Source: Jiangella endophytica
GTDB taxonomy: Bacteria > Actinomycetota > Actinomycetes > Jiangellales > Jiangellaceae
Length of the DNA: 64,000 nucleotides
Reading direction: 5' to 3'
Assembly (NCBI RefSeq): GCF_003427025.1
Contig: NZ_QVAI01000008.1
Location: forward strand, 124,001 to 188,000
The notes beneath the pieces were generated by a model, which saw only the letters and a list, made by a program, of their open reading frames with translations, made no database searches and was not told where the DNA came from. Made by a program: the position numbers and the translations under genes. Below are positions 1-64,000 of the stretch, piece by piece. Each line of letters starts with the position of its first letter. Position 1 is the stretch's first letter.

Positions 1-408
1 GTCGAAGTCGACGTAGTCGGTCGAGGTCTCGATCGCCTGCTCGATCTGGTCGGCTACCCGGAGGGCCTCGTCGAACTGCCCCATGAAGCGCCGGTACTGC
101 AGCTGCGCGATCAGCAGGGTGACGGCGTCGCGGGTCAGCACCGGATCCTGTTCGCCCACCCAGGCGGTGAACACCTCGAGCGGCTCGGTCTCGAAGACCG
201 AGAAGCGCTTGTTGATGGCCCGCAGTCCCGCGCGGGCGTAGTACTGCCGCGGATACCGCCGGATCCACTCCTCCGGTGCCGCCTCGAGAGCATCCTGCAG
301 CTCCGCCGGGCAGATCAGGGACATCCGGAAGAAGCTGTTGTCGCACAGCGTCGCGAAATCGTCCCACCGACCGTCCGCGACGATCTCGGCGAGATCTCGA
401 GCACTCAC
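1..408 (-). CDS. Partial helical-repeat protein, possibly regulator fragment
   Basis: An open frame runs from a GTG at 408 off the left edge of the window, so only about 136 N-terminal residues are visible. The GTG has a GAGG ribosome-binding sequence 6 nt upstream; an in-frame GTG at 420 would use the same bases as codons and is less likely. The residues are rich in Trp, Tyr, Arg and amphipathic helices (for example AELQDALEAAPEEWIRRYP and QYRRFMGQFDEALRVADQIE), a pattern seen in TPR-like helical repeats that precede LuxR helix-turn-helix domains in actinomycetes. No DNA-binding domain lies inside the visible part, so the regulator reading is an inference. It is divergent from the surface-protein gene that follows. 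Confidence 0.55.
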   Translation of the reverse strand, partial: MSARDLAEIVADGRWDDFATLCDNSFFRMSLICPAELQDALEAAPEEWIRRYPRQYYARAGLRAINKRFSVFETEPLEVFTAWVGEQDPVLTRDAVTLLIAQLQYRRFMGQFDEALRVADQIEQAIETSTDYVDFD

Positions 409-420
409 GTCGTACCTCAC

Positions 421-808
421 GATCGCATCGATGGGTTGAGCCGACTGTATCCGGATCCGCCGGGCCGGGCGGCCGGTCCGGCGCCGGAGCGGGGTGAGCA
501 CGGGGTGAGTGCGACACCCCGGCTCGACGCCGTGGTCAATGAGGTATCAGCTCCGGGCGTCCAAGGCGCCGAAGTCAGCCGAACGGATGAATGAACTCAC
601 CCATTTCTCACCCTCATTCACCCCGGTTCTCAACCCAGAAACACCCTGGTCCGACCGGTGTGATTACGCCGCATTCCTGCGCCACGGAGGAGCGGGCTGT
701 AAAGCTGGGCGCCGTCGCTTCGGGCCGGTCGGAAATGCACGCCGGCGCGTTTCGATGTGTTGCCGGGGGGCAATTTGTTCGGCTTTTCGTAGTGGGTGGG
801 GAGGCACC
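421..808. other. Non-coding stretch between divergent genes
   Basis: This 388-bp stretch lies between the two divergent genes. Reading frames cross it but with poor codon bias. It contains several short GGTGAG / CTCACC copies (around 493-510 and 594-625) that could be operator half-sites, and a T-rich patch at 775-790 shortly before the start of the surface-protein gene. I could not recognise a known riboswitch or assign a promoter with confidence. Confidence 0.4.
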
Positions 809-3800
809 ATGTCCGCAGGACCGATCAAGTCAGATACTCGTGGAAGAGGCGGTGCGCGGCGGCCACGCGTACGCCGTGGCCTCGCGGCCGCGCTGGTGAT
901 GGTGACGTCGTCGGCCGGGATGGCGATCGCGACCACCGGAGTGGCCGATGCCGCGCCGGTGTACGAGATCACCGGACGCTGGATCGACCCTCCGGACGTA
1001 GTCGCTTCGGGTACTCCGGTGGTCGCCGAATGGCGGGTGAATGTCAATGACGACCAGGAGGCGCCTGGCAATGAGGACGTCGACAACGTCAATTTCTCGG
1101 TCACTCTGGAGCACGGTTTCTTCGACGCCGTCCCCGAGGCCTGCCTGACGAACGACGTCGACCCGGTGTCAGAGATCTCGGCGGATCGTCGCACGTTGCT
1201 GTGCAATCTCGGCACCCATCGTGAGGGCACCGCGGTCGTCGTCCAGACGGGCATCGAGGCCGACGGCGAAACCGGCGACGAGGTGAGCGCGATCGGCACC
1301 ATCGACGGGCTCACCGCCGAGGTGCCACCGATCCCGATCGACAACCCCTTCAGGATGGACATCGCCTGGAGCTCGTCCACCGCAGGTGTCGCCTACGACG
1401 ACGAGGGCGACTTCGTCGACCTGGACCTGGAATGGACCTTGTTCCTCGGGGCGGGGAGCGACCCGGGCCCTGACTCCGTCACGTACACCCTCACGACCAG
1501 CACCGGCACGGGGGCGGCGTTGGCGGTCGGCCCGAACGCCTGCTCCGCCTTCGCCGGCGGCGCCGCCGGAAACCCGGCTGGAGCGATCGGGCACCCGTGG
1601 TCCGACGACACCCATGCCGCCGAGCAGACCGCGCCGTTCGTCGACAGCTGCACCTTGACGCAGACCGGGCCGAACACGTTCGCCCTGACGTTGGCCGGGA
1701 TCGACTACTCGCGGGTCCAGGTGCCGACCCAGGACTCGACCGGCCGGCCGTTGCCGACCGACACCCAGGCCGTGGCCAGCGGCTCGGTCTGGTTCCGGGT
1801 CGCCGGCGTGCAGAACGACAGCATCACCCTGACGTCGGACGCCCCGGTCTACACGTCACCGGCCGGCGAGACGTCCGAGGACGACCCGGCGAACAACGTG
1901 TCGAGCAAGACCTGGACCCGGGGCGGCTGGAGCAACGCGTACCGGCCGGACTATTCAGGGATCGAGGTGCCGTCCTGGTGGAGCAACCAGTTCAAGGTCT
2001 CGCCCGGAACGGTGGTCGACGCCACGACGGTCCACGGCCTCGGCACGGGCGACCATGCGCCGACCGACGTCATCAGCCAGTGCGTCATCCTCGACTCGGC
2101 CCACGTGACCTTCACCGACTACGACCTGTGGACGAGTTGGGGCGGCCCGTCGGTGGTCGGGGCGACCGTCGAGTACTACGTGGGCACCGAGGCGTCGGTG
2201 ACGCCTGGCAGCGGCGGCTACGACCCGAACGGCTTCACCTGCGCCACCGATCCCGGTGGCTGGACGACGACCGAGCCGGCCGACCTCTCCACCGTGAAGG
2301 CGGTGCGGGCGACCTACCCGTTCGCCGCGGTCGCCGGGGCGGCCAACGTCCCGCTCCAGGTGCACTTCGTCGTGAACGACGACACGCCGATCGGCCAGGA
2401 CGTCTGGGAGTTCGGTGAGCTGGCGATCAACGGCGACTGGTCCCGGCCGAGCCGGACCCTCGACCCGACCGACGGCAGCGGCCCGCGCACGCCGGGGATG
2501 CGCTACCCCTACATCGGCTCCGGCCGCGACGTCCTCTACGTCATCGGCGCCACCCCGGCGGTGACGAAGACCGCGGAGCAGAGCGTCGTCACGCCCGGCG
2601 TGCCGGTCGACTTCACGCTGACCTACTCGGCCAACGGGACCGGCGCGATTCCGCCGACGGTCGACGGCTACCAACTCGTGGACACGCTGCCTCCCGGCAT
2701 GACGTACGTCGAGGGATCGGCGGATCCCGAGCCCGTGGTGGCGCCTGACGGCTCCGGCCGGTACGTGCTGACCTGGAACCTCGACGGCGTGGCCACCAAC
2801 GTGGCGAACGAGCTCACCTACCAGGCCGTCGCCGACTCCTCGGTCGAACCGGGAACGCGGCTCACCAACACGGTCGAGGCGACGTACGGGGACATCAGCG
2901 TCGACGACGACGCGCAGGTGGCCGTCTCGACCGACGGCTACACGACGATCCTCAAGACCTCGGACGTCGAGTACATCCCGAACGTCAACGGCTACGGCGT
3001 CGGCTCGGGGTCGTGGACGGTGACGATCGAGTCGGCCGATCCCTACCCGCAGGCGTTCACCGACACCATCGACATCCTCCCGTACAACGGCGACCAGCGC
3101 GGGACGTCGTTCTCCGGCGCCTACACGCTGGACGACGTCGTGCTGCCCGACGGCGGGACGCTGTACTACACCGACGCCGACCCGGCGACCCTGATCGACG
3201 ATCCCGCCGACGCGTCCAACGGCGCCGCCGGCGACCCGTCGGGCAACACCGCCGGCTGGACCACGACCCGGCCGGCGGCTCCGACCGCGATCCGGGTGAT
3301 CGGGCCGGAGCTGGCCTCGGGCGGGACGTTCTCGTTCCAGGTGCCGATCACCACCGACGGCGCGGAGGCCGGGGACGTGTACGTCAACCGGGCGCAGGCG
3401 CGGGCCGAGCACACCGAGCTGGTGATGCGCACGTCGGCCCCGCTGTACGTCTCGGACTACGCGGTCGCGAAGACGTCGGACCCGGCTCCGGGTTCGACGG
3501 TGCAGCCCGGTGACACGATCACCTACACCATCACCGTCGCGCAGGAGGGCCCGGTGCCCGCCTCGGCGGCCTGGACGGACTCGCTCGAGGACGTGCTCGA
3601 CGACGCCGTCTACAACGACGATGCGGCCGCCGACATCGGCGCCGTCACCTACGCCGACGGGGTGCTCTCCTGGGAGGGCGTGGTCCCGGTGGGCGAGGTC
3701 GCGACCATCACCTACTCGGTGACGGTGAAGGACGTCGCGGGCCTCGAGGCCGACGGCGACACCGTCGTCGACAACAGCGTCTGGTCCCCCGGCTGCCCCG

Positions 3801-6016
3801 ACGCGGCCGAGGGCGAAGAGAACCCGTGCGAGCCGCCGCCGATCCGCGTCGGCTGGTACGAGTACTCCAAGACGGCCGACCCGGCGCCAGGCTCGACGGT
3901 GCTGGTCGGCGAGATCGTCACCTACACCGTCCTGATCGAGCAGCACGGTGAGGGCGCCGTGGCGGGCGCGTTCGTGGAGGACGACCTGACGGCCGTGCTC
4001 GACGACGCCACCTGGAACGACGACGCCGCCGCCACCTCGGGGACGGTGTCCTACACCGAGCCGACGCTGCGCTGGGACGGCGACCTGGCCGTCGGCGACG
4101 TGGTCACGCTGACCTACTCGGTGACCACGACCGCGGTCGGCGAGGGCGACGACCAGCTGCACAACGTCGTCACGTCGGTCTGCGAGCCGGACGACCCGGA
4201 CTGTCATCCGGGCGTGTGCGTGCCGGCGCCGGACGAGAACCCGAACTGCGAGACCGACCACGTCAAGGGCGACTACGTCGTCACGAAGACGTCGGACCCG
4301 GCGACCGGCTCGGAGGTCGAGGTGGGCGACGTCATCACCTACACCGTGACGGTGACGCAGAACGGGGCCGGCGCCGTGGCAGAGGCCGGGTTCACCGACG
4401 ACATGACCCAGGTGCTCGACGACGCCACGTACAACGACGACGCGGCCGCCTCGTCCGGCCCGGAGCCGACGTACGACGAGCCCACGCTGGCCTGGTCGGG
4501 CCCGCTCGCGGTCGGTGAGGTCGTGACCGTCACGTACTCGGTGACCGTCACCGCCGAGGGCGACCGGTTCCTGAAGAACGTCGTCATGACGCCGGACCCC
4601 GAGCAGTGCGTGCCCCTGGAGGGGCAGGACGAGGCCTGCACCACCGAGCATGTCAACGGCGAGTTCACCTACTCGAAGACGTCGGACCCGGAACCGGGCG
4701 CGACGGTCGAGGAGGGCGACGTCGTCACCTACACGGTCGTCATCTCACAGGTCGGCGCGGCGCCGGTCGAGGGCGCCACGGTCGACGACGACCTGTCGGC
4801 GGTGCTCGATGACGCGACGTGGAACGACGACGCGACGGCCTCGGCGGGCGAGGTGTCGTTCGCCGACCCGACGCTCACCTGGACCGGCGACCTCGCCGTC
4901 GGCGACGTCGTCACGCTCACCTACTCGGTGACCGTCGGGCCGCTCGGCGAGGGCGACGACCAGCTGAAGAACGTCGTCACCTCACCGCACCCCGACGGGG
5001 TCTGCGTGCCGGCCGCGGACGAGAACCCGGACTGCACGACGACGCACGTCATGGGCGACTACGTGGTCGCCAAGACGTCGGACCCCGAGTCGGGCGCGAC
5101 GGTCGAGGAGGGCGACGTCGTCACCTACACGGTGACGGTGACACACACCTTCGGCGCGCCGGTCGGGGCGAGCTTCGAGGACGACCTGGCCGACGTGCTC
5201 GACGACGCGACCTGGAACGACGACCTCGAGGCGTCGGGCGGTGAGGCCGCGTTCGACGGGACCACGCTGACGTGGGCCGGCGACCTCGCGGCCGGCGACG
5301 TCGTGACGGTGACCTACTCGGTGACCGTCACCTCCGACGGCGACCAGCACCTGAGGAACGTCGTCACCACGCCGGACCCGGAGCACTGCGTGCCCGCGGA
5401 GGGGCAGGACAAGGCCTGCACCACGGAGCACTTCAGCAGCGGGTACACGTACTCCAAGACCTCGGACCCGGCCCCCGGCTCCGACGTCGAGGAGGGCGAC
5501 GTCATCACTTACACCGTGTTGGTCGAGCAGGACGGCCCGGTGCCCGTGATCGGCGCGACGGTGACCGACGACCTCTCCGGCGTGTCTCCGTACGCGGACT
5601 GGAACGACGACGCCGCGGCCACGTCGGGTGAGGTGTCGCTGGACGGGACCCAGCTCACCTGGACCGGTGACCTCGCCGTCGGGCAGATCGTCACCATCAC
5701 CTACTCGGTGACGGTCGGCGACGCGGAGAACGCCACGATCCGCAACGTCGTCACCAGCCTGGACGACGACGCCACCTGCGTGCCGGCGCCGGACGGGAAC
5801 CCGGACTGCCGGACCGAGCACTACACGCCGGGTGCGCAGCCGCCGGCTCCCGAGGAGCCCGGTGAGCCGGGCGAGCCCGACCTGCCGGACACCGGCGCCG
5901 ACTCGATGTCCGTGGCTCTGACGGCGGGCGCCGTGCTCCTGCTCGCCGGCGCGGGCTTCGGGCTGGTCGCCCGGCGGCGTCGCGGATCGGCCACTGAGGG
6001 CGGCTCGACCGGCTGA
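809..6016 (+). CDS. LPXTG-anchored surface protein with six tandem SdrD/DUF11-like repeats
   Basis: A 1735-residue secreted protein predicted to be fixed to the cell wall by sortase. The start at 809 was chosen because GGGGAGG lies 6 nt upstream and a typical signal peptide follows (positively charged residues 1-25, hydrophobic core LAAALVMVTSSAGMAIATT, cleavage near residue 46); the same frame is open 300 nt further upstream without a signal peptide. Residues about 47-580 are beta-rich and unassigned, about 583-707 resemble a DUF11 repeat (TLPPGMTYVEGSA), and about 880-1675 hold six repeats of about 132 residues each starting near KTSDPAPGS. The C-terminus has the sortase motif LPDTG near 1692, a hydrophobic helix and an RRRR tail. 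Likely role is adhesion or cell-surface structure. No sortase gene is in the window. Confidence 0.85.
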   Translation: MSAGPIKSDTRGRGGARRPRVRRGLAAALVMVTSSAGMAIATTGVADAAPVYEITGRWIDPPDVVASGTPVVAEWRVNVNDDQEAPGNEDVDNVNFSVTLEHGFFDAVPEACLTNDVDPVSEISADRRTLLCNLGTHREGTAVVVQTGIEADGETGDEVSAIGTIDGLTAEVPPIPIDNPFRMDIAWSSSTAGVAYDDEGDFVDLDLEWTLFLGAGSDPGPDSVTYTLTTSTGTGAALAVGPNACSAFAGGAAGNPAGAIGHPWSDDTHAAEQTAPFVDSCTLTQTGPNTFALTLAGIDYSRVQVPTQDSTGRPLPTDTQAVASGSVWFRVAGVQNDSITLTSDAPVYTSPAGETSEDDPANNVSSKTWTRGGWSNAYRPDYSGIEVPSWWSNQFKVSPGTVVDATTVHGLGTGDHAPTDVISQCVILDSAHVTFTDYDLWTSWGGPSVVGATVEYYVGTEASVTPGSGGYDPNGFTCATDPGGWTTTEPADLSTVKAVRATYPFAAVAGAANVPLQVHFVVNDDTPIGQDVWEFGELAINGDWSRPSRTLDPTDGSGPRTPGMRYPYIGSGRDVLYVIGATPAVTKTAEQSVVTPGVPVDFTLTYSANGTGAIPPTVDGYQLVDTLPPGMTYVEGSADPEPVVAPDGSGRYVLTWNLDGVATNVANELTYQAVADSSVEPGTRLTNTVEATYGDISVDDDAQVAVSTDGYTTILKTSDVEYIPNVNGYGVGSGSWTVTIESADPYPQAFTDTIDILPYNGDQRGTSFSGAYTLDDVVLPDGGTLYYTDADPATLIDDPADASNGAAGDPSGNTAGWTTTRPAAPTAIRVIGPELASGGTFSFQVPITTDGAEAGDVYVNRAQARAEHTELVMRTSAPLYVSDYAVAKTSDPAPGSTVQPGDTITYTITVAQEGPVPASAAWTDSLEDVLDDAVYNDDAAADIGAVTYADGVLSWEGVVPVGEVATITYSVTVKDVAGLEADGDTVVDNSVWSPGCPDAAEGEENPCEPPPIRVGWYEYSKTADPAPGSTVLVGEIVTYTVLIEQHGEGAVAGAFVEDDLTAVLDDATWNDDAAATSGTVSYTEPTLRWDGDLAVGDVVTLTYSVTTTAVGEGDDQLHNVVTSVCEPDDPDCHPGVCVPAPDENPNCETDHVKGDYVVTKTSDPATGSEVEVGDVITYTVTVTQNGAGAVAEAGFTDDMTQVLDDATYNDDAAASSGPEPTYDEPTLAWSGPLAVGEVVTVTYSVTVTAEGDRFLKNVVMTPDPEQCVPLEGQDEACTTEHVNGEFTYSKTSDPEPGATVEEGDVVTYTVVISQVGAAPVEGATVDDDLSAVLDDATWNDDATASAGEVSFADPTLTWTGDLAVGDVVTLTYSVTVGPLGEGDDQLKNVVTSPHPDGVCVPAADENPDCTTTHVMGDYVVAKTSDPESGATVEEGDVVTYTVTVTHTFGAPVGASFEDDLADVLDDATWNDDLEASGGEAAFDGTTLTWAGDLAAGDVVTVTYSVTVTSDGDQHLRNVVTTPDPEHCVPAEGQDKACTTEHFSSGYTYSKTSDPAPGSDVEEGDVITYTVLVEQDGPVPVIGATVTDDLSGVSPYADWNDDAAATSGEVSLDGTQLTWTGDLAVGQIVTITYSVTVGDAENATIRNVVTSLDDDATCVPAPDGNPDCRTEHYTPGAQPPAPEEPGEPGEPDLPDTGADSMSVALTAGAVLLLAGAGFGLVARRRRGSATEGGSTG
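3451..5833 (+). repeat. Six in-frame tandem repeats of about 397 bp in the surface-protein gene
   Basis: Six diverged copies, each about 132 codons. Every copy runs from a KTSDP or KTADP block through G-(D/E)-x-(I/V)-TYT, then DDL..VLDDATWNDDA, then LAVGDVVTLTYSVT, and ends with a Cys-containing linker such as CVPAPDENPNC. The first copy is the most divergent and has a longer linker, and the last lacks the VLDDA block. The paired Cys in the linkers could form disulfides between repeats. Confidence 0.85.
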
Positions 6017-6038
6017 GGCCGGCCGGGTCACGGGGGCC

Positions 6039-6076
6039 GGAGCGGGGCCTCGTCCATCGGGACGAGGCCCCGCTCC
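6039..6076 (+). terminator. Strong hairpin terminator after the surface-protein gene
   Basis: A perfect 17-bp GC-rich stem (6039-6055 with 6060-6076) closed by a 4-nt loop (6056-6059) starts 22 nt after the stop codon at 6016. There is no clear T-run, which is common for actinomycete terminators. The stem is long enough to work in both directions. Confidence 0.85.
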
Positions 6077-6303
6077 AGGCGTCTTGTGGACCCGCACCCG
6101 TTCTCCGAGCCAGCCGCGCCGCTCGGCCTCACGCCCCGCCTGGAAGCGGCTGGTGACCCCATCCCCCTTCATGCCTCGATGTCCGGCCTCCACGTCGCGA
6201 ATCAAGGGCGCTTCGCGTCACGACGTGATCGGCTTCGTCGACCCTCGACACGGCTCGATCGGCCTGGGGCGGCAATTGAGGGAAGGGGAAGGAGCAGCGG
6301 GCT

Positions 6304-6818
6304 CTACTGGCCGGGCCCGGGGTAGATGGTGCGCAGATCACCAATCACTGACTGCATCTCCGTGAGCGAGTCGTGCGCGGCCGACATTGCTTCGACGACG
6401 CGGTCGACGCGTCCGCGGTGGGTCGCCGCCGTGAGCGCCTGGCCATCCTGCGGGTACAACCGGCCGGACGAAACGCAGCTCCAGACCGGCGTCACGTTCG
6501 GCGAGCCGGGTCAGCCGTTCGATGATCTCGGCGTCGGTAGCGCCGGGCAGGTAGTGCTCCCGCACGTCCGCCAGCAGCACGGGTGTCCACATTGCCTGTT
6601 GCGCAATGTCCACGAGCTGCAACAGCTCGGCGGCGGCCTGGCGAGCCTCGCGCAGGTTGAAGCCGACCTTCGCGTACTGCTGGCTCTCGGGCGGCTTGAC
6701 TTCCAGATCGATCTGGGGCGTGCCGTGCCAGTGGTGCGCGACGAGTTCACCGACCATCTCGTCAACGAACGGCATGCGGGCGATGATGTCGCTTCTCGGG
6801 GTCCGGTGGGTTCACCAC
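6304..6818 (-). pseudogene. Frameshifted hypothetical gene
   Basis: Coding-like sequence on the minus strand is broken at least twice. A GTG at 6818 follows a good GGGAGAG ribosome site and starts VNPPDPEKRH; the frame then has to shift near 6785 to reach the long segment MPFVDEMVGELVAHHWHG, which continues to about ELRFV (near 6465). A second shift is needed to reach RLYPQDGQALTAATHRGR and the end IYPGPGQ at 6304. Read together this is about 165 residues of a soluble, helix-rich protein that I do not recognise. Its setting beside tRNA relics suggests leftover mobile DNA, but nothing in the protein itself shows that. The alternative, that the shifts are sequencing errors, cannot be excluded. 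Confidence 0.5.
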
Positions 6819-7090
6819 GGGTCTCTCCCTGCTTGATTCAGGTTGGGATCAAGTCCCCGGCCCGGTGTTGGTAGCACTGGCCGGGGCGACTGGGGATGAG
6901 ATCGAACGCCGAGTGCCGGCGAACCCCGGACCGGTCCCAGAACCCATGGTTTGGCCCATGGAAATGAAGCGACGGCGGCGCGAACCGACGAGAACCTTCG
7001 AGGAAGCCGGATCGGCATCGCCGCTGGCCAGAGCTCCGAAAACAAGACGCTGAGGACCAATGAGAGAGCCCTGCCGCCAATCAGAGGGCT

Positions 7091-7118
7091 CCTGGTTCGA
7101 GTCCAGGTGCGGGAGCCA
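7091..7118 (+). pseudogene. tRNA 3'-end relic (T arm and acceptor strand only)
   Basis: A perfect T stem-loop (CCTGG, TTCGAGT, CCAGG at 7091-7107) is followed by TGCGGGA, a G discriminator and CCA (7108-7118). The matching 5' acceptor strand TCCCGCA is absent from the preceding 80 nt, so this is not a complete tRNA. The 3' half looks most like a tRNA-Gln or tRNA-Glu end. Such relics usually mark where an integrating element entered or left. Confidence 0.55.
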
Positions 7119-7366
7119 ACACCCAAGGTCACAGGCCAGGGGGCTATTCGGCTCCACACAGCAGCCCATGGTTTCGCCTTCCGCCGCATTGCGGAACTTC
7201 ACGTCCAGCGCCTCAGCGGCGGCCGGGGGTGGCGGCGCGCCGGCCCTGATAGCTGTCCTGCGTCATCGACACGCAAGCTTGCCCGATCTGGTCGGCCACC
7301 TGCCCGAGCGGCGAACCCGGCATTCATCCATGACGGTTGCCGTCGTCTTTGCGGTAGTTGTGCGAG

Positions 7367-7552
7367 GTCAGCCACGAATACCGGTGAGTCGAGCTGAGCG
7401 CCCGGCATGAACCGACACCTGAGCATCGCGACGGCCACGAGCGGCAGCGGCAGCGGCAGTGCCCGATCGAAGCAGTTCTTGATCCACTTGCGGATGAGGC
7501 CCTGGCCAGTGACGCGGACGATGGTGTGTTCCCGTCCGACCTGCTCGGCATC
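7367..7552 (-). pseudogene. Possible remnant of a polyprenyl-phosphate sugar transferase
   Basis: The minus-strand frame contains VRVTGQGLIRKWIKNCFDRA followed by a Leu/Pro/Val-rich hydrophobic run and LDSPVFV. This resembles the N-terminal signature of bacterial sugar transferases, in which an (R/K)xxFD motif precedes a membrane segment and an LDSPGPV(F) motif. The usual continuation is missing, the Gly-Pro of that motif is lost, and the flanks show poor coding character, so at most a degraded fragment is present. Confidence is low; it may be chance resemblance. Confidence 0.25.
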
Positions 7553-7728
7553 CACACCACGACCGCCGTCGCCCGACCCTCGCCTCCCGCGACTGTCCGG
7601 TTCGCACACGATCGCCTGCCCCGGCGCAGCACCCGCAGTCATGGCCCTGAAGGTGCTGCTCTGGCGATATAAACAGCGCCGTACCCATCACCACCGCCGA
7701 CACCGCGGCGCGTGCTGGAGATCAATCG

Positions 7729-7772
7729 TCATCAACCGGTGGCGAGACCATGGTGTCGCCACCGGTTGATGA
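7729..7772. repeat. Near-perfect 44-bp palindrome
   Basis: Two perfect 17-nt arms (7729-7745 and 7756-7772) surround a 10-nt centre that itself holds CCATGG; only one pair in the centre is mismatched, so almost the whole 44 bp is self-complementary. It lies 26 bp before a tRNA relic, between no two intact genes. It could be a terminator, an element end or an operator. Confidence 0.6.
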
Positions 7773-7797
7773 TCACGGACGACGATGGTTGAGCAGA

Positions 7798-7861
7798 AGC
7801 CGGTCAGCGCATGGGACTCATGATCCCTGGGTCGTCCGTTCGAGTCCCACCCGCCCTACCA
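7798..7861 (+). pseudogene. Degenerate 3' part of a CAT-anticodon tRNA
   Basis: This 64-nt segment matches the 3' 64 nt of the intact tRNA at 28154-28230 at 58 positions, including the CAT anticodon, the T loop, the acceptor 3' strand and CCA. The first 13 nt of the tRNA are not recognisable here. Two changes (GG to CC at 7836-7837) break the T stem, so the copy cannot fold normally. It is a relic of duplication or of an integration event that used this tRNA as target. Confidence 0.7.
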
Positions 7862-7930
7862 GCGAAGACGGCCACTCCGTCGCGTGGGATGGCTGACGTC
7901 GCGTGCCACCGGGTTGAGGCACGGTTCCCG

Positions 7931-9565
7931 CTACCCCGCCTGCGGGGCGGGCGGCCGGGTGGTGCCAGGCGGTACGGCGCAGACGGTGCCGTCGGCGGGG
8001 AGGGTCCGGTCGATGAGCGCCGCGTCGACCGCGTCGTCGACGCACGGGCCACTGGTGCGGTACGAGGTGTGGCCCACGCCTTCGCGGGTCAGCAGGACGG
8101 CGTCCTCCAGACGCGCGGTCATGGCCTCGGCCCAGTGGTGCGGCGAGACGTTGTCCAGGCGGCCGCCGACCACCAGGATCGGCGGGGCGCCGGCGCCGGT
8201 GAGCTCCTGCGTGAACCGGTCCTCGTTCTCGGCGGGCCACAGCGCACAGTTGAGGGCACTGTAGGCGGCCCGGCTGCCCAGCCGCTCGCCGCGTGCGTCG
8301 ATCTTCTTCGCCGCGGCACGATGCTCGGGCAGTCTGCCCAGCTCCGGCCAGTCGGCGCACCGGACGCCGGTATGCGGCTCCTGGAGGGTCGCGAACGGAC
8401 CGCCGAACGGCGTGACCGTGACGTTCGAGACCATGACATGCAGGAACGTGCCGTCGCCCTGCTGCGCGCCGAGCAGCCCCGCCGCGAGCACGGGCCAGAG
8501 CACCCGGTTGCCGGCGGCGGCTCGCACGCCCTCGAGCGCCATCGCGCCGTCGAGCGCGCCGCCGGGCGTGAGCCCCTCGACCGGCGGGACCTGCAGCGGC
8601 TCCGCCTCCAGGGCGGCGATCAGGTCGTCGAACGCGGCCTCAGGGTCAGCGTCGCCGAACGCGCACACCTCCGCGCCCTCGGCGCGGCAGGTCTCGAACC
8701 AGGCGTCGAGCGTCTCCTCGTTGGACACCGCGACCTCGTCGAGGAGCCGCAGCGGGTCGTGCTGCCAGAGTTCGGTGTCGACCGGGGCGTCGATGACCAT
8801 CTGGCGGACGCGGTCAGGGAACAGCGTGGCGTACATGGGCCCCACCACCGTGCCGTAGGAGGCGCCGTAGAAGGTGATCTGTTCCTCACCGAGCGCGGCG
8901 CGCACCTGGTCCAGGTCTCGCGCCACGTTGTCGGTGGACAGGCTCGCCAGGAACGCGGGGCTCTGGTGGTCCAGGCAGCCCTTCGTGAAGGTGCGGGCGT
9001 CGAGAAGCAGCCGGCCGAACGGCTTCCCGCCGGGGATGGTCGGGTCGCGGTCCTCGGCCGCCTGCTCGGCCCGCTGCTCGTCGGTGAGGCAGCGCACGGC
9101 GCCGGACTCACCGACACCGCGCGGGTCCACGCCGACGACGTCGAACCGGGCGACGACGTCGGGCGAGTACGGGCCCGCGTCGTTGGCGGCGTCGATGGAC
9201 GCCACCGTCTCGGTGGCGGGCACGCCCGGGCCGCCCGGGTTGATGAACAGGCTGCCGATGCGCCGGTCCGGATCGGTGGCGCGGTGCCGGGTCACGGCGA
9301 GCGGGATCTGCTCGCCGTCGGGGTCGGTGTACTCCAGCGGTACCTCGACGGTGGCGCAGTCCAGGCCGCTCCCGCATTCCTCCCAGTCGACCGGGTCGGG
9401 GACGGGCGCAGGCACGGACGGGCTGGAGGTGGCGGCCGGGTCGTCCGGCGACGCCGTGCTGGTCCCGCCGGCGAGGCCGGTCAGGGCCAGCGCGGCGACA
9501 GCCAGCACCGAGGCGATCCGTCGGGGTGCCTGGGACGCGCGGGCCGGTCGGGGTGGGAGTGGCAT
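7931..9565 (-). CDS. Secreted alpha/beta hydrolase, tripeptidyl aminopeptidase type (TAP-like C-terminus)
   Basis: A 544-residue exported serine hydrolase of the SlpD/SlpE/Tap group, which releases tripeptides or esters outside the cell. Start ATG 9565 gives a signal peptide (RR near 15, hydrophobic core SVLAVAALALTGLAGG). The oxyanion region INPGGPG is at about 109-114, the nucleophile is Ser236 in GASYGT, and the acid and His appear in VGGRLDNVSPHHW and GVGHTSY within the C-terminal TAP-like domain. Cys residues in CGSGLDC and near the C-terminus could form disulfides, as in the family. The reading frame is open further upstream but without a signal peptide. It is followed at its 3' side only by the decayed tRNA region. 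Confidence 0.85.
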   Translation of the reverse strand: MPLPPRPARASQAPRRIASVLAVAALALTGLAGGTSTASPDDPAATSSPSVPAPVPDPVDWEECGSGLDCATVEVPLEYTDPDGEQIPLAVTRHRATDPDRRIGSLFINPGGPGVPATETVASIDAANDAGPYSPDVVARFDVVGVDPRGVGESGAVRCLTDEQRAEQAAEDRDPTIPGGKPFGRLLLDARTFTKGCLDHQSPAFLASLSTDNVARDLDQVRAALGEEQITFYGASYGTVVGPMYATLFPDRVRQMVIDAPVDTELWQHDPLRLLDEVAVSNEETLDAWFETCRAEGAEVCAFGDADPEAAFDDLIAALEAEPLQVPPVEGLTPGGALDGAMALEGVRAAAGNRVLWPVLAAGLLGAQQGDGTFLHVMVSNVTVTPFGGPFATLQEPHTGVRCADWPELGRLPEHRAAAKKIDARGERLGSRAAYSALNCALWPAENEDRFTQELTGAGAPPILVVGGRLDNVSPHHWAEAMTARLEDAVLLTREGVGHTSYRTSGPCVDDAVDAALIDRTLPADGTVCAVPPGTTRPPAPQAG

Positions 9566-9687
9566 GGCATCGACGCTATGCGGGCCGTCCGGCGCCAGCA
9601 TCCGCCGAAGGGTTCGGACCGGAAGACCAAAGTCGCAGTGCCGGCGCGGCCCGGCGGGTTGCGGTCCAGGCGCGGGACCCACCCTCC

Positions 9688-10275
9688 TCAGCGTCGGACC
9701 GGATAGCGCAGGTGCAGGGCCCGCCGGCCCTGCACGACCACCGGGTCCTCGAGCAGCTGGTGTCCGCCCTCGAGGGTCGAGAAGTACGCGATGCCCTCGC
9801 CGAACAGCACCGGAACGAGGCTCACGCAGACCTCGTCGAGCAGGCCGAGGGCGAGTGCCTGCTGGGTGATGTTCGCGCTCGCGATCGTGACGTCCTTGTC
9901 CCCGGCGATCCGCTTCGCCCGCTCGACCGCCGCCTCGACGCTGTCGACGAAGGTCGTGGTGGGCCACCTCTCGGCGGCGTCCGCGGGCGGGCGGTGCGTC
10001 ACCACGACGACGGGTGAGCCGGCGGGGTGCTGGTCGTCCCAGCCGTCGGCGATGTCGAACAGGCGCCGGCCGGCGATCAGCGCGCCGACGTTCTCGGTCA
10101 GCTCCCGCAGCACCGTGGCGCTCGCCTCGTCGACGGCGAACCTGACGGTCTCGTTGGGATTCTCGACGGCGACGTCACCGGCTTCGTACCACTCGAACAG
10201 CTCGCCGATCCCGTCGTCGGGCTGGGCGATGTAGCCGTCCAGCGACATCGTCATGTGGCTCAGGACCTTGCCCAT
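9688..10275 (-). CDS. Dihydrofolate reductase family protein (RibD C-terminal type)
   Basis: A 195-residue cytoplasmic NADPH-binding protein of the RibD-C/YyaP/YwjB group, which reduces unknown pterin- or pyrimidine-like substrates. The N-terminus KVLSHMTMSLDGYIA is the family signature, followed by ALIAGRRLFD, the VVVVTH strand, and the C-terminal LDEVCVSLVPVLFGEG motif. ATG 10275 is fixed by a near-perfect AAGGAGGT ribosome site 5 nt upstream. The gene lies 122 bp upstream of the secreted hydrolase and in the same direction. Substrate cannot be deduced. Confidence 0.85.
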   Translation of the reverse strand: MGKVLSHMTMSLDGYIAQPDDGIGELFEWYEAGDVAVENPNETVRFAVDEASATVLRELTENVGALIAGRRLFDIADGWDDQHPAGSPVVVVTHRPPADAAERWPTTTFVDSVEAAVERAKRIAGDKDVTIASANITQQALALGLLDEVCVSLVPVLFGEGIAYFSTLEGGHQLLEDPVVVQGRRALHLRYPVRR

Positions 10276-10322
10276 CGTGGACCTCCTTCGTCAGCCGTAC
10301 CGACCTCCCGCGGCCGGTGAAC

Positions 10323-11894
10323 TCATCGCGGCAGCGCCGACCACAGGTCGCAGCGGTGGCCGGCCGCGAACGGCGCCGGGCCGACGTGGTCCGCCGACAG
10401 GCCGAGCACGGTACCGGTCGCACCGAGCTCCGGCCAGGAGGTGCGGCCGGGACCGTTGGGGTCACCGGTGCGGGCGAACGCCGCCCAGTAGTCGATCATC
10501 GTCGCCGACAGGCGCTCCTGGTCCGGGCCCAGCGGCGGGTACGGGTCCCAGGCCAGGTCCAGGTCCCACAGGTACGGCAGCTCCAGGCCGTGGAACGCGC
10601 CCATCGGAAAGCCCTGCTCCACCACGCCGCTGTCCTCGGCGAACTCGTAGGCGTAGACCGGCTGGTGGACGGCGGCGGCCTCGGCCGTGCGCAGCACCGG
10701 GCAGGCGCCGATCCACGCGCCCCAGTCGCCCAGCACCGTCGCCAGCGCGACCGCCGGGTCGTCATCGCCCAGCGGGTATTCCGCCAGCACCGTCGCCGCG
10801 TCGGCGCCGAACGCGTCGGTGAGCAGCGTGGCGTAGTCGTCCGCCGTCACCGTCTCACCGACGACGAACGCCCGCATCTCGTCCCTGGTGGCGCCCGTCA
10901 GCAGCGGGACCCGAGCGGCCGAGCCGTCGCGCAGGGCGTCGGCCGGCTGACGGGGCAGCAGCGGCGTCCCCGCGACAGGGTTCCACGGCCGGTCCGCGAC
11001 CCGGGCGGTCAGGTCGGTCCCGATTCCCGCGAGCGCGGCCACCAGCCGGTCCAGCGGAAGGTCGCGCAGGCACCCCGCCACGTCGGCGGCCTCGGCACAC
11101 CCGAGCTCGGTCGTCGCCCGTTCGCCGAACGCCCGCGCCTCGGCCAGCGTCGGCACGGGGTTGTCGCAGGCGCCGCTCTGCACGATCGCCCGGTGGAACA
11201 GGCCGCGTGCCTCGGGCGAGGCGAGCTGGGCGCACACCGAGCGGGCGCCCGCGGACTGGCCGGCCAGCGTGACGTTGCCCGGGTCGCCGCCGAACCGCGC
11301 CGCGTTGCGACGGACCCAGCGCAGCGCCGCCGCCTGGTCCATCAGCCCGTAGTTGCCGCCCACGGCGTCGAGCGACGGTGCGGACAGGAAACCGAGCGCG
11401 CCGAGCCGGTAGTTCACGGTCACGACGACGACGTCGCCCGCGGTGGCGAGCCGGGCACCGTCGTACTCGCGCGCACCGCCGGTGGTGAAGCCGCCGCCGT
11501 GCAGCCAGACGAGCACCGGCAGCCGGTCGCCGCGCCCGGCGCCGGCCGGCACGGTGACGTCGAGGTACAGGCAGTCCTCCTGCCCGGCGACGACGTCCCG
11601 CCCCGCGCGATGCGGACAGAACGGGCTCGGCGTGGTGGCATCGCGGACGCCGCGCCACGGCCGGGTGCCGGCCGGCGGCTGCCACCGCCGCTCCCCCACC
11701 GGCGGCGCCGCGTAAGGGATGCCGGCGTAGGTGACGTGGTCGCCGGCCACGCTGCCGCGCAGCCAGCCCGAGTCGACCCGGACGACGCCCGGCTCCGGCG
11801 GACCCACGGCCGGTGCGGGCGCGGCGACGACGGCGGTGACGATGACGGTGGCGGCAACGGTGGACAGGACTCGGGCGAGGGCACGCATCGACAT
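10323..11894 (-). CDS. Secreted type-B carboxylesterase
   Basis: A 523-residue exported esterase/lipase of the carboxylesterase B family. The first 30 residues are a signal peptide (RALARVLSTVAATVIVTAVVAAPAPA). The signature EDCLYLDVTVP, the oxyanion sequence WLHGGGF, the nucleophile elbow GQSAGA and the C-terminal His in AFHGLELPYLWD are all present, so the catalytic triad appears complete. Length is normal for bacterial members. The start follows MSMRAL; ATG 11888 two codons in is also possible. It ends 47 bp before the start of the reductase gene and could be co-transcribed with it. Confidence 0.88.
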   Translation of the reverse strand: MSMRALARVLSTVAATVIVTAVVAAPAPAVGPPEPGVVRVDSGWLRGSVAGDHVTYAGIPYAAPPVGERRWQPPAGTRPWRGVRDATTPSPFCPHRAGRDVVAGQEDCLYLDVTVPAGAGRGDRLPVLVWLHGGGFTTGGAREYDGARLATAGDVVVVTVNYRLGALGFLSAPSLDAVGGNYGLMDQAAALRWVRRNAARFGGDPGNVTLAGQSAGARSVCAQLASPEARGLFHRAIVQSGACDNPVPTLAEARAFGERATTELGCAEAADVAGCLRDLPLDRLVAALAGIGTDLTARVADRPWNPVAGTPLLPRQPADALRDGSAARVPLLTGATRDEMRAFVVGETVTADDYATLLTDAFGADAATVLAEYPLGDDDPAVALATVLGDWGAWIGACPVLRTAEAAAVHQPVYAYEFAEDSGVVEQGFPMGAFHGLELPYLWDLDLAWDPYPPLGPDQERLSATMIDYWAAFARTGDPNGPGRTSWPELGATGTVLGLSADHVGPAPFAAGHRCDLWSALPR

Positions 11895-11997
11895 GCCGGT
11901 CAGTCTTCAGAGCCGGCCCCCGCGGCGCGTCCGCTCAGCAGACCGATCTCCCGTACGCCGAGCCGCGTACGCCCTACGTCGAGCCGCGTACGCCGGC

Positions 11998-12576
11998 TCA
12001 GGGCGGCGGCGCGAACGCGTCGGCGGCCGCCCGGACGCGGGCGAGGTAGGTACTCCACGTCGCGGCATCGCCCAACTCGTCGTGGTCGGCGCCGGCCTTG
12101 CCGTCGATGAGCTCGCGGACGATGTCGGCGTGGCCGGCGTGCCGGGCGGTCTCGGCCAGCATGCGGATGAGCAGCACCCCGAGCGTGGTGTCGGCGCGTT
12201 CGGCCGGCCAGTGCGGCACCCGGCCCGCAGTGTCGAGGCCGAGTTCCTCGATCGTCAGGTCGCCGTGCGCGCACGCCCGCCGGTACAGGCCGAGGATGTA
12301 CTCGCTGGACTCCGACGGTGTCGCCCACATGTCGGCGCCCTCCCACACCGAGCCGTCCTCCTCCCACGCCAGGGTCTCGGGCGGTGTGCGGCCGAAGGAC
12401 GTGCCGAGGTAGACGTACTCGCCCCCGGCCAGGTGCTTGGCCAGCCCGAGCAGGTTGGTGCCGGTGGGCGTCAGCGGCCGGCGCAGGTCGTACTCGCTCA
12501 GCCCGTCGAGCTTGGACATCAGCCCCTCGCGAGCCTCGTGCAGTTTGCGGTGCAGCTCAGCCTTCAGGTCCGCCAT
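11998..12576 (-). CDS. DinB-family protein
   Basis: A 192-residue four-helix-bundle protein of the DinB/DUF664 group. Members are metal-binding proteins, some of which are bacillithiol or mycothiol-dependent transferases. The sequence begins MADLKAELHRKLHEAREG, and the candidate metal-site His residues are in LAKHLAGGEYVY and ARHAGHADIVREL. Two further ATG-free upstream codons give a long antisense frame through the next gene; the ATG at 12576 is the natural start. It is divergent from the ComB-like gene, with 48 bp between the starts. Confidence 0.85.
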   Translation of the reverse strand: MADLKAELHRKLHEAREGLMSKLDGLSEYDLRRPLTPTGTNLLGLAKHLAGGEYVYLGTSFGRTPPETLAWEEDGSVWEGADMWATPSESSEYILGLYRRACAHGDLTIEELGLDTAGRVPHWPAERADTTLGVLLIRMLAETARHAGHADIVRELIDGKAGADHDELGDAATWSTYLARVRAAADAFAPPP

Positions 12577-12624
12577 GGCCCCACCCAACCACCCGGCCCC
12601 GACAAGGTCGGCGAGAATCAGCGG

Positions 12625-13374
12625 GTGGGTGCATGGGACCAGGACGGCTACGGCGTGCGCGTCGACTGGGGCCCGGCCGGCGCGGGGCGGCTCGCCCCGC
12701 ACGTCGCCTGCCTGGTCGTCGTCGACGTGCTGTCGTTCACGACGGCGGTGTCGGTGGCGGCCGACGCGGGCACAACGGTGTTTCCGTACGCCTGGCGCGA
12801 CGAGTCGGCGGCGGCCTACGCGGACGCCGTCGGCGCCAGGCTCGCGGTCGGCCGGAAGGAGGCGAGCCCGCGGTCGCCGTGGTCGCTGTCGCCGGCGGCG
12901 CTGCGGGCCGCGCCGGTCACGCCGCGGCTGGTGCTGCCGTCGCCGAACGGGTCGGCCATCGCGGCCGCCGCGGGCGACGATCCCGCCGTCACCGTCGTCG
13001 CGGGTTGCCTGCGCAACGCGGCGGCCGTCGGGCGCTGGCTGACGGCCGCCGGCTACGGCACCGCTGACCGGCCGGTCGGCGTCATCCCGGCGGGCGAGCG
13101 CTGGCCGGACGGCACCCTGCGCCCGGCGCTGGAGGACCTGCTCGGAGCCGGCGCGATCGTCGCCGCGCTCGGCGCCGCGCACCTCTCTCCCGAGGCGATC
13201 GCCGCGCGCGCGGCCGCCGACGCCGCGCCCGACCTCGCCGCCACCCTGCGCGACTGCGCGTCCGGCCGCGAGCTGATCGCGTACGGCTATCCCGGCGACG
13301 TCGCCATCGCGGCCGAGCGCGACGCCGCCGACGTCGTCCCGGTGCTGACCGGCGGCGGGTTCAGCCCGGTGTGA
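12625..13374 (+). CDS. ComB-like 2-phosphosulfolactate phosphatase family protein
   Basis: A 249-residue protein of the ComB fold. ComB removes phosphate from 2-phosphosulfolactate in coenzyme M synthesis of methanogens; actinomycete homologues have unknown substrates. Characteristic pieces are VVVDVLSFTTAV at about 31-42, LVLPSPNGS, VVAGCLRNAAAV, and the late VIPAGERWPDG and YGYPGDVAIAAERD blocks. GTG 12625 is the first plausible start after the divergent DinB gene; no good ribosome site is visible. The 3' end overlaps the convergent MocR gene by 14 bp. Confidence 0.75.
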   Translation: MGAWDQDGYGVRVDWGPAGAGRLAPHVACLVVVDVLSFTTAVSVAADAGTTVFPYAWRDESAAAYADAVGARLAVGRKEASPRSPWSLSPAALRAAPVTPRLVLPSPNGSAIAAAAGDDPAVTVVAGCLRNAAAVGRWLTAAGYGTADRPVGVIPAGERWPDGTLRPALEDLLGAGAIVAALGAAHLSPEAIAARAAADAAPDLAATLRDCASGRELIAYGYPGDVAIAAERDAADVVPVLTGGGFSPV

Positions 13375-14815
13375 CCGCCCGGAACGCCGCCGCGAGCCGT
13401 TCCAGCCCGGCCGGCAGGTCCGCCGCCTCGATCGCGCCGTACCCGAGCACCAGGCCGGCCGGCCCGCCCGGCGCCGCCTGGTATCTGCCGAGCGTCTCGG
13501 CGCGCACACCGGCGGCCCGCGCCCGTGCGGCGACGGCCCGCACGACCGCGCCGTCGCCGGAGCGCAGCAGCGCGCACACGTGCAGACCGGCCGCCGACGG
13601 CACGACCTCCAGGTACGGCGCCAGCCCACCACCCTCGAGCCCGGCCAGCAACAGCGACCGCCGCTCGGCGTACACCTTCGCCGTCCGCCGGATGTGCCGC
13701 GCCAGCAGCCCCTCGTCCATGAACCGGGCCAGCGCGGCCTCCGTGGCCACCGGCCCGTGGCCGTCGGCCAGCCGGCGGGCGGTGCGCACCGCGTCACGCA
13801 GCGACGGCGGCACGACGGCGAAGCCGAGCCGCAGCCCGGGCAGCAGCGTCTTCGAGAACGTCCCGACGTAGACGACCCGTCCGCCACCGCCCAGGCCGTG
13901 CAACGGCTCCAGCGGCCGATCGGCGAACCGGTACTCGCTGTCGTAGTCGTCCTCGACGACGGCGGCGTCGTGAGCGCCGGCCCAGGCCAGCAGCTCGAGC
14001 CGGCGCGGCAGCGACATGGCGACGCCGAGCGGGAACTGGTGCGACGGCGTCACGTACACCAGCCGAGCCGAGCGCGGCAGCCGCGACACCACCAGCCCGT
14101 CGCCGTCGACCGGCACGCCGACCACCCGCGCGCCGTACGACTCGAAGGCCTCCCGCGCCGGCGGATACCCGGGCTCCTCGACGGCCACGACGTCGCCCGG
14201 CGCGAGCAGCACACGCGCGACGAGATCGAGGGCCTGCTGAGCACCGCTGGTCACGACGACGTCGTCGGCGCCGGCCCGCACCGATCGCGCGTAGCCGACG
14301 TACCGGGCGAGGGCGGCGCGCAGGTCCGGATGACCGGCCGGGCCGGCGTAGCCCACGGGCTCGCGGCCCTGCCGCCACTCGGCCGCGACCAGCCGCCGCC
14401 AGGTGTCGTACGGGAACAGCCGGGTGTCCGGGACGCCGACCTGGAAGTCGTATCGGGCGGCCGTATGCGGCCCGGGCGACCTCGGCGCGCCGTCCCAGCC
14501 CGGCCGCGGCCGTAGTCCGCCGGCCGGCATGGTTCGAGCGGCGACGCGGGACGCGCCGGCCGCCGCGCCCGGCGCGACGAAGGTCCCCGCCCCGACCCGG
14601 CCGACGAGGAAACCCTCGGCGCTCAGCCGCTCGTACGCCGTCGCCACCGTGCCGCGCGACACGTTCAGGGTCCGGGCCAGCTCGCGCGACGGCGGCAGCC
14701 GGTCGCCGGGGCGCAGCCGGCCGTCGCGGACGCCGTCGCGCAGGGATCGGTAGATCCGCGCGGCGAGGTCGCCCGCGCCGTCGAGGCTGACGTGGAACTC
14801 CAATGGACCAATCAA
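13361..14815 (-). CDS. MocR-type GntR/aminotransferase transcriptional regulator
   Basis: A 484-residue fusion regulator. Residues about 15-80 form a GntR winged helix (LAARIYRSLRDGVRDGRLRP, LARTLNVSRGTVATAYERL), and the rest is a class I aminotransferase fold with the PLP Asp in VVEDDYDSEYRF and the PLP-binding Lys in GTFSKTLLPGLRLGF. MocR proteins sense PLP or amino compounds and commonly control a divergent gene, here the AhpD-like gene. A stop codon directly precedes TTG 14815, so the start is either this TTG or the TTG four codons in; neither has a ribosome site, and the mRNA may be leaderless. Confidence 0.88.
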   Translation of the reverse strand: MIGPLEFHVSLDGAGDLAARIYRSLRDGVRDGRLRPGDRLPPSRELARTLNVSRGTVATAYERLSAEGFLVGRVGAGTFVAPGAAAGASRVAARTMPAGGLRPRPGWDGAPRSPGPHTAARYDFQVGVPDTRLFPYDTWRRLVAAEWRQGREPVGYAGPAGHPDLRAALARYVGYARSVRAGADDVVVTSGAQQALDLVARVLLAPGDVVAVEEPGYPPAREAFESYGARVVGVPVDGDGLVVSRLPRSARLVYVTPSHQFPLGVAMSLPRRLELLAWAGAHDAAVVEDDYDSEYRFADRPLEPLHGLGGGGRVVYVGTFSKTLLPGLRLGFAVVPPSLRDAVRTARRLADGHGPVATEAALARFMDEGLLARHIRRTAKVYAERRSLLLAGLEGGGLAPYLEVVPSAAGLHVCALLRSGDGAVVRAVAARARAAGVRAETLGRYQAAPGGPAGLVLGYGAIEAADLPAGLERLAAAFRAVTPG

Positions 14816-14848
14816 TCAGACGGGAATTGTCACTGTGAAGAGACCAAT
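14805..14848. promoter_or_regulatory. Candidate MocR operator: direct repeat GACCAAT
   Basis: The heptamer GACCAAT occurs at 14806-14812 and 14842-14848 in direct orientation, 36 bp apart, inside the 54-bp gap between the divergent regulator and AhpD-like genes and reaching over the regulator start. Paired direct repeats of this kind are typical MocR sites (PdxR, GabR), so autoregulation plus control of the AhpD-like gene is likely. Confidence 0.5.
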
Positions 14849-14869
14849 GTAGCGCCGTACGGTGACGGC

Positions 14870-15319
14870 ATGACGCGTATGGACATCGCCGCCCTCGCCC
14901 CCGCGGCGTACAGGGCACTCACCGCACTCGACAGCCGCGCCCACGAGGGCGATCTGCCGGCCGGCCTGCTCGACCTGGTGAAACTGCGGGTCAGCCAGGT
15001 CAACGGCTGCGCCTACTGCGTCGACTCGCACAGCCACGACGCCGTGAAGGGCGGCGAGGCCCCGGCCCGCGTCTACGCCGTCGCCGCCTGGGGCGAAGGC
15101 CCGTTCTTCGGCCCGGCCGAGCGGGCGGCGTTCGCGCTCGCGGAGTCGATGACCCGGCTCAGCGAGGGCGCGCCCCGGGTGCCGGACGACGTCTGGGAGC
15201 AGGCCCGCGCCCACTACGACGACCCGCAACTGGCCCAGCTGATCATGGTCATCACGACGATCAACGCCTGGAACCGGGTCTGCGTCACCGTCCGCATGGT
15301 CCCGGAGTCCTTCGCCTGA
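14870..15319 (+). CDS. Carboxymuconolactone decarboxylase family (AhpD-like) protein
   Basis: A 149-residue all-helical protein of the CMD/AhpD superfamily. The redox motif CAYCVDSHSHDA (Cys-x-x-Cys with downstream His) is intact, which points to an alkylhydroperoxidase-type thiol function and not to lactone decarboxylation. Start ATG 14870; MDIAALAPAAYRAL is a standard N-terminus for the group, so Met at 14879 is an alternative. Divergent from the MocR regulator across a 54-bp gap with repeated GACCAAT sites, which suggests direct control by it. Confidence 0.88.
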   Translation: MTRMDIAALAPAAYRALTALDSRAHEGDLPAGLLDLVKLRVSQVNGCAYCVDSHSHDAVKGGEAPARVYAVAAWGEGPFFGPAERAAFALAESMTRLSEGAPRVPDDVWEQARAHYDDPQLAQLIMVITTINAWNRVCVTVRMVPESFA

Positions 15320-15383
15320 TCGACGGCCGCACCGGACGGTAAATCACTCGCCCCGGGGCCGGTCCGGACGCGACCATGGCGTC

Positions 15384-16187
15384 ATGGAGACGACCCGGCG
15401 ACCCAACGTCGAGTACGGCGACCCCGACGTCGCGCTGCCCAACGAGATCCTGCGCTCGGTGGTCGGCTCGGGCGTGCACGGCATCGCCATCGCCGGCACC
15501 GACGACCACGACGAGATGGGCGTCTACATCGAGCCTCCCGAGTCGGTCGTCGGCCTGCTCCCCCGGCAGCCGCACTACGTCTGGCGCACCCAGCCCGAGG
15601 GCGTGCGGTCCGGCCACGGCGACACCGACCTCGTCCTCTACTCCCTGCGCAAGTACCTGAAGCTGGCGCTCAAGGGCAACCCGACGGTGCTGCTGCCGTT
15701 GTACGCGCCCGAGGCCGACCTCGTCGTCGTCAGCCCGCTCGGTACGGAGCTGCGGGCGCTCGCCGGCGCGTTCCTGTCGCGGCAGGCGGCCGAACGGTTC
15801 CTCGGCTACATGACGGCGCAGCACGAGCGGATGCTCGGCAGCGGCAGGCGCAACCGGGTGCCGAACCGGCCCGAACTGATCGAGCGCTACGGCTGGGACG
15901 TCAAGTACGGCAGCCACGCGCTGCGGCTGGCCTACCAGGGCCGAGAGATCGCGCTGGACGGACGACTCAGCCTGCCGCTGCGCCCGGACGAGCGCGAGCG
16001 GGTGCTCGCGGTCAAGCGCGGCGAGGTCGCCCGCGACGAGGTCTCGGTCGAGATCACGGCGGTCGAGGCGGAGGTACGGACGGCCCTCGACGGCGGCCGC
16101 TCGCCGCTGCCGCCCGAGGCCGACCGCCGCCGCATCTCCGCCTGGGCCGTCGACGCCCAGCGACGGCACTGGGGCTGGGCCGGCTGA
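15384..16187 (+). CDS. RlaP-type nucleotidyltransferase
   Basis: A 267-residue protein of the DNA polymerase beta-like nucleotidyltransferase superfamily, closest in look to RlaP (RNA ligase-associated, PF10127). The signature is VGSGVHGIAIAGTDDHDEMG, giving the Gly-Ser and the metal-binding DxxD residues, followed by YSLRKYLKLALKGNPTVL and the later KYGSHALRLAYQGREI. Family members are thought to act in RNA repair beside an RNA ligase. No ligase gene is close by, so the gene is an orphan. Reading starts at ATG 15384; no strong ribosome site precedes it. Confidence 0.8.
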   Translation: METTRRPNVEYGDPDVALPNEILRSVVGSGVHGIAIAGTDDHDEMGVYIEPPESVVGLLPRQPHYVWRTQPEGVRSGHGDTDLVLYSLRKYLKLALKGNPTVLLPLYAPEADLVVVSPLGTELRALAGAFLSRQAAERFLGYMTAQHERMLGSGRRNRVPNRPELIERYGWDVKYGSHALRLAYQGREIALDGRLSLPLRPDERERVLAVKRGEVARDEVSVEITAVEAEVRTALDGGRSPLPPEADRRRISAWAVDAQRRHWGWAG

Positions 16188-16239
16188 GCCCGGCCCCGGC
16201 CGTCGGCTCAGGCGGGACTGCTCAGGGCACCGGTGTTCC

Positions 16240-16296
16240 CTTCGCGCCGGGTGACGTCAGAGGCACATGTCGGCGCTGACGTCACCCGGCGCGAAG
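16240..16296. repeat. Perfect 21-bp inverted repeat with 15-nt loop
   Basis: Arms at 16240-16260 and 16276-16296 are exactly complementary and include TGACGTCA-like cores. The structure starts 53 bp after the nucleotidyltransferase stop codon. It may be its terminator, though the loop is long and no T-run follows, so a regulatory or REP-like role is also possible. Confidence 0.7.
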
Positions 16297-16384
16297 ACAC
16301 TCCGCCACCAGGCGCGCTCATCGCGTGCATGAATCCACGCATCCGCGCGCGCTGACCCGCCCGCTCACTTCGCGAAAGCGGGTA

Positions 16385-16413
16385 TTGACGGCCGTTTCCA
16401 GGTGAGCGATCCT
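16385..16413 (+). promoter_or_regulatory. Putative promoter for the small membrane protein gene
   Basis: TTGACG (16385-16390) and GATCCT (16408-16413) are separated by 17 bp, matching actinomycete housekeeping promoters reasonably well. Directly upstream is an interrupted palindrome (CCCGCT at 16360-16365, AGCGGG at 16377-16382, with TTCGCGAA between) that could be an operator. The promoter would give a leader of about 190 nt before the start at 16611. Confidence 0.4.
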
Positions 16414-16451
16414 GAGGGTTCTCCCATTCGTGTGAACGGCCCCCGATCCCT

Positions 16452-16501
16452 GCGGCTCCCTTTTTCCAGCCGCTTGAACCGCCGGCCGCTGGGCGGCCGG
16501 C
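16452..16501 (+). other. Two hairpins in the leader of the small gene
   Basis: A 6-bp stem with a T-rich loop (16452-16457 with 16468-16473) and a 9-bp stem with a 3-nt loop (16481-16489 with 16493-16501) lie in the presumed leader. The first resembles a weak attenuator-like element; I found no match to a riboswitch class known to me. Confidence 0.4.
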
Positions 16502-16610
16502 AATTCGCGTCGGCGCCGCATAGGAATTCCCGGTCTGGGTCGAATGCGCCCGGCATCGACGTCGGTTCTCGCGCCGGCGAGGCGTGCCGGTCGCGGACTG
16601 GAGGGGTGCC

Positions 16611-16754
16611 GTGACTCCCAGCTTCACCGGACTGCGGTCGCTCGCCCGACTGCGCCGCTGGCTGCTCGGTCCGGAGCAGCCGAACCTCAGCCTGCGGCTG
16701 TCGGCCGGCCTGGTGGCCGTGCTGGCGCTGCTCGCGCTGGCCGGCACCCGCTGA
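16611..16754 (+). CDS. Small single-span membrane protein (47 residues)
   Basis: A short gene not obvious from length alone. GTG 16611 is preceded at 7 nt by GGAGGGG, a strong ribosome site. The product begins VTPSFTGLRSLARLRRWLLG, a basic amphipathic stretch, and ends with a hydrophobic helix (LSAGLVAVLALLALAGT) and a single Arg before the stop, so it is probably a bitopic membrane peptide. I do not recognise the family. The ribosome site, the amphipathic and hydrophobic layout and the putative promoter support a real gene, but no neighbour gives its job. Confidence 0.55.
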   Translation: MTPSFTGLRSLARLRRWLLGPEQPNLSLRLSAGLVAVLALLALAGTR

Positions 16755-17341
16755 CGGTCGCCGAGCCGCGGGTCACCGCTGCGCCGGCCGACTGCGGTAC
16801 GGCCGGCGACGCGACCCGCGTCCGACCCGGATCCGCACGCCCACCGGCGACGATGCAGCCGTCACACCCTCTGCGGACCGGCCCCTGCTGGGCCGGCGGT
16901 GAACGACTCGGCGGCGGGCGAGTGGCCGGAGCAGGGCCGGTCGATGTGACCCGGTAAGTGCCCCGGTGCATGGTGACCACCTCACCTCGGACGAACGACC
17001 TCGGCCCGGCGGCCATGCGGGGCCACCGGGTGCGCTCGTCCGCGGCGAGGTCACACAGGCTCCGGCCCTGCCCTGCGGTGACCCACACCACTGACGACTG
17101 GGACGGTACCTAGCGAGCGACCACCGACACAACCGTTACCTCCCGGTAACTTGCAAAAGTCCCCTGTCGCTCGACCTAAGTCGGCCAGGGACGGCCGCCC
17201 ACCCACGCGCACGTGAGATTCCGGCCGGGACGAAGTTCACCAATGGCGATACCAGCGCCTTTTCGACCGAATCGGATCTGGAACGCAGTCGGCCCGAAGC
17301 GTTACCAAGGGAGCATTTGTCGACGAACGTGAAACTTTCTG
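16755..17341. other. Long non-coding stretch with a TTACC/GGTAA palindrome
   Basis: About 590 bp without a believable gene on either strand. At 17135-17150 is GTTACC-TCCC-GGTAAC, a 6-bp dyad of the kind bound by TetR or FadR-like regulators, about 200 bp before the promoter of the copper-protein set. The region 17200-17340 is less GC-rich than its surroundings, as expected for a promoter zone. Confidence 0.45.
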
Positions 17342-17371
17342 TTGACGTGCATGCAAAAGCCCCTTTACTGT
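17342..17371 (+). promoter_or_regulatory. Putative promoter of the copper-protein gene set
   Basis: TTGACG (17342-17347) and TACTGT (17366-17371) with an 18-bp spacer form a good vegetative-type promoter in a locally AT-richer patch. It lies 130 bp before the multicopper oxidase start and would drive all three downstream genes, which have gaps of only 86 and 118 bp. Confidence 0.6.
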
Positions 17372-17501
17372 GCGGAGCCATGTACGGGTCGGTGCGAATC
17401 AGCGACCGTCGGGGGTCGTCCATGCCCTGCGGTGGTGGTGGTGCCGGCCCCACCCCCGGTCTCCGGTGCAGGCGCCCCGGGACTCACGGAATGGAGACCC
17501 C

Positions 17502-18542
17502 ATGGCTGACAACCCCGTCCGACGCGGCTGGTTAGGGCACCTCTCCCGCCGGTCGGTGCTGGCCGGCGCGGTCGCGAGTGCGGCCTTCCCCGCCGTCGCC
17601 GCGAGCACGAGCGCGGCGCCGTCGAGCCCCAGCTCGGCCGCCGTACCCGGGCTGCGCACGGCCCGGGCCGCCGGCACGACCCAGCGGGTGACGATCTACG
17701 CCGAGGCGCTGTCCGGCGGCCGGTTCGGCTACGGGCTGGCACCCGGCGAGGCGACCATCCCCGGCCCGCTGCTGGAGATCGTCGAGGGCGACACCCTGGA
17801 GATCACGCTGGTCAACACGACGAGCCAGCGGCTCTCGATCCACCCGCACGGCGTCGACTACGACGTCTTCTCCGACGGGTCCCCGTTCAACGCCTCCTTC
17901 AACGAGCCCGGCGAGACGCGCACCTACGTGTGGCGCAGCAAGGAACGCACCTCGGCCGGCGGCCGGGGCTGGCTGCCGGGAACGGCCGGCTACTGGCACT
18001 ACCACGACCACGCGCTGGGCGGCGACCACGGCACCCAGGGACTCCAGAAGGGCCTGTACGGCGGTCTCATCGTGCGCCGCAAGGGCGACCTGCTGCCGGA
18101 CAAGACGTTCGTCGTCGTGTTCAACGACATGACGATCAACAACCTGATGGCGCCGATGACGCCGATGTTCGACGCCGTCCTGGGTGAGCGCGTGGAGTGG
18201 CTGTGCATCGGCCACGGAAGCATGGAACACACCTTCCACCTGCATGCTCACCGCTGGGCCGACAACCGGACCGGGTACCTCGACGGGCCGAACGACCTGA
18301 CCCAGGCCGTCGACAACAAGGATCTCAACCCCGGCAGCTCGTTCGGGTTCCAGGTGATCGCCGGCGACGGCGTCGGCGCGGGCGCGTGGATGTACCACTG
18401 CCACGTGCAGTTCCACTCCGACGGCGGCATGGCCGGCGTCTTCCTGGTCCGCAACGAGGACGGCAGCATCCCCGACCACGCACAGGAGGCGATCGAGCGG
18501 TTCCACGGAGGACACGGGGGCCACCAGGGCCACGCGGGCTAG
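17502..18542 (+). CDS. Tat-exported two-domain multicopper oxidase (small-laccase type)
   Basis: A 346-residue copper oxidase expected to couple one-electron substrate oxidation to reduction of oxygen to water outside the membrane. The N-terminus carries a Tat motif SRRSVLAG followed by a hydrophobic segment. All copper-ligand blocks are visible: HPHG, YWHYHDHALGG, HTFHLHAHRW and YHCHVQFHSDGGM, the Cys and Met of the last giving a type 1 site. At this length it has two cupredoxin domains, as in small laccases that work as trimers. The C-terminus is His-rich (ERFHGGHGGHQGHAG). ATG 17502 follows GGAG at 5-6 nt. It is first in a three-gene set with a sugar dehydrogenase and a cupredoxin. Confidence 0.9.
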   Translation: MADNPVRRGWLGHLSRRSVLAGAVASAAFPAVAASTSAAPSSPSSAAVPGLRTARAAGTTQRVTIYAEALSGGRFGYGLAPGEATIPGPLLEIVEGDTLEITLVNTTSQRLSIHPHGVDYDVFSDGSPFNASFNEPGETRTYVWRSKERTSAGGRGWLPGTAGYWHYHDHALGGDHGTQGLQKGLYGGLIVRRKGDLLPDKTFVVVFNDMTINNLMAPMTPMFDAVLGERVEWLCIGHGSMEHTFHLHAHRWADNRTGYLDGPNDLTQAVDNKDLNPGSSFGFQVIAGDGVGAGAWMYHCHVQFHSDGGMAGVFLVRNEDGSIPDHAQEAIERFHGGHGGHQGHAG

Positions 18543-18628
18543 TCGCCGAGCGCCCGCACGACACCACCCACATCGATCAGGGCCGAGAACGCACAGGCAC
18601 GAGCGCACATCGATTCGAAGGAGCAACG

Positions 18629-21600
18629 ATGAGACGCACCAGCCTCGTCCGTCCGGAGGGAGGACCACCGGCGCGATCCGCACGGTGGCGCCGGACGTTC
18701 GTCCTGGCGAGTACGGCGGTCCTGGCGCTCAGCGTGAGCGCGCTGCCCGCGCAGGGGCAGCCCGAGCAGCCCGAACCGTCCGAGCCCTCGCCCAGCGCCT
18801 CGAGCGCGCCGGCCGCGAAGTCCCCCGACGCCGCGGACAACGCCAGCCCGGCCGCCCGCCAGGCCCTCAGCGCCGCCAAGGCGAACAACGCCGACGGCGC
18901 CGCCAAGGTGCTGGTCTTCCACGGCCCAGCCGACGAGCAGGACGATCCCGTCGCGACCGCAGTCGCGGCGGTCCAGGAGCTGGGCGCCGCGAGCGGCCTC
19001 GGCGTCGACGTGTCGACCGATCCGGCCAGCTTCTCCGCGGAGACGCTCGCCGCGTACCGGGGCGTCGTCTTCCTGTCCGCCATGGGCACCGAGCTGTCGC
19101 CGTCGCAGGAGGACGCGCTCGAGGCCTACATCGAGGACGGCGGCGGCTTCCTCGGCATCGGCGACGCGTCGCGCGCGCAGGAGCGGTCGGAGTGGTTCAC
19201 CGGGCTGATCGGTACCCGGCCGGTCGGCGCGCTGCCGGACTCGCTCGACATCGCCGCGGTCAGCGCCACGGCGAACAACCCGCCCAACGAGGACGCGGCG
19301 AAGGTCGTCGACGGCAACGTCAACACCAAGTGGCTGGGGTTCGTGCGCACGGCGCAGATCACGGTCCGGCTGACCGAGCCGGCCGCGGTGAACCAGTACG
19401 CGCTGGCGTCGGCCAACGACTCCGCCGGCCGCGACCCGCAGGACTGGACGATCCAGGGCTCGAACGACGGGACGACGTGGGTCGACCTGGACCGCCGCAC
19501 CAACGAGGACTTCCCGGAGCGGTTCCAGGTCAAGGCCTACGAGTTCGCCAACACCACGGAGTACCTGCACTACCGCCTCGACATCACCCGCAACTCCGGC
19601 GACACCATCACCCAGCTGGCCGAGTGGCAGCTGTTCGCCGGCGAGGTCGTCGAGCCGGAGCCGGTGCAGCCGCAGGAGGCCACCGTCAGCATCGTCGACC
19701 GGCAGCACCCGGCCAACGACGGCCTGCCGCTGACGCTGACCCGCACCGACCGGTGGACCAACTGGGCCCCGAACCCCGTCGGCACCGTGCATACCGTCGC
19801 ACAGGTCCAGGAGCGCACCTACGAGCCCGGCGAGGGCGCCAACGGCGCGTTCCACCCGATCTCGTGGTGTCGTGACTACGACGGCGGCCGCTCCTTCTAC
19901 ACGGGCATGGGCGGCACGGCCGAGAGCTGGGACGAGGCGGAGTTCCGCAGCCACGTCACCGGCGCGCTGCAGTGGGCCACGGGCCTCGTCCGCGGCGACT
20001 GCCAGGCCACCATCGGCGCGAACTACGACGTCGAGCGGCTGTCCGCGGTGAACCAGACCGGGCAGCTGGACCAGAACGGCGAGCCGCACGGCCTCGACGT
20101 CGCCGCCGACGGCACCGTCTTCTACATCGGCAAGGCGGCCTGCGCCACCGGCCCCGTCGTCCCCTGGGAGAACGCGAACGTCGGCCGCGGCTGCGGCACC
20201 ATCCACCAGTGGGACCCGGAGACGGGTGACGTGCAGCTGCTGACCACGCTGGACGTGTTCGGCAACCGCGGCAGCGGCGGCGAGCTGGTCAAGACCGAGG
20301 AGGGCCTGGTCGGCATCGCGCTGGACCCGGCGTTCGCCGAGAACGGCTGGATGTACGTCTACTGGATGCCGTACGAGTCGATCGACAAGGTCCGCCGCGT
20401 CGGCGACCGGACGGTGTCGCGGTTCACCTACGACCACCAGACCCAGCAGATCGACCTCGGCAGCCGCGAGGACCTGCTGTCGTGGGAGACGCAGATCCAC
20501 AGCTGCTGCCACGCGGGCGGCGGCATGGACTTCGACTCCGAGGGCAACCTGTACATCGGCGTCGGCGACGCCAACTCGTCGGGCGGCTCGAGCGGGTACT
20601 CCGGCAACAACTGGACCCAGGAGTTCGCGGGCATCTCGTTCCAGGACGCCCGCCGCACGTCGGGCAACACGAACGACCTGAACGGCAAGATCCTGCGCAT
20701 CCACCCGGAACCCGACGGCACCTACACCATCCCGGACGGGAACCTGTTCACCGGCCAGGAGGAGGGCGGCGGCAAGACCCGGGCCGAGATCTACGTCATG
20801 GGCGTGCGCAACATCTCGACCCTGTACGTGGACACGGTGACGGACTACCTGCACGCCGCCTGGGTCGGCCCCGACGCCGGCGGCCCGAACGCGGACCTCG
20901 GCCCGGCCAAGTACGAGACGGCGACGATCATCACGTCGGCGGGCAACCAGGGCTGGCCGTTCTGCATGGGCAACCGGCAGCCGTACCGCGACCGCAGCAA
21001 CACCGACGCGACGGTGCTGACCGACTGGTACGACTGCAAGGGCAACCTGCTGAACACCTCGCCGCGCAACACCGGCCTGGTGGACATCCCCGACGCCCGC
21101 GACAACATGATCTGGTACTCCCCGCAGGGCGGCAACCCGGACTTCCCGGACCGCGGCGACGGCGTCCCGACGTACGACAACGACGACGCCACCTACGGGT
21201 TCCCGTACATGCGCAGCGGCGGCTGCCAGGCCGTCATGACCGGCCCGACGTTCCGCGAGTCGCTGGTCGACACCGGCAGCGGGGTCTCGTGGCCGTCGTA
21301 CTGGGAGGGCAAGTGGATCCTCGGTGACAACTGCGGCTCGAGCAGCCGCATCGCCGTCACCGTGGACCCCGAAGGCATCGAGGAGCAGGCCCCGCCGCTG
21401 TTCGCGGAGAACCTGACCTCGATCATCCCGCACGGCGGCGCCAACGACCAGCTGCAGAGCTGGATGATGACGTCGCGGTTCGGCCCGGACGGCGCGCTCT
21501 ACATGTCCGACTACAGCGGCGGGTTCTTCAGCCTCACCCCGAACCAGAAGCTGATCCGCGTGGTCTACAACGGCGGCCCGGCCACCCCGGTGGCGTCGGC

Positions 21601-22723
21601 GTCGGCGACGGCCGTGCAGAACAAGCCGCTGACCATCGCCTTCACCGGCGCCCGCTCCGGCGGCGTGTCCTACGCGTGGGACTTCGGCGACGGCGCCACG
21701 TCGGACGAGGCGAACCCGCGGCACACCTACGCCGCGGTGGGCTCGTACACCGCGACGCTCACCGTGACGTACGCGGACGGCGAGACCATGACCACCGAGG
21801 TCGAGGTCACCGTCGGCTGCGCCGTGCCGGACGACCGCGGCACCGTGTGGCTGCGCGACACCGACACCGGCGTGACCAACGACGTCGTCGGCGAGGGCTG
21901 CACCATCAACGACCTCATCGACGACGAGAGCAGCTGGCCGAACCACGGCCAGTTCGTCCGGCACGTCACGGACGTCGCGAACGGCCTGTCGGCCGACGGG
22001 ATCATCACGGCCCGCGAGAAGGCCACGCTGACCCGGCTCGCGGCGCAGTCCGAGATCGGCAAGCCGGGTGACACCGGCTGGGACGCCATCTTCGACGGGA
22101 CCGCCGAGTCCCTCGAGGGCTGGGCCCAGGCGCCGGGCGGCTTCTTCGAGCTGCAGGGCGACGGGACGATCATCAGCCGCGGCGGGCTGGGCATGCTCTG
22201 GTACGCCGAGCGGGAGTTCGCCGACTACTCGGTGCGGCTGCAGTTCCGCGACGTCTCGCCCGGCACCACCCGCGCCAACAGCGGTGTGTTCATCCGGTTC
22301 CCGAACCCGAACCAACCGCTGGCGGAGCGGCCGGAGTGCGGCCGCGTCGGTTCCGCGGCGAACTCGCCGGCCTGGGTCGCGATCTACTGCGGCCAGGAGA
22401 TCCAGATCTACGACGGCGCCACCGGCGAGGTGCAGAAGACCGGGTCGGTCTACAACTTCGACCCGATCGCTCTGCCCGGTTCGGGCGCCACGCCGAAGGG
22501 CGAGTGGAACGACTACGAGATCCGGGTCGAGGGCCAGCACTACACGATCATCCGCAACGGCGCGGTGATCAACGAGTTCGACAACGTGCCTGGCATCGCG
22601 TCGTCGCGCGCGGGTGACCCGCCGACCGACCTGCGCCAGTTCCTCAGCGGATACATCGGGTTGCAGAACCACGGCAACAACGACCTGATCGAGTTCCGCA
22701 ACATCCGGGTCCGGGAGCTCTAG
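18629..22723 (+). CDS. Secreted ThuA / discoidin / PQQ-type sugar dehydrogenase / PKD / DUF1080 protein
   Basis: A 1364-residue exported multidomain protein. ATG 18629 follows GAAGGAG. After a signal peptide (to about residue 48) come a ThuA domain (about 91-452) interrupted by an F5/8-type-C carbohydrate-binding domain (about 206-338, VVDGNVNTKWLGF to EWQLFAG), a glucose/sorbosone dehydrogenase beta-propeller (about 465-977; HSCCHAGGGMDFDSEGNLY, GNLFTG), a PKD domain (about 984-1063; WDFGDGATSDEANPRHTY), an unrecognised domain (about 1064-1145; GCTINDLIDDE, NHGQFVRHV), and a DUF1080/laminin-G-like domain (about 1149-1364). It likely binds and oxidises a complex sugar at the cell surface. ThuA domains are linked to sugar metabolism. 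The GSDH domain would need PQQ; no PQQ genes are in the window. Confidence 0.88.
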   Translation: MRRTSLVRPEGGPPARSARWRRTFVLASTAVLALSVSALPAQGQPEQPEPSEPSPSASSAPAAKSPDAADNASPAARQALSAAKANNADGAAKVLVFHGPADEQDDPVATAVAAVQELGAASGLGVDVSTDPASFSAETLAAYRGVVFLSAMGTELSPSQEDALEAYIEDGGGFLGIGDASRAQERSEWFTGLIGTRPVGALPDSLDIAAVSATANNPPNEDAAKVVDGNVNTKWLGFVRTAQITVRLTEPAAVNQYALASANDSAGRDPQDWTIQGSNDGTTWVDLDRRTNEDFPERFQVKAYEFANTTEYLHYRLDITRNSGDTITQLAEWQLFAGEVVEPEPVQPQEATVSIVDRQHPANDGLPLTLTRTDRWTNWAPNPVGTVHTVAQVQERTYEPGEGANGAFHPISWCRDYDGGRSFYTGMGGTAESWDEAEFRSHVTGALQWATGLVRGDCQATIGANYDVERLSAVNQTGQLDQNGEPHGLDVAADGTVFYIGKAACATGPVVPWENANVGRGCGTIHQWDPETGDVQLLTTLDVFGNRGSGGELVKTEEGLVGIALDPAFAENGWMYVYWMPYESIDKVRRVGDRTVSRFTYDHQTQQIDLGSREDLLSWETQIHSCCHAGGGMDFDSEGNLYIGVGDANSSGGSSGYSGNNWTQEFAGISFQDARRTSGNTNDLNGKILRIHPEPDGTYTIPDGNLFTGQEEGGGKTRAEIYVMGVRNISTLYVDTVTDYLHAAWVGPDAGGPNADLGPAKYETATIITSAGNQGWPFCMGNRQPYRDRSNTDATVLTDWYDCKGNLLNTSPRNTGLVDIPDARDNMIWYSPQGGNPDFPDRGDGVPTYDNDDATYGFPYMRSGGCQAVMTGPTFRESLVDTGSGVSWPSYWEGKWILGDNCGSSSRIAVTVDPEGIEEQAPPLFAENLTSIIPHGGANDQLQSWMMTSRFGPDGALYMSDYSGGFFSLTPNQKLIRVVYNGGPATPVASASATAVQNKPLTIAFTGARSGGVSYAWDFGDGATSDEANPRHTYAAVGSYTATLTVTYADGETMTTEVEVTVGCAVPDDRGTVWLRDTDTGVTNDVVGEGCTINDLIDDESSWPNHGQFVRHVTDVANGLSADGIITAREKATLTRLAAQSEIGKPGDTGWDAIFDGTAESLEGWAQAPGGFFELQGDGTIISRGGLGMLWYAEREFADYSVRLQFRDVSPGTTRANSGVFIRFPNPNQPLAERPECGRVGSAANSPAWVAIYCGQEIQIYDGATGEVQKTGSVYNFDPIALPGSGATPKGEWNDYEIRVEGQHYTIIRNGAVINEFDNVPGIASSRAGDPPTDLRQFLSGYIGLQNHGNNDLIEFRNIRVREL

Positions 22724-22841
22724 CCCCCCGGCGGCCGGCCGGTGCGGGCGCGACCTACCCCCGGGTCGCGCCCGTCCCGGCGGGCCTCGGCCGCCGGGAC
22801 GCTCGGCGTCTCGCGGATTCACGAAAGAGGTGCGGCACTTC

Positions 22842-25800
22842 ATGCTTCAACGACTCTGGGCGGACCTCACCGGCCGCCATCCCTCGACGGGCCGGTCCGG
22901 CCGCCGGCGGGTGACGCCCCAGGGCGTCGTCGTCGCGGTGCTGACCATGGCCCTCATGGCCGTCGGCCTGGTACCGACGGCCGCCGCCCTGCGCGGCGCG
23001 CCGGCGGCCACGTCGACGTCGTCCGCCTCTGCCGGCGCGGCCGAGACCGCGGCGGCGCAGACACTCACCTGGACCGGCAACAACAGCGTGACGGCGTACG
23101 GGACGGCCCCGACGACGGCGGTGGCCGGGCCGACGACGATCGTCTTCGAGAACAGCGTGGCCACCGGCAACACCAGCGGCATGCCGCACACGCTGACGTT
23201 CGAGACCGGCGACCCGCAGTACAACCAGGACGTCGTCCTCGACATCACGGCGAACCCGTTCGACCCGAACGGCGGACGTCACGAGGTCGAGGTCGTCCTG
23301 ACGCCGGGTGTCTACCGCTACTTCTGCGCGTTCCCCGGGCACGGCTCGATGACCGGTCTGCTGGTCGTCACCGACGGTCCCGAGGACACCACCCCGCCGG
23401 AGGTGTCCGCGCAGGTCACCGGCGACCAGAACGCCGACGGCGACTACGTCGGATCGGCCACCGTCACGGTGAGCGCGACGGACACCGGCTCGGGCGTCGA
23501 CACCATCGAGTACGAGATCGACGACCTCGGATTCCAGCCCTACACCGCCCCGGTGGTGGTCGACGAGGTCGGCGACCACTCGGTGCAGTACCGCGCCACG
23601 GACAATGCCGGCAACACCTCCGAGGTCGAGTCGGTGCAGTTCACCGTCGCCGAGCCGGAGCCGGACGACACCACTCCGCCGGACGTCTCGGCAGCGGTCT
23701 CCGGCGAGCAGGACGACGACGGCAACTACGTCGGGTCGGCGACGGTCACCGTGACGGCGACCGACGCGGAGTCCGGCGTCGCGTCGGTCGAGTACGCGCT
23801 GGACGGCGGCGCCTTCCAGGCCTACACCGCGCCCGTCGTGGTCTCGGCCATCGGCGCGCACACGGTGCAGTACCGGGCGACCGACAACGCGGGCAACGTC
23901 GCGCCGGTCGAGTCGGCGGCGTTCACCGTCGTCGAACCGGAGCCGGACGACACCACCCCGCCGGACGTCTCGGCGGCCGTGTCCGGTGACCAGAACGCCG
24001 ACGGCGACTACGTCGGGTCGGCGACCGTGACGATCACCGCGACGGACGCGCAGTCCGGCGTCGCGTCGGTCGAGTACAGCCTGAACGGCGCCGCGTTCGC
24101 CCCGTACACCGCGCCCGTCGTGGTCTCGTCGGTCGGCGACCACACGGTGCAGTACCGGGCGACCGACAACGCCGGCAACGTCGCGCCCGTCGAGGCCGTC
24201 CAGTTCACCGTCGTCGAACCGGAGCCGGACGACACCACCCCGCCGGACGTCTCGGCGACCGTGTCCGGCGAGCAGAACGACGAGGGCGACTACGTGGCGT
24301 CGGCGACCGTGACGGTCACGGCGACCGACGCCGAGTCGGGCGTCGCGTCGATCGCGTACGCGCTGGACGGCGGCTCGTTCCAGCCGTACACGACCCCGGT
24401 CGTCGTGACGGCGCTGGGCGAGCACACGGTGCAGTACCGCGCGACGGACAACGCCGGCAACACCTCGCCGGTCGAGTCCGTGACCTTCACCGTCGTCGAA
24501 CCGGAGCCCGACGACACCACCCCGCCCGAGACGTCGGCCGCCGTCACCGGCGACCAGAACGCCGACGGCGACTACGTCGGGTCGGCCACGGTGACGATCA
24601 CCGCGTCGGACGCGCAGTCGGGCGTCGCGTCGATCGAGTACAACCTCGACGGCGCCGGCTTCACCGCCTACACGACGCCACTGGTCGTCAGCGCGCTCGG
24701 CGACCACACCGTGCAGTACCGGGCGACCGACAACGCCGGCAACGTCGCGCCGGTCGGGTCGGTGGCCTTCACCGTCGTCGAGCCGGAGCCGGACGACACC
24801 AGGCCGCCGGACGTCTCGGCCGCTGTCGCGGGTGACCAGAACCCGGACGGCGAGTACGTCGGGTCGGCGACCGTGACGATCACCGCGACGGACGCGCAGT
24901 CCGGCGTCGCGTCGATCGCGTACGCGCTGGACGGCGGCTCGTTCCAGCCGTACACGACCCCGGTCACCGTCTCCGCCGTCGGCGACCACGTCGTCCAGTA
25001 CCGGGCGACCGACAACGCCGGCAACACCTCGCCGGTCGAGTCCGTCGCGTTCACCGTCGTCGCGCCGGAACCGGACGACACCACCCCGCCCGAGACGTCG
25101 GCCGCCGTCACCGGCGACCGGAACGACGAGGGCGACTACATCGGGGCCGCGACGGTGACCGTCACCGCGACGGACGCGCAGTCCGGCGTCGCGTCGATCG
25201 AGTACAACCTCGACGGCGCCGGCTTCACCGCCTACACGGCGCCGGTCGTCGTCTCGTCGGTCGGCGACCACACCGTGCAGTACCGGGCGACCGACAACGC
25301 CGGCAACGTCGCGCCGGTCGAGTCCGTCGCGTTCACCGTCGTCGCGCCCGAGCCGGACGACACCACGCCGCCGACCGTGGCGGCGTCGGTGGCGGGCGAG
25401 CAGAACCCGGACGGCGCCTACGTCGACTCCGCGACCGTCACCGTCACCGCGACGGACGCCGAGTCCGGCGTCGCGTCGGTCGTCTACTCGCTCGACGACG
25501 GCGCGTTCGTGCCGTACACCGGGCCGGTCGTCGTCTCGTCGGTCGGCGAGCACACCGTCCGGTACCGGGCGACGGACCACGCGGGCAACGAGTCCGAGGC
25601 CGGGTCGGTGACGTTCACCGTCGTCGAGCGCGACGGGGACGCCTGCCCCGACTCGGACACCCGCCCGACGGTGGTCATCGGCGGCCTCGACTCGCTCGTG
25701 GCCAACGTCGACCGCGGCGACGGCTGCACCATCAACGACCTCATCGACGACGAGGGCGAGTGGGCCAACCACGGCCAGTTCGTCCGGCACGTCACCGAGG

Positions 25801-26006
25801 TCGCGAACCAGCTGGTCACCGCCGGCGTCATCACCGGCCGGGAGCGGGGCATGCTGACCCGCACCGCGGCCCAGTCCGAGGTCGGCAAGACGCCGCCGGC
25901 CGAGTCGGTACCGGCCGAGCCGGCCGCGGCGAAGGCCTCGGCCGCAGCCGCACCCGCCGAGCCGTCGATCGAGGAGGCGCTCGCGCACCACGCCGGACAC
26001 CACTGA
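22842..26006 (+). CDS. Secreted cupredoxin with eight OmpL47-like repeats
   Basis: A 1054-residue exported protein. ATG 22842 was chosen over GTG 22830 because GAGG lies 11 nt before it and inside the ribosome-site range, whereas for the GTG the site overlaps the codon. After a signal segment (about 26-50) comes a type 1 copper domain (about 75-177) with ligands in MPHTLTFE and YFCAFPGHGSMTG (His, Cys, His, Met). Eight repeats of about 94 residues follow (about 181-929; TTPPDVSA, YRATDNAGN), then the same unrecognised domain as in the preceding protein (GCTINDLIDDE, NHGQFVRHV; about 933-1016) and an Ala/Glu tail ending HHAGHH. It probably shuttles electrons while the repeat stalk positions it at the surface. 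Confidence 0.88.
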   Translation: MLQRLWADLTGRHPSTGRSGRRRVTPQGVVVAVLTMALMAVGLVPTAAALRGAPAATSTSSASAGAAETAAAQTLTWTGNNSVTAYGTAPTTAVAGPTTIVFENSVATGNTSGMPHTLTFETGDPQYNQDVVLDITANPFDPNGGRHEVEVVLTPGVYRYFCAFPGHGSMTGLLVVTDGPEDTTPPEVSAQVTGDQNADGDYVGSATVTVSATDTGSGVDTIEYEIDDLGFQPYTAPVVVDEVGDHSVQYRATDNAGNTSEVESVQFTVAEPEPDDTTPPDVSAAVSGEQDDDGNYVGSATVTVTATDAESGVASVEYALDGGAFQAYTAPVVVSAIGAHTVQYRATDNAGNVAPVESAAFTVVEPEPDDTTPPDVSAAVSGDQNADGDYVGSATVTITATDAQSGVASVEYSLNGAAFAPYTAPVVVSSVGDHTVQYRATDNAGNVAPVEAVQFTVVEPEPDDTTPPDVSATVSGEQNDEGDYVASATVTVTATDAESGVASIAYALDGGSFQPYTTPVVVTALGEHTVQYRATDNAGNTSPVESVTFTVVEPEPDDTTPPETSAAVTGDQNADGDYVGSATVTITASDAQSGVASIEYNLDGAGFTAYTTPLVVSALGDHTVQYRATDNAGNVAPVGSVAFTVVEPEPDDTRPPDVSAAVAGDQNPDGEYVGSATVTITATDAQSGVASIAYALDGGSFQPYTTPVTVSAVGDHVVQYRATDNAGNTSPVESVAFTVVAPEPDDTTPPETSAAVTGDRNDEGDYIGAATVTVTATDAQSGVASIEYNLDGAGFTAYTAPVVVSSVGDHTVQYRATDNAGNVAPVESVAFTVVAPEPDDTTPPTVAASVAGEQNPDGAYVDSATVTVTATDAESGVASVVYSLDDGAFVPYTGPVVVSSVGEHTVRYRATDHAGNESEAGSVTFTVVERDGDACPDSDTRPTVVIGGLDSLVANVDRGDGCTINDLIDDEGEWANHGQFVRHVTEVANQLVTAGVITGRERGMLTRTAAQSEVGKTPPAESVPAEPAAAKASAAAAPAEPSIEEALAHHAGHH
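23385..25630 (+). repeat. Eight in-frame tandem repeats of about 282 bp
   Basis: Each copy encodes about 94 residues with the order DDTTPP(D/E)(V/T)SA, GDQNADGDYVGSATVT, TATDAxSGVASxEY, PYTxPVVVS, GDHTVQYRATDNAGN, FTVVEPEP. The pattern matches OmpL47-type bacterial Ig-like domains. Neighbouring copies share long nearly identical DNA blocks, so recent duplication or gene conversion is likely and copy number may vary between strains. Confidence 0.9.
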
Positions 26007-26080
26007 TTCCCTTGTCCCTTGTGGGACTCATCGCCGCATCGGACCTCGCGGTCGGCCCTGACCCATGACGGATCGACCAC

Positions 26081-26113
26081 GGACGCCCCGGGGACCGCAG
26101 CCCCGGGGCGTCC
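26081..26113. terminator. Bidirectional hairpin terminator
   Basis: A perfect 13-bp GC stem (26081-26093 with 26101-26113) with a 7-nt loop lies between the convergent cupredoxin gene (ends 26006) and YihY-type gene (ends 26119), where it can serve both. Confidence 0.8.
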
Positions 26114-26118
26114 GCCTG

Positions 26119-26973
26119 TCATCCCCTGAGCCAGCGGCCCAGCTGACCGTCGTCCGTCACGACCACCCGGCCGATGACCGCCGTCACGAGAAAGCAGAGC
26201 GAGACCACGTACAGCCAGGCCAGATACGTGAACGCGACGCCGATGGAGCCGAACCGGTCCGCGCTGGAATCCAGCGCCCGCGGCAGCCAGACCGCCGACG
26301 CCGGGCGGACCGCGAGCATCGTGACCGCGAACAGCAGTGCGCCGGGCAGCAGCAGCCGCGGCCGGACGGCGCCGGCCAGCAGCACCCACGGCAGGAACAG
26401 CGTGACCGCCGTGTCCGCCGCGAACGCCGTCACCGACTGCCAGGCCCGCGGCTGCGGCAGTTCGCCGGCCAGCACCGCCAGCTGCCGCACGACGACGATC
26501 GACAACGCGAGTCCGACGACCGCGGCCAGCCAGCGCCAGGCCGAGCCGAGCCGGTTGCGCGGCCGCGGCAACGCCCACACCGCCGTGAACGCCCGCGTCA
26601 CCGCGCGCGACAGGCTGGTCGCCGACACCAGCACGATCAGCACGCCGACCACCCCGAACGCCGTCCCCGCCGCGCCCTGCACCGCGTCGTCCATCACCGC
26701 CCGCGACTCGTCCGGGATCTGCAGCGCCTGCGCCGTCGCGTCCGTCGCGCTCGCACCGGACCACGTCGCGAACAGGATGAGGATCGGCAGCACCGAGCTG
26801 AACACCTGGGCCGCCACCGTCATCGCCCGATCGAACACGTCGATGCGCACACACGCGGCGGCGCCGCCGGCCGCGATCCGGCCAGGCCAGCGCCCGATGA
26901 CCCACCTCAGCCTCCGCGGCACCCACTCCAGCTCGGCATCGGCGCCGTGTGCGTCGTCTGACACACGGCCCAT
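26119..26973 (-). CDS. YihY/BrkB-family membrane protein
   Basis: A 284-residue integral membrane protein of the YihY/UPF0761 family, whose function is not firmly known. There are about six hydrophobic segments. Typical family features are the N-terminal FDRAMTVAAQVFSSVLPILI, the ATSLSRAVTRAFTAVWALPR loop and the late FGSIGVAFTYLAWLYVVSLC helix. The actinomycete versions usually begin with a similar charged N-terminus. ATG 26973 lies behind a weak GGTGGG; the much longer open frame upstream is antisense to the next gene. No operon partner is present. Confidence 0.85.
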   Translation of the reverse strand: MGRVSDDAHGADAELEWVPRRLRWVIGRWPGRIAAGGAAACVRIDVFDRAMTVAAQVFSSVLPILILFATWSGASATDATAQALQIPDESRAVMDDAVQGAAGTAFGVVGVLIVLVSATSLSRAVTRAFTAVWALPRPRNRLGSAWRWLAAVVGLALSIVVVRQLAVLAGELPQPRAWQSVTAFAADTAVTLFLPWVLLAGAVRPRLLLPGALLFAVTMLAVRPASAVWLPRALDSSADRFGSIGVAFTYLAWLYVVSLCFLVTAVIGRVVVTDDGQLGRWLRG

Positions 26974-27141
26974 CCCACCGTCCGGCCGACGGTCGAGCGC
27001 CACCCTCAGCGGGTGATGTCCGAGCGCGGACGGCGCTCGGCCGGTGTCATTGTGTCGAGCGGCAGCACCCGGCGACCCGGTCGGGCTCCCATCGGCGTCC
27101 GCGCCCGGTTGGAGGGCCGCTCCCCTGGCAATGATGTCCCC

Positions 27142-28119
27142 ATGACGTTGTCGACGGCGTTCACGGACCTGTTCGGGTTGCGGCATCCGATCGCGCTCGC
27201 GCCGATGGGCGGGTCGGCCGGTGGCGCCCTGGCGTCGGCCGTGTCGCGCGCCGGCGGCTTCGGGATGCTGGGCGCCGCGTTGGGCGACCGGGCGTGGCTC
27301 GATCGCGAGGCGCCGATCGTCGCGTCCGACCCGGCGCTGCCGTGGGGCGTCGGGTTCCTCACCTGGGGCATCCAGGACGGCGCGGTCGAGCGTGCGCTGG
27401 AGTACGGTCCGCGGGCGGTCATGCTGTCCTTCGGCGACCCCGCTCCGTACGCCGCCCGGATCCGTCAGGCGGGTGCGGCGCTGATCCTGCAGGTCACCGA
27501 CCTCGAGGAGGCCAGGCAGGCCGTCGACCTGGGCGCCGACGTCATCGTGGTCCAGGGGACCGAGGCCGGCGGGCACGGCGCCCGGAACGGCCGGTCGACG
27601 CTGCCGTTCGTGCCCGTCGTGGCCGACCTCGCGGCGCCCGTGCCGGTACTGGCGGCCGGCGGCATCGCCGACGGCCGCGGTGTGGCTGCCGCCCTGGCGC
27701 TGGGTGCGGCCGGGGCCCTGATCGGCACGCGGTTCCAGGCCACGACCGAGTCTCTGGCCGATCCCGCCATCGTCCGGGCGATCGTCGAAGGATCGGCCGC
27801 GGACACCGAGCGCAGCACCGTCCTCGACATCGCCCGCGGCTCCCCCTGGCCGTCGCGGTACCCGGCCCGCACCCTCGGCCATCCCTACCTCGACCGGTGG
27901 CGCGACCGCGAGACCGACCTCGCCGGCGACGCCCAGGCCCTGCGCGACTACCAGGACGACGTGGCGCGTGGCGCGATACCCCCGCTCCCCGTCTGGGCGG
28001 GCGAGGGGGTCGATCTCATCACCGACCTCCCCTCGGCCGGCGACCTCGTCGCCACCCTGATCGCCCAGGCCGAGGACGCCCTGGCCCGAGCGGGACGCCG
28101 CCCGCCGTCGTCGGGGTAA
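27142..28119 (+). CDS. Nitronate monooxygenase / 2-nitropropane dioxygenase family protein
   Basis: A 325-residue FMN-dependent TIM-barrel enzyme that oxidises alkyl nitronates such as propionate 3-nitronate. Family marks are LRHPIALAPMGGSAGG at the N-terminus, LILQVTDLEEARQAVDLGAD, the phosphate-binding VVQGTEAGGHGAR with the catalytic-region His, VLAAGGIADGRGVAAALALGA and IGTRFQATTES. ATG 27142 gives the standard family start; the frame is open 43 codons upstream without family similarity. It is followed by the tRNA gene 34 bp downstream and is divergent from the YihY-type gene. Confidence 0.88.
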   Translation: MTLSTAFTDLFGLRHPIALAPMGGSAGGALASAVSRAGGFGMLGAALGDRAWLDREAPIVASDPALPWGVGFLTWGIQDGAVERALEYGPRAVMLSFGDPAPYAARIRQAGAALILQVTDLEEARQAVDLGADVIVVQGTEAGGHGARNGRSTLPFVPVVADLAAPVPVLAAGGIADGRGVAAALALGAAGALIGTRFQATTESLADPAIVRAIVEGSAADTERSTVLDIARGSPWPSRYPARTLGHPYLDRWRDRETDLAGDAQALRDYQDDVARGAIPPLPVWAGEGVDLITDLPSAGDLVATLIAQAEDALARAGRRPPSSG

Positions 28120-28153
28120 GGTTCTCGGGCGCGAGCGTTCACTCGCCGCTCCC

Positions 28154-28230
28154 GGGGCGGTAGCTCAGCCGGTTAGAGCAGGGGACTCATAATCCCTGGG
28201 TCGTGGGTTCGAGTCCCACCCGCCCTACCA
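28154..28230 (+). tRNA. tRNA with CAT anticodon (elongator Met or Ile2)
   Basis: A complete 77-nt cloverleaf with CCA encoded. Acceptor 5' strand GGGGCGG pairs with CCGCCCT, the anticodon loop is CTCATAA and the T arm is GTGGG-TTCGAGT-CCCAC. The CAT anticodon fits elongator tRNA-Met or the lysidine-modified tRNA-Ile2, which cannot be separated safely by eye; it is not the initiator type, as the first pair is a G-U wobble and not a mismatch and the three G-C pairs of the initiator anticodon stem are absent. Confidence 0.92.
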
Positions 28231-28516
28231 GCAAGACAGCAACGACGCACCTTCACCACCGCGAGTCGATCCTCTCGAACACGCTCTCGGTCCGGAACGC
28301 GAGGACCGCCCGCGGACGCGGATCGCGCACCGATGAGGTTCTCGCGCCGCGCCCGGCGACGGCCCTCCCTCCGCGCCTTCCTCGCGTTCCGAGCGACCTG
28401 TCGGCCGACTCGCCGGAGATGAGGGCGACGGCGTCGTCGATCGTGACGATGTTCCTCGGGCAGGAAGAAGCCCCGCCGGCGACACCGGCGGTGCGGTGGT
28501 GTCCGGACCGGTGTGA
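28231..28516. other. Intergenic stretch with nothing recognised
   Basis: 286 bp between the tRNA and the end of the sigma-factor gene. Open frames exist but encode Arg-rich low-complexity products typical of antisense or non-coding GC-rich DNA. I see no promoter or hairpin of note. Confidence 0.4.
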
Positions 28517-29512
28517 TCACAGCGTCGGGGGCAGGTCCAGCCATGGTTTGCCGGTGGCGTCGAATCCGGTCAGCTCGGCGATCTTCCCGTCGGCGATGTG
28601 CAGGACCGCGATGGCGAACAGCCGGTACTCCGGGTCGTCGGGGGTGCGCAGGTACAGCGCGGCGGCCGGCATGCGGTTGACCGTCGTGGTGATACCGCGC
28701 CAGTCGTCGTGGCCTCGCTGGAAGAGCCCACCGGAGACCCAGCCGTCCACCGCGTCCTTGGCCGTCGTGGTCGAGGTGCCCGCCTCGGGCAGCATCGCGA
28801 AGCGCAGGTCGTCGCGCAGCAGGGACATCAGCCCGTCGAGGTCGTTGCGCTCATGGGCGTCGATGTACGACTTCACCACGCCGCGCTCGTCATTCGACAA
28901 CTCGGGGCTCCGCCAGCCGAGGCGGTCGGGCAGCTGCTCACGCATCGTCACGCGCGCCCGCTGCAGTGCGCTGGTCACCGATGCGACGGTCAGCTCGAGG
29001 GCGTCGGCCGCCTTCGACGCCGGCCAGCCGAGGACGTCGCGCAGGATGAACACCGCCCGCTGCCGCGGCGGCAGGTGCTGGACGGCGACGATGAACGCCA
29101 GCTCGATCGTCTCCCGCGCCACCACCGACTCCTGCGGGTCCTCGGGGAGCATCCGGTCGGGGTACGGCTGCAGGTACAGCACCTCGGAGCCGGGGTCCGG
29201 CAGCTCGGACGGTACGGGAGTGCGATCATTGCGCCTCCTCAGGAAGTCGAGGCAGACGTTCGTCGCGATCCGGTACAGCCAGGTCCGCAGCGAAGCGTGG
29301 CCCTGGAACGACTCGCGTTTGTTCCACGCCCGCAGGAACGTCTCCTGCGTCATGTCCTGGGCGTCCTCGTAGTTCGCGAGCATCCGGTAGCAGTGCACCT
29401 GCAGCTCACGCCGGTGACGTTCCGTGATGAGCGCGAACCGCGCCGTATCGCCTGAGCGAACCACCGCGATGAACGTGGCCTCGTCGGCGCCCATCGGTCT
29501 GGCGTCGGTCAT
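28517..29512 (-). CDS. ECF sigma factor with SnoaL-like C-terminal domain
   Basis: A 331-residue extracytoplasmic-function sigma factor. Region 2 is FALITERHRRELQVHCYRML through DAQDMTQETFLRAWNKRESF and SLRTWLYRIATNVCLD; region 4 is HLPPRQRAVFILRDVLGWPA, SKAADALELTVASVTSALQRAR. A SnoaL-type domain of about 110 residues follows (VVKSYIDAHERNDLDGLMSL to KIAELTGFDA), as in SigG/SigJ-like factors, where the tail regulates sigma activity in place of a separate anti-sigma factor. ATG 29512 is preceded by GGAAGG; the in-frame GTG at 29530 overlaps that site. No anti-sigma gene is adjacent, in agreement with this class. Confidence 0.9.
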   Translation of the reverse strand: MTDARPMGADEATFIAVVRSGDTARFALITERHRRELQVHCYRMLANYEDAQDMTQETFLRAWNKRESFQGHASLRTWLYRIATNVCLDFLRRRNDRTPVPSELPDPGSEVLYLQPYPDRMLPEDPQESVVARETIELAFIVAVQHLPPRQRAVFILRDVLGWPASKAADALELTVASVTSALQRARVTMREQLPDRLGWRSPELSNDERGVVKSYIDAHERNDLDGLMSLLRDDLRFAMLPEAGTSTTTAKDAVDGWVSGGLFQRGHDDWRGITTTVNRMPAAALYLRTPDDPEYRLFAIAVLHIADGKIAELTGFDATGKPWLDLPPTL

Positions 29513-29605
29513 GGTCAGCAATCCTTCCACCGGTGCGAGGGGTCTACCAGGACTGACGACGTGGCGGGGGATTTCTGATCGGTGGAAGCCGCTGACACCG
29601 AGCCG

Positions 29606-29804
29606 TCAGGACGAAACCAGTCCAGCCTCCTCATGCAGCTCGCGCACGATGGCATCGTGCGGTGTCTCCTCGCCGTCCGCTCCGCCTCCGAGCAGGCTTC
29701 CATGACCTGGCCATGCGATGTGGGCGAAGTCGTCAGGCAGGGTGCATGAGCACTTGCCCGTCGCTGTTGGTGATGATCGCCACAGCACCACCTGCTGTGG
29801 ACAT
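29606..29804 (-). pseudogene. Frameshifted and truncated Nudix hydrolase
   Basis: From ATG 29804 (ribosome site GAGG upstream) the frame reads MSTAGGAVAIITNSDGQVLM, then breaks near 29745. In the next frame it continues DDFAHIAWPGHGSLLGGGAD and the Nudix box GEETPHDAIVRELHEEAGL, then stops a few codons later at 29606. The Nudix signature is thus nearly intact but the gene is split by a frameshift and lacks roughly the last half of a normal 140-150 residue protein. It lies only 52 bp from the MITE-like element. Confidence 0.75.
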
Positions 29805-29856
29805 CGGCGCATTCCTCACGCTGTCGTGCAGTTCCGTGGACACGCTGGACCACCCG

Positions 29857-30164
29857 CTAGATGAGTGAGTCCGAAGGGGTTCTTCGGTGGTTCCGCGGTC
29901 TGATCGCGCCGGTGGCGTCGGCCGGTCCGGTGAGCGGTGTGGGATCGCCGCCCCTCAGCCCCCGGCCCACCCGGTTCGAGCATGATCACCTGCCCCCCGG
30001 GCACGGCAGTTCATGGCGCTGTCAATCGTCATCAACGACGAAGGGCCGGGTCACATCGTCACGCCGTGGCGCCGACGCGACAGCCACCCGTGCGGCGGAC
30101 CCGTCCGTCCCGTCCTCGACTCCCGACCTGCCGTCCTCACCACCATTCGGACTCACTCATCTAG
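29857..30164. mobile_element. MITE-like element with 19-bp perfect terminal inverted repeats
   Basis: CTAGATGAGTGAGTCCGAA at 29857-29875 is repeated exactly in inverted orientation at 30146-30164. The 308 bp between the outer ends hold no gene that I can support; a small hairpin (CCGAAG/CTTCGG) lies just inside the left end. No clear target duplication flanks it (CCG versus AGA), so it may recognise a CTAG target or have decayed. The right end supplies the stop codon of the Gfo/Idh/MocA gene. Confidence 0.6.
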
Positions 30165-31276
30165 AGAGTGCGAGCGGCCGGATTCCAGGCGTCCGGCAGT
30201 ACTGGGCTGGGCTCGACCGTCGAAAGGACACGCACGACGTTACCGGCGGCGATCGACTCCGCCGTGGCGTCCATGATGTCGAGGACGTGGAAGGCCAGCT
30301 CTGCTGGCGCCTGCTCGCGCACGCCCGCACGTATCGAGCGTGCGAGGTCGAGGATCCCGCAGCCGCGGCCGTACTCGAACCCGGACGGCGGCACGACTTC
30401 ACCGTCCGGCGTGTCGGCGGTGAAGATCGTGCTCGGCCCGGTGAACGTGTTGGGATTGGGAGTCTGGATCGTACCCAGGGTCCCCATGACGTCGATGCCG
30501 CCTGCGCGCCGCAGATAGGAGTCGAAGCTCAGCACCGCGACCGCGGAGGCCCCTGATTCGAAGGTGATGAGGGCATGGACGTTCGTCGGCACGTCAACCG
30601 CGAACTCGGTCCCTTCGTTCGGGCCGGAACCGATGACGCGGACCGGCCGTGCTCGGGTTCCGGTCGCCATCACGCTCGCCACCGGGCCGAGGTTCTGCAC
30701 GAGAGCCGTGAGGTAGTACGGCCCCATGTCGAACAACGGCCCACCACCCCGCGCGAACAAGAACTCGGGGCTCGGATGCCATAGGTCCGGGCCGGGCGTC
30801 TGGAAGAGCAACAGGGCGGACTGCGGATCCCCGATCCGCCCCGAGGCGATGAGTCGCCGCGCGGTCTGCAACCCGGCGCCGAGGAAGGTGTCCGGTGCGC
30901 AGGCAACGCGCAGTCCCGCCGCCTGAGCCGATTCCAGCACCTCCCGCCCGGAGGCCCGATCCAGGGCGAGCGGCTTCTCGCTCCAGATGTGTTTGCCACC
31001 GGCGATGATCTGCCGATCCACGTCCGCGTGCACGGCAGGGCTCGTCAGGTTCGCGACGATCTCGACCTGATCGTCCGCGAGTAGGTCCGCCACGGTCCCG
31101 GCGCGCGGTATGCCGAAGGAGTGCGCACGGTCCTGTGCGCGCGAGAGCTCGATGTCGGCGATGAAGCGGACGTCGAGATCAGGAAATGCCGTGAGGTTCT
31201 CGAGGTACCGCTGGCTGATGACCCCTGCGCCGATGATGCCGATGCCGACCGGCCCGGCGCCCCGACCCGCGGCCAT
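30161..31276 (-). CDS. Gfo/Idh/MocA-family sugar dehydrogenase
   Basis: A 371-residue NAD(P)-dependent oxidoreductase. The Rossmann motif is VGIGIIGAGVISQRYLENL, the catalytic-loop EKP is in HIWSEKPLALD, and the C-terminal domain contains GGPLFDMGPYYLTAL and the substrate-side His in AFHVLDIMDA. Such enzymes oxidise or epimerise sugars and inositols. Its ATG shares bases with the stop of the upstream epimerase gene (ATGA), so the two are translationally coupled at the end of the glycan operon. The last codons NPAARTL and the stop fall in the right end of the MITE-like element, so the original C-terminus may have been altered slightly. Confidence 0.9.
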   Translation of the reverse strand: MAAGRGAGPVGIGIIGAGVISQRYLENLTAFPDLDVRFIADIELSRAQDRAHSFGIPRAGTVADLLADDQVEIVANLTSPAVHADVDRQIIAGGKHIWSEKPLALDRASGREVLESAQAAGLRVACAPDTFLGAGLQTARRLIASGRIGDPQSALLLFQTPGPDLWHPSPEFLFARGGGPLFDMGPYYLTALVQNLGPVASVMATGTRARPVRVIGSGPNEGTEFAVDVPTNVHALITFESGASAVAVLSFDSYLRRAGGIDVMGTLGTIQTPNPNTFTGPSTIFTADTPDGEVVPPSGFEYGRGCGILDLARSIRAGVREQAPAELAFHVLDIMDATAESIAAGNVVRVLSTVEPSPVLPDAWNPAARTL

Positions 31277-32031
31277 CACCGGAGTCCCTGCGCACGGAGA
31301 AACGCGACCGACGCCGCGACGCCCTCGAGGCTGTCGCCCGCATACGCGTCGAACTCGACGACGCACAGTGCTGCGGGTGCTGCGGCAAGGATGTCGAGGA
31401 CGGGCAGGCGTCCTTGCCCCGCGGGTACCTGCTTCCTGGTGTCTCGTGAGAGATCGCCGTCCTTGACGTGCAGGGCCACCACCCGGTTCCCCAGCCGTTC
31501 GATCAACTCGGCGGACCTCGCTCCGGCGGCCTCGGCCCAGTACGCGTCGATCTCGAGCACGATGCGATCGTCGAGGCGGGTGGCGAACGCCTCGAGTGCG
31601 GTGACCCCGTCCACTGTGGTCTCGATCTCCCACCAATGGTTGTGGTAGCCGACGCTGATCCCGTACCGGGCAGCTCTGGCAGCCGCGGCATTGAGGTCCG
31701 CGGACAGGCGGTCGAGTCCGCCGGTGTCGATCCAGCGTTCCTCGGGGCTGTTCGGAAGTATGAGGGTTCCGACACCCACCTCGGCTGCCGCGGCGAAGAT
31801 CTCGTCCTGATCGCCGAGGTCGAGGAAGCCTGCGTGGGCAGTGGGTGCGGTGAGCCCGGCCTCGCCCAGCGCCCGGTCGTACGTCGGCGCCGAGTCGGAC
31901 GTGAATCGGAAGAGCTCGACCTGCGACAGGCCGAGGTCGGCGAGCGCATGGAGGGTTCCCAGGAAGTCCTTCTCCAGCTGGTCTCGCACGGAGTACAGCT
32001 GAACGGACAGGGACGAAGGCGATGCAGACAC
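31276..32031 (-). CDS. Sugar phosphate isomerase/epimerase (xylose-isomerase-like TIM barrel)
   Basis: A 251-residue TIM-barrel protein of the IolE/IolI/Hyi superfamily that interconverts keto-sugars or inositol derivatives with a divalent metal. Recognisable parts are LSVQLYSVRDQLEKDF, GLSQVELF, SVGYHNHWWEIE, IVLEIDAYWAEAAG and VVALHVKDGD; the metal ligands are expected in the Glu, Asp and His of these strands. GTG 32031 was chosen for its AGGAG at 4 nt; ATG 32043 is in frame but has no ribosome site. It overlaps the dehydrogenase start and likely passes its product to it. Confidence 0.85.
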   Translation of the reverse strand: MSASPSSLSVQLYSVRDQLEKDFLGTLHALADLGLSQVELFRFTSDSAPTYDRALGEAGLTAPTAHAGFLDLGDQDEIFAAAAEVGVGTLILPNSPEERWIDTGGLDRLSADLNAAAARAARYGISVGYHNHWWEIETTVDGVTALEAFATRLDDRIVLEIDAYWAEAAGARSAELIERLGNRVVALHVKDGDLSRDTRKQVPAGQGRLPVLDILAAAPAALCVVEFDAYAGDSLEGVAASVAFLRAQGLR

Positions 32032-32081
32032 AGAACTCCTCATCGAGGTGACCCGGGCGAACGGAGAGCTCGAGCGCGTCG

Positions 32082-35000
32082 TCAGGAGCCGGCCGCGAGC
32101 AGCGTGAACTCGAGGCTCGTCGAGCCTCCGCCGGCGTTGTGGACCACAAGGGTGTTCAGTCCGGCCACCGCCCCGAACCGACCGGGCTCGACGAAGTCGA
32201 GATCGGACCAGGTGTCGTTGATCAGATCCTTCGCGACACCGTTGAGAGACAAGCGGTCGATCCTCGCCCGGTCGTAGAGCTTGAAGCTGACTCGTTCATA
32301 GCCGCCTGGTGTGGCGACCGTGAAGCCGCTGCCGCTCTTGACCGTCACGGTTGGGCCGTTCGACAGGGCGAGGTCGAATGCGACCCAGTCGGTGGCGACG
32401 GCGGTGCCCAGCTGGTCCGAATCGGTGAGCGAGAGCGCCCCGGGTCGGCTGTCGTCGAGGTAGACGGCAGTACCGGTGGGTAGTCCGGTGGCATCCAGAC
32501 CAGCGAGTTGGTGACGGCCGAGGATGCCGGTCCGCAGCACCCGGCCCTCTCGTCCCGGGGGAATCTGCTCCAGCGCGATTCCGTATGCGGCTCCGCTGTG
32601 CCGCACTCGCACTCCGCCGACGGCCTGCTCCACCACTGCCCAGCGCGGGATGCCGGCGCTTCCGGCGTTGGCTGAGACCTGCTCCTTGTCGCCGACGTTC
32701 GGGTAGGTCTCACCGGCGCCGACGTCGTACTCGTCGGCCGTTGCCAGCCCCGCCAATGCGGCGTCGATGATCGCGATGAGCTCGGCATTGGGTGCCGCGG
32801 TGTGATCCTGGTCGAAGGTGATCGTCACCTGCTCCTCGCCGACGGCGACCGTGAGTTCGGCCGGGCTGTGAGTACGGTCGCCCAGGCGGCGCCCGATGGT
32901 GTTGGCAACGGTGACGTCATTGCGGAGGCCCACGCCGATGCCGGAGATGTCCCAGGTGCCGTAGAGATAGCTCGGCACTCCCCCGCCACCGGCACGACGT
33001 ACCGGTTCTCCGAAGAGCAGCGATGCGGCCGGCCCGGAGACACCGATCGGGAGATCGGTGTCGGCCCGCGAAGCCACGAGGCGCAGGGCGCGGCTACGAA
33101 GGTGGGGCAGGAACCCCAGTGGTGTGCTGCCCAGGAGCGAGATCTGGGTCTCGGCATGATCGCTGAGCTGGGTTGCGGCAGCTTCGGAGATCCAGGGGCG
33201 GTCGTCGTGACGAAGCACGACCCCGCCGTCGAAGGTGCAGCCGGTGAAGGTGACGGAATCGGCCCGGCCGGATCCGAGCGACTGGACGGTGACGGCCGGG
33301 GCCGTCTTGTCGCCGGTGTGGCGGAAGGTGCATCCCTGCAGCACGTTGATCGTCGGCGCCGAGAAGTCCTTGTTGGTGTGGATGTACCAGGCCTCCTTCA
33401 CGCCGACGAGCTCGCAGTCGGTCATCTCCAGCCGCAGGCCGCTCGCGGATCCATATCCCCATGGCCGGTCCGAGGCCCACACCGTCTCGGGCGACATTCC
33501 AGCGGAGGGGTTCTCACGGCGCCACCGGCGCGCCCCCTCGTTGCCTGAGTGGACGATGGTGCAGTTGCGGATGGTGTGGACGGCGCCGACGTTGCTCCCG
33601 GACTTCTCGGAGTGCACGGCGTAGCGCATGTTGACGGCGCTGATCGTCAGGTTCTCCAGCGTGGCAGTGCCTTGGAGCCAGAGGGTGGACGTGACGCTGA
33701 TCGCCGAGTCGGGGGCGTTGTCGGGTAGCGATCCCGCGAGGATGCAGGCGGCGCGGTCGTCACCTCGCAGCGTGACGTGGGGCGGGACGATCCACTCCGT
33801 CTCGGTGTAGGTGCCGGGCGCGATCGTGATCGTGTACTCCCGGTCAGGCCCGGAATCGGTGATCGCGCCGATCGCCTGGGCGGGTGAGAGGAAGTCGGCG
33901 CTGCCGTCGGGATTCACCCGCAGGTTCTGGCTCAGGGGTGCCACGTCGATCGAGAGGGTCTCGCTGGGCTCGTCCCAGGACCAGTCCAACTCCAGTGCCG
34001 TCGCGAGGTCGTCGATCGAGAGGCGGACGGTGCCGTCGGTGCCGGCATAGGGAGCCTTGGTCAGCGTGTGCTCGGTCCCGTTGCGCTGGGCGGCCGTCTG
34101 TCCGACCTGACACTCGAGCGTGATCCGTCCGACGACGACGGCGAACTCGTGTCCGTCCGCTGACCGTTCGGCTCGGCCGCCGAGCCCGCGTGCGACCGCT
34201 TCCAGCGGTACGTCGTAGCCGCCGGTTCCGTCGGCTGTGGCCGACGGAGTCCGTGACAAGACGCCCGCGATCATCAGCCTGGGTGCGGGGAGAGGCACCT
34301 TCATGAACCGTAGGTGGTCGATCTCGAAACTGCCCGGCACGTGATTGATCGGGTCGAAGCGCAGTTTGCGGATTTTGCCGGTCCAGGTGCCGCTGCGCCA
34401 CAGCGGCAGTTCGACGGTCTGGAACTCGGTGGTGTCCGACTCCACGCGCACGGTGACGCAGCGGTTCGCGTGATAGTCGGCGTCGCCGTCGCGGATCCAG
34501 AACAACTGCGCTCCGACGGCCGGCTGCATCCGCAGCCGGACCTCAGCGTAGGGATACTCGGCGGCATGCAGGTCGAGCGTCGCCTCCTGCTCGATCACCG
34601 GGTCGCTGGTGGTGGAGCTGCCGATCAGAGCGCCGCCGCTGGCCTGGAGCCCGTCGATCTCCTTCAGGACGACCCACCCCTCGGTGTCGCCGTCGGTGTC
34701 GAACTCCCAGGCGGGCGTGTAGTCCGTGCTGCGCGCCGGCCCGGTGGTGGGGGCCTCGGCGAAGGTGCGGCCGGGAGGGTAGAGGTGTTGCAGGCGATCC
34801 AGTTGGGGCGCGTCGGGGGCGACGTTGGGTGAGCCCGTCTGTCCGAAGGTGTCGCGTACCGCGTTGAGGTACCCGAACCCGTGCAGCGTCGCAGGCATCA
34901 GGAAGTGGCCCTCGCCGTACTCGTTCCAGTTGTCGAGGATCAGCAACTTGCGGCCGAGGGCATCGTCGTCGAGGGTGTCCAGGTAGTCGTCGCGCAGCCA

Positions 35001-37064
35001 CTCCAGCAGCTGCTGGTAATCGCTCGGGTCGACGAATGCCCCCGGGTTGCCTGTCCACGGCTCGCCGTCCAGGCCCATGCCGATGGTCGGCACCACGGGA
35101 ACGGCGCCGCTGTCTCGCTGGCGCTCGAGGTCGAGCCGCTGTGTGGAGGGGTACACCGACGTGCTGTACCTGTGCTCCCCGGCCAAGCCCATCGCGGCCG
35201 CGTCCGCCGTCGCCATGGCGGTGATCACGTGCAGGCCGTCGAAGCCATGGTCACGGAGCACCTGGTCCAGGTAATCGATCTCGGCCCGCACGCCGGCCAC
35301 CGTGCCGAAGGAACTGAGCAGCGCCGCCGCCCGGAAGACCGAGAGCACCGGCTTGTTGTCGATGACCAGGTACCGGGGATCGCTGAAGTAGTAGTCGAGC
35401 CAGAACGGCACGATGTTCGTGCGGAAGTCCGCACTGTTCGTGCGACCGCCGTTGACGTTCTCCCACATGATCGCGAACGACATCCGGTCGCTGTAGCGCG
35501 CGTTGAAGTAGCCGTCGTGCAATCCGTGGTGCAGCCGCGGCAGTTTGATGGCGGTGCCGGTGGCGTCGTGCGGGCGGAACCAGCAGGTCATACGGAAGGT
35601 GATGCCGTTCTCGACCATCCACTTGATCTCCCAGTCGGTCACCTCGACCGAGCCTTCGTCGTACCACCCGAGCAGGGGTCGGCGTTGACTGCGGAACGGG
35701 TTCAGGACGTCCCAGCCGAAGTGGTTCCCCTCTCGCCAACCGGCGAACTCGGTCACGCCGATGGCGAGCTGGGTCTCGTGGCTGACGGCCGGAGGTTCGG
35801 GGTAGTCCGCCGGCATCGACCCGGCCGACTTGATGATGACGTCGTCCACCAGGGCGCCCACGCCTCGAGGCACGGTGATGCTCACCCCCGTCGGCTCGGC
35901 AGTGCCGCCGGCCGTGCCCATCTCGAAGTCCTCGGCGGTCAGCTTGCCGTTGACGCGAAGGTCGGCGCGACCGGTGACGACGTCGACCTCGGCCCGGATA
36001 TGCAACCAGACGTTGCGGGTGTACGGACGTAGGGCGGTGGCACTGCCGCCGGCGTCGAGAACGCGAACCGTGTCGGCGCTGACGTCCACCGTCAGGACGC
36101 GCTGGTCGTTCAGGCGGAACCGCACTGCCAGCCCGTCAGCGCTGCCGCCGACGAAGGTCCGGGCCTCACAGACAACGGTGCCGTCCACCGGAGGAGCGGG
36201 GACCTCCACCACCGCGGAGGTGGCAGACCCGGTGGTGTCGACCCGCAGCGAGTACGGATCGGCATAGCCCTGGCTGAGTCGGCGCACGAGGCCCGACGTC
36301 GCGCCGTCACCGGTCAGACTCCACCTGCCGGGCTGGACACCGGCCACACCCGCGACGAAGGTCTCGCGCAGGTGATAGCCCCGGTAGAGCCGGATCGGCC
36401 CCAGGTACATGTCGCTGGTCGGCGCACGTCCGGAGGTGATGTGCAGGGTGTCGACGGCGTCGACCTCCTGCACCGGCGCACGGTCGACGACGGCGGCACC
36501 GTCGATCTCGATCGAGACGCGCTGACCCGGGATGTCGTGGACGAGCCTGACGCCGACCTCGGTGCCGACCGAGCAGGTCGCGAGCTGAGCCGTGGTGCCG
36601 TCTGCCAGCAGCAATCGCAGCGCGTCGCCCTCGACCACCAGGGCGACAGCAGTGTCGTCCTCATGGCGCAACTCCCATCGCGTGCCGTCCATCGGCCCCA
36701 GCGGCGTGAACCTGAACTCGAGTGTCAGGTCCTGGCTGCTCTGGGGCGCGAATCGCCGAGTCATGCTCACCGGCAGGTGGACATTGCCGTCCGCGAAGCG
36801 GAACCACTTCCCGTAGGAGTAGCTGGTGGAGCCGCCGGCCTGGCGCACGTCCCAACCACTGGGGTTGATGCCGTTGCGGTCCAGGATGACGAAGAAGTTC
36901 TCGTCGATCAGGTCGCATGCCCGCGGCGGTAGGTCCGACCTCGGCGACGCGGGCGTGGCGTGCGCGGCGGACTCGGTCAGGCCGGCCGCCACCGCGGCGC
37001 AGAGCGCGCCGGCGACCTGCAGGAAGGTGCGACGTCGCATCACGTCGGGTCCATGACTCATCAT
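32082..37064 (-). CDS. Giant Tat-exported GH99-like (WbsX) and beta-helix protein
   Basis: A 1660-residue secreted protein. The Tat signal is MRRRTFLQVAGALCAAVAAG. N-terminal laminin-G-like beta domains (to about 440) precede a WbsX/GH99-like catalytic region (about 450-800) with GWYDEGSVEVTDWEIKWMVE, MTCWFRPHDATG, DNKPVLSVFR and LILDNWNEYGEGHFL, the last being a Glu-bearing motif typical of the clan. A galactose-binding-like beta domain follows, then a copper-amine-oxidase-N-like stalk (about 1000-1100), a right-handed beta-helix opening like pectin methylesterases (NPDGSADFLSPAQAIGAI, GTYTETEWIVPPHVTLRGDD), and a beta-rich C-terminus. GH99 enzymes are endo-mannosidases; here the target is more likely a plant or fungal polysaccharide. 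AAAGGTGA precedes ATG 37064. Confidence 0.8.
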   Translation of the reverse strand: MMSHGPDVMRRRTFLQVAGALCAAVAAGLTESAAHATPASPRSDLPPRACDLIDENFFVILDRNGINPSGWDVRQAGGSTSYSYGKWFRFADGNVHLPVSMTRRFAPQSSQDLTLEFRFTPLGPMDGTRWELRHEDDTAVALVVEGDALRLLLADGTTAQLATCSVGTEVGVRLVHDIPGQRVSIEIDGAAVVDRAPVQEVDAVDTLHITSGRAPTSDMYLGPIRLYRGYHLRETFVAGVAGVQPGRWSLTGDGATSGLVRRLSQGYADPYSLRVDTTGSATSAVVEVPAPPVDGTVVCEARTFVGGSADGLAVRFRLNDQRVLTVDVSADTVRVLDAGGSATALRPYTRNVWLHIRAEVDVVTGRADLRVNGKLTAEDFEMGTAGGTAEPTGVSITVPRGVGALVDDVIIKSAGSMPADYPEPPAVSHETQLAIGVTEFAGWREGNHFGWDVLNPFRSQRRPLLGWYDEGSVEVTDWEIKWMVENGITFRMTCWFRPHDATGTAIKLPRLHHGLHDGYFNARYSDRMSFAIMWENVNGGRTNSADFRTNIVPFWLDYYFSDPRYLVIDNKPVLSVFRAAALLSSFGTVAGVRAEIDYLDQVLRDHGFDGLHVITAMATADAAAMGLAGEHRYSTSVYPSTQRLDLERQRDSGAVPVVPTIGMGLDGEPWTGNPGAFVDPSDYQQLLEWLRDDYLDTLDDDALGRKLLILDNWNEYGEGHFLMPATLHGFGYLNAVRDTFGQTGSPNVAPDAPQLDRLQHLYPPGRTFAEAPTTGPARSTDYTPAWEFDTDGDTEGWVVLKEIDGLQASGGALIGSSTTSDPVIEQEATLDLHAAEYPYAEVRLRMQPAVGAQLFWIRDGDADYHANRCVTVRVESDTTEFQTVELPLWRSGTWTGKIRKLRFDPINHVPGSFEIDHLRFMKVPLPAPRLMIAGVLSRTPSATADGTGGYDVPLEAVARGLGGRAERSADGHEFAVVVGRITLECQVGQTAAQRNGTEHTLTKAPYAGTDGTVRLSIDDLATALELDWSWDEPSETLSIDVAPLSQNLRVNPDGSADFLSPAQAIGAITDSGPDREYTITIAPGTYTETEWIVPPHVTLRGDDRAACILAGSLPDNAPDSAISVTSTLWLQGTATLENLTISAVNMRYAVHSEKSGSNVGAVHTIRNCTIVHSGNEGARRWRRENPSAGMSPETVWASDRPWGYGSASGLRLEMTDCELVGVKEAWYIHTNKDFSAPTINVLQGCTFRHTGDKTAPAVTVQSLGSGRADSVTFTGCTFDGGVVLRHDDRPWISEAAATQLSDHAETQISLLGSTPLGFLPHLRSRALRLVASRADTDLPIGVSGPAASLLFGEPVRRAGGGGVPSYLYGTWDISGIGVGLRNDVTVANTIGRRLGDRTHSPAELTVAVGEEQVTITFDQDHTAAPNAELIAIIDAALAGLATADEYDVGAGETYPNVGDKEQVSANAGSAGIPRWAVVEQAVGGVRVRHSGAAYGIALEQIPPGREGRVLRTGILGRHQLAGLDATGLPTGTAVYLDDSRPGALSLTDSDQLGTAVATDWVAFDLALSNGPTVTVKSGSGFTVATPGGYERVSFKLYDRARIDRLSLNGVAKDLINDTWSDLDFVEPGRFGAVAGLNTLVVHNAGGGSTSLEFTLLAAGS

Positions 37065-37115
37065 CGAGCATCACCTTTCGGACGGAGGATTCGTGAGCGG
37101 TCGTGGCCGTCGTCG

Positions 37116-38402
37116 TCAGGAGGGGACGATGGCGCCGTTCCTGCGGAGAACGCGGCGCAGGTCCTCGAGGTCGACCTCGTCCACGCGAGCGGCGCGGGCT
37201 GCGGCGAGAGCCGCCATGGCCCCGGCGGCCTGCCCCGTGGCCATGGCGGTGGCCTGGACCCGGAAGGCCGAATGTGCGGCCTGGTCGCCGGCGATCGCCC
37301 GACCGGCCACGATCGCGTAGGCGTTGTCACGCGGGATCATGGCGCTGCGTGGGATCGTGGGGACTCTCCCCTGATCGAGGAACACCTTGTAGATGCCGTC
37401 GCCGTCGGGCCGGTGGATGTCGATCGGATAGAAGCTGTGGCACACGGCGTCGTCGAACCGCCTCGCGGCGAGGTAGTCCTCCGCCGTCACCTGGCGCTGC
37501 GCGACGATCGTCGTCGACTCGCGGATGCCGACCTCGGCACCGCAGTACGCCACCGTCACGCGTTCCAGCCCTGGTTGGCGGCGCAGGAAACGCAACACTC
37601 GCAACAGCGAGGCACGCCCGGCGGCCTCGGCGGCGGAACGCCCCCGGCCGGTGGCACCGTCGACGCCGGGCAGGTGCATGGCGGTGTCGCCGTACTTGCG
37701 AAGGAAGCCTCGCAGCGGCCGGTCGTGCGCGCCGAAGTCGCTGGGCACGAGGTCGCCCGCGGTGACGGCGGATTCATAGGCGCCGTCGAGGACGTCATAG
37801 TCCAGCGACCCGGGGTCGTACCCGCTCAGGCGGTAGACCAGAGTGCCGGGCTGGAGTTCGGGGTTGCGCACCCGCGCCAGCCCCGCCAGCCCGACGGCGT
37901 CCGCGTCTCCCGTGCAGTCGACCAGCCTGGCCGCACCGACCGATCGCAGACCCTCCTTGCTGCACACCAGCAGCTGCCAGGCGTTGCCGTCCCAGTGTGC
38001 GCCGGCGAGCATCGTGTGCAGAGCCGGGTGGACGCCCGCGGCAGCGACCGCCTCCATGAGCACGGCGCCGTACACATAGGGGTTGACCCGGACCTGCCGC
38101 AGGTAGTGCGGCCGCTCGTCGTCGGTGAAGTCCGGCAGCGTATCGCCGCCCAGCTCGACCGCCGCTGCGAGCAACTCCCACCCGATACCGGCGATGACCT
38201 GCTCACCCCAGGCGTGGAACAGGCCGGGCAGGTTCACCCCCACGGTCGTGGTGGTCCCGCCCAGTCCGCCGTTCTTCTCGATCAGCAGCACCCGGCTGCC
38301 CAGCCGCGCCGCCTGGATGGACGCGGGGACGCCGGCTGGCCCGCCGCCGACGACGACGACGTCATAGGTCTCCGGGACTCCCGGCCGGTCTGCGGGACTC
38401 AC
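37116..38402 (-). CDS. FAD-dependent oxidoreductase (FAD_oxidored family)
   Basis: A 428-residue flavoprotein. The FAD-binding motif is YDVVVVGGGPAGVPASIQAA at the N-terminus, then IEKNGGLGGTTTTVGVN, the LVDCTGDADAVGLAG block and the C-terminal NAYAIVAGRAIAGDQAAHSA and ATAMATGQAAGAMAALA. Such PF12831 proteins are often placed in sugar-use operons, but their substrates are mostly unknown. GTG 38402 overlaps the TGA of the solute-binding protein gene, so translation is coupled. The giant GH99-like gene follows after 51 bp. It may oxidise a sugar released by the secreted enzymes. Confidence 0.85.
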   Translation of the reverse strand: MSPADRPGVPETYDVVVVGGGPAGVPASIQAARLGSRVLLIEKNGGLGGTTTTVGVNLPGLFHAWGEQVIAGIGWELLAAAVELGGDTLPDFTDDERPHYLRQVRVNPYVYGAVLMEAVAAAGVHPALHTMLAGAHWDGNAWQLLVCSKEGLRSVGAARLVDCTGDADAVGLAGLARVRNPELQPGTLVYRLSGYDPGSLDYDVLDGAYESAVTAGDLVPSDFGAHDRPLRGFLRKYGDTAMHLPGVDGATGRGRSAAEAAGRASLLRVLRFLRRQPGLERVTVAYCGAEVGIRESTTIVAQRQVTAEDYLAARRFDDAVCHSFYPIDIHRPDGDGIYKVFLDQGRVPTIPRSAMIPRDNAYAIVAGRAIAGDQAAHSAFRVQATAMATGQAAGAMAALAAARAARVDEVDLEDLRRVLRRNGAIVPS

Positions 38403-40027
38403 TGCGACTGCTCGTAGGCCTCGTTGTACTCGTCGAGGATGCTCTGCAGCCCTCCTGCGAGCACGGCCTCGATCTCGCTGGTCCACTCCGACACCGGCCG
38501 GCGGCCACCGATGATGTCGGCCTCCAACGCTTCGACGTCCTGGACGATCCCCGCGAAGCTGCGTGAGCCGGTCTCCGAGTACAGCCCGACCGTCGGGTCG
38601 GGAACCGCGTCGGGCAGCATCGAGCGCTGGTGGTCCTGCGGCTCGCGCGAGATCTCCGCCGAACCCGGGTAGTAGAACACCGTGGGGCTGGCCGCGAGAT
38701 AGATGTGACCGAGTCCGTACTCGCCCTTGCGCTCGTCGAGCAGCACGGGGTTGCCGTCCTGGAGCTCGTGGTGGACACCCTCCTCTCCGTACTTGTTCAG
38801 CAGGTACTCCTGTGTGCCGAACGGCGCCGCCAGCCAGTCGGCGATCTTCAGGATGGTCTCGATCCGGTCCTCGCTGTCCGCGCTGATCGCGGACACCGCG
38901 ATGTTCGGCGCGCCCAGCACCGGCTGTCCCTTGCCACCGTCGAACCCGGGTACCGGCAGCCCCTGGACACCGAACCCCTCGACGCCCGAGTAGACGTAGA
39001 AGCCGGTCCACGCGCTGTAGGTGTCCCATTTGAGCGCGGCCGTTCCAGCGTGGAACCACTCGTTGGTCTGCGACGGCGGCGCGGCGAGCACGTCGGGATT
39101 GAGATAGCCCGCCTCGTACAGTCCGCGAGCGGCCTCGAGCGCGTCCAGCTGCTCCTCACGCGTCCAGTTGGACACGATCGTTCCGCCCTCCAGAGTCCAC
39201 GGACCGGCGATCGCCAGCATCGACCTGACGTAGTCCAGTGGCAGGTTCGCCAACGCCCACCGGTTGGACTGCGGTGCGCTGAGCTCGGCGCACAGACTCC
39301 GGAAATCGGCGAAGTCGGAGACCTGCGCATCCAGGCCTGCTGATTCGGCGATGTCGCGGCGCAGGTACATCAGCTTGGTCGTCTGCAGCCCGCGCTCGAT
39401 GGGCAGGGCCCGGATCTTCCCCCCGAAGACGCATCCCTGCCAGCTCGCCGTCGGGATGTTGGCGAGCGAGGGATAGGCCGTGATCGCATCGCCGGCCAGG
39501 TAGGGCGTGAGGTCGACGGCCCTGGCCTGGAGCAGTTGCGGGATCGCGGGCAGCGTCGGCAGGATCGTGAACATGTCGGGCAGCGTGTTCCCCGCCGTGA
39601 CCGTCGCGAACTTGCTGCCGTACTCCGCCGCCGGCACGACGGTGATCTGCAGGTCCGAGCCGATCGCGGTGTTCATCGCCTGCCAGTACAGGTTCCGGTC
39701 CAGATCGGGACGCAGCGACCCGTTGAAGTAGGACAGGCCGCTCAGCGGCTGCCCGTCGCCCGGTGCCGTGGCGTACGCCCGCACCGGCTCGCTCGGATAC
39801 GTCGCGTACGCATCGGTCGAGAGTCCGGGCTGGCCCGGGAAGTCGGGCGTGATGCCGTCGTAAGGGAGATGGTCGGGGAGCATCGCCTTGTTGTTGGACG
39901 CGCCGTTGACGGCGTCGCCTGTCCCGGTGCCGGAGGAGGAACACCCCACCAGGGCGCCGAGCCCGAGCAGGGCGCTCCCGCCCAACGAGGCCTGGAGCAG
40001 TCCGCGGCGAGTGAAGGTCGATCCCAT
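38399..40027 (-). CDS. Sugar ABC transporter substrate-binding lipoprotein
   Basis: A 542-residue extracellular solute-binding protein of the large LipO/LplA type. The signal has both a twin-arginine start (TRRGLLQASL) and a lipobox ending LVGC, so it is a Tat-exported lipoprotein. The size (over 500 residues) and the permease types that follow are those of oligosaccharide importers. ATG 40027 has AAAGGAG 9 nt upstream. It lies between the permeases and the flavoprotein; 62 bp separate it from the upstream permease gene. Segments such as NTLPDMFTILPT and WTGFYVYSGVEGFG have the aromatic richness of sugar sites. Confidence 0.88.
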   Translation of the reverse strand: MGSTFTRRGLLQASLGGSALLGLGALVGCSSSGTGTGDAVNGASNNKAMLPDHLPYDGITPDFPGQPGLSTDAYATYPSEPVRAYATAPGDGQPLSGLSYFNGSLRPDLDRNLYWQAMNTAIGSDLQITVVPAAEYGSKFATVTAGNTLPDMFTILPTLPAIPQLLQARAVDLTPYLAGDAITAYPSLANIPTASWQGCVFGGKIRALPIERGLQTTKLMYLRRDIAESAGLDAQVSDFADFRSLCAELSAPQSNRWALANLPLDYVRSMLAIAGPWTLEGGTIVSNWTREEQLDALEAARGLYEAGYLNPDVLAAPPSQTNEWFHAGTAALKWDTYSAWTGFYVYSGVEGFGVQGLPVPGFDGGKGQPVLGAPNIAVSAISADSEDRIETILKIADWLAAPFGTQEYLLNKYGEEGVHHELQDGNPVLLDERKGEYGLGHIYLAASPTVFYYPGSAEISREPQDHQRSMLPDAVPDPTVGLYSETGSRSFAGIVQDVEALEADIIGGRRPVSEWTSEIEAVLAGGLQSILDEYNEAYEQSQ

Positions 40028-40089
40028 GGCGATGACTCCTTTGTCGAGTGATGGGACGAGCGTGGGGATACGGCGCGCAGTCCGAGCGC

Positions 40090-40983
40090 TCATCCCTTGA
40101 CGGCGCCGGTGAGAACGCCCTTGGTGAAATGACGTTGGAGGAACGGATAGACCAGCAGGATCGGAACCATCGCCAGGATGAGGATGGCCATCTGAATCGA
40201 CGGCTGGGCGGGCAGGTTCTCCGTCACTGCCAGGTCGGACTGGCCCAGTTGACCGTCGTTGACGACATACATGCGCAGCACCATCTGCAACGGCCACTTC
40301 GACGGGTCGTTGATGAAGAGCAGCGCGTTGAAGAAGGCGTTCCAGTAGGAGACGGCATAGAACAGCCCGATGACCGCCGTCACCGCTTTGGACAGCGGCA
40401 GCACGATGCGGGTGAAGATCTGCCACTCGCTCGCGCCGTCGATGCGTGCGGCGTCAGTGAGCTCGGACGGCAGGTTCATGAAGAATGCCCGCAGAACGAT
40501 GACGTTGAAGCCGGAGACCATCGACGGCAGGATCAATGCCCAGATGGAGTCGAGCAGCCCGGCCTGTTTCACCACCAGGTACAGCGGAATCAGCCCAGGG
40601 GTGAAGAGCAGGCTGACCAGAACGAACACCACGAGGAACCGCTGTCCGATGAGGTTCGGCCGCGAGAGCCCGTAGGCCAGCAGCGTGCTGCTGATCAGGC
40701 TCAGCGCCGTGCCCACCACGGTGACGAGAACGCTGACTCGCAGCGCCGAGGCCACGACGCCGCCGGCAAGCACAGACCGATATGCCTCGAGCGTGAAGCT
40801 CTCCGGGATGAGCACGAAGCCACCCTCGGCCTGGACCTGGGCTCGCGGTGCGATGCTGGTCGAGACGATCCCCAGGAACGGCAGCACCACGAGTGCGCAG
40901 ACCACGAGCAGGATCGCACCCTTCAGCAGCCTCATCGGCCACGCGGGCAGCGCCTGGCCGTTGTGCAGTCGCTGACGACTCAT
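40090..40983 (-). CDS. Carbohydrate ABC transporter permease, LplC/MalG type
   Basis: A 297-residue membrane protein with six transmembrane segments. The EAA loop that contacts the ATPase is ELTDAARIDGASEWQIFTRI, followed by VLPLSKAV, which are diagnostic. C-terminus QRHFTKGVLTGAVKG is the normal ending of the group. Its ATG overlaps the stop codon of the other permease gene (ATGA). The importer has no ATPase gene in the locus, as is common where a shared MsiK-like ATPase serves several importers. Confidence 0.92.
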   Translation of the reverse strand: MSRQRLHNGQALPAWPMRLLKGAILLVVCALVVLPFLGIVSTSIAPRAQVQAEGGFVLIPESFTLEAYRSVLAGGVVASALRVSVLVTVVGTALSLISSTLLAYGLSRPNLIGQRFLVVFVLVSLLFTPGLIPLYLVVKQAGLLDSIWALILPSMVSGFNVIVLRAFFMNLPSELTDAARIDGASEWQIFTRIVLPLSKAVTAVIGLFYAVSYWNAFFNALLFINDPSKWPLQMVLRMYVVNDGQLGQSDLAVTENLPAQPSIQMAILILAMVPILLVYPFLQRHFTKGVLTGAVKG

Positions 40984-42011
40984 CGCCGGTACACCCCAGC
41001 CTCTCCGAACGCGTGTGCCAGCCGATTGGCGCCGAGCACCAGAGCGACGCCGACCACGCCCTTGACCAGCCCGACCGCCGCCGAGACACCCCAGTTCCCA
41101 CCGACGACACCGTTGTTGTAGACGTAGGTGTCGAGCACCTCGGAGGCATGCCTGCCGACGGCGTTCTGCTGAAGCAGAATCTGCTCGAAGCCCACGGTGA
41201 GCGAGTCGCCGAGCTTGAGGATCAGCAGCAGGACGATGATCCCCCGCATGGCGGGCAGCGTGACGTGCCACAACTGCCGGGTCCGGGAGGCGCCATCCAC
41301 ACTCGAGGCCTCGTACAGCTCCGTGTCGATGGTCGACAGCACCGCCAGGAACAGGATCGTTGCCCAGCCGGTGTCCTTCCAGACCACCTGGGACGTGATG
41401 AGCGCGATGAAGGCGTCCGGGTTGGTGATCACGTCGAGCGTCTCGTGGCCGTGGGTGCGCAGCCAGTTGTTGATCATGCCGCTGCCACCCAGCACGTGCT
41501 GGAAGACGGCGACGACGACCACCCAGGACAGGAAATGCGGGAGGTACGTGATCGATTGCACGACCCGCTTGACCCGCTCCGACAGCAACGAGTTGAGCAG
41601 CAGCGCGAAAGCGATCGGAATCGGGAACACGAACACGGTCTGGACGGCCGTGATGATCAGTGTGTTGACGAGCGCGCGCACGAACGCCGGATCGCCGTTG
41701 ACCAGGATCTCGAAGTTCTTCAGGCCTACCCATGGGCTATCCGCGATGCCCAGGAACGGCAGGTAGTCCTGGAAGGCGATGACATTCCCCAGCAATGGCA
41801 GGTACTGGAACACCAGCAGCGCCAGCACGCCCGGCAACACGAAGACCGTCAGAATGCCGTCGCGTCGGAGCCTGGCACGCCACCGCAACCGTCCGCGAGC
41901 GCCCCCTGGGCGCTTGCCGACCGGTTCAGCACGGCGAGTCTCACTTGCCGTCGTCTGCGCAGTCTTCGTGGTCGACTGGGTCACACCATCATCGGTCGTC
42001 GGCCGCCCCAT
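40980..42011 (-). CDS. Carbohydrate ABC transporter permease, LplB type
   Basis: A 343-residue membrane protein with an Arg-rich cytoplasmic N-terminus of about 50 residues and six transmembrane segments. Family marks are LLPLLGNVIAFQDYLPFLGI, SITYLPHFLSWVVV and the EAA loop ELYEASSVDGASRTRQLWHV. It is first in the seven-gene minus-strand operon; GAGAGG lies 6 nt before ATG 42011. The two palindromic operators upstream of it lie between this gene and the divergent LacI regulator, so repression by that regulator is likely. Confidence 0.92.
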   Translation of the reverse strand: MGRPTTDDGVTQSTTKTAQTTASETRRAEPVGKRPGGARGRLRWRARLRRDGILTVFVLPGVLALLVFQYLPLLGNVIAFQDYLPFLGIADSPWVGLKNFEILVNGDPAFVRALVNTLIITAVQTVFVFPIPIAFALLLNSLLSERVKRVVQSITYLPHFLSWVVVVAVFQHVLGGSGMINNWLRTHGHETLDVITNPDAFIALITSQVVWKDTGWATILFLAVLSTIDTELYEASSVDGASRTRQLWHVTLPAMRGIIVLLLILKLGDSLTVGFEQILLQQNAVGRHASEVLDTYVYNNGVVGGNWGVSAAVGLVKGVVGVALVLGANRLAHAFGEAGVYRR

Positions 42012-42099
42012 CGCGTACCTCTCGTTCGTGATCTATCGGTTCACCAGTACTCCTGACCGGAGGTCCCGCTCGATGCAGCCGGTGCAGAGCGACCACCTT

Positions 42100-42148
42100 C
42101 TTGGACCGGTCCAAGTCTCATCTCGTGGTAATCTTGGACCGGTCCAAG
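42100..42148. promoter_or_regulatory. Pair of identical LacI-type operators
   Basis: The 16-bp perfect palindrome CTTGGACCGGTCCAAG occurs at 42100-42115 and again at 42133-42148, 33 bp centre to centre (about three helical turns). The central CG step and the dyad are classic for LacI-family sites. The pair lies between the divergent permease and regulator genes and could block both promoters. The extra flanking bases extend the two sites into one larger inverted repeat. Confidence 0.85.
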
Positions 42149-42223
42149 AAGGATTGTCAACCATCGTGATTCGATTGGCCAGCACGTGTGCCACCGCCGA
42201 TGCCGGCGCGAAAGGGAGAGAAC

Positions 42224-43270
42224 GTGACCGCACCTACGATCCGCAGCGTGGCGGCCCGCGCCGGGGTGTCCCGCAGCACCGTGTCGAACGTCCTCAACAA
42301 CCCGGACGTGGTGCGGCCCGCTCTGCGCGAACGCGTGCTGGTCGCCATCGATGAGCTCGGATTCGTGCCCGATCGCCGAGCCCGCGAGTTCAGTCTCGGC
42401 CGCAACCGTGTGATCGGCCTGATGTTCATCGACATCCACGAGCCGCTCTTCGTCAACGTCCTGGACGGTCTCAGCGCGGTCGCGGCCGATCACGACTACC
42501 TCATCACCATCGCGCCTCCCAGCGGTGACGTCACCGACCAGCAACGCTTCCTGGAGACGTTCGAGAGCTACCGCTACGCCGCGGTGGTGCTCTCCCCCGG
42601 CCGAAGCATCAGCCATCTGGCCGAGCACATCCGGCGCCTGCAACAGCGGGGCACGGCCGTGCTTCGGCTGGGCCACGAACCCGACTACCCGGGCATCAGC
42701 GCGGCACGCCTGGACGAGGCGGCGCTGGGCCACACTGCCGCCCGCCACCTCCTGGAAGCCGGGCATCGCGATCTCGCGATCATCTCCTCGAGCGCGATCA
42801 GAAGGAGCAACGAACGCAGCGAGGCCTTCCACGCGACGCTGGCGCAAGCGCCGGGCGTTCGCGTGGTCGAGGTCACGACCGACGATCTCACCCCGGCCGC
42901 CGGCGCGGCCGCCCTGACCAGCGTCCGCACGATGCAACCCGCCACCACGGCCGTCTTCTGCGTCCACGACCTCCTTGCCTACGGATGTCTCGACGCCGCG
43001 CGCCAGGCCGGGCTGGCCGTACCCGACGATCTGTCGGTGCTCGGCGCTGAGGATCTGCCCGCCTCACGTCTGATGAACCCGGAGCTGAGCTCGATCACGG
43101 CCATGGGCGCCGAGATCGGCAGAGCGGCCGCGTCGATGCTGATCGATCAGCTCGAGTCCGACGCCTCCGGCAGCACCCAGGACCTCCTGCTGCAAGGCGA
43201 CCTCGTGGTGCGCGGCAGCACCTCGCAACCGCACCCCGGCCGACCTCGAGCCGGATCCGGGGCGACGTGA
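42224..43270 (+). CDS. LacI-family transcriptional regulator of the glycan locus
   Basis: A 348-residue repressor. The N-terminal helix-turn-helix with hinge is TIRSVAARAGVSRSTVSNVL through ELGFVPDRRAREFSLGRN, followed by a periplasmic-binding-protein-like sensor domain (VIGLMFIDIHEPLFVNVLDG; AGHRDLAIISSS; VFCVHDLLAYGCLDAARQAG; PDDLSVLGAEDLPASRLMNP). GTG 42224 follows AAAGGGAGAG. It faces the transporter operon across two perfect palindromes that it probably binds, and the rhamnosidase-like gene is 37 bp downstream in the same direction. The inducer is probably a sugar from the substrate of that locus. Confidence 0.92.
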   Translation: MTAPTIRSVAARAGVSRSTVSNVLNNPDVVRPALRERVLVAIDELGFVPDRRAREFSLGRNRVIGLMFIDIHEPLFVNVLDGLSAVAADHDYLITIAPPSGDVTDQQRFLETFESYRYAAVVLSPGRSISHLAEHIRRLQQRGTAVLRLGHEPDYPGISAARLDEAALGHTAARHLLEAGHRDLAIISSSAIRRSNERSEAFHATLAQAPGVRVVEVTTDDLTPAAGAAALTSVRTMQPATTAVFCVHDLLAYGCLDAARQAGLAVPDDLSVLGAEDLPASRLMNPELSSITAMGAEIGRAAASMLIDQLESDASGSTQDLLLQGDLVVRGSTSQPHPGRPRAGSGAT

Positions 43271-43307
43271 ACGCGGTGCCGGTGACGGGTACGGAGACCG
43301 GATCGTC

Positions 43308-45800
43308 GTGACGTTGCGCATCGTCTCCGTGAACGGGCGTCGTCATCCGGTCGACGTCGATCCCGCACAGCCGCTGCTCGTGACCTTGGCCGGTGTGAGC
43401 GAGCCCGGCCCGGAGCTCACGCTGGCCGTCCACGTCCTGGGCGATGCCGAGCCCGTCTGGCAGGGAACGTTCCGGCCGGCCGGACACCACTGCGAGATCC
43501 CCGTCGGCCTGTCAGCCGAGCAGGCCTACGAGGTGCATGCATCGGTCGTGCCACCACACCAGCCGACGGCGACGCACGCCTTCAGAACCGCGCCGTCGGG
43601 GGCGTGGTCCGGGGCTACGCCGATCTGGGCGCCGGGAGGTCCGCAGCTGTGCCTGCTGCGCCGCGAGTTCGATCTGCCCAGCACACCGGTGGCGTGGGCG
43701 ACGCTGTTCCTGACCGCGGCCTCGCCGGAGCCCTCCCGTCAGTACGTGCACGTCACATCGGTCAACGGGCAGGTCGTCGGATCCGGTCCGACACGCAGCA
43801 TCGGCGGCGAGACCCGGTTCGACGGCTTCGACGTCACCGGACATCTCAGGTCCGGACCGAACGCGATCTCCGTCACCGCAGGCACGAGCGTGGGCCAGCA
43901 GTTCCTGGCCCGCCTCGTGATCGCCCTGGCCGACGGGCAGCGCATCGTGCACGGGACCGACCCCTCGTGGCGGTCGCTCCCGGTCGATCCCATGCTGCAC
44001 ACCGGCGGCGACCTGGGAACCGTCTGCTACCCGCTTCCCGCGGAGAATCTCGATCTGCGCCGCTATCCGTGGGGATTCGAGCATGCGGGCTTCGACGACG
44101 GCGCCTGGAGCGCTGCCGAACAGAGGCCGCCGTTACCCGATCTCGTGCCCACCCCCACCGCCAAGGTGCGGCATTCCGTCGTGATGCCGCAGGCGGTGCG
44201 CAGTACCGGCGACGGTCGCATCGTCGTCGACTACGGACGTTCGTGGCTGGGCGGAGTCCGGTTGCGCACCAAGGGCGCGCGGGGCGCCGTCACCGTCCGC
44301 TACGGCGAACGTCTCGACGACGACGGTGCGGTCCGGTACCGCACGCACAGCGGCAACACCTACTCCGAGACCCTGATCGGCGATGGCGAAGACCGCAGCG
44401 TCCAGCCGTGGGGGCTGCGCGTGTTCCGGTACGCCGAGATCTCCGGCCTGACCGCGCCGGTGGCTCCGTCCGACGTCGCCGCGGTCGCGCAGATCTACCC
44501 GATGCCGCCGACAGCGGCCTCGTTCGCGAGCTCGGACCCGGTTCTCGACCGTGTCTGGCACCTGTCGGCACACACGATTCGGGCCCTCAACGGCAACCTG
44601 TACGTCGACTCCTGGACGCGCGAGAGACTCGTCTACGAGGCCGACGTCTACCTGCAGCAGCGTGCGCACCTGTGCCTCGATCCGGACCCGTCGCTGGGGC
44701 GCTACAGCACCACCTATGCGGTACACAACCGCACCTGGCCCACCGAGTGGCCCTTCTACACCGTGCTCGCGGTGCACGACGCATGGATGCGCACCGGCGA
44801 CAGCACCCACGCGCAGCAGGTGTTCGACTCGTTACTGGCGTTGCTCCCCGACCGCTATCTCGACCCGTCCACCGGGTTGATACGGAAGGCACCGGGCACC
44901 GACTCGACGCTCGACAGCGACCTGGTGGACTGGCCACCCGCCGAACGCCACGGCTACCGGTTCGGCCCCGTCAACACCGCCGTCAACGCGATCGCCGCGG
45001 CTGCCTACCAGGCTGCCGCGGAGATCGCCGCCGTGATCGGGCGCGACGTGGAGCAAGCGCGCCTCACGGGCATCGCGTCGCGGTTGCGGAACAGCATCAG
45101 CACGCTCCTCTTCGATGACGCACAGGGCGCGTTCGCGGACGGACTGGACGAGGACGGAGCGCTCCTCCCGCATGACAGCGTTCACGCCTCGGCGTTCTGC
45201 CTCTGGGCGGGCGTACCGACGCCCGAACAGGCCGACTCGGCGGCGCATCATGCCCATCGGCAGGGACTTCGGTGCAGCGTCTACGTGGCGGCCCTGCTCA
45301 TCGATGGTCTCTTCGCCCAGGGTCACGGCGATCGCGCCGTCGCACTCCTCACCAGCAGGGGCACCCGGGGCTGGGCGGCCATGCTGGACCTCGGAGCGGG
45401 TTCGACCATGGAGGCATGGAACGAACGGATCAAGCCCAATCTCACCCACTCGCACCCGTGGGGAGCGGCTCCGGCATTTCTGGCACTCGAGGGTGTGCTG
45501 GGTATCCGCCCTCTTGACCCCGGATACCGCACCTTCGCCGTGCGGCCGCAGCTCGGGACTCTCGACCATGCGGCCGGCGCCCTTCCAACGGTCACCGGGA
45601 CGATCGAGGTAGCGGCCCACCGCGTGGGACGTCACATCCAGCTGGACGTCACGGTCCCCACCGGGCTTCGAGCCGTGATTCTCCATGAGGACGGATCCGA
45701 GCACTGCCGCGTGCCAGCGGGCCGGCACCGCACACTCACCCGATCGGCCGAGCACCACCTCGATGTCCACGCCGGAGGACTCGGGTCGTTCCCGCGATAG
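43308..45800 (+). CDS. GH78 alpha-L-rhamnosidase-like glycoside hydrolase
   Basis: An 830-residue enzyme with the usual GH78 order: N-terminal beta-sandwich domains (FDLPSTPVAWATLFLTAASP; GGETRFDGFDVTGHLRSG), an (alpha/alpha)6 barrel (DPVLDRVWHLSAHTIRALNG; DSWTRERLVYEADVYLQQ; EWPFYTVLAVHDAWMRTG) and a C-terminal beta domain (RPLDPGYRTFAVRPQLG). In place of the common DCPQRDER motif there is DSWTRERLVYEAD, keeping the acidic and Arg residues; the second acidic motif is WNERIKP, then THSHPWGAAP. No signal peptide is seen, so it would act inside the cell on imported rhamnosides. Start GTG 43308 has only a weak GGAG upstream. Confidence 0.85.
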   Translation: MTLRIVSVNGRRHPVDVDPAQPLLVTLAGVSEPGPELTLAVHVLGDAEPVWQGTFRPAGHHCEIPVGLSAEQAYEVHASVVPPHQPTATHAFRTAPSGAWSGATPIWAPGGPQLCLLRREFDLPSTPVAWATLFLTAASPEPSRQYVHVTSVNGQVVGSGPTRSIGGETRFDGFDVTGHLRSGPNAISVTAGTSVGQQFLARLVIALADGQRIVHGTDPSWRSLPVDPMLHTGGDLGTVCYPLPAENLDLRRYPWGFEHAGFDDGAWSAAEQRPPLPDLVPTPTAKVRHSVVMPQAVRSTGDGRIVVDYGRSWLGGVRLRTKGARGAVTVRYGERLDDDGAVRYRTHSGNTYSETLIGDGEDRSVQPWGLRVFRYAEISGLTAPVAPSDVAAVAQIYPMPPTAASFASSDPVLDRVWHLSAHTIRALNGNLYVDSWTRERLVYEADVYLQQRAHLCLDPDPSLGRYSTTYAVHNRTWPTEWPFYTVLAVHDAWMRTGDSTHAQQVFDSLLALLPDRYLDPSTGLIRKAPGTDSTLDSDLVDWPPAERHGYRFGPVNTAVNAIAAAAYQAAAEIAAVIGRDVEQARLTGIASRLRNSISTLLFDDAQGAFADGLDEDGALLPHDSVHASAFCLWAGVPTPEQADSAAHHAHRQGLRCSVYVAALLIDGLFAQGHGDRAVALLTSRGTRGWAAMLDLGAGSTMEAWNERIKPNLTHSHPWGAAPAFLALEGVLGIRPLDPGYRTFAVRPQLGTLDHAAGALPTVTGTIEVAAHRVGRHIQLDVTVPTGLRAVILHEDGSEHCRVPAGRHRTLTRSAEHHLDVHAGGLGSFPR

Positions 45801-45859
45801 CGACGACTCCCCTCCGGCGTCCGACTTCCGACGACGTCAGGGTCGTCCTGGATGGTGGA

Positions 45860-46189
45860 GGACATCCAGGAAGATCGGTGCGAGGAGGTCGGTCGACGTC
45901 CGTTGGCTGCCTCGCTGATCGTGACGAGGCACGAGCGCAGTTCGTACCCGTCGGTGTCGGTCCACGAGGCGTTCCGGCCACCGTCTCGCTCGTCCTCGGC
46001 GCCACCGAGGACGACCTGCAGCATGTCGTCCGGAAGGTCGGTCGAGGTGGTGTGGGCACTGATCCGCAAGGGCATCACTCCGCCGAACCAGGACGTCTCC
46101 CGGGTGGCCACCGGCTCCTCGATGGCCGGCAGCGCAGCCAGGTCAGGGTGGCGTTCGCCGAACCCCGGGCGATCCGAGACGGTCGTCAT
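45860..46189 (-). pseudogene. Probable truncated hypothetical gene
   Basis: A minus-strand frame from ATG 46189 gives MTTVSDRPGFGERHPDLAAL, ETSWFGGVMPLRISAHTTS, LPDDMLQVVLGGAEDERDGG and ends in natural-looking sequence near GYELRSCLVTISEAANGR. After about 45880 the coding character is lost and the frame runs antisense over the 3' end of the rhamnosidase-like gene. I do not recognise the family. The likely reading is an N-terminal fragment of a gene cut by a rearrangement; a frameshift near 45870 is the alternative. Confidence 0.35.
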
Positions 46190-46258
46190 GGACGACATCG
46201 AATCAGACGGGACGGACGATGCGCCTGCGGATGAACCCCCTCGGAAGCCGAGGTGCGC

Positions 46259-47284
46259 TCAGGCGGGCCGGGCGAGGACGTTGACGGCGGCGCCGAAGAC
46301 GCGCGGGAGGGCGCCGGCGAGTGGGACCAGTGCGCGGCGGCCGGGGGTCGTCGACGTGGCGCGGAGGAGGGTCCGGGTGAGCACCTCGTATCGCCAGGTG
46401 ATCCGCCGCCACGCTGCCTCGTAGCGATCCGGCCGGCCGGCGGCGATCGCCGCGACGGCCGAGCGGGCCTGCGCCATGCCGAGTGCGACGCCTTCGCCGG
46501 TCAGTGCGTCGACGTAGCCGGCGGCGTCGCCGACCAGGAGGGTCCGCCCGGCCACCCGCCGGCGCGATCGCTGACGCAGCGGGCCGGCGCCGCGCACCGC
46601 GGTGGTCACGGCCCGGCCGGCGACCCGCTCGCGCAGCGCCGGGAACGCGGCCAGGTGCTCGTCGAAGGGCACGCGGGACGTGCTGAGGACGGCGATGCCG
46701 ACCAGGTCCGGCCCGACCGGCGTCACGTAGGCCTCGGCCGACGGCGCCCAGTGCACCTCCACGTGGTCCGTCCAAGGAGCCACCATGACGTGGCGGCGCA
46801 GCCCGAACCGGCGGGCGCCGGTGACCGGGACGTCCAGGCCGAGCCGCCGCCGGGTCGGCGAGTGCAGCCCGTCGGCGGCGACGAGGTAGCGAGCGGCGAC
46901 ACCGTCGACCTCCACCCGGTCGGCGTACTGGACCAGCCCCTCGACCGCGGCCGGCACGACCGGCACGCCGGCCTCGGCGACCGCCTGGTGCAGCGCGGCG
47001 TGCAGAACGGTCCGCCGCACCCCGCGCCCCGGGCCGGCGCGGAAGTCCGCGACGGCCGACCGCTCGCCCGAGACGTAGCGGATCCCGCGCAGCGGGCATC
47101 CGCCGGGCCGCACGCCGAGGTCGTCGAGCGCCGCGACGGCGCCGGGCATGAGCCCTTCGCCGCACGCCTTGTCGATCGGCCCGGCACGCGGCTCGTAGAC
47201 GACGACCTCCAGGCCGCTCCGCGCGGCGTGCAGCGCGGTCGTCAGGCCGGCCGGCCCGCCGCCGGCCACCAGGAGGTCGATCAT
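46259..47284 (-). CDS. FAD-dependent monooxygenase of the phenolic-lipid cluster
   Basis: A 341-residue flavoprotein of the geranylgeranyl-reductase/p-hydroxybenzoate-hydroxylase superfamily. The FAD motif is DLLVAGGGPAGLTTALHAAR, then DKACGEGLMPGAVAALDDLG, LVAADGLHSPTRRRLGL and GRTLLVGDAAGYVDALTGEG. In srs and agq type clusters the third gene is a flavoprotein that hydroxylates the methylated alkylresorcinol ring toward a hydroquinone or quinone, and the position here (after the PKS and methyltransferase) is the same. Its ATG overlaps the stop of the methyltransferase gene. Function as a reductase cannot be ruled out by sequence alone. Confidence 0.85.
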   Translation of the reverse strand: MIDLLVAGGGPAGLTTALHAARSGLEVVVYEPRAGPIDKACGEGLMPGAVAALDDLGVRPGGCPLRGIRYVSGERSAVADFRAGPGRGVRRTVLHAALHQAVAEAGVPVVPAAVEGLVQYADRVEVDGVAARYLVAADGLHSPTRRRLGLDVPVTGARRFGLRRHVMVAPWTDHVEVHWAPSAEAYVTPVGPDLVGIAVLSTSRVPFDEHLAAFPALRERVAGRAVTTAVRGAGPLRQRSRRRVAGRTLLVGDAAGYVDALTGEGVALGMAQARSAVAAIAAGRPDRYEAAWRRITWRYEVLTRTLLRATSTTPGRRALVPLAGALPRVFGAAVNVLARPA

Positions 47285-47811
47285 GGCGCCGGGGCGCGGC
47301 CGAGCATCGCGATCGCGGCGTTCTCGGCGGCGATGCGCGTGGCGAGCAGGGCGCCGTTGAGCACGGAGAACACCACCGCGGTGATCCAGGCCGAGTGCAC
47401 CAGCGGCAGCGCGAACCCCTCGATCACCACGGCGACGTAGTTGGGGTGGCGTAGCACCCGGTAGGGCCCGGTGCGGACGAGCTGGAGCCCGGGCACGACG
47501 ATCACCCGCGTGTTCCACTGCCGTCCGAGCGTCGCGATGCACCACCAGCGCAGGCCCTGGCTCAGCACGACGAGCGCCAGCATCGTCCAGCCGAGAGCCG
47601 GAACGAAGGGCGGCCGCCGGATCCACACCTCGGCGAGCGCACCGGCCAGCAGCCCCGTGTGGAGCACGACCATGAACGGGTAGTGCGCGCGCCCGTACTC
47701 GACGCCGCCCCGGGCGAAGCTCCAGGCGGCGTTGCGTTTGGACACCACCAGCTCGGCCAGCCGCTCGAGGGCGACCAGCCCGACCAGCACGGTGAACAAC
47801 ACCTCGGACAT
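47281..47811 (-). CDS. ICMT-family membrane methyltransferase of the phenolic-lipid cluster
   Basis: A 176-residue integral membrane protein of the isoprenylcysteine carboxyl methyltransferase/PEMT type. The signature GPYRVLRHPNYVAVVIEGFALPL near the C-terminal half binds S-adenosylmethionine, and QGLRWWCIATLGRQWNTRV precedes it, as in the family. In phenolic-lipid clusters (SrsB, AgqB) such proteins O-methylate the alkylresorcinol made by the type III PKS. The gene starts 3 bp after the PKS stop codon and overlaps the flavoprotein start, so the three genes form a tight operon. Confidence 0.88.
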   Translation of the reverse strand: MSEVLFTVLVGLVALERLAELVVSKRNAAWSFARGGVEYGRAHYPFMVVLHTGLLAGALAEVWIRRPPFVPALGWTMLALVVLSQGLRWWCIATLGRQWNTRVIVVPGLQLVRTGPYRVLRHPNYVAVVIEGFALPLVHSAWITAVVFSVLNGALLATRIAAENAAIAMLGRAPAP

Positions 47812-47814
47812 CGG

Positions 47815-48894
47815 TCACGCTCGCAGCAGGACGAGTTCGAGGCAGAAGCCGGGCCCCATGGCCAGCATCATCCCGTACGACCCGGGCCGCGGCGGGCGCA
47901 GCTCGAGCGTGTCGGCGAGAACGTGCAGCACCGACGCCGACGACAGGTTGCCGATGCGCTCCAGCGAGTCCCAGGTCAGCGCCAGTGCGGCGCGACTCAC
48001 CCCGAGCGCCTCCTGCATGGCCTCCAGCACCTTCGGCCCACCCGGGTGGCACACCCACCAGTCGATGTCGTCGCGGCGCAGCCCCTGGTCGGCCAGGAAC
48101 CGGTCGACGTCACCGCCGACGTGGTCGCGCACCAGGGCCGGCACGTCGGCGCTCAGCACGATGCGCAGACCGGTCGCCCCGACGTCCCAGCCCATGGTCC
48201 GCTCGGTGCCCTCGTAGAGCCGGCTCCTGCTGGCGAGGACCGTGGGCGCTGTCGGCCCCGCGGACGGTTCGGGCGTGTGGACGCGGCCGGCGCCCGCGGC
48301 GACCACGGCGGCGGCGCCGTCGCCGAACAGCCCGCTGGCGACGAGGTTCGGGATCGACACGTCGCCGCGCTGCACGGTCAGCGAGCACAGCTCCACCGAC
48401 AGCAGGACGGCGACGTCGGCGGGATGCCCGAGCAGATAGTCGTGCAGCCGGGCGATTCCCGCGGCGCCGGCCACGCAGCCGAGGCCGACGATCGGCACCC
48501 TCTTCACGTCCGGGCGCAGGCCGATGCGGCCGGCGAGCCGGGCGTCCAGGGACGGCACCGCGAGTCCGGTGATCGTCGTCGAGACGATCAGGTCGACGTC
48601 GGACGGCGCCAGCCCGGCGGCGTCGAGGGCGCCGGTCAGCGCCCGCGACCCCAGCTCGACCGCGGCGGCGATGAACGCGTCGTTGGCGTCACCGAAGTCG
48701 CGCAGCGTCGCGTAGCGCTCCTTCGGCAGGGCGAGGTGCCGCGTGCTCACGCCCGCGTTCGCATGAAAACGTTCCAGCAGCGCTCGGTCGAAACCACCGT
48801 CCGAGGCGATCATGCCGGCGAACTCGGCGGTCAGGTCGGCCTGCGCATACTTGTGATCCGGCAGTGCGCCGTGGACGGACAGGAGGCGCGTCAT
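47815..48894 (-). CDS. Type III polyketide synthase (alkylresorcinol/alkylpyrone type)
   Basis: A 359-residue chalcone-synthase-like enzyme. The nucleophile is Cys140 in [14 protein letters not shown], and the His and Asn of the triad are in [15 protein letters not shown] and [12 protein letters not shown]. The late [20 protein letters not shown] is the usual ending. Bacterial members extend long acyl-CoA starters with malonyl units to make alkylresorcinols or alkylpyrones. The membrane methyltransferase and flavoprotein that follow place it in a phenolic-lipid pathway. It is first in the operon; the 38-bp gap to the divergent prenyltransferase holds the promoter. Confidence 0.93.
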
Positions 48895-48932
48895 TGCCTA
48901 CTTATACGCAGATCAGCGGATTTTAAACTCGG
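48895..48932. promoter_or_regulatory. Short divergent promoter region of the phenolic-lipid cluster
   Basis: Only 38 bp separate the two start codons, yet this patch is unusually AT-rich for the window. TATAAG on the minus strand ends 6 nt before the PKS start, and TAAACT on the plus strand ends 3 nt before the prenyltransferase ATG (6 nt before the next GTG). Both spacings suggest leaderless transcripts, and the two promoters must overlap. Confidence 0.4.
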
Positions 48933-49742
48933 ATGGTGGCGGTGGGTGAAGCGGCAACGGGACTGGCTCGGGCCTGCCACCCCGAGCCTGCCCTGGCGGT
49001 GACGGCGCTCGCCGGGCTCCTCGCGCTGCGATCGGGCCTCGACGCGAGCACGCTGGTCCTCGTGGTCGCGGCCGTTCTCACCGGCCAGCTGACCGTCGGC
49101 TGGTCGAACGACCTGATCGACGCCGGCCGCGACCGCGCGGTCGGCCGGGCGGACAAACCGCTGGCCACGGGCCGGGTCTCGGCGCGGACGGTCGGCGTCG
49201 CGGTGGCCGTCGCGGCGGTGGCCTGCGTAGCGCTCTCCCTGGCCCTCGGGCCGGCGGCCGGGTCGTTGCATCTGGCGCTGGTCGGCTGTGCGGTGGCCTA
49301 CAACCTCGTGCTGAAACGGACGGCGCTGTCCTGGTTGCCCTACGCGGTCGCGTTCGGGCTGCTGCCCGCCGTCGTGAGCCTCGCCCACGATCCACCCACG
49401 TGGCCGCCCTGGTGGATCCTCACGGCCGGAGCCCTGCTCGGAGTCGGCGCACACCTGCTCAACGTGCTCCCGGACCTCGAGGACGATGCCGCGACCGGCG
49501 TGCGCGGGCTGCCGCACCGGCTGGGCCCGGCGCGGACGCGCCTGATCGCCGTGAGCCTGCTCGCGCTCGCGTCGGCGCTGGTCGTCCTCGGCCCGGGCCG
49601 GCCGCCGTCGTGGGCGTGGGCCACCCTGCTCGCCGTCGGGATCCTCGTCGTGACGGCCCTGCGCGGCAGCGGCCCGACGCCGTTCCGCGCCGTGATCGCC
49701 ATCGCCCTGGCCGACGCGATACTGCTCGTGCTGCGCCGCTGA
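48933..49742 (+). CDS. UbiA-family prenyltransferase of the phenolic-lipid cluster
   Basis: A 269-residue integral membrane prenyltransferase. The first Asp-rich motif is NDLIDAGRDRAVGRADKP and the second is DLEDDAATGVRGLPHRLG; these bind the Mg-diphosphate of an isoprenoid donor. About eight hydrophobic segments are present. In the agq cluster of Actinoplanes a similar protein attaches a geranyl group to the methoxyhydroquinone. The ATG at 48933 and a GTG one codon later are both possible starts, and the lack of a ribosome site suggests a leaderless message. Divergent from the type III PKS gene. Confidence 0.9.
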   Translation: MVAVGEAATGLARACHPEPALAVTALAGLLALRSGLDASTLVLVVAAVLTGQLTVGWSNDLIDAGRDRAVGRADKPLATGRVSARTVGVAVAVAAVACVALSLALGPAAGSLHLALVGCAVAYNLVLKRTALSWLPYAVAFGLLPAVVSLAHDPPTWPPWWILTAGALLGVGAHLLNVLPDLEDDAATGVRGLPHRLGPARTRLIAVSLLALASALVVLGPGRPPSWAWATLLAVGILVVTALRGSGPTPFRAVIAIALADAILLVLRR

Positions 49743-49771
49743 GCACGGCGCGTCTGGGTAGTGCACCCCGT

Positions 49772-50902
49772 ATGGACGACCCGTGGGACCTCGTCGTCGT
49801 GGGCGGCGGACCGGCCGGCGCGGCCACGGCGCTCGGGGCGCTGTCGGCGGCGCCCCGGCTGCGGGTCCTGCTGCTCGACCGCGCCGGGTTCCCGCGCGAC
49901 AAGGCGTGCGGCGACGGCGTCTCGCCGGAGGCGGCCGACGTGCTGGCCGCGCTGGGTGTCCCCGCCCTGCTGGACGACTGGGCGCCGGTGCGGCGGCTGG
50001 AGCTGGTCCACGGGAGCCGCCGGGTGTCCCGGCCGATGCAGCGCGCGGTCCGCGTGGTTCCGCGCGCCGTCCTGGACGACCGCCTGGTCACGGCGGCGGT
50101 CACCGCGGGAGCCCGGCTGGAGCGGCACCGGGTACGCGCCGTGCGGACGCTGCGCGACGTGGTGACCGTCGACGACGCGTTCACGGCCCGGGTGGTGGTC
50201 GGCGCCGACGGCGTCTACTCCGTCGTGCGCCGCGCCGCCGGAGTGCCCGACGTCCGCCGTCGCGCCATCGCGCTGCGCGGGTACGTCGCGACGCCGCAGC
50301 CATGGGCCGGGCGGCAGGTCATCGCGTTCGACCCCGGCCGCCGTCAGGCCTACGCCTGGTGTTTCGACCGCGGCGACGGCCTGGCCAACGTCGGCTACGG
50401 CGCCTTCGGCACCGACGGGCTGACGCGGGCGGTGCTGCTGCGGCGGCTGGGCGAGCTCCTCCCCGGCGCCGACGACGGCACCGGCTGGCGTGGCCACCAC
50501 CTGCCGCTCTCGTCGTGGCGCTGGCCGCACCCGGACGGCAGGCTGCTGCTGGCCGGCGACGCCGCCGGGCTGGTCAACCCGATGACGGGTGAGGGCATCC
50601 ACTACGCCGTCGCGACCGGGGCACTGGCCGGGCGGGCGGCAGCGGCGGCGGTGACGGCGCGGCGGCCGGAGGCTGCCGGCGAGCGCTACCGGACGGCCGT
50701 GCGCGCGCTGCTCGGCCCTCATCTGCGGCACAGCGCCCTGGCCGCACGGCTGTCGGCGGTGCCGGCGGTGCTGGCGGCCGGGATCGTGGCGTCGGAGGCG
50801 GACCAGCGGGTCTTCGACGATCTGGTGCGCCTCGGCCTGGGATCGGGACGGCTCACCCGGCGCGTGGTGGCCGGGCTGGCCCGCGCGCTCACCGTGCGCT
50901 GA
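49772..50902 (+). CDS. Geranylgeranyl-reductase-type flavoprotein
   Basis: A 376-residue FAD protein of the geranylgeranyl reductase group. Motifs are DLVVVGGGPAGAATALGALS, FPRDKACGDGVSPEAADVLA (the PxxxxCG-like motif of the group), GADGVYSVVRRAAG, YGYGAFG-like glycine-rich loops and GRLLLAGDAAGLVNPMTGEG. It lies 29 bp after the prenyltransferase gene in the same direction, so a role in saturating the added isoprenoid is natural. Its 3' end overlaps the convergent membrane-protein gene by 14 bp. It is similar in plan to, but clearly diverged from, the flavoprotein at 46259-47284. Confidence 0.85.
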   Translation: MDDPWDLVVVGGGPAGAATALGALSAAPRLRVLLLDRAGFPRDKACGDGVSPEAADVLAALGVPALLDDWAPVRRLELVHGSRRVSRPMQRAVRVVPRAVLDDRLVTAAVTAGARLERHRVRAVRTLRDVVTVDDAFTARVVVGADGVYSVVRRAAGVPDVRRRAIALRGYVATPQPWAGRQVIAFDPGRRQAYAWCFDRGDGLANVGYGAFGTDGLTRAVLLRRLGELLPGADDGTGWRGHHLPLSSWRWPHPDGRLLLAGDAAGLVNPMTGEGIHYAVATGALAGRAAAAAVTARRPEAAGERYRTAVRALLGPHLRHSALAARLSAVPAVLAAGIVASEADQRVFDDLVRLGLGSGRLTRRVVAGLARALTVR

Positions 50903-51494
50903 CGTCCGTGCCGCGCCCGTAGGTGCGCCACACGTACCTCCAGGGAATCACCACGAGGACGACGGCGACCAGGCAGCAGCTGACCGCGGTCCGCGCCGTG
51001 ACCGCGTCGAGGCTCCCGTCGAGCGCCTTGGGGAGCGCGACCAGGCACAGCCAGCTGAGCTTCCAGACCGACTCGAACAGCAGCAGCGGAACGAGCCGGA
51101 CCGGGTGGCGCAGCCCGAGGAAGGCCAGCAGCGACATCGCGGCGAGGAGGCACACCGTCACGCCCTCGTACAGCGGCAGGGTGTGCACCTCGGGCAGGAG
51201 CGGCCACTTCACGAGGGCGAGCCCGACCCCCATCAGGAGGTAGCCGGCGCGCAGCAGGCGCAGGCGCGTCCGGGACAGCTCGGCCGCGTGGGAGGTCGTG
51301 ACGGAGATCAGGGTGGCGCCGAGATCGCGGACCCGGGTGAGCAGGCCGTGCAGCTCCGACTGGTCCGCCACGACGCCGCGAAGCGCTGTCGTGCCGTCGG
51401 CCTCGTGGGTGACGGCCATGCCGCCGAGCCAGCTCGACCAGTGCTGGTCGAGCCGGCCCTCGAGACGGAGCTCGTAACGCATGGAGGCGGTCAT
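50889..51494 (-). CDS. Conserved hypothetical membrane protein with ligand-domain start
   Basis: A 201-residue protein. The first 85 residues look soluble (YELRLEGRLDQHWSSWLGGM; ALRGVVADQSELHGLLTRVRDLGATLISV), a pattern found in small actinomycete proteins with a ligand-like ferredoxin fold. Four hydrophobic segments follow, including LLFESVWKLSWLCLVALPKAL. No function is recognised. Its ATG overlaps the stop codon of the next membrane protein gene (ATGA), so both are made together. A regulator of the LAL class is encoded upstream. Confidence 0.65.
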   Translation of the reverse strand: MTASMRYELRLEGRLDQHWSSWLGGMAVTHEADGTTALRGVVADQSELHGLLTRVRDLGATLISVTTSHAAELSRTRLRLLRAGYLLMGVGLALVKWPLLPEVHTLPLYEGVTVCLLAAMSLLAFLGLRHPVRLVPLLLFESVWKLSWLCLVALPKALDGSLDAVTARTAVSCCLVAVVLVVIPWRYVWRTYGRGTDVSAR

Positions 51495-52156
51495 CGCACG
51501 CTCGCCGTGGCCGGCTGCGTCATGACGCCCCGGCGTGCGGTGCTCCACAGCGACCAGCCGAGTCCGATCATGGCGATGCCGTTCGGGAAGGCCAGCAGCC
51601 GGTAGAAGGCGTCCGGCAGCACGGACAGCGCGACGCTCACCACGCCACCGGCCGCCAGGAGCGCGGCCGGCCACCGCGCCAGGACCCGCGCCCGGAACAG
51701 GGCGATGCCGAAGACGAGGCCCCCGGCCAGGTAGCAGAGGCTCTGGAGCTGGAACACCGTGGCCATCGCACCGATGTCGCCCGTGACCGCGTCTCCGGTG
51801 AATACGGCGAGGACGTCGTCGACGTAGGACGGATCGGACGTCGCGACGGACGGCAGGACGTACCCGGCGACGAACGAGGTCGACAGGATCAGCAGGTAGC
51901 CGGTGCTGAGCAGCAGGTAGCCGACGAGTCCGAGGATCCCGTTGCGGCGGATCCGGCTCAGGTACATCCCGGTGATGCCGGCCAGTGCCAGCGCGGCCAT
52001 CAGGACCTTCAGGGAACTCCGGACGACCACCTCGGTCGTGCCGACGGATGTGGCATCGAGATGGGGGTGACCGATCTGGACGCCGATGAAGATCAGGCCC
52101 GCGAGGAGCGCTGCGGAGCCGGCGGCGCGGGTGAGGGACGTAGCGGTGACGGTCAT
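51491..52156 (-). CDS. Six-to-seven-span hypothetical membrane protein
   Basis: A 221-residue membrane protein with about six hydrophobic segments and short loops, resembling DUF4386-type proteins (LLAGLIFIGVQIGHPH; YLLLSTGYLLILSTSFVAGY; FQLQSLCYLAGGLVFGIALF; LLAFPNGIAMIGLGWSLW). ATG 52156 was chosen because AGGAGC lies 7 nt upstream; an in-frame ATG at 52174 is possible. It is coupled to the next gene by an ATGA overlap. The intergenic dyad at 52236 and the adjacent regulator gene suggest control by that regulator. Confidence 0.7.
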   Translation of the reverse strand: MTVTATSLTRAAGSAALLAGLIFIGVQIGHPHLDATSVGTTEVVVRSSLKVLMAALALAGITGMYLSRIRRNGILGLVGYLLLSTGYLLILSTSFVAGYVLPSVATSDPSYVDDVLAVFTGDAVTGDIGAMATVFQLQSLCYLAGGLVFGIALFRARVLARWPAALLAAGGVVSVALSVLPDAFYRLLAFPNGIAMIGLGWSLWSTARRGVMTQPATASVR

Positions 52157-52235
52157 GGCGTTGCTCCTGGTCATGAGGCTGGGCGGGGTGCCCGGCGCTG
52201 GTCCATGACCGTAGGAAGCGACGTGGTGAGGCCAC

Positions 52236-52253
52236 ATCACCATGTGTGGTGAT
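52236..52253. promoter_or_regulatory. Small dyad ATCACCA-TGTG-TGGTGAT
   Basis: A 7-bp perfect dyad with a 4-nt centre in the 122-bp gap between the membrane-protein pair and the LAL regulator gene. It lies 80 bp upstream of ATG 52156, a suitable place for an activator site. Confidence 0.4.
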
Positions 52254-52278
52254 CGGGTGGGTGATTCGGGGTGCCGGG

Positions 52279-54948
52279 CTACAGGAGGCCGAGTTCGGTG
52301 CCGCGGCGCACGGCGGCGGCGCGGGTGCTCACGTCTAGCTTGGTGAAGATGTGCTTGGTGTGGGTCCGCAGTGTGTTGACGGACACGAAGAGCTGGCGCG
52401 CGATCTGGGGACCGGTCAGCTCCGTCGCGAGCAGCCGCAGCACCTGGAGTTCGCGGTGACTGAGCCCGTCGCCGGCCGGGTCACCGGTGACCGGCCGCTC
52501 GGCGGTGGCCCGGCGCAGGACCCGTACGTGGCCGGCCGCCACGCCGCGGCGCTCGGCCACGTCGAGCAGCGTCTCCATCCGCGCGCCCTCGTCGAGGAAC
52601 AGCCGGGCGTAGCCGGCCGGCACCGCGGTCTCCAGCGCGTCGGCGAACGGGTTCATCGCGGCGTCGAGGTCACCAGCGGCCGCGTTGGCGAGGGCGCGGA
52701 GCATCAGGATCTCGGCCACGCTGCCCTGACGCCGGGCTCCGCGAGCTCCGTCGAGCAGCCGGGCCAGCAGCGGCAGGGCCTCGTCGAGCCGCTCCTCGGC
52801 CAGCAGGAGGCGGGCGAGCGTCAGGTGGTCGCACTCGGCGAGATACGACGGGTCGCCCGGCGCGGCCGCGTGCTCGCCGGCCCAGTCCCGGGCGAGGGCC
52901 AGGCGGCCACGGGCGATGTCGACCCTGGCCCGCAGCGCGGGGATCGGCCGCACGTCGGGGAAGAACCCGGGGAGGTAGCGCTCCTGTGCCTGCGCCAGGA
53001 GGCCGGCCGCGGCGTCGAGGTCGCCCTCTGCCCGGCGGAGTCCGGCCATGGCGAGGTACCAGCGGTGACGGTTCTCCGGCAGCGAGCCGGCATCGCCGAT
53101 CTCCCGTGCGGTCCGCAGCTGCTCCGCGGCGGCGTCGAGGTCGCCGCGTTCACGCAGCGCGTCGGCGAGGCCGACGTGGAGGTCGCCGGTCACGGGAAGC
53201 GCGATGTCCGGGCGCTCACCCGCCGCGGTCAACGCGCGCTCGTAGAGGTGCCCGGCCTCGGCGGGCCGGCCACGGGCCCAGGACATCCCGGCCAGGACGA
53301 CGGTGCTGCCGAGCTCGTCGGCCAGGTTCCCGGCGACATGCAGGCTGCGCACCGCCTGGGTGAAGGTCTCGACCGCGGCGTCGAGCTCTCCGCCGGCCCA
53401 GAGGGCCAGGCCGAGGAACCCGGCCCCGGCCCCGCGGGCGAGGTGGTCGTCCGGGCCGGCCAGGTCCAGCACCCGCCGCGCCTGCCGCGCCGTGCTCGCG
53501 GTGTCGCCGCGCGCCTGGGCCACCGCGGCACGGTACATCGCGATCGTCATCGGCAGCCGCCGGCGCTCGTCGTCGGGCGTGCGCTCACGAGGCGGCATCG
53601 CCGCCAGCAGGTCCTCCGCGTCGCGCAGCCAGGCGTCGGCGTCGTCCACGTCGCCGTCTCCGAGCCGGCTCCACGCGACGACGACGCCGAGGGCCGGGCG
53701 CTGTCGTAGGACGTCGTCGGGGAGGGCCCGCACCCAGCGCCGGATCGTGCGGTCCCGCCGCTGCCGGCTCGCCTCGGGCAGGGCCCGTTCGATGAGGTCT
53801 GCCGCGTACAGATCGTCGTGGGCGGCGATGGCGTGGGCGATCGCGTGGTCCGGGCGGCCGTGCTCGGCGGACCACCGGGCCGCCGCGCGATGCAGGGCCG
53901 GCTCCCGTCCGGGCTGCTCGGCGACCAGCCGAGCCCGCAGCGCGTCGGCGAACAAGTGGTGATAGCGGTACCACTGCCGGTGGTCGTCGAGGGGGACGAG
54001 GAACAGGTTGCCGCGCTCCAGCGCCTCGAGCAGGTCGTGGCCGTCCTGCCGTCCTGTGAGCGCGTCGCACAGCGGCCCGGTCAGCTCGTCGAGGACCGCG
54101 GTGTCGAGCAGGAAGTCGCGCACCTGCGGCGACTGAGCGTTCAAGACCTCGTCGACCAGGTAGTCGAGGACGAAGCGGTGGCTCCCGGCGAAGGCCGCGA
54201 CGAAGTCCGCGACGTCGTCCCGATCGCGCAGCGACAGGCCGGCGAGCTGCAGGCCGGCGGCCCATCCCTCGGTGCGGCGCTCCAGGGCGTCGACGTGACC
54301 GGCGTCGAGGTCGAGGCCCATCACCTCGTTCAGGAGGGCCGCCGCCTCCGGTGGCCTGAACCGCAGGTCGGCGGCACGGACCTCGAACAGCTCGGCGCGA
54401 GTGCGCAACCGCGTCACCGGAAGCGGCGGGTCGGCGCGCGTGGTGATGGCGACGCCGACGTGCGCTGGGAGGTGATCGAGCAGAAACGTCAACGCGTCGT
54501 GGACGTCCTGGGACTCGATGGCCTGGTAGTCGTCGAGCGCGAGCACCAGCGGCGCGTCGAGGCCGTCGAGGTCGTTGGTCAGGCCCATCAGAAGGGCGGA
54601 GGTCCATGCGCCGCCGTCGTCGTGGAGGAGTGCGGCCGTGTCGGCGCCGACCTGCGGCGTGGTCGCCCGGATCGCGCCGAGCAGATCGGCCAGGAAGCGC
54701 CGCGGGTCGTTGTCATCGGCATCGAGGGAGATCCAGGCGACATGACGGGGCTGGGACGTCGGGTCCGCCCGCCACCGGGTGAGCCACTGGCTCAGGAGCG
54801 TGGTCTTGCCGAAGCCGGCCGGCGCGGAGACGAGGACCAGGCGAGGCAGCGGGTCGGCGCCCAGCGGCAGCCGGTCGACGAGCCGCGGGCGGGCGACGAG
54901 CCGGCGCCGCGGAGTCGGCATGCGCAGCTTGGTGCCCAGGAGCGCCAC
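52279..54948 (-). CDS. MalT/LAL-type LuxR-family regulator
   Basis: An 889-residue ATP-binding transcription regulator. Residues 1-20 ([17 protein letters not shown]) form the usual LAL start; Walker A is [15 protein letters not shown], Walker B-like [14 protein letters not shown] long helical TPR-like region occupies the middle, and the C-terminal LuxR helix-turn-helix is [40 protein letters not shown]. Start GTG 54948 fits family N-termini; a GTG 12 codons upstream (54984) is also open. Such proteins sense a small ligand and ATP. Only 122 bp separate it from the membrane-protein pair in the same direction, so it may be transcribed with them. Confidence 0.9.
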
Positions 54949-54997
54949 CTGGTCAGCGTAGGGCGCTCCACGCCGCGAACGCACGAGACGCGGGCGG

Positions 54998-55495
54998 CTA
55001 CTTGAGCACGGCGCCGAGGAAGGTGGTGAGGTTGCGGCGGGCGCGGGCGACCTTCTCGTCGACCGTGATGGTCTCGTCGATCTCGATGCCGACGATGGAC
55101 TTCTTGCGGCCGCGGACGTAGAGCGAGCAGGCGAGGTCGGAGCAGAGGTACTGACCGACGGTGTTGCCCTGGCGGCCGGCCTCGCCCGTGCGGCGGGCGG
55201 TCATGAGGGAGACGCCGCCGCTGGTGTGGGTGGTCAGGCAGAGCGAGCACATGCTGCGCGTGGTGAACCCGCGTGCCGCCTTCGAGGCCGCCCGGAGCGT
55301 GACGCCGACGAGGCCGTCGTCGCGTTCGGTGACGAGGTAGCCGCGGTCGGGCGCGCCGGGATCGCGCCAGCCGAGGAAGTCGAGGTCGTCCCAGGGCTGC
55401 TCGCCGAGGTCGCGCGGGACGGCCAGCCGCTGTGCCTCGCCCTTGGAGCAGTTGACGAAGGAGCGGCGGATGTCGTCCTCGGTGATCGGCCTCAT
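54998..55495 (-). CDS. FBP/FusB-like EF-G-binding zinc-finger protein
   Basis: A 165-residue protein with the C-terminal treble-clef zinc finger of the FBP family. Cysteines lie in [14 protein letters not shown] and in [17 protein letters not shown], forming the zinc site. FusB-type members bind elongation factor G and free it from fusidic acid-stalled ribosomes. The N-terminal part ([20 protein letters not shown]) is typical for actinomycete homologues. ATG 55495 follows a weak GTGAG. It is not clearly part of an operon. A role in translation rescue is inferred from the family only. Confidence 0.82.
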
Positions 55496-55628
55496 GCTCA
55501 CGACGCTAACCGCGGGCGACCGGCCCGGGCAAAGCAATTACCAGCGCGCCGCCGAAGCCGTTCCGAAGCGGGTGGCGGCGATCCTGGCAGGCCGCCCACG
55601 GGCGACCACGTCTTCGTCGACGACGTCG

Positions 55629-56747
55629 TCAGCGGCTGACCGGGAACGACCGGTCGCCGAACAGGATGCGGCGGGCGGCGGCCCGGCCCGGCGGCGTGCG
55701 CAGCACCGCGAACCCCGCCGCGGCCGCCGCGGGAGTCCGGACCCGGGCCAGCCCCTGCCGCAGCGCCAGCCGGCCCCGGAAGCGGGCTCGCAGCGCGGCG
55801 CCGTCGTAGTGCGCGAGCGGGTCGGGACGGCCCGCCCGCAGGGCGTCGTCCAGGACGGCGGCGGCGTGCTCGGACAACCGCAGGCACGGGTCGAGCCCGC
55901 CTGCCGTCAGCGGCGAGACCGCGCCCGCCGCGTCGCCGACGAGCAGGCCGTCGACGCAGCTGATGCGGCCCAGCACGCCGCCGACGGGGATCGGACCGCC
56001 GCGCCGTTCGACCTCGGCGCCGGCCGGACGCTGCACGCCGTCGAGCCCCGGCGCGGCCGCGCTGAACCGCGCCAGCGCCCGCCGCATGCCGTCCGGGAAA
56101 CGGTCGGCGTACCCGGCCACGCCGACGTGGGCGTGCCGGCCGTCGTCGACCACCCAGGCGAGGTAGCCGGGCGCGAGTGCCGGGTCGAGCACGCAGTGGA
56201 ACGTCGGCGGCCGGGCCGAGGCCTCGACCGCGAAGACCTCCTCGGCGCCGGTGAGCAGGTGCCGGTTGCGGTCCAGCGCGAGATCGCGGGCCACTCGCGA
56301 GCGCGCGCCGTCGGCCCCGACGACGAACCGCGCCCGCACCCGGATCGGCCCTTCCGGCCCGGCCAGCAGGAACCCCGAACGCCCCCGGCCTTCGTAGCGG
56401 GTGCCGAGCAGGACGCGCACGCCCGCCGCGGCCGCCGTCCGCGCGGCGTCGAGGTACAGCGCCCCCATGTCGCCGACGCGGTACTCGTCGCGCTCGCTGA
56501 CCAGCGTCACCGGGCGGCGCCGGCTGGGCGGGTAGAGCACGACGCGGCGGATCGGCGGCCCCAGCGACCCGGGCGGCAGGGCGAAGTCGTCGAGTGTGCG
56601 GCGGACGAAGATCCCGGTCGTGCGGATGGCGCCGTCGAGCCGGGACCGCCGTTCGGCCAGCAGCACCTGGTGCCCCGCGCGAGCGAGCAGCGTCGCGGTG
56701 TGCAGCCCCGCCAGCCCGGCGCCCACCACGAGCACGTCGACGTTCAC
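55629..56747 (-). CDS. FAD-dependent oxidoreductase, geranylgeranyl-reductase-like
   Basis: A 372-residue flavoprotein with VDVLVVGAGLAGLHTATLLA, FVVGADGARSRVARDLAL and CVDGLLVGDAAGAVSPLTAG. The plan is that of the third such protein in 10 kb, but it lacks the CG motif seen in the protein at 49772-50902. GTG 56747 overlaps the stop codon of the HTH regulator gene, so its translation is coupled to the DUF2975/HTH pair. The substrate cannot be named; lipids or isoprenoid quinones are possible. It is not next to any phenolic-lipid gene. Confidence 0.8.
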   Translation of the reverse strand: MNVDVLVVGAGLAGLHTATLLARAGHQVLLAERRSRLDGAIRTTGIFVRRTLDDFALPPGSLGPPIRRVVLYPPSRRRPVTLVSERDEYRVGDMGALYLDAARTAAAAGVRVLLGTRYEGRGRSGFLLAGPEGPIRVRARFVVGADGARSRVARDLALDRNRHLLTGAEEVFAVEASARPPTFHCVLDPALAPGYLAWVVDDGRHAHVGVAGYADRFPDGMRRALARFSAAAPGLDGVQRPAGAEVERRGGPIPVGGVLGRISCVDGLLVGDAAGAVSPLTAGGLDPCLRLSEHAAAVLDDALRAGRPDPLAHYDGAALRARFRGRLALRQGLARVRTPAAAAAGFAVLRTPPGRAAARRILFGDRSFPVSR

Positions 56748-56959
56748 TCGTCGCCGTCCGGAACCCATTCGAGCAGGTCGCCGGGCTGGCAGTCGAGGAC
56801 CCGGCACATCGCCTCGAGGGTGCTGAACCGGACCGCCTTCGCCCGGCCGTTCTTCAGCACGGCCACGTTGGCCGGCGTCAGCCCGACCTTCTCCGCGAAC
56901 TCGCCGACACTGAGCTTCCGCTTCGCCAGCTCGACGTCGATGCGCACGACGATGGGCAT
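56744..56959 (-). CDS. Small XRE-family HTH regulator (YozG-like)
   Basis: A 71-residue Cro/C1-type DNA-binding protein: IDVELAKRKLSVGEFAEKVG, LTPANVAVLKNGRAKAVRFS, TLEAMCRVLDCQPGDLLEW. The sequence corresponds to the YozG-type regulators that accompany DUF2975 membrane proteins. Its ATG overlaps the stop codon of the DUF2975 gene (ATGA) and its stop overlaps the GTG of the flavoprotein gene, giving a three-gene coupled operon. Confidence 0.92.
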   Translation of the reverse strand: MPIVVRIDVELAKRKLSVGEFAEKVGLTPANVAVLKNGRAKAVRFSTLEAMCRVLDCQPGDLLEWVPDGDE

Positions 56960-57438
56960 CAGATCACCGCGTCCATGTCGGTGCGCAGCGTCGTGGCCTG
57001 GCGCAGCAGCACGCGCATGACGACCATCAGCAGCACCAGCGCTCCCCCGGCCAGCACCACGCCGAACAGCAGCACCGGTAGTCCCGGGCCGTCGACCACC
57101 GCGGTCACGGAGACGAACGCGGCCAACAGCAGCAGCCAGGCGGCGGACATCGTCGACACGATCGCGTCCACCCAGGCGAACGCGGCCTCGCTGAAGATGC
57201 GGCCGGCCTTGACCATGCCGAGCAAACGCCACGTGCAGACGATGACCACCTGGACGCACACCAGCTCGACGATGGAGAACACCAGCGCCGGCCACTGCAG
57301 GTAGGCGAGATCGGGCTCCTCGTCGGCGAGGTCCGCGAGCGTCACCGGCAGGATCGCCACCTGCGCGACCACCAGCCCGGCGAACAGCAGCACGAGCAGG
57401 ATCCGGAGCGGGCCGACGGCCCGATGAGTGGACGGCAT
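56959..57438 (-). CDS. DUF2975 membrane protein
   Basis: A 159-residue protein with four hydrophobic segments of the DUF2975 family (YoaS-like): LRILLVLLFAGLVVAQVAIL; LVFSIVELVCVQVVIVCTWR; GRIFSEAAFAWVDAIVSTMS; VVLAGGALVLLMVVMRVLLR. Members are typically encoded with a small XRE regulator, as here, and are suspected to modulate its activity at the membrane. It is the first gene of the operon; AT-rich DNA (57440-57480) between it and the MFS gene end may hold the promoter. Confidence 0.85.
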   Translation of the reverse strand: MPSTHRAVGPLRILLVLLFAGLVVAQVAILPVTLADLADEEPDLAYLQWPALVFSIVELVCVQVVIVCTWRLLGMVKAGRIFSEAAFAWVDAIVSTMSAAWLLLLAAFVSVTAVVDGPGLPVLLFGVVLAGGALVLLMVVMRVLLRQATTLRTDMDAVI

Positions 57439-57469
57439 GCGCCGACTGTCGCTGGTTATCGATCGAAAG

Positions 57470-59107
57470 TCAATAGGTTTCGCTCGATATGCGCTCCGCC
57501 CCGGGTTGCTGTCGCGGGATGCTCCGCGCCGCGAACAGCGCGCCGAGCGCGATCAGGGCCAGCAGTGCGAGGGCGGAGCGCAGGCCGTCGATGCGGGCGG
57601 CGGCGTTGTCGTCGACGATGGCGTCGGCGGTGTCCGCGGGGACACCCGCGTCGTCGAGCGCCTGGGTCAGCTGGTCGTCGGAGACGAACGGCACGCCGCC
57701 GGAGAGCTCGGCCTCGGCCCGGGTGCTCAGCTCGGCGGGCACGGCGGGATCGTCGCGGACGTTGTCGAGGAACGACGTCGTCAGCGCCGCGATCAGCACG
57801 GCGCCCGCGAGCGCCGTCCCGATGGACGAGCCCAGGAACATGACGCTGTTCTGGATGCCGCCCACCTCGTCGCTTCGCTCGTCCGGTACCGACGACACCG
57901 TCACGCTGCCGAGCTGCGACGCGAGCGCACCGATGCCCAGTCCGATCAGCAGCATCGGCCAGGTCACGACCTCGGCGCCGACGCCGAGCTCGAGCGCCGC
58001 GGTCAGCCACACGAGACCCGCGCACATCGACAGGAAGCCGGCCCGCACCACCAGCCGCGGCGACACGTCGGGCAGCAGCTTCGGGATCCCGAGCGCCGTC
58101 GCGAGGAGGGCCAGCGAGAGCGGGAGGATGCGCACCCCGGTCTCGATGGCCGACAACCCGAGCGCGACCGACAGGAACAGCGGCACGGTGAAGAACGTCC
58201 CCGCCAGCACGACGTACTGGAAGAGGAACGCGATCAGCCCGCCGCGCAGGACGGCGTTGCGCAGCAGCGCCGGATCGAACAGGATCGACCGGCCGGTGTC
58301 GCGCCGCCACCGCTCCCACGCCGCGAACCCCAGCAGCACCAGGCCACCGGCGAGCACCAGCCAGATCACCGGCGACAGGCCGAGCCATTCCGGTGCGTCC
58401 GGCTTCGCGTTGACGAAGCCCCAGGTGCCGGACCGGATGATGCCGAACACGATGAGGCCGAGCCCCAGCGCCGACAGCGCGGTGCCCACGAGGTCCAGCC
58501 GCGTGGAGCGGTCCCCCGGGACGTCGGCCATGCGCCGCGTCAGCACCAGGATCACGCCGACGATCAGCACCTCTCCCGCGAACACCCACCGCCACGAGGC
58601 GTAGGTCGTCAGCGTCCCGCCGATCAACGGCCCCAGCGCGACGGCGATCGCCCCGGCGGCCGCCACCAGGCCGTAGGCCCGCGGACGCGCGCCGCGGTCG
58701 AAGTTCGACGCGATCAGCGCGACGATCGCCGGCATGATCAGCGCGGCGCCGACGCCCTCGAGCACCGACCAGCCGATCAGCAGCACCGTCAGGTTGGGCG
58801 ACAGCGACGTCGTCAGGGATCCGGTCCCGTAGATGACGCAGCCGATGGCGAACGCCCGCTTGCGGCCCAGGATCTCCCCGATCTTCCCGCCGGTGATCAT
58901 CAACGACGACATCACCAGCGTGTAGAACGTGATCGCGGACTGGATGCCGGTCACGGTCGTGCCCAGGTCGTCGGCGACGGTGGCGATGGACACGTTCATG
59001 ACCGAACTGTCCAGCGCCATCAGGAACTGCCCCGACGCCAGCGTCAGCAGGATCAGGCCGGACGCGGCCGCAGCCGTCCGGTCTGGTGTGGCATCACCCG
59101 ACTCCAT
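57470..59107 (-). CDS. MFS exporter of the DHA2 (14-span) drug family
   Basis: A 545-residue multidrug-type exporter. The first helix carries FLMALDSSVMNVSIATVADD with the acidic residue characteristic of proton-coupled drug antiporters, followed by motif A GGKIGEILGRKRAF, motif C GLVAAAGAIAVALGPLIGGT and the C-terminal helices. A 100-residue hydrophilic insert before the last span (FLDNVRDDPAVPAELSTRAE) is normal for the DHA2 group. ATG 59107 is the best start; no strong ribosome site is visible. A GC-rich hairpin lies directly upstream. Substrate unknown; no regulator is adjacent. Confidence 0.9.
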   Translation of the reverse strand: MESGDATPDRTAAAASGLILLTLASGQFLMALDSSVMNVSIATVADDLGTTVTGIQSAITFYTLVMSSLMITGGKIGEILGRKRAFAIGCVIYGTGSLTTSLSPNLTVLLIGWSVLEGVGAALIMPAIVALIASNFDRGARPRAYGLVAAAGAIAVALGPLIGGTLTTYASWRWVFAGEVLIVGVILVLTRRMADVPGDRSTRLDLVGTALSALGLGLIVFGIIRSGTWGFVNAKPDAPEWLGLSPVIWLVLAGGLVLLGFAAWERWRRDTGRSILFDPALLRNAVLRGGLIAFLFQYVVLAGTFFTVPLFLSVALGLSAIETGVRILPLSLALLATALGIPKLLPDVSPRLVVRAGFLSMCAGLVWLTAALELGVGAEVVTWPMLLIGLGIGALASQLGSVTVSSVPDERSDEVGGIQNSVMFLGSSIGTALAGAVLIAALTTSFLDNVRDDPAVPAELSTRAEAELSGGVPFVSDDQLTQALDDAGVPADTADAIVDDNAAARIDGLRSALALLALIALGALFAARSIPRQQPGAERISSETY

Positions 59108-59116
59108 GATCAGACA

Positions 59117-59156
59117 CCCCCGTCCAGGACACCCAGCAGCGTGCACTGGACGGGGG
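59117..59156. repeat. 11-bp inverted repeat upstream of the MFS gene
   Basis: CCCCCGTCCAG (59117-59127) and its complement (59146-59156) flank an 18-nt spacer. Lying 10 bp before the MFS start and 45 bp after the VOC gene stop, it could be an operator for the exporter or a terminator for the VOC gene. Confidence 0.6.
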
Positions 59157-59200
59157 CGCCCGTCATCACCCGTCGCGTGGGATGTCGGGCGGGCGCGACC

Positions 59201-59587
59201 TCAGCTCGCCGGACCGGTGCCGACGTTGAGGATGTTGCCGTCGGGATCCTTGAACCAGGCGCCCCGGAACGGCCCGAACTCGGCGATCCCGTGCTCGTCC
59301 GTCTTGAGCCCCGGCAGGTCGTACTGCTCGAACGTCACTCCCCTGCCGGCCAGTTCGGCCACCGTCGCGTCGACGTCGTCCACCATCCACGTCGCCACCG
59401 TCTGCGGTGGGCCGCCGGCGAACTCGCTCGCGTAGAGCAGGAACCGGCTGGCCCCCGACCGGTACAGGATGCCGGCGGTGGCGTCCTCCATCTCGGGACC
59501 GAAGCCCAGGGTCTGCTCGTAGAACGCCCGCGCACGCGCCAGGTCGCCCGTCGCGATGGTGGCGTAGACCGGATAGTCATTCAGCAT
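59201..59587 (-). CDS. VOC/glyoxalase-like superfamily protein
   Basis: A 128-residue metal-binding beta-alpha-beta-beta-beta protein. Recognised parts are VYATIATGDLARARAFYEQT, LYRSGASRFLLYASEFAGG and GAWFKDPDGNILNV, which contain the usual His/Glu metal positions in reduced form. The ATG at 59587 was chosen for GGGGGTG 6 nt upstream; ATGs at 59593 and 59602 are in frame. Such proteins detoxify aldehydes or bind drugs, but nothing here fixes the substrate. Same direction as the MFS gene. Confidence 0.8.
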   Translation of the reverse strand: MLNDYPVYATIATGDLARARAFYEQTLGFGPEMEDATAGILYRSGASRFLLYASEFAGGPPQTVATWMVDDVDATVAELAGRGVTFEQYDLPGLKTDEHGIAEFGPFRGAWFKDPDGNILNVGTGPAS

Positions 59588-59649
59588 GACCATCACCCCC
59601 ATCTCGAACGTACGCGCCTCGTGAACCGATGGCCAGGGGGTACGCCGCG

Positions 59650-60225
59650 TCAGGACACGAGAGCGAAACCGCCGGTCCAGGTGATCTTCTCGGTGGCGGC
59701 CAGGCTGATCTGCAGGAAACCCAGCGCCTCCAGCTCGCGGGCCCGCTTCAGCGATCCGACGTCCACGGCCCGCAGGCCGCCGGCGCTCACCACGGCGGCG
59801 AGCGCCGACTTCGCGTCGCCGTCGTCACCGGCGATGAGCACGGTCGTGGTGACCGGGCCGACACTGCCGCCGGCGACGGCACCGGCGAACGTCGTGTTGA
59901 ACGCCTTCAGCACGCGTGCGCCCGGCAGCCGGGCGGCGATTCGCGCCGCGGCCGACGAGTCCGGCGGCACCACCAGCCCGTCGAACGTCTCGACATCCAC
60001 CGGGTTCGTGATGTCCACGACGATGCGTCCGTCCAGCTCGGCGCCCCGCCTGGTGAGGACGTCGTCGACGGAGGTATGCGGCACCGCCAGGACGACGATG
60101 TCGCCGGCCAGCGGCGTGCCGAGGGTCGTGGTGTCGAGCAGTTCGAACGTGTTGCCGCCCCTGCCCGCCAGGCCCGCGATCGCCTGGCCCATGTTTCCGG
60201 TGCCGATGATCGAGATGTGTGCCAT
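59650..60225 (-). CDS. F420-reductase-like NAD(P)-binding protein
   Basis: A 191-residue protein similar to F420H2:NADP oxidoreductases and other NADP-dependent proteins of the Fno family. The Rossmann motif is HISIIGTGNMGQAIAGLAGR, followed by IVVLAVPHTSVDDVL, IVVDITNPVDVETFDG and the helical VLKAFNTTFAGAVAGGSVG. The N-terminus lacks extra residues, and ATG 60225 has GGGAGGTGG 6 nt upstream. Members of this group in actinomycetes can use NADP or F420; this one cannot be assigned. It lies alone between the VOC gene and a hairpin region. Confidence 0.85.
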   Translation of the reverse strand: MAHISIIGTGNMGQAIAGLAGRGGNTFELLDTTTLGTPLAGDIVVLAVPHTSVDDVLTRRGAELDGRIVVDITNPVDVETFDGLVVPPDSSAAARIAARLPGARVLKAFNTTFAGAVAGGSVGPVTTTVLIAGDDGDAKSALAAVVSAGGLRAVDVGSLKRARELEALGFLQISLAATEKITWTGGFALVS

Positions 60226-60325
60226 GAGATCCACCTCCCAGGTGTTCCCTGCTTCGAGTACACACCCGCGGCCCACCCGAGTCAGCCGCGACCGTGGGTT
60301 CCGGCCCCTCACCCGCGAAACCGGG

Positions 60326-60391
60326 TGATACTCGCGAGACCGGCGAACCCGGCCCAGCCAAGACCCCCAACCGCCGGTTTCGCGAGTATCA
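60326..60391. repeat. Long hairpin (20-bp inverted repeat, one mismatch)
   Basis: TGATACTCGCGAGACCGGCG at 60326-60345 pairs with 60372-60391 except for one base. A related fragment of the same sequence (CGCGAAACCGG) lies just before it at 60314-60324, so this may be a REP-like intergenic element in the 334-bp gap. No gene is seen in the remainder of the gap (60226-60559). Confidence 0.65.
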
Positions 60392-60559
60392 ACCTGCGTC
60401 CCGGGCATCAGCCGCGACGACGCGACCGGGGCGCCCTCGCACGAGCTTGTCTCGGCAGCGGCGACCCCCTTGGTGACGGGTGGCGTTGCCCCGTGAGCTT
60501 CGCCGGGCTGCCGTCTCTGGTTCCCTGGCGGGTCGTCGCCGACGAGCCGCCACTCGCCG

Positions 60560-61342
60560 TCAGCCGGCCGGGGCGTTCCCGAACGGCGGCTGCCCGGCCA
60601 GCAGGCCGCCGTCGACGGCGAGGGTGGCTCCGGTGACGAACGCGGACTGGTCGCCGCACAGCCAGAGCGCGGCGGCGGCCACCTCGTCCGGGGTGCCGAG
60701 CCGGTGGACGGGGACGGCCGCGGCGACCCGCTCGCGCGCCGCCTCGCCGGCGCGATCCAGCTGCTCGGTGTGCGTCGGCCCGGGCGCCAGCGCGTTGACG
60801 CGAACGCCGTCGGCGGCGTGGTCGAGCGCCGCGGTCTTGGTCAGCCCGATCAGCCCGTGCTTGGCGGCGACGTACGGGGCCAGCCCGGCCACCGCCTCCA
60901 GGCCGGTCGTCGACGCGACGTTGACGATCGCGCCGCCGCCGGCCGGCACCATCGCCGCGATCTCCGCGCGCAGCGACAGGAACGCGCCGCGCAGGCTGAC
61001 CGCGATCGTCCGGTCCCACTCCTCGACGGCGAGCCGGGCCAGCGGGGTGGGCCGGCCACCGTGCGCCGCGGCGGCGTTGACGGCGGCGTCGAGCCGGGCG
61101 AACCGTCCGACCGCGGCGGCGACCATCTGCTCGGCCGCCGGCTCCTGAGCCAGGTCGGCGGCGACGACCAGTGCCGTCCCGCCGCCCGCCTCGATGTCGG
61201 CCCGCACCGCATCCAGAGCGTCGGCGTCGCGCGCCACCAGCACGACCGCCGCACCGGCCGCCGCGAACGCCCGCGCCGTCGCCGCCCCGATGCCGCGGCT
61301 CGCGCCCGTGACGAGCGCGACCTTCCCCTCGAAAGCATTCAT
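60560..61342 (-). CDS. Short-chain dehydrogenase/reductase
   Basis: A 260-residue classical SDR. The cofactor motif is VALVTGASRGIGAATARAFA, NAAAAHGGRP replaces the usual NNAG region, the catalytic Ser is in IVNVASTTGLEAVAGL with Tyr and Lys in PYVAAKHGLIGLTKT, and the ending is GATLAVDGGLLAG. The Arg after the second strand (LVARDADAL) suggests NADPH use. A perfect palindrome (61341-61357) covers the start codon and probably binds a repressor. It is divergent from the B3/B4-domain gene. Substrate unknown. Confidence 0.9.
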   Translation of the reverse strand: MNAFEGKVALVTGASRGIGAATARAFAAAGAAVVLVARDADALDAVRADIEAGGGTALVVAADLAQEPAAEQMVAAAVGRFARLDAAVNAAAAHGGRPTPLARLAVEEWDRTIAVSLRGAFLSLRAEIAAMVPAGGGAIVNVASTTGLEAVAGLAPYVAAKHGLIGLTKTAALDHAADGVRVNALAPGPTHTEQLDRAGEAARERVAAAVPVHRLGTPDEVAAAALWLCGDQSAFVTGATLAVDGGLLAGQPPFGNAPAG

Positions 61343-61357
61343 TACAGTGACTGTAAT
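61341..61357. promoter_or_regulatory. Palindromic operator over the SDR start codon
   Basis: ATTACAGTGACTGTAAT is a perfect 7-bp dyad with a 3-nt centre and overlaps the first two bases of the SDR start codon. It is strikingly AT-rich for the region. The TTACAG/CTGTAA half-sites are typical of TetR-family operators. No TetR gene is adjacent in the window. Confidence 0.7.
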
Positions 61358-61431
61358 CCAGCGTCTGGCCCATCGCACGGACGTCCGGCTGGCCCTGTCG
61401 CGGCTCGGGCGGCAGCGCGAGGATCGCCAGT

Positions 61432-62133
61432 ATGCGGTTCCGCCACGCGCCCGGTATCTGGGCCGACCACCCCACCCTGGCCGCCGGGGCACTCGTCGTC
61501 GACGGGATCGACGACGAGGCCGCGCCCGATGACGCCGTCGGCCGGTACGTCGGCCGGGCCCGGGCGCTGCTCGAGGCCGGGCCGGCCAGCGCCCTGCCGC
61601 AGCTGCGGGCCTGGCGGCGCACGTTCGCCGCGATGGGCGTGAAGCCGACGCAGTACCGGTGCGCCGCCGAGTCGCTGCTGCGCCGGCTCGCCAAGGATGC
61701 CACGCTGCCGCGGATCCACCCGCTGGTCGACCTGTGCAACGCGGCGTCGGCAGCGGCCGCGATCCCGGTCGCCGCGCTGGACCGCGACCGCGTCAAGGGC
61801 GACCTCGAGGTCCGCCGCGCACGCGGCGACGAGACGTACGCGTCGTTCACCGGCGACGTGGAGCGGCCGGCGCCCGGCGAGGTGATCTTCGCCGACGAGG
61901 CCGGCGAGGCGCACGCGCGCCGCTGGACGTACAAGCAGAGCGGCACGTCGATCGTCCGGCCGGAGACCCGCGACGTGCTGATCGTCTCCGAGGCCCTGCA
62001 CGCGGGCGCCGCCGCCGACGTCGAGGCGCTGCTGACGGCGCTCGCGGCCGATGTCACCCGGACCTGGCCGGGTGTGACGCCGCGGCTGACGATGCTGACG
62101 AGCGCTCAGCCGGCCGTGGAACTCACTGGCTGA
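61432..62133 (+). CDS. Stand-alone B3/B4 (tRNA-synthetase-like) domain protein
   Basis: A 233-residue protein of the free-standing B3/B4 group, which resembles the editing region of phenylalanyl-tRNA synthetase beta chains. The family marks are RTFAAMGVKPTQYRCAAESL, LPRIHPLVDLCNAASAAAAI, PVAALDRD and the later WTYKQSGTSIVRPETRDVLI. Such proteins are presumed to edit mischarged tRNAs or to bind aminoacyl groups, but without firm proof. ATG 61432 gives a normal length. The gene is followed by a phosphotransferase gene 29 bp downstream, likely in one operon. Confidence 0.85.
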   Translation: MRFRHAPGIWADHPTLAAGALVVDGIDDEAAPDDAVGRYVGRARALLEAGPASALPQLRAWRRTFAAMGVKPTQYRCAAESLLRRLAKDATLPRIHPLVDLCNAASAAAAIPVAALDRDRVKGDLEVRRARGDETYASFTGDVERPAPGEVIFADEAGEAHARRWTYKQSGTSIVRPETRDVLIVSEALHAGAAADVEALLTALAADVTRTWPGVTPRLTMLTSAQPAVELTG

Positions 62134-62162
62134 CGTCACCGCGGCTGTGATGGAGTGGCGCC

Positions 62163-63119
62163 GTGGACGCCGCAGCCATCGCCGACCGCTTCGACCTCGG
62201 CGCCCGCGCGACGCTGTCCGGCGGCCCGGTCGCTCGCGGCAAGCAGGGCGCGGTCTGGCGGCTCACCACCGCCGACGGACGGTGGGCGGTCAAGGTCCCG
62301 TTCCGCCACGAGGACGAGGAGGCGCTCGCCCCGGCCGCCGCGTTCCAGGAGGCCGCCGCGGCGTCGGGTGTCCCGGCCCCGCGGATCCGCCGTACCACCG
62401 ACGGCGCCCTGTTCGCCGTCGTCGGCGGGATCCGGCTGCGGGTCTACGAGTGGGTCGACCTGGGCGAGCCCGATCCGATGCTCGATCCGGAGCTGGTCGG
62501 CGCCGCCGTCGCCGCGACGCACCGGGTGCCGGGCGCCGAGCACGCCGCGGCGTTCTCCGACCCCGACCGCTGGTACCTCGACCCGGTCGGCGCGACACGG
62601 TGGGACGCGCTGATCGCCGAGCTGGACGGAGCGGGCGCGCCGTTCACCGCCGACCTCGCCGCGCTGCGCGACGAACTGGTCGCGCTGGAGTCGTGGCTCG
62701 CTCCCCCGGCCGCGGCGCGGACCTGCCACCGCGACCTCGCCGCCGGCAACCTGGTCCCGGCGGTGGCCGGCGGCGTGTGCGTCATCGACTGGGAGAACAG
62801 CGGCCCGGCCGACCCGGCCCAGGAGTTGGGGGTCGTGTTGTTCGAGTACGCGCGCACCGATCCCGGCCGGGCCCGCGCGCTGGTCTCCGCGTACGAGGAC
62901 GCCGGCGGCATCGCCCGGGTCACCGGCCACGGCGACTTCACCATGCTGATCGCGCAGCTCGGCCACATCACCGAGCTGGCGGCCGCCGACTGGCTCCGGC
63001 CGAACGACCGCTCGCCCGACCGGTCGCATGCGGAGGCGTGGATCCGCGAGGTGCTCGACGACCCGCACACCCGCGCACGGCTCGACACGCTGCTGGCCGG
63101 AATCACTCACCGCGGGTGA
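62163..63119 (+). CDS. APH-family phosphotransferase
   Basis: A 318-residue aminoglycoside-phosphotransferase-like kinase. The ATP-site Lys is in GRWAVKVPFRHEDEEALA, the catalytic loop is ARTCHRDLAAGNLVPA (His-Arg-Asp) and the metal-binding motif is CVIDWENSGPADPAQELGV. The substrate may be an amino compound, a sugar or a choline-like molecule; no marker points to antibiotic resistance. GTG 62163 has TGGAG 8 nt upstream. It probably shares a transcript with the B3/B4-domain gene. Confidence 0.88.
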   Translation: MDAAAIADRFDLGARATLSGGPVARGKQGAVWRLTTADGRWAVKVPFRHEDEEALAPAAAFQEAAAASGVPAPRIRRTTDGALFAVVGGIRLRVYEWVDLGEPDPMLDPELVGAAVAATHRVPGAEHAAAFSDPDRWYLDPVGATRWDALIAELDGAGAPFTADLAALRDELVALESWLAPPAAARTCHRDLAAGNLVPAVAGGVCVIDWENSGPADPAQELGVVLFEYARTDPGRARALVSAYEDAGGIARVTGHGDFTMLIAQLGHITELAAADWLRPNDRSPDRSHAEAWIREVLDDPHTRARLDTLLAGITHRG

Positions 63120-63177
63120 GGCCGGCGCCCCGCATCCGCTGCATGCTCGGAGGCCGGGACGAGAGGACGTGGTCGGC

Positions 63178-63726
63178 ATGGGCCTGGGACGGCGGCGCGA
63201 ACGCCGGGAAGAACGCCGCGAGGAGCGGCGCGGGGATGGCGGCGTCCACTACCGCATGCGGCAGCGGCTGGTCTCCATCGGGGACGACTTCTGGATCGAG
63301 ACCGACGAGGGGCAGCGCGCGTACAAGGTGGACGGGAAGGCGCTGCGGCTGCGCAAGACGCTGATCCTCGAGGACGCGACGGGCCACGAGGTGGCGAAGA
63401 TCCAGGAACGGGTCATGCGCGTGAAGGACTCGATGGAGGTCGAGGACGCCGACGGCAACCGGATCGCGATGGTCAAGAAGGCCCTGATCAGCCCTCTCCG
63501 CGACCGCTGGAGCGTCGAGATCGCCGATGGACCCGACCTCGACGTCCAGGGGAACGTCCTCGACCACGAGTACACGATCACCGACGGCCGGACCCCGGTC
63601 GCGACCATCTCGAAGAAGTGGTTCCGGGTGGCCGACACCTATGGCGTGGAGGTCGCGCCCGGCCAGGACCCGGTGCCGGTGCTCGCCGCCACCGTCGCCC
63701 TCGACCTCATGACCCACGACCACTGA
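63178..63726 (+). CDS. LURP-one-related (scramblase-fold) protein
   Basis: A 182-residue protein with the LOR/Tubby-like fold. After a very charged N-terminus (RRRERREERREERRGDGG) come HYRMRQRLVSIGDDFWIETD, AYKVDGKALRLRKTLILED, QERVMRVKDSMEVED and ADTYGVEVAPGQDPVPVLAA. These are the repeated strands of the family. Actinomycete members have no assigned role. ATG 63178 is chosen with a GAGAGG 11 nt upstream; the Arg/Glu-rich start may be a flexible tail. The gene follows the kinase by 58 bp in the same direction. Confidence 0.85.
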   Translation: MGLGRRRERREERREERRGDGGVHYRMRQRLVSIGDDFWIETDEGQRAYKVDGKALRLRKTLILEDATGHEVAKIQERVMRVKDSMEVEDADGNRIAMVKKALISPLRDRWSVEIADGPDLDVQGNVLDHEYTITDGRTPVATISKKWFRVADTYGVEVAPGQDPVPVLAATVALDLMTHDH

Positions 63727-63784
63727 CCGACGCATCACCGCTGGTCCGGCCGCGCCCTGGCGGCGGTGTGCGTATCGGCCGCCG

Positions 63785-64000
63785 TCAGGCCAGCGGCTCG
63801 TAGTCGAGCTCGAGGAAGTCCTCCACCTCACCGGCCCACCGCTCGGCGACGAACGCCACGTGCACCGGGTGCTCGTTGTAGCCGTCGTAGGCCGTCTGGT
63901 CGGCGAACTCCATGGAGAAGCCGAAGGTGAACTCGTTCTTCGGGCTGGTCTGCCGCAGCTGCTCGAACCGCTGGACGCCGGGGATGTCCGCGAGCGCGAG
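63785..64000 (-). CDS. Partial Dabb (stress-responsive A/B barrel) protein
   Basis: The last 71 residues of a small dimeric alpha/beta-barrel protein: ADIPGVQRFEQLRQTSPKNE, FTFGFSMEFADQTAYDGYN, EHPVHVAFVAERWAGEVEDF, ending LDYEPLA. The conserved EHPVHVAFV and FSMEFAD segments are characteristic of the family, whose members include stress proteins and polyketide cyclases. The start lies beyond the right edge of the window. Confidence 0.85.
   Translation of the reverse strand, partial: LALADIPGVQRFEQLRQTSPKNEFTFGFSMEFADQTAYDGYNEHPVHVAFVAERWAGEVEDFLELDYEPLA

Follow-up and report, generated by a model that had tools for sequence, protein, structure and literature searches.

We analysed a 64,000-nucleotide stretch of the Jiangella endophytica genome (hereafter the window; contig NZ_QVAI01000008.1, positions 124,001 to 188,000). 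Three open reading frames on the same strand encode a small laccase (SLAC), a large dehydrogenase-like protein (BIG) and a cupredoxin-containing protein (CUP), separated by gaps of 86 and 106-118 bases (Table 1). The genes and their copper ligands lie where an earlier, sequence-only reading of the window had placed them, and their spacing is as tight as it described. The “one good promoter” of that reading was not confirmed: a stricter consensus promoter scan found none, and we rate the TTGACG-16-TTTACT element, judged by its letters, as a fair candidate.

Table 1 Features of the SLAC-BIG-CUP locus, in window positions
Feature	Position	Strand	Basis or remark
Promoter-like TTGACG-N16-TTTACT	17342..17369	+	Sequence reading; 132 bases 5' of SLAC start
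SLAC	17502..18542	+	Two-domain small laccase; Pfam, PDB relatives, ligand columns
BIG	18629..22723	+	Secreted multidomain dehydrogenase-like protein, 1364 aa
BIG, ThuA domain	18902..19978	+	Pfam; start set by ThuA-like motif
BIG, F5/8-type-C (galactose-binding-like) insert inside ThuA	about 19262-19624	+	Pfam
BIG, GSDH six-bladed-propeller domain	20054..21605	+	Pfam core 20288-20971; profile match to sGDH/Asd
BIG, His-Ser-Cys-Cys-His	20498..20512	+	Last His aligns with active-site His144 of sGDH
BIG, PKD domain	21581..21814	+	Pfam
BIG, copy of module common to CUP (about 84 aa)	21815..22066	+	Sequence comparison
BIG, 3keto-disac_hyd (DUF1080) domain	22076..22714	+	Pfam, 114 bits
CUP	22842..26006	+	Secreted cupredoxin with repeats, 1054 aa; alternative start GTG 22830
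CUP, type 1 cupredoxin domain	23037..23384	+	Pfam; ligand codons His 23187, Cys 23325, His 23340, Met 23349
CUP, eight OmpL47-type / Ig-like repeats	23385..25634	+	NCBIfam NF047446, 8 stretches
CUP, copy of module common to BIG	25635..25892	+	Sequence comparison
CUP, Ala/Pro-rich tail ending HHAGHH	25893..26003	+	Sequence

The two copper proteins

SLAC scores above the Pfam cut-offs for both Cu-oxidase_3 and Cu-oxidase_2, giving two multicopper-oxidase domains in one short chain, and carries a twin-arginine leader (RRSVLAG) and a histidine-rich tail. Crystallised two-domain laccases match it at 401 bits, and a trio-linked Streptomyces SLAC matches the crystallised SLACs 5lhl_A and 3cg8_A at 676 and 652 bits, respectively. 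The copper ligands of the type 1, 2 and 3 sites (H114, H116, H168, H170, H243, H246, H248, H299, C300, H301, H305 and the axial M310; ten histidines, one cysteine and one methionine) are all 12 kept in 43/43 aligned SLACs, counted as one per locus with the window's own included and containing one duplicate (L110 and L056 are identical). The Pfam matches and this conservation bear out the earlier call of a two-domain multicopper oxidase with all copper ligands. By sequence and ligands, the protein belongs with the two-domain small laccases SLAC, Ssl1 and SilA. Work on these as catalysts goes back to about 2004, and the available portions of their literature deal with the enzyme by itself, with no mention of partner genes, whereas the SLAC described here has BIG and CUP. 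PMC3527528 describes most characterised bacterial laccases as having no known function.

The Pfam profile Copper-bind scores 25.2 bits on the CUP cupredoxin domain alone (cut-off 21.2) and 20.1 bits on the whole protein. The His-Cys-His-Met site is kept in 38/38 trio sequences, a set that includes one duplicate (L110 = L056), and with the domain score it upholds the assignment of a complete type 1 cupredoxin. The eight OmpL47-type repeats had gone unmentioned in the sequence-only reading. A C-terminal module of about 84 residues is common to CUP and BIG; it is modelled with a pLDDT of 94 and shows no Pfam match and no PDB structure match below E 3.1. Its 18 occurrences in the J. endophytica genome (E <= 0.003, the BIG and CUP copies included) weaken the idea of a specific BIG-CUP docking device, and it appears instead to be in general use among secreted proteins.

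Domains and cofactor ligands of BIG

The sequence-only reading had recognised the GSDH domain of BIG and missed the ThuA, F5/8-type-C, PKD and 3keto-disac_hyd domains that Pfam finds in the same chain. GSDH (PF07995) scores 71.6 bits, in a genome with 15 GSDH matches including BIG's own, and the PF06439 (3keto-disac_hyd) match far exceeds its cut-off of 26.8 bits, with 3imm_A as the sole PDB match of that domain at E <= 0.01. Judged by the ThuA and 3-keto-disaccharide-hydrolase domains, the substrate is more probably a glycoside than a free sugar. As in BIG, a PF06439 domain accompanies a dehydrogenase in 3-keto-glycoside pathways (LacABC with DUF1080; BT2157); in the excerpt of PMC9007349 at hand the LacABC dehydrogenases are membrane-bound and periplasmic, whereas BIG holds hydrolase domain and GSDH propeller in one chain. 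Among the literature matches listed, the single paper co-mentioning “ThuA” and “sugar dehydrogenase” was, in its excerpted text, a chance match of other words.

The earlier description of BIG was a PQQ-type sugar dehydrogenase. Its propeller is six-bladed, as in the PQQ sugar dehydrogenases A. calcoaceticus sGDH, E. coli Asd and the AA12 domain of CcPDH, and a structure model of the GSDH domain found sGDH (1qbi_A) as its best Foldseek match (E 1.2e-11). With a low mean pLDDT of 61 the model is too weak to place residues, and the ligand argument therefore rests on alignment to 1c9u_A. In this alignment, which did not reach Lys377 of sGDH, BIG retains His144, Asp163, Arg228-Asn229 and the Gly-Pro calcium motif; His-Ser-Cys-Cys-His and MGVRN are each present in 38/38 trio dehydrogenases. 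The arginines that hold the PQQ carboxylates, equivalent to sGDH Arg408 and what we take to be Arg406, are missing. Ahead of the (G)PDG motif, the trio dehydrogenases have Met at -5 and S/W/N/Q/A at -7 (37/37 scored; one of the 38 was unscored), and an Asd-like protein from the J. endophytica genome has Arg at both positions. NCBIfam TIGR03606 scores 46 bits on BIG, below its cut-off of 434.55. PqqE is found above cut-off in only 5/48 trio genomes, J. endophytica not among them, and in 0/14 control genomes; PF03070, tried as a PqqC marker, was non-discriminating (17/22).

Relative to sGDH, Asd and the AA12 domain, BIG has a vicinal Cys-Cys before the active His and has ThuA and DUF1080 domains attached. 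Cys-Cys-His is not a trio-only feature: a comparison with 18 other GSDH frames found it in 12, and in that comparison only the preceding His-Ser is trio-specific. The excerpt of PMC6881789 describes an AA12 domain that binds PQQ without equivalents of Arg408 and Lys377, and BIG likewise lacks the former; CcPDH carries a cytochrome b domain, in place of which the trio has CUP. Because the two arginines are gone, His-Ser-Cys-Cys-His is invariant and PqqE is so rare in these genomes, the PQQ label is not secured, and BIG can be called PQQ-type only by its predicted fold and part of its ligands. The dehydrogenase fold of the earlier assignment stands, with catalytic residues in place, and PQQ as its cofactor is not borne out in the form given there. 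Absence of PQQ and calcium residues, set down in advance as evidence against the sequence-only reading, is accordingly partial. Scavenged PQQ, taken up from outside, is possible.

Co-occurrence of SLAC, BIG and CUP

A search for conserved co-occurrence, proposed in the sequence-only reading, was strongly positive. Among 393 genomes of the class, the 48 with SLAC are also the 48 with CUP; a BIG ortholog is present in 47 of these 48 and in 0/345 others, and all three genes lie within 6 kb in 46/48. The 48 genomes belong to 8 genera and are therefore not independent. Domain allocation and gene order differ among loci, with the set of three constant. Retrieval by BIG alone gave 31 loci, with SLAC in 30 and CUP in 29; the two exceptions have 100-N scaffold gaps at the expected sites of the absent genes. 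A BIG ortholog was not found in genome G309, where only 4/17 first-look candidates were scored. Two CUP matches are weak (genomes G349 and G362; E about 1e-12), 4/59 SLAC matches have no CUP inside 12 kb, and SLACs with CUP but no BIG nearby are present at two second loci (L100, L101). A wider conserved cluster was rejected, as gene clusters in at least 5/22 loci all overlap SLAC, BIG or CUP.

Phytohabitans and Nocardioides retain the trio with a divergent two-domain oxidase in the SLAC slot; this oxidase is only 45-53% identical to the remaining SLACs in the comparison, whereas the GSDHs of these loci are 71-80% identical to other non-Streptomyces GSDHs. Elsewhere, GSDH is fused to blue copper domains in Haladaptatus (two proteins), Halocatena, Natronococcus and Halobaculum XH14, with complete copper ligands in the three fusions read. 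Two of the six haloarchaeal records examined hold a fusion retrieved without a cupredoxin in the query. The Natronococcus and Halobaculum XH14 fusions were retrieved by a query that contained one, and Haloferax larsenii showed no electron carrier. A Runella protein joins GSDH, PKD and cytochrome c, and a HiPIP gene adjoins a GSDH gene. These fusions and the HiPIP neighbour are consistent with GSDH passing electrons to a small carrier.

A candidate extracellular relay and its alternatives

We propose that SLAC, BIG and CUP would act as one secreted redox unit. BIG would bind carbohydrate and oxidise it in the GSDH propeller, and the glycoside so oxidised would perhaps be cut by the 3-keto-disaccharide-hydrolase domain. 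CUP would accept the electrons one at a time at its type 1 copper and hand them on to the corresponding copper of SLAC, and SLAC would reduce oxygen to water. This route from dehydrogenase through cupredoxin and SLAC to oxygen is the best-supported reading (probability roughly 0.55), because the trio co-occurs, the unit is kept after SLAC replacement and GSDH is fused to carriers elsewhere. From these data we infer electron movement and its direction, the substrate, and a BIG cofactor that may be scavenged PQQ in an unusual binding mode or a different centre, located at His-Ser-Cys-Cys-His. The relay of the sequence-only reading is thereby supported in its conserved families and by the fusions, and revised as to PQQ.

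Precedents exist for parts of such a chain. The quinoprotein methylamine dehydrogenase passes single electrons to the cupredoxin amicyanin, although that dehydrogenase is unrelated to BIG and its electrons go next to cytochrome c rather than a laccase. The proposed CUP-to-SLAC step resembles the feeding of NirK: in the available text of PMC6278305, two-domain trimeric copper nitrite reductases accept electrons from azurins, pseudoazurins or cytochromes c, and variants with fused cupredoxin and heme c exist. The cupredoxin gene is here genetically tied to the oxidase, as would be expected of a cupredoxin-fed copper enzyme chain. The proposed chain would differ from that of NirK in drawing its electrons from a carbohydrate dehydrogenase and in delivering them, outside a Gram-positive cell, to a laccase with oxygen as the terminal acceptor.

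The strongest competitor, which we consider clearly less probable, is a lignin or phenol cycle, in which SLAC makes radicals or quinones, BIG re-reduces them with sugar electrons and CUP is accessory, with diffusible phenols in place of a protein relay. Sugar dehydrogenases of fungi do reduce phenol-derived radicals and quinones. Diffusible coupling would let SLAC be exchanged for a divergent enzyme without matching change in BIG or CUP, which is what the loci show; in addition, lignin solubilisation is lower in a silA mutant of S. ipomoeae (PMC5675413). That defect and the oxidation of phenols by SLACs count against the relay, as do the missing PQQ anchors and the 43/48 trio genomes without PqqE, and phenols may be the true SLAC donors. 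A phenol cycle leaves unexplained, however, why CUP shares its 48 genomes with SLAC, why second loci keep SLAC and CUP minus BIG, and why GSDH-cupredoxin fusions exist.

We regard as unlikely that BIG is a new propeller dehydrogenase independent of PQQ, with His-Ser-Cys-Cys-His as a redox centre formed by a vicinal disulfide or by a metal, perhaps copper, oxidising glycosides that its 3-keto-hydrolase domain then cuts and sending electrons via CUP to SLAC. If true, the trio would amount to an extracellular, oxygen-respiring “oxidative glycosidase” that is all-copper and membrane-free. Slightly less credible still is a copper-supply role, in which CUP and the histidine-rich tails of CUP and SLAC load or store SLAC copper and BIG is a non-redox, carbohydrate-binding scaffold. 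Both proteins do have such tails, and SLAC-CUP is the tightest pair. The CUP type 1 site is nonetheless complete in all 38 sequences, and such sites serve electron transfer rather than chaperoning; moreover, the catalytic residues of BIG are conserved, and no further gene, copper-related or other, is common to more than 4/22 neighbourhoods.

A lytic polysaccharide monooxygenase as electron acceptor, in addition to SLAC or in its place, is very improbable: sugar dehydrogenases are known partners of these enzymes in fungi, but an LPMO_10 family search had no match in the J. endophytica genome, against a match in 1/14 control genomes. Least probable of all are ordinary secreted genes that are neighbours by chance, an explanation favoured by the many GSDH paralogs of BIG in this genome and contradicted, short of a sampling artefact, by genes that co-occur and stay linked across families and under changed gene orders.

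Among the open-access literature matches listed, we found no description of a laccase-cupredoxin-dehydrogenase trio. That the small laccase almost always lies beside BIG and CUP genes in soil actinomycetes suggests an extracellular electron chain in which SLAC performs the final step, the reduction of oxygen. With a partner set in 47 to 48 of 48 SLAC-bearing genomes, its natural role becomes directly testable, both as to a protein donor and as to a distal glycoside donor. If our interpretation is true, many “PQQ-dependent” annotations would be doubtful in genomes without PQQ synthesis. If the relay is true, SLAC may act on dyes and lignin only as a side reaction, the addition of CUP and BIG could alter its use on biomass, and extracellular carbohydrate oxidation would gain a membrane-free, oxygen-reducing chain.

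A conserved SLAC-BIG-CUP gene unit

The window (G000:C78:124001-188000, in a genome of 7.85 Mb) encodes a two-domain small laccase (SLAC), a multidomain dehydrogenase-like protein with a GSDH domain (BIG), and a cupredoxin protein with repeats (CUP), all predicted to be secreted. The three genes, here called the trio, are separated by gaps of 86 bases (SLAC-BIG) and 106-118 bases (BIG-CUP). Among named organisms, the nearest relatives found belong to Jiangella, with 80-93% identity in the best BIG segment (the comparison may omit records that closely resemble the window). Where the sequence-only reading had placed one good promoter, a promoter-like element does lie upstream of SLAC, but a consensus scan found no promoter. 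BIG and CUP each carry a copy of an ~84-residue module for which the genome has 18 sites at E ≤ 0.003, counting both of these copies. Two cysteines are invariant across 37 aligned copies; the module has no Pfam match, and its confident structure model (pLDDT 94) has no fold match in the PDB.

Features in and around the trio, in window coordinates
Feature	Position	Strand	Description
RlaP gene	15384-16187		RNA-repair nucleotidyltransferase family; upstream of the trio, apparently unrelated
Promoter-like element	17342-17369		TTGACG-N16-TTTACT, upstream of SLAC
SLAC	17502-18542	+	two-domain laccase, twin-arginine leader
BIG	18629-22723	+	ThuA (F5/8-type-C insert), GSDH propeller, PKD, ~84-residue module, 3keto-disac_hyd (DUF1080), in that order
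Module copy in BIG	21815-22066		~84 residues
CUP	22842-26006	+	type 1 cupredoxin, eight OmpL47-type repeats, second copy of ~84-residue module
Module copy in CUP	25635-25892		~84 residues

Three queries were run against 393 genomes of the class: the cupredoxin domain (E ≤ 1e-8), the SLAC core (E ≤ 1e-20) and the BIG GSDH domain (E ≤ 1e-40). In each genome only a few top-ranking first-look candidates were scored (four for GSDH), so that misses are possible. SLAC and CUP each occur in 48 genomes and coincide in every one of them; the CUP matches in G349 and G362 are weak, at E ~1e-12. GSDH matches split into an ortholog group (≥546 bits) and paralogs (≤260 bits). The BIG ortholog group comprises 47 genomes, every one within the 48, and a GSDH match of any sort, paralogs counted, is present in 79/393. 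The sole trio genome in which a BIG ortholog was not found is G309, with 4 of its 17 candidates scored. Match starts for the three genes fall within 3.2-6.0 kb in 46/48 genomes, the exceptions being G434, in which contig ends split the trio, and G309. Within 12 kb, CUP is missing from 4/59 SLAC matches (G319, G434, G452, G309), BIG from 4/50 CUP matches (G368, G411, G309, G434), and SLAC from 1/50 CUP matches (G434). The 48 genomes belong to 8 genera and are thus not independent samples, and the Fisher value computed for the co-occurrence should not be read as a true probability; in genus g202, one genome (G462) has all three genes and four others lack SLAC, CUP and the BIG ortholog alike. Overall, the three-gene set noticed in the sequence-only reading was soundly observed, its co-occurrence is conserved, and the unit is real and widespread. 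Among the matches listed, we found no description of it in the open-access literature.

A contig scan with BIG yielded 31 loci, from Jiangella, Phytoactinopolyspora, Amycolatopsis, Saccharomonospora, Promicromonospora, Umezawaea, Phytohabitans, Georgenia, Nocardioides, Motilibacter, Actinokineospora, Prauserella, Streptomyces and one MAG. Of these 31 loci, 30 contain SLAC and 29 the cupredoxin: L041 lacks CUP and L043 lacks both, with 100-N scaffold gaps directly after BIG in each and also directly before it in L043. Most loci have the order SLAC-BIG-CUP; SLAC is divergently oriented in Streptomyces and Motilibacter, and the order is CUP-SLAC-BIG in Phytohabitans and BIG-CUP-SLAC in Nocardioides. 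Four of the named Streptomyces loci (L058, L059, L060, L064) carry the ~84-residue module and DUF1080 on CUP rather than BIG. We found no conserved gene beyond the trio, as all clusters present in at least 5 of 22 neighbourhoods overlap SLAC, BIG or CUP. LacI-type regulator genes, found in 4/22 neighbourhoods, are a hint of carbohydrate control.

The laccase and its pairing with the cupredoxin

The trio SLAC on Streptomyces fungicidicus plasmid p1 aligns over nearly its full length with crystallised two-domain laccases, scoring 676 bits against 5lhl_A and 652 bits against 3cg8_A, which PMC9692349 identifies as the S. coelicolor enzyme. By these matches, the trio SLACs are the small laccases under study. 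The S. fungicidicus record labels the products “multicopper oxidase domain-containing protein”, “ThuA domain-containing protein” and, for the third gene, “family 16 glycoside hydrolase”. At L111:5498-7598 in this species, a LacI-family regulator adjoins the SLAC gene.

Trio SLACs of Phytohabitans (L049, L057) and Nocardioides (L055) are 58-59% identical between the two genera and share 45-53% identity with the other SLACs compared, with every copper ligand kept, and so are divergent two-domain oxidases; between their GSDH domains and the other non-Streptomyces ones, identity is 71-80%. The SLAC of G431 (L103) is 66-72% identical to Streptomyces SLAC, with a GSDH that is not Streptomyces-like (58-59%). 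In these loci the similarities of SLAC and of GSDH do not agree; the unit has therefore persisted while another SLAC took over the slot. Second loci in G368 and G411 (L100, L101) hold two SLACs and one CUP with no BIG nearby; a third SLAC/CUP locus without BIG, in G309 (L102), is cut off by the contig end next to CUP, and BIG may lie beyond it. Since second loci keep both genes without BIG nearby, SLAC and CUP form the tightest pair. In L100, one SLAC (9110-10471) and CUP (11026-12435) share a near-identical C-terminal module, as if the two proteins were sent to the same place.

The cofactor of BIG

We aligned a profile of 17 BIG propellers with the Acinetobacter calcoaceticus PQQ sugar dehydrogenase sGDH (1c9u; chain numbering counted on the alignment). 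BIG keeps sGDH His144, Asp163, Arg228, Asn229 and Gly247-Pro248; the C-terminal part is unaligned. We take Arg621 of AA12, the PQQ domain of fungal CcPDH, to correspond to sGDH Arg406. Passages of PMC6881789 describe AA12 PQQ-binding arginines 430 and 621 as conserved in sGDH and its E. coli relative Asd, with sGDH Arg408 replacing a third AA12 arginine and sGDH Lys377 binding PQQ. An Asd-like protein of the window's genome (GRLRDAVVAPDG) has Arg 5 and 7 residues before the (G)PDG motif, and 2ism has Arg at -5, where the alignment taken alone is not significant. All 37 trio dehydrogenases scored have Met at -5, and their residue at -7 is S, W, N, Q or A. Arg at -5 is likewise missing from ThuA-GSDH paralogs, several of which retain Arg at -7. 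As AA12 binds PQQ without equivalents of Arg408 and Lys377 (PMC6881789, in part), other residues could hold PQQ in the trio enzymes.

His-Ser-Cys-Cys-His is invariant in the trio enzymes (38/38), its Cys-Cys aligning with sGDH Lys142-Asp143. In quinoproteins of the methanol-dehydrogenase type, a vicinal disulfide lies over PQQ, so the BIG Cys-Cys could have arisen convergently as a contact to PQQ, or could form another kind of centre. Cys-Cys directly before the active-site His, without His-Ser, occurs in 12/18 other GSDH frames and in both Haladaptatus proteins described below (loci L086-L088, L094-L099, L050 and L113). Five more GSDH matches lie within ~30 kb on the window's contig (G000:C78:252131-282317; L087, L088).

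PqqE (TIGR02109) exceeds its cut-off in 5/48 trio genomes, all of one genus; it is below cut-off in the window's genome and in 14/14 control genomes. The five matches reach 486-567 bits, so the search works. Because bacteria that make no PQQ can still use an external supply of it (PMC6881789), scant PqqE weakens the PQQ reading without excluding it. Thus, the proposed PQQ-type dehydrogenase retains one set of sGDH residues but has lost the arginines at -5 and -7, and its PQQ label is provisional and needs experiment.

Electron carriers, substrate and the proposed relay

A search of a plasmid collection with BIG returned 70 records, with 8 haloarchaeal among the 25 listed, six of which we examined. 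Haladaptatus pallidirubidus encodes two GSDH proteins, each with a fused C-terminal Copper-bind domain whose ligands read as complete, and Halocatena salina has Copper-bind then GSDH in one protein, its ligands likewise complete. In Haladaptatus halobius, a gene 54 bases before GSDH encodes a product with no Pfam match and a 61% match to Haladaptatus cupredoxin. In Halobaculum salinum, a HiPIP gene overlaps one GSDH gene (L118:2189-4523) and a cupredoxin gene adjoins another; HiPIP is a further likely carrier for dehydrogenases of this family. Scanned proteins of Natronococcus L115 (DUF1080-GSDH) and Haloferax larsenii (GSDH-PKD) have no carrier domain. Further GSDH-cupredoxin fusions, in Halobaculum XH14 (L120) and in Natronococcus L123 on the plasmid that also carries L115, came from a cupredoxin-containing query and so give no unbiased count. 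The one Bacteroidota record examined, Runella slithyformis, encodes GSDH-PKD-cytochrome c-CBM6. The strongest evidence that the domain family feeds small carriers comes from these fusions.

One paper, by its title, reportedly connects SLAC with nitrite reductases. Azurins, pseudoazurins and c-type cytochromes are named as electron donors of two-domain copper nitrite reductases in an excerpt of PMC6278305, and cupredoxin-to-reductase transfer is a precedent for the proposed CUP-to-SLAC step.

BIG carries PF06439 (3keto-disac_hyd, DUF1080), whose members, according to PMC9007349, include the 3-ketotrehalose hydrolase BT2157 and a proposed 3'-ketolactose hydrolase; an endo-xanthanase is also cited there in connection with the family. 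A possible role for BIG is C3 oxidation of a glycoside followed by its cleavage. The best explanation of the trio, to which we assign a probability of roughly 0.55, is an extracellular copper electron relay in which electrons would pass from the dehydrogenase through the cupredoxin and laccase to oxygen.
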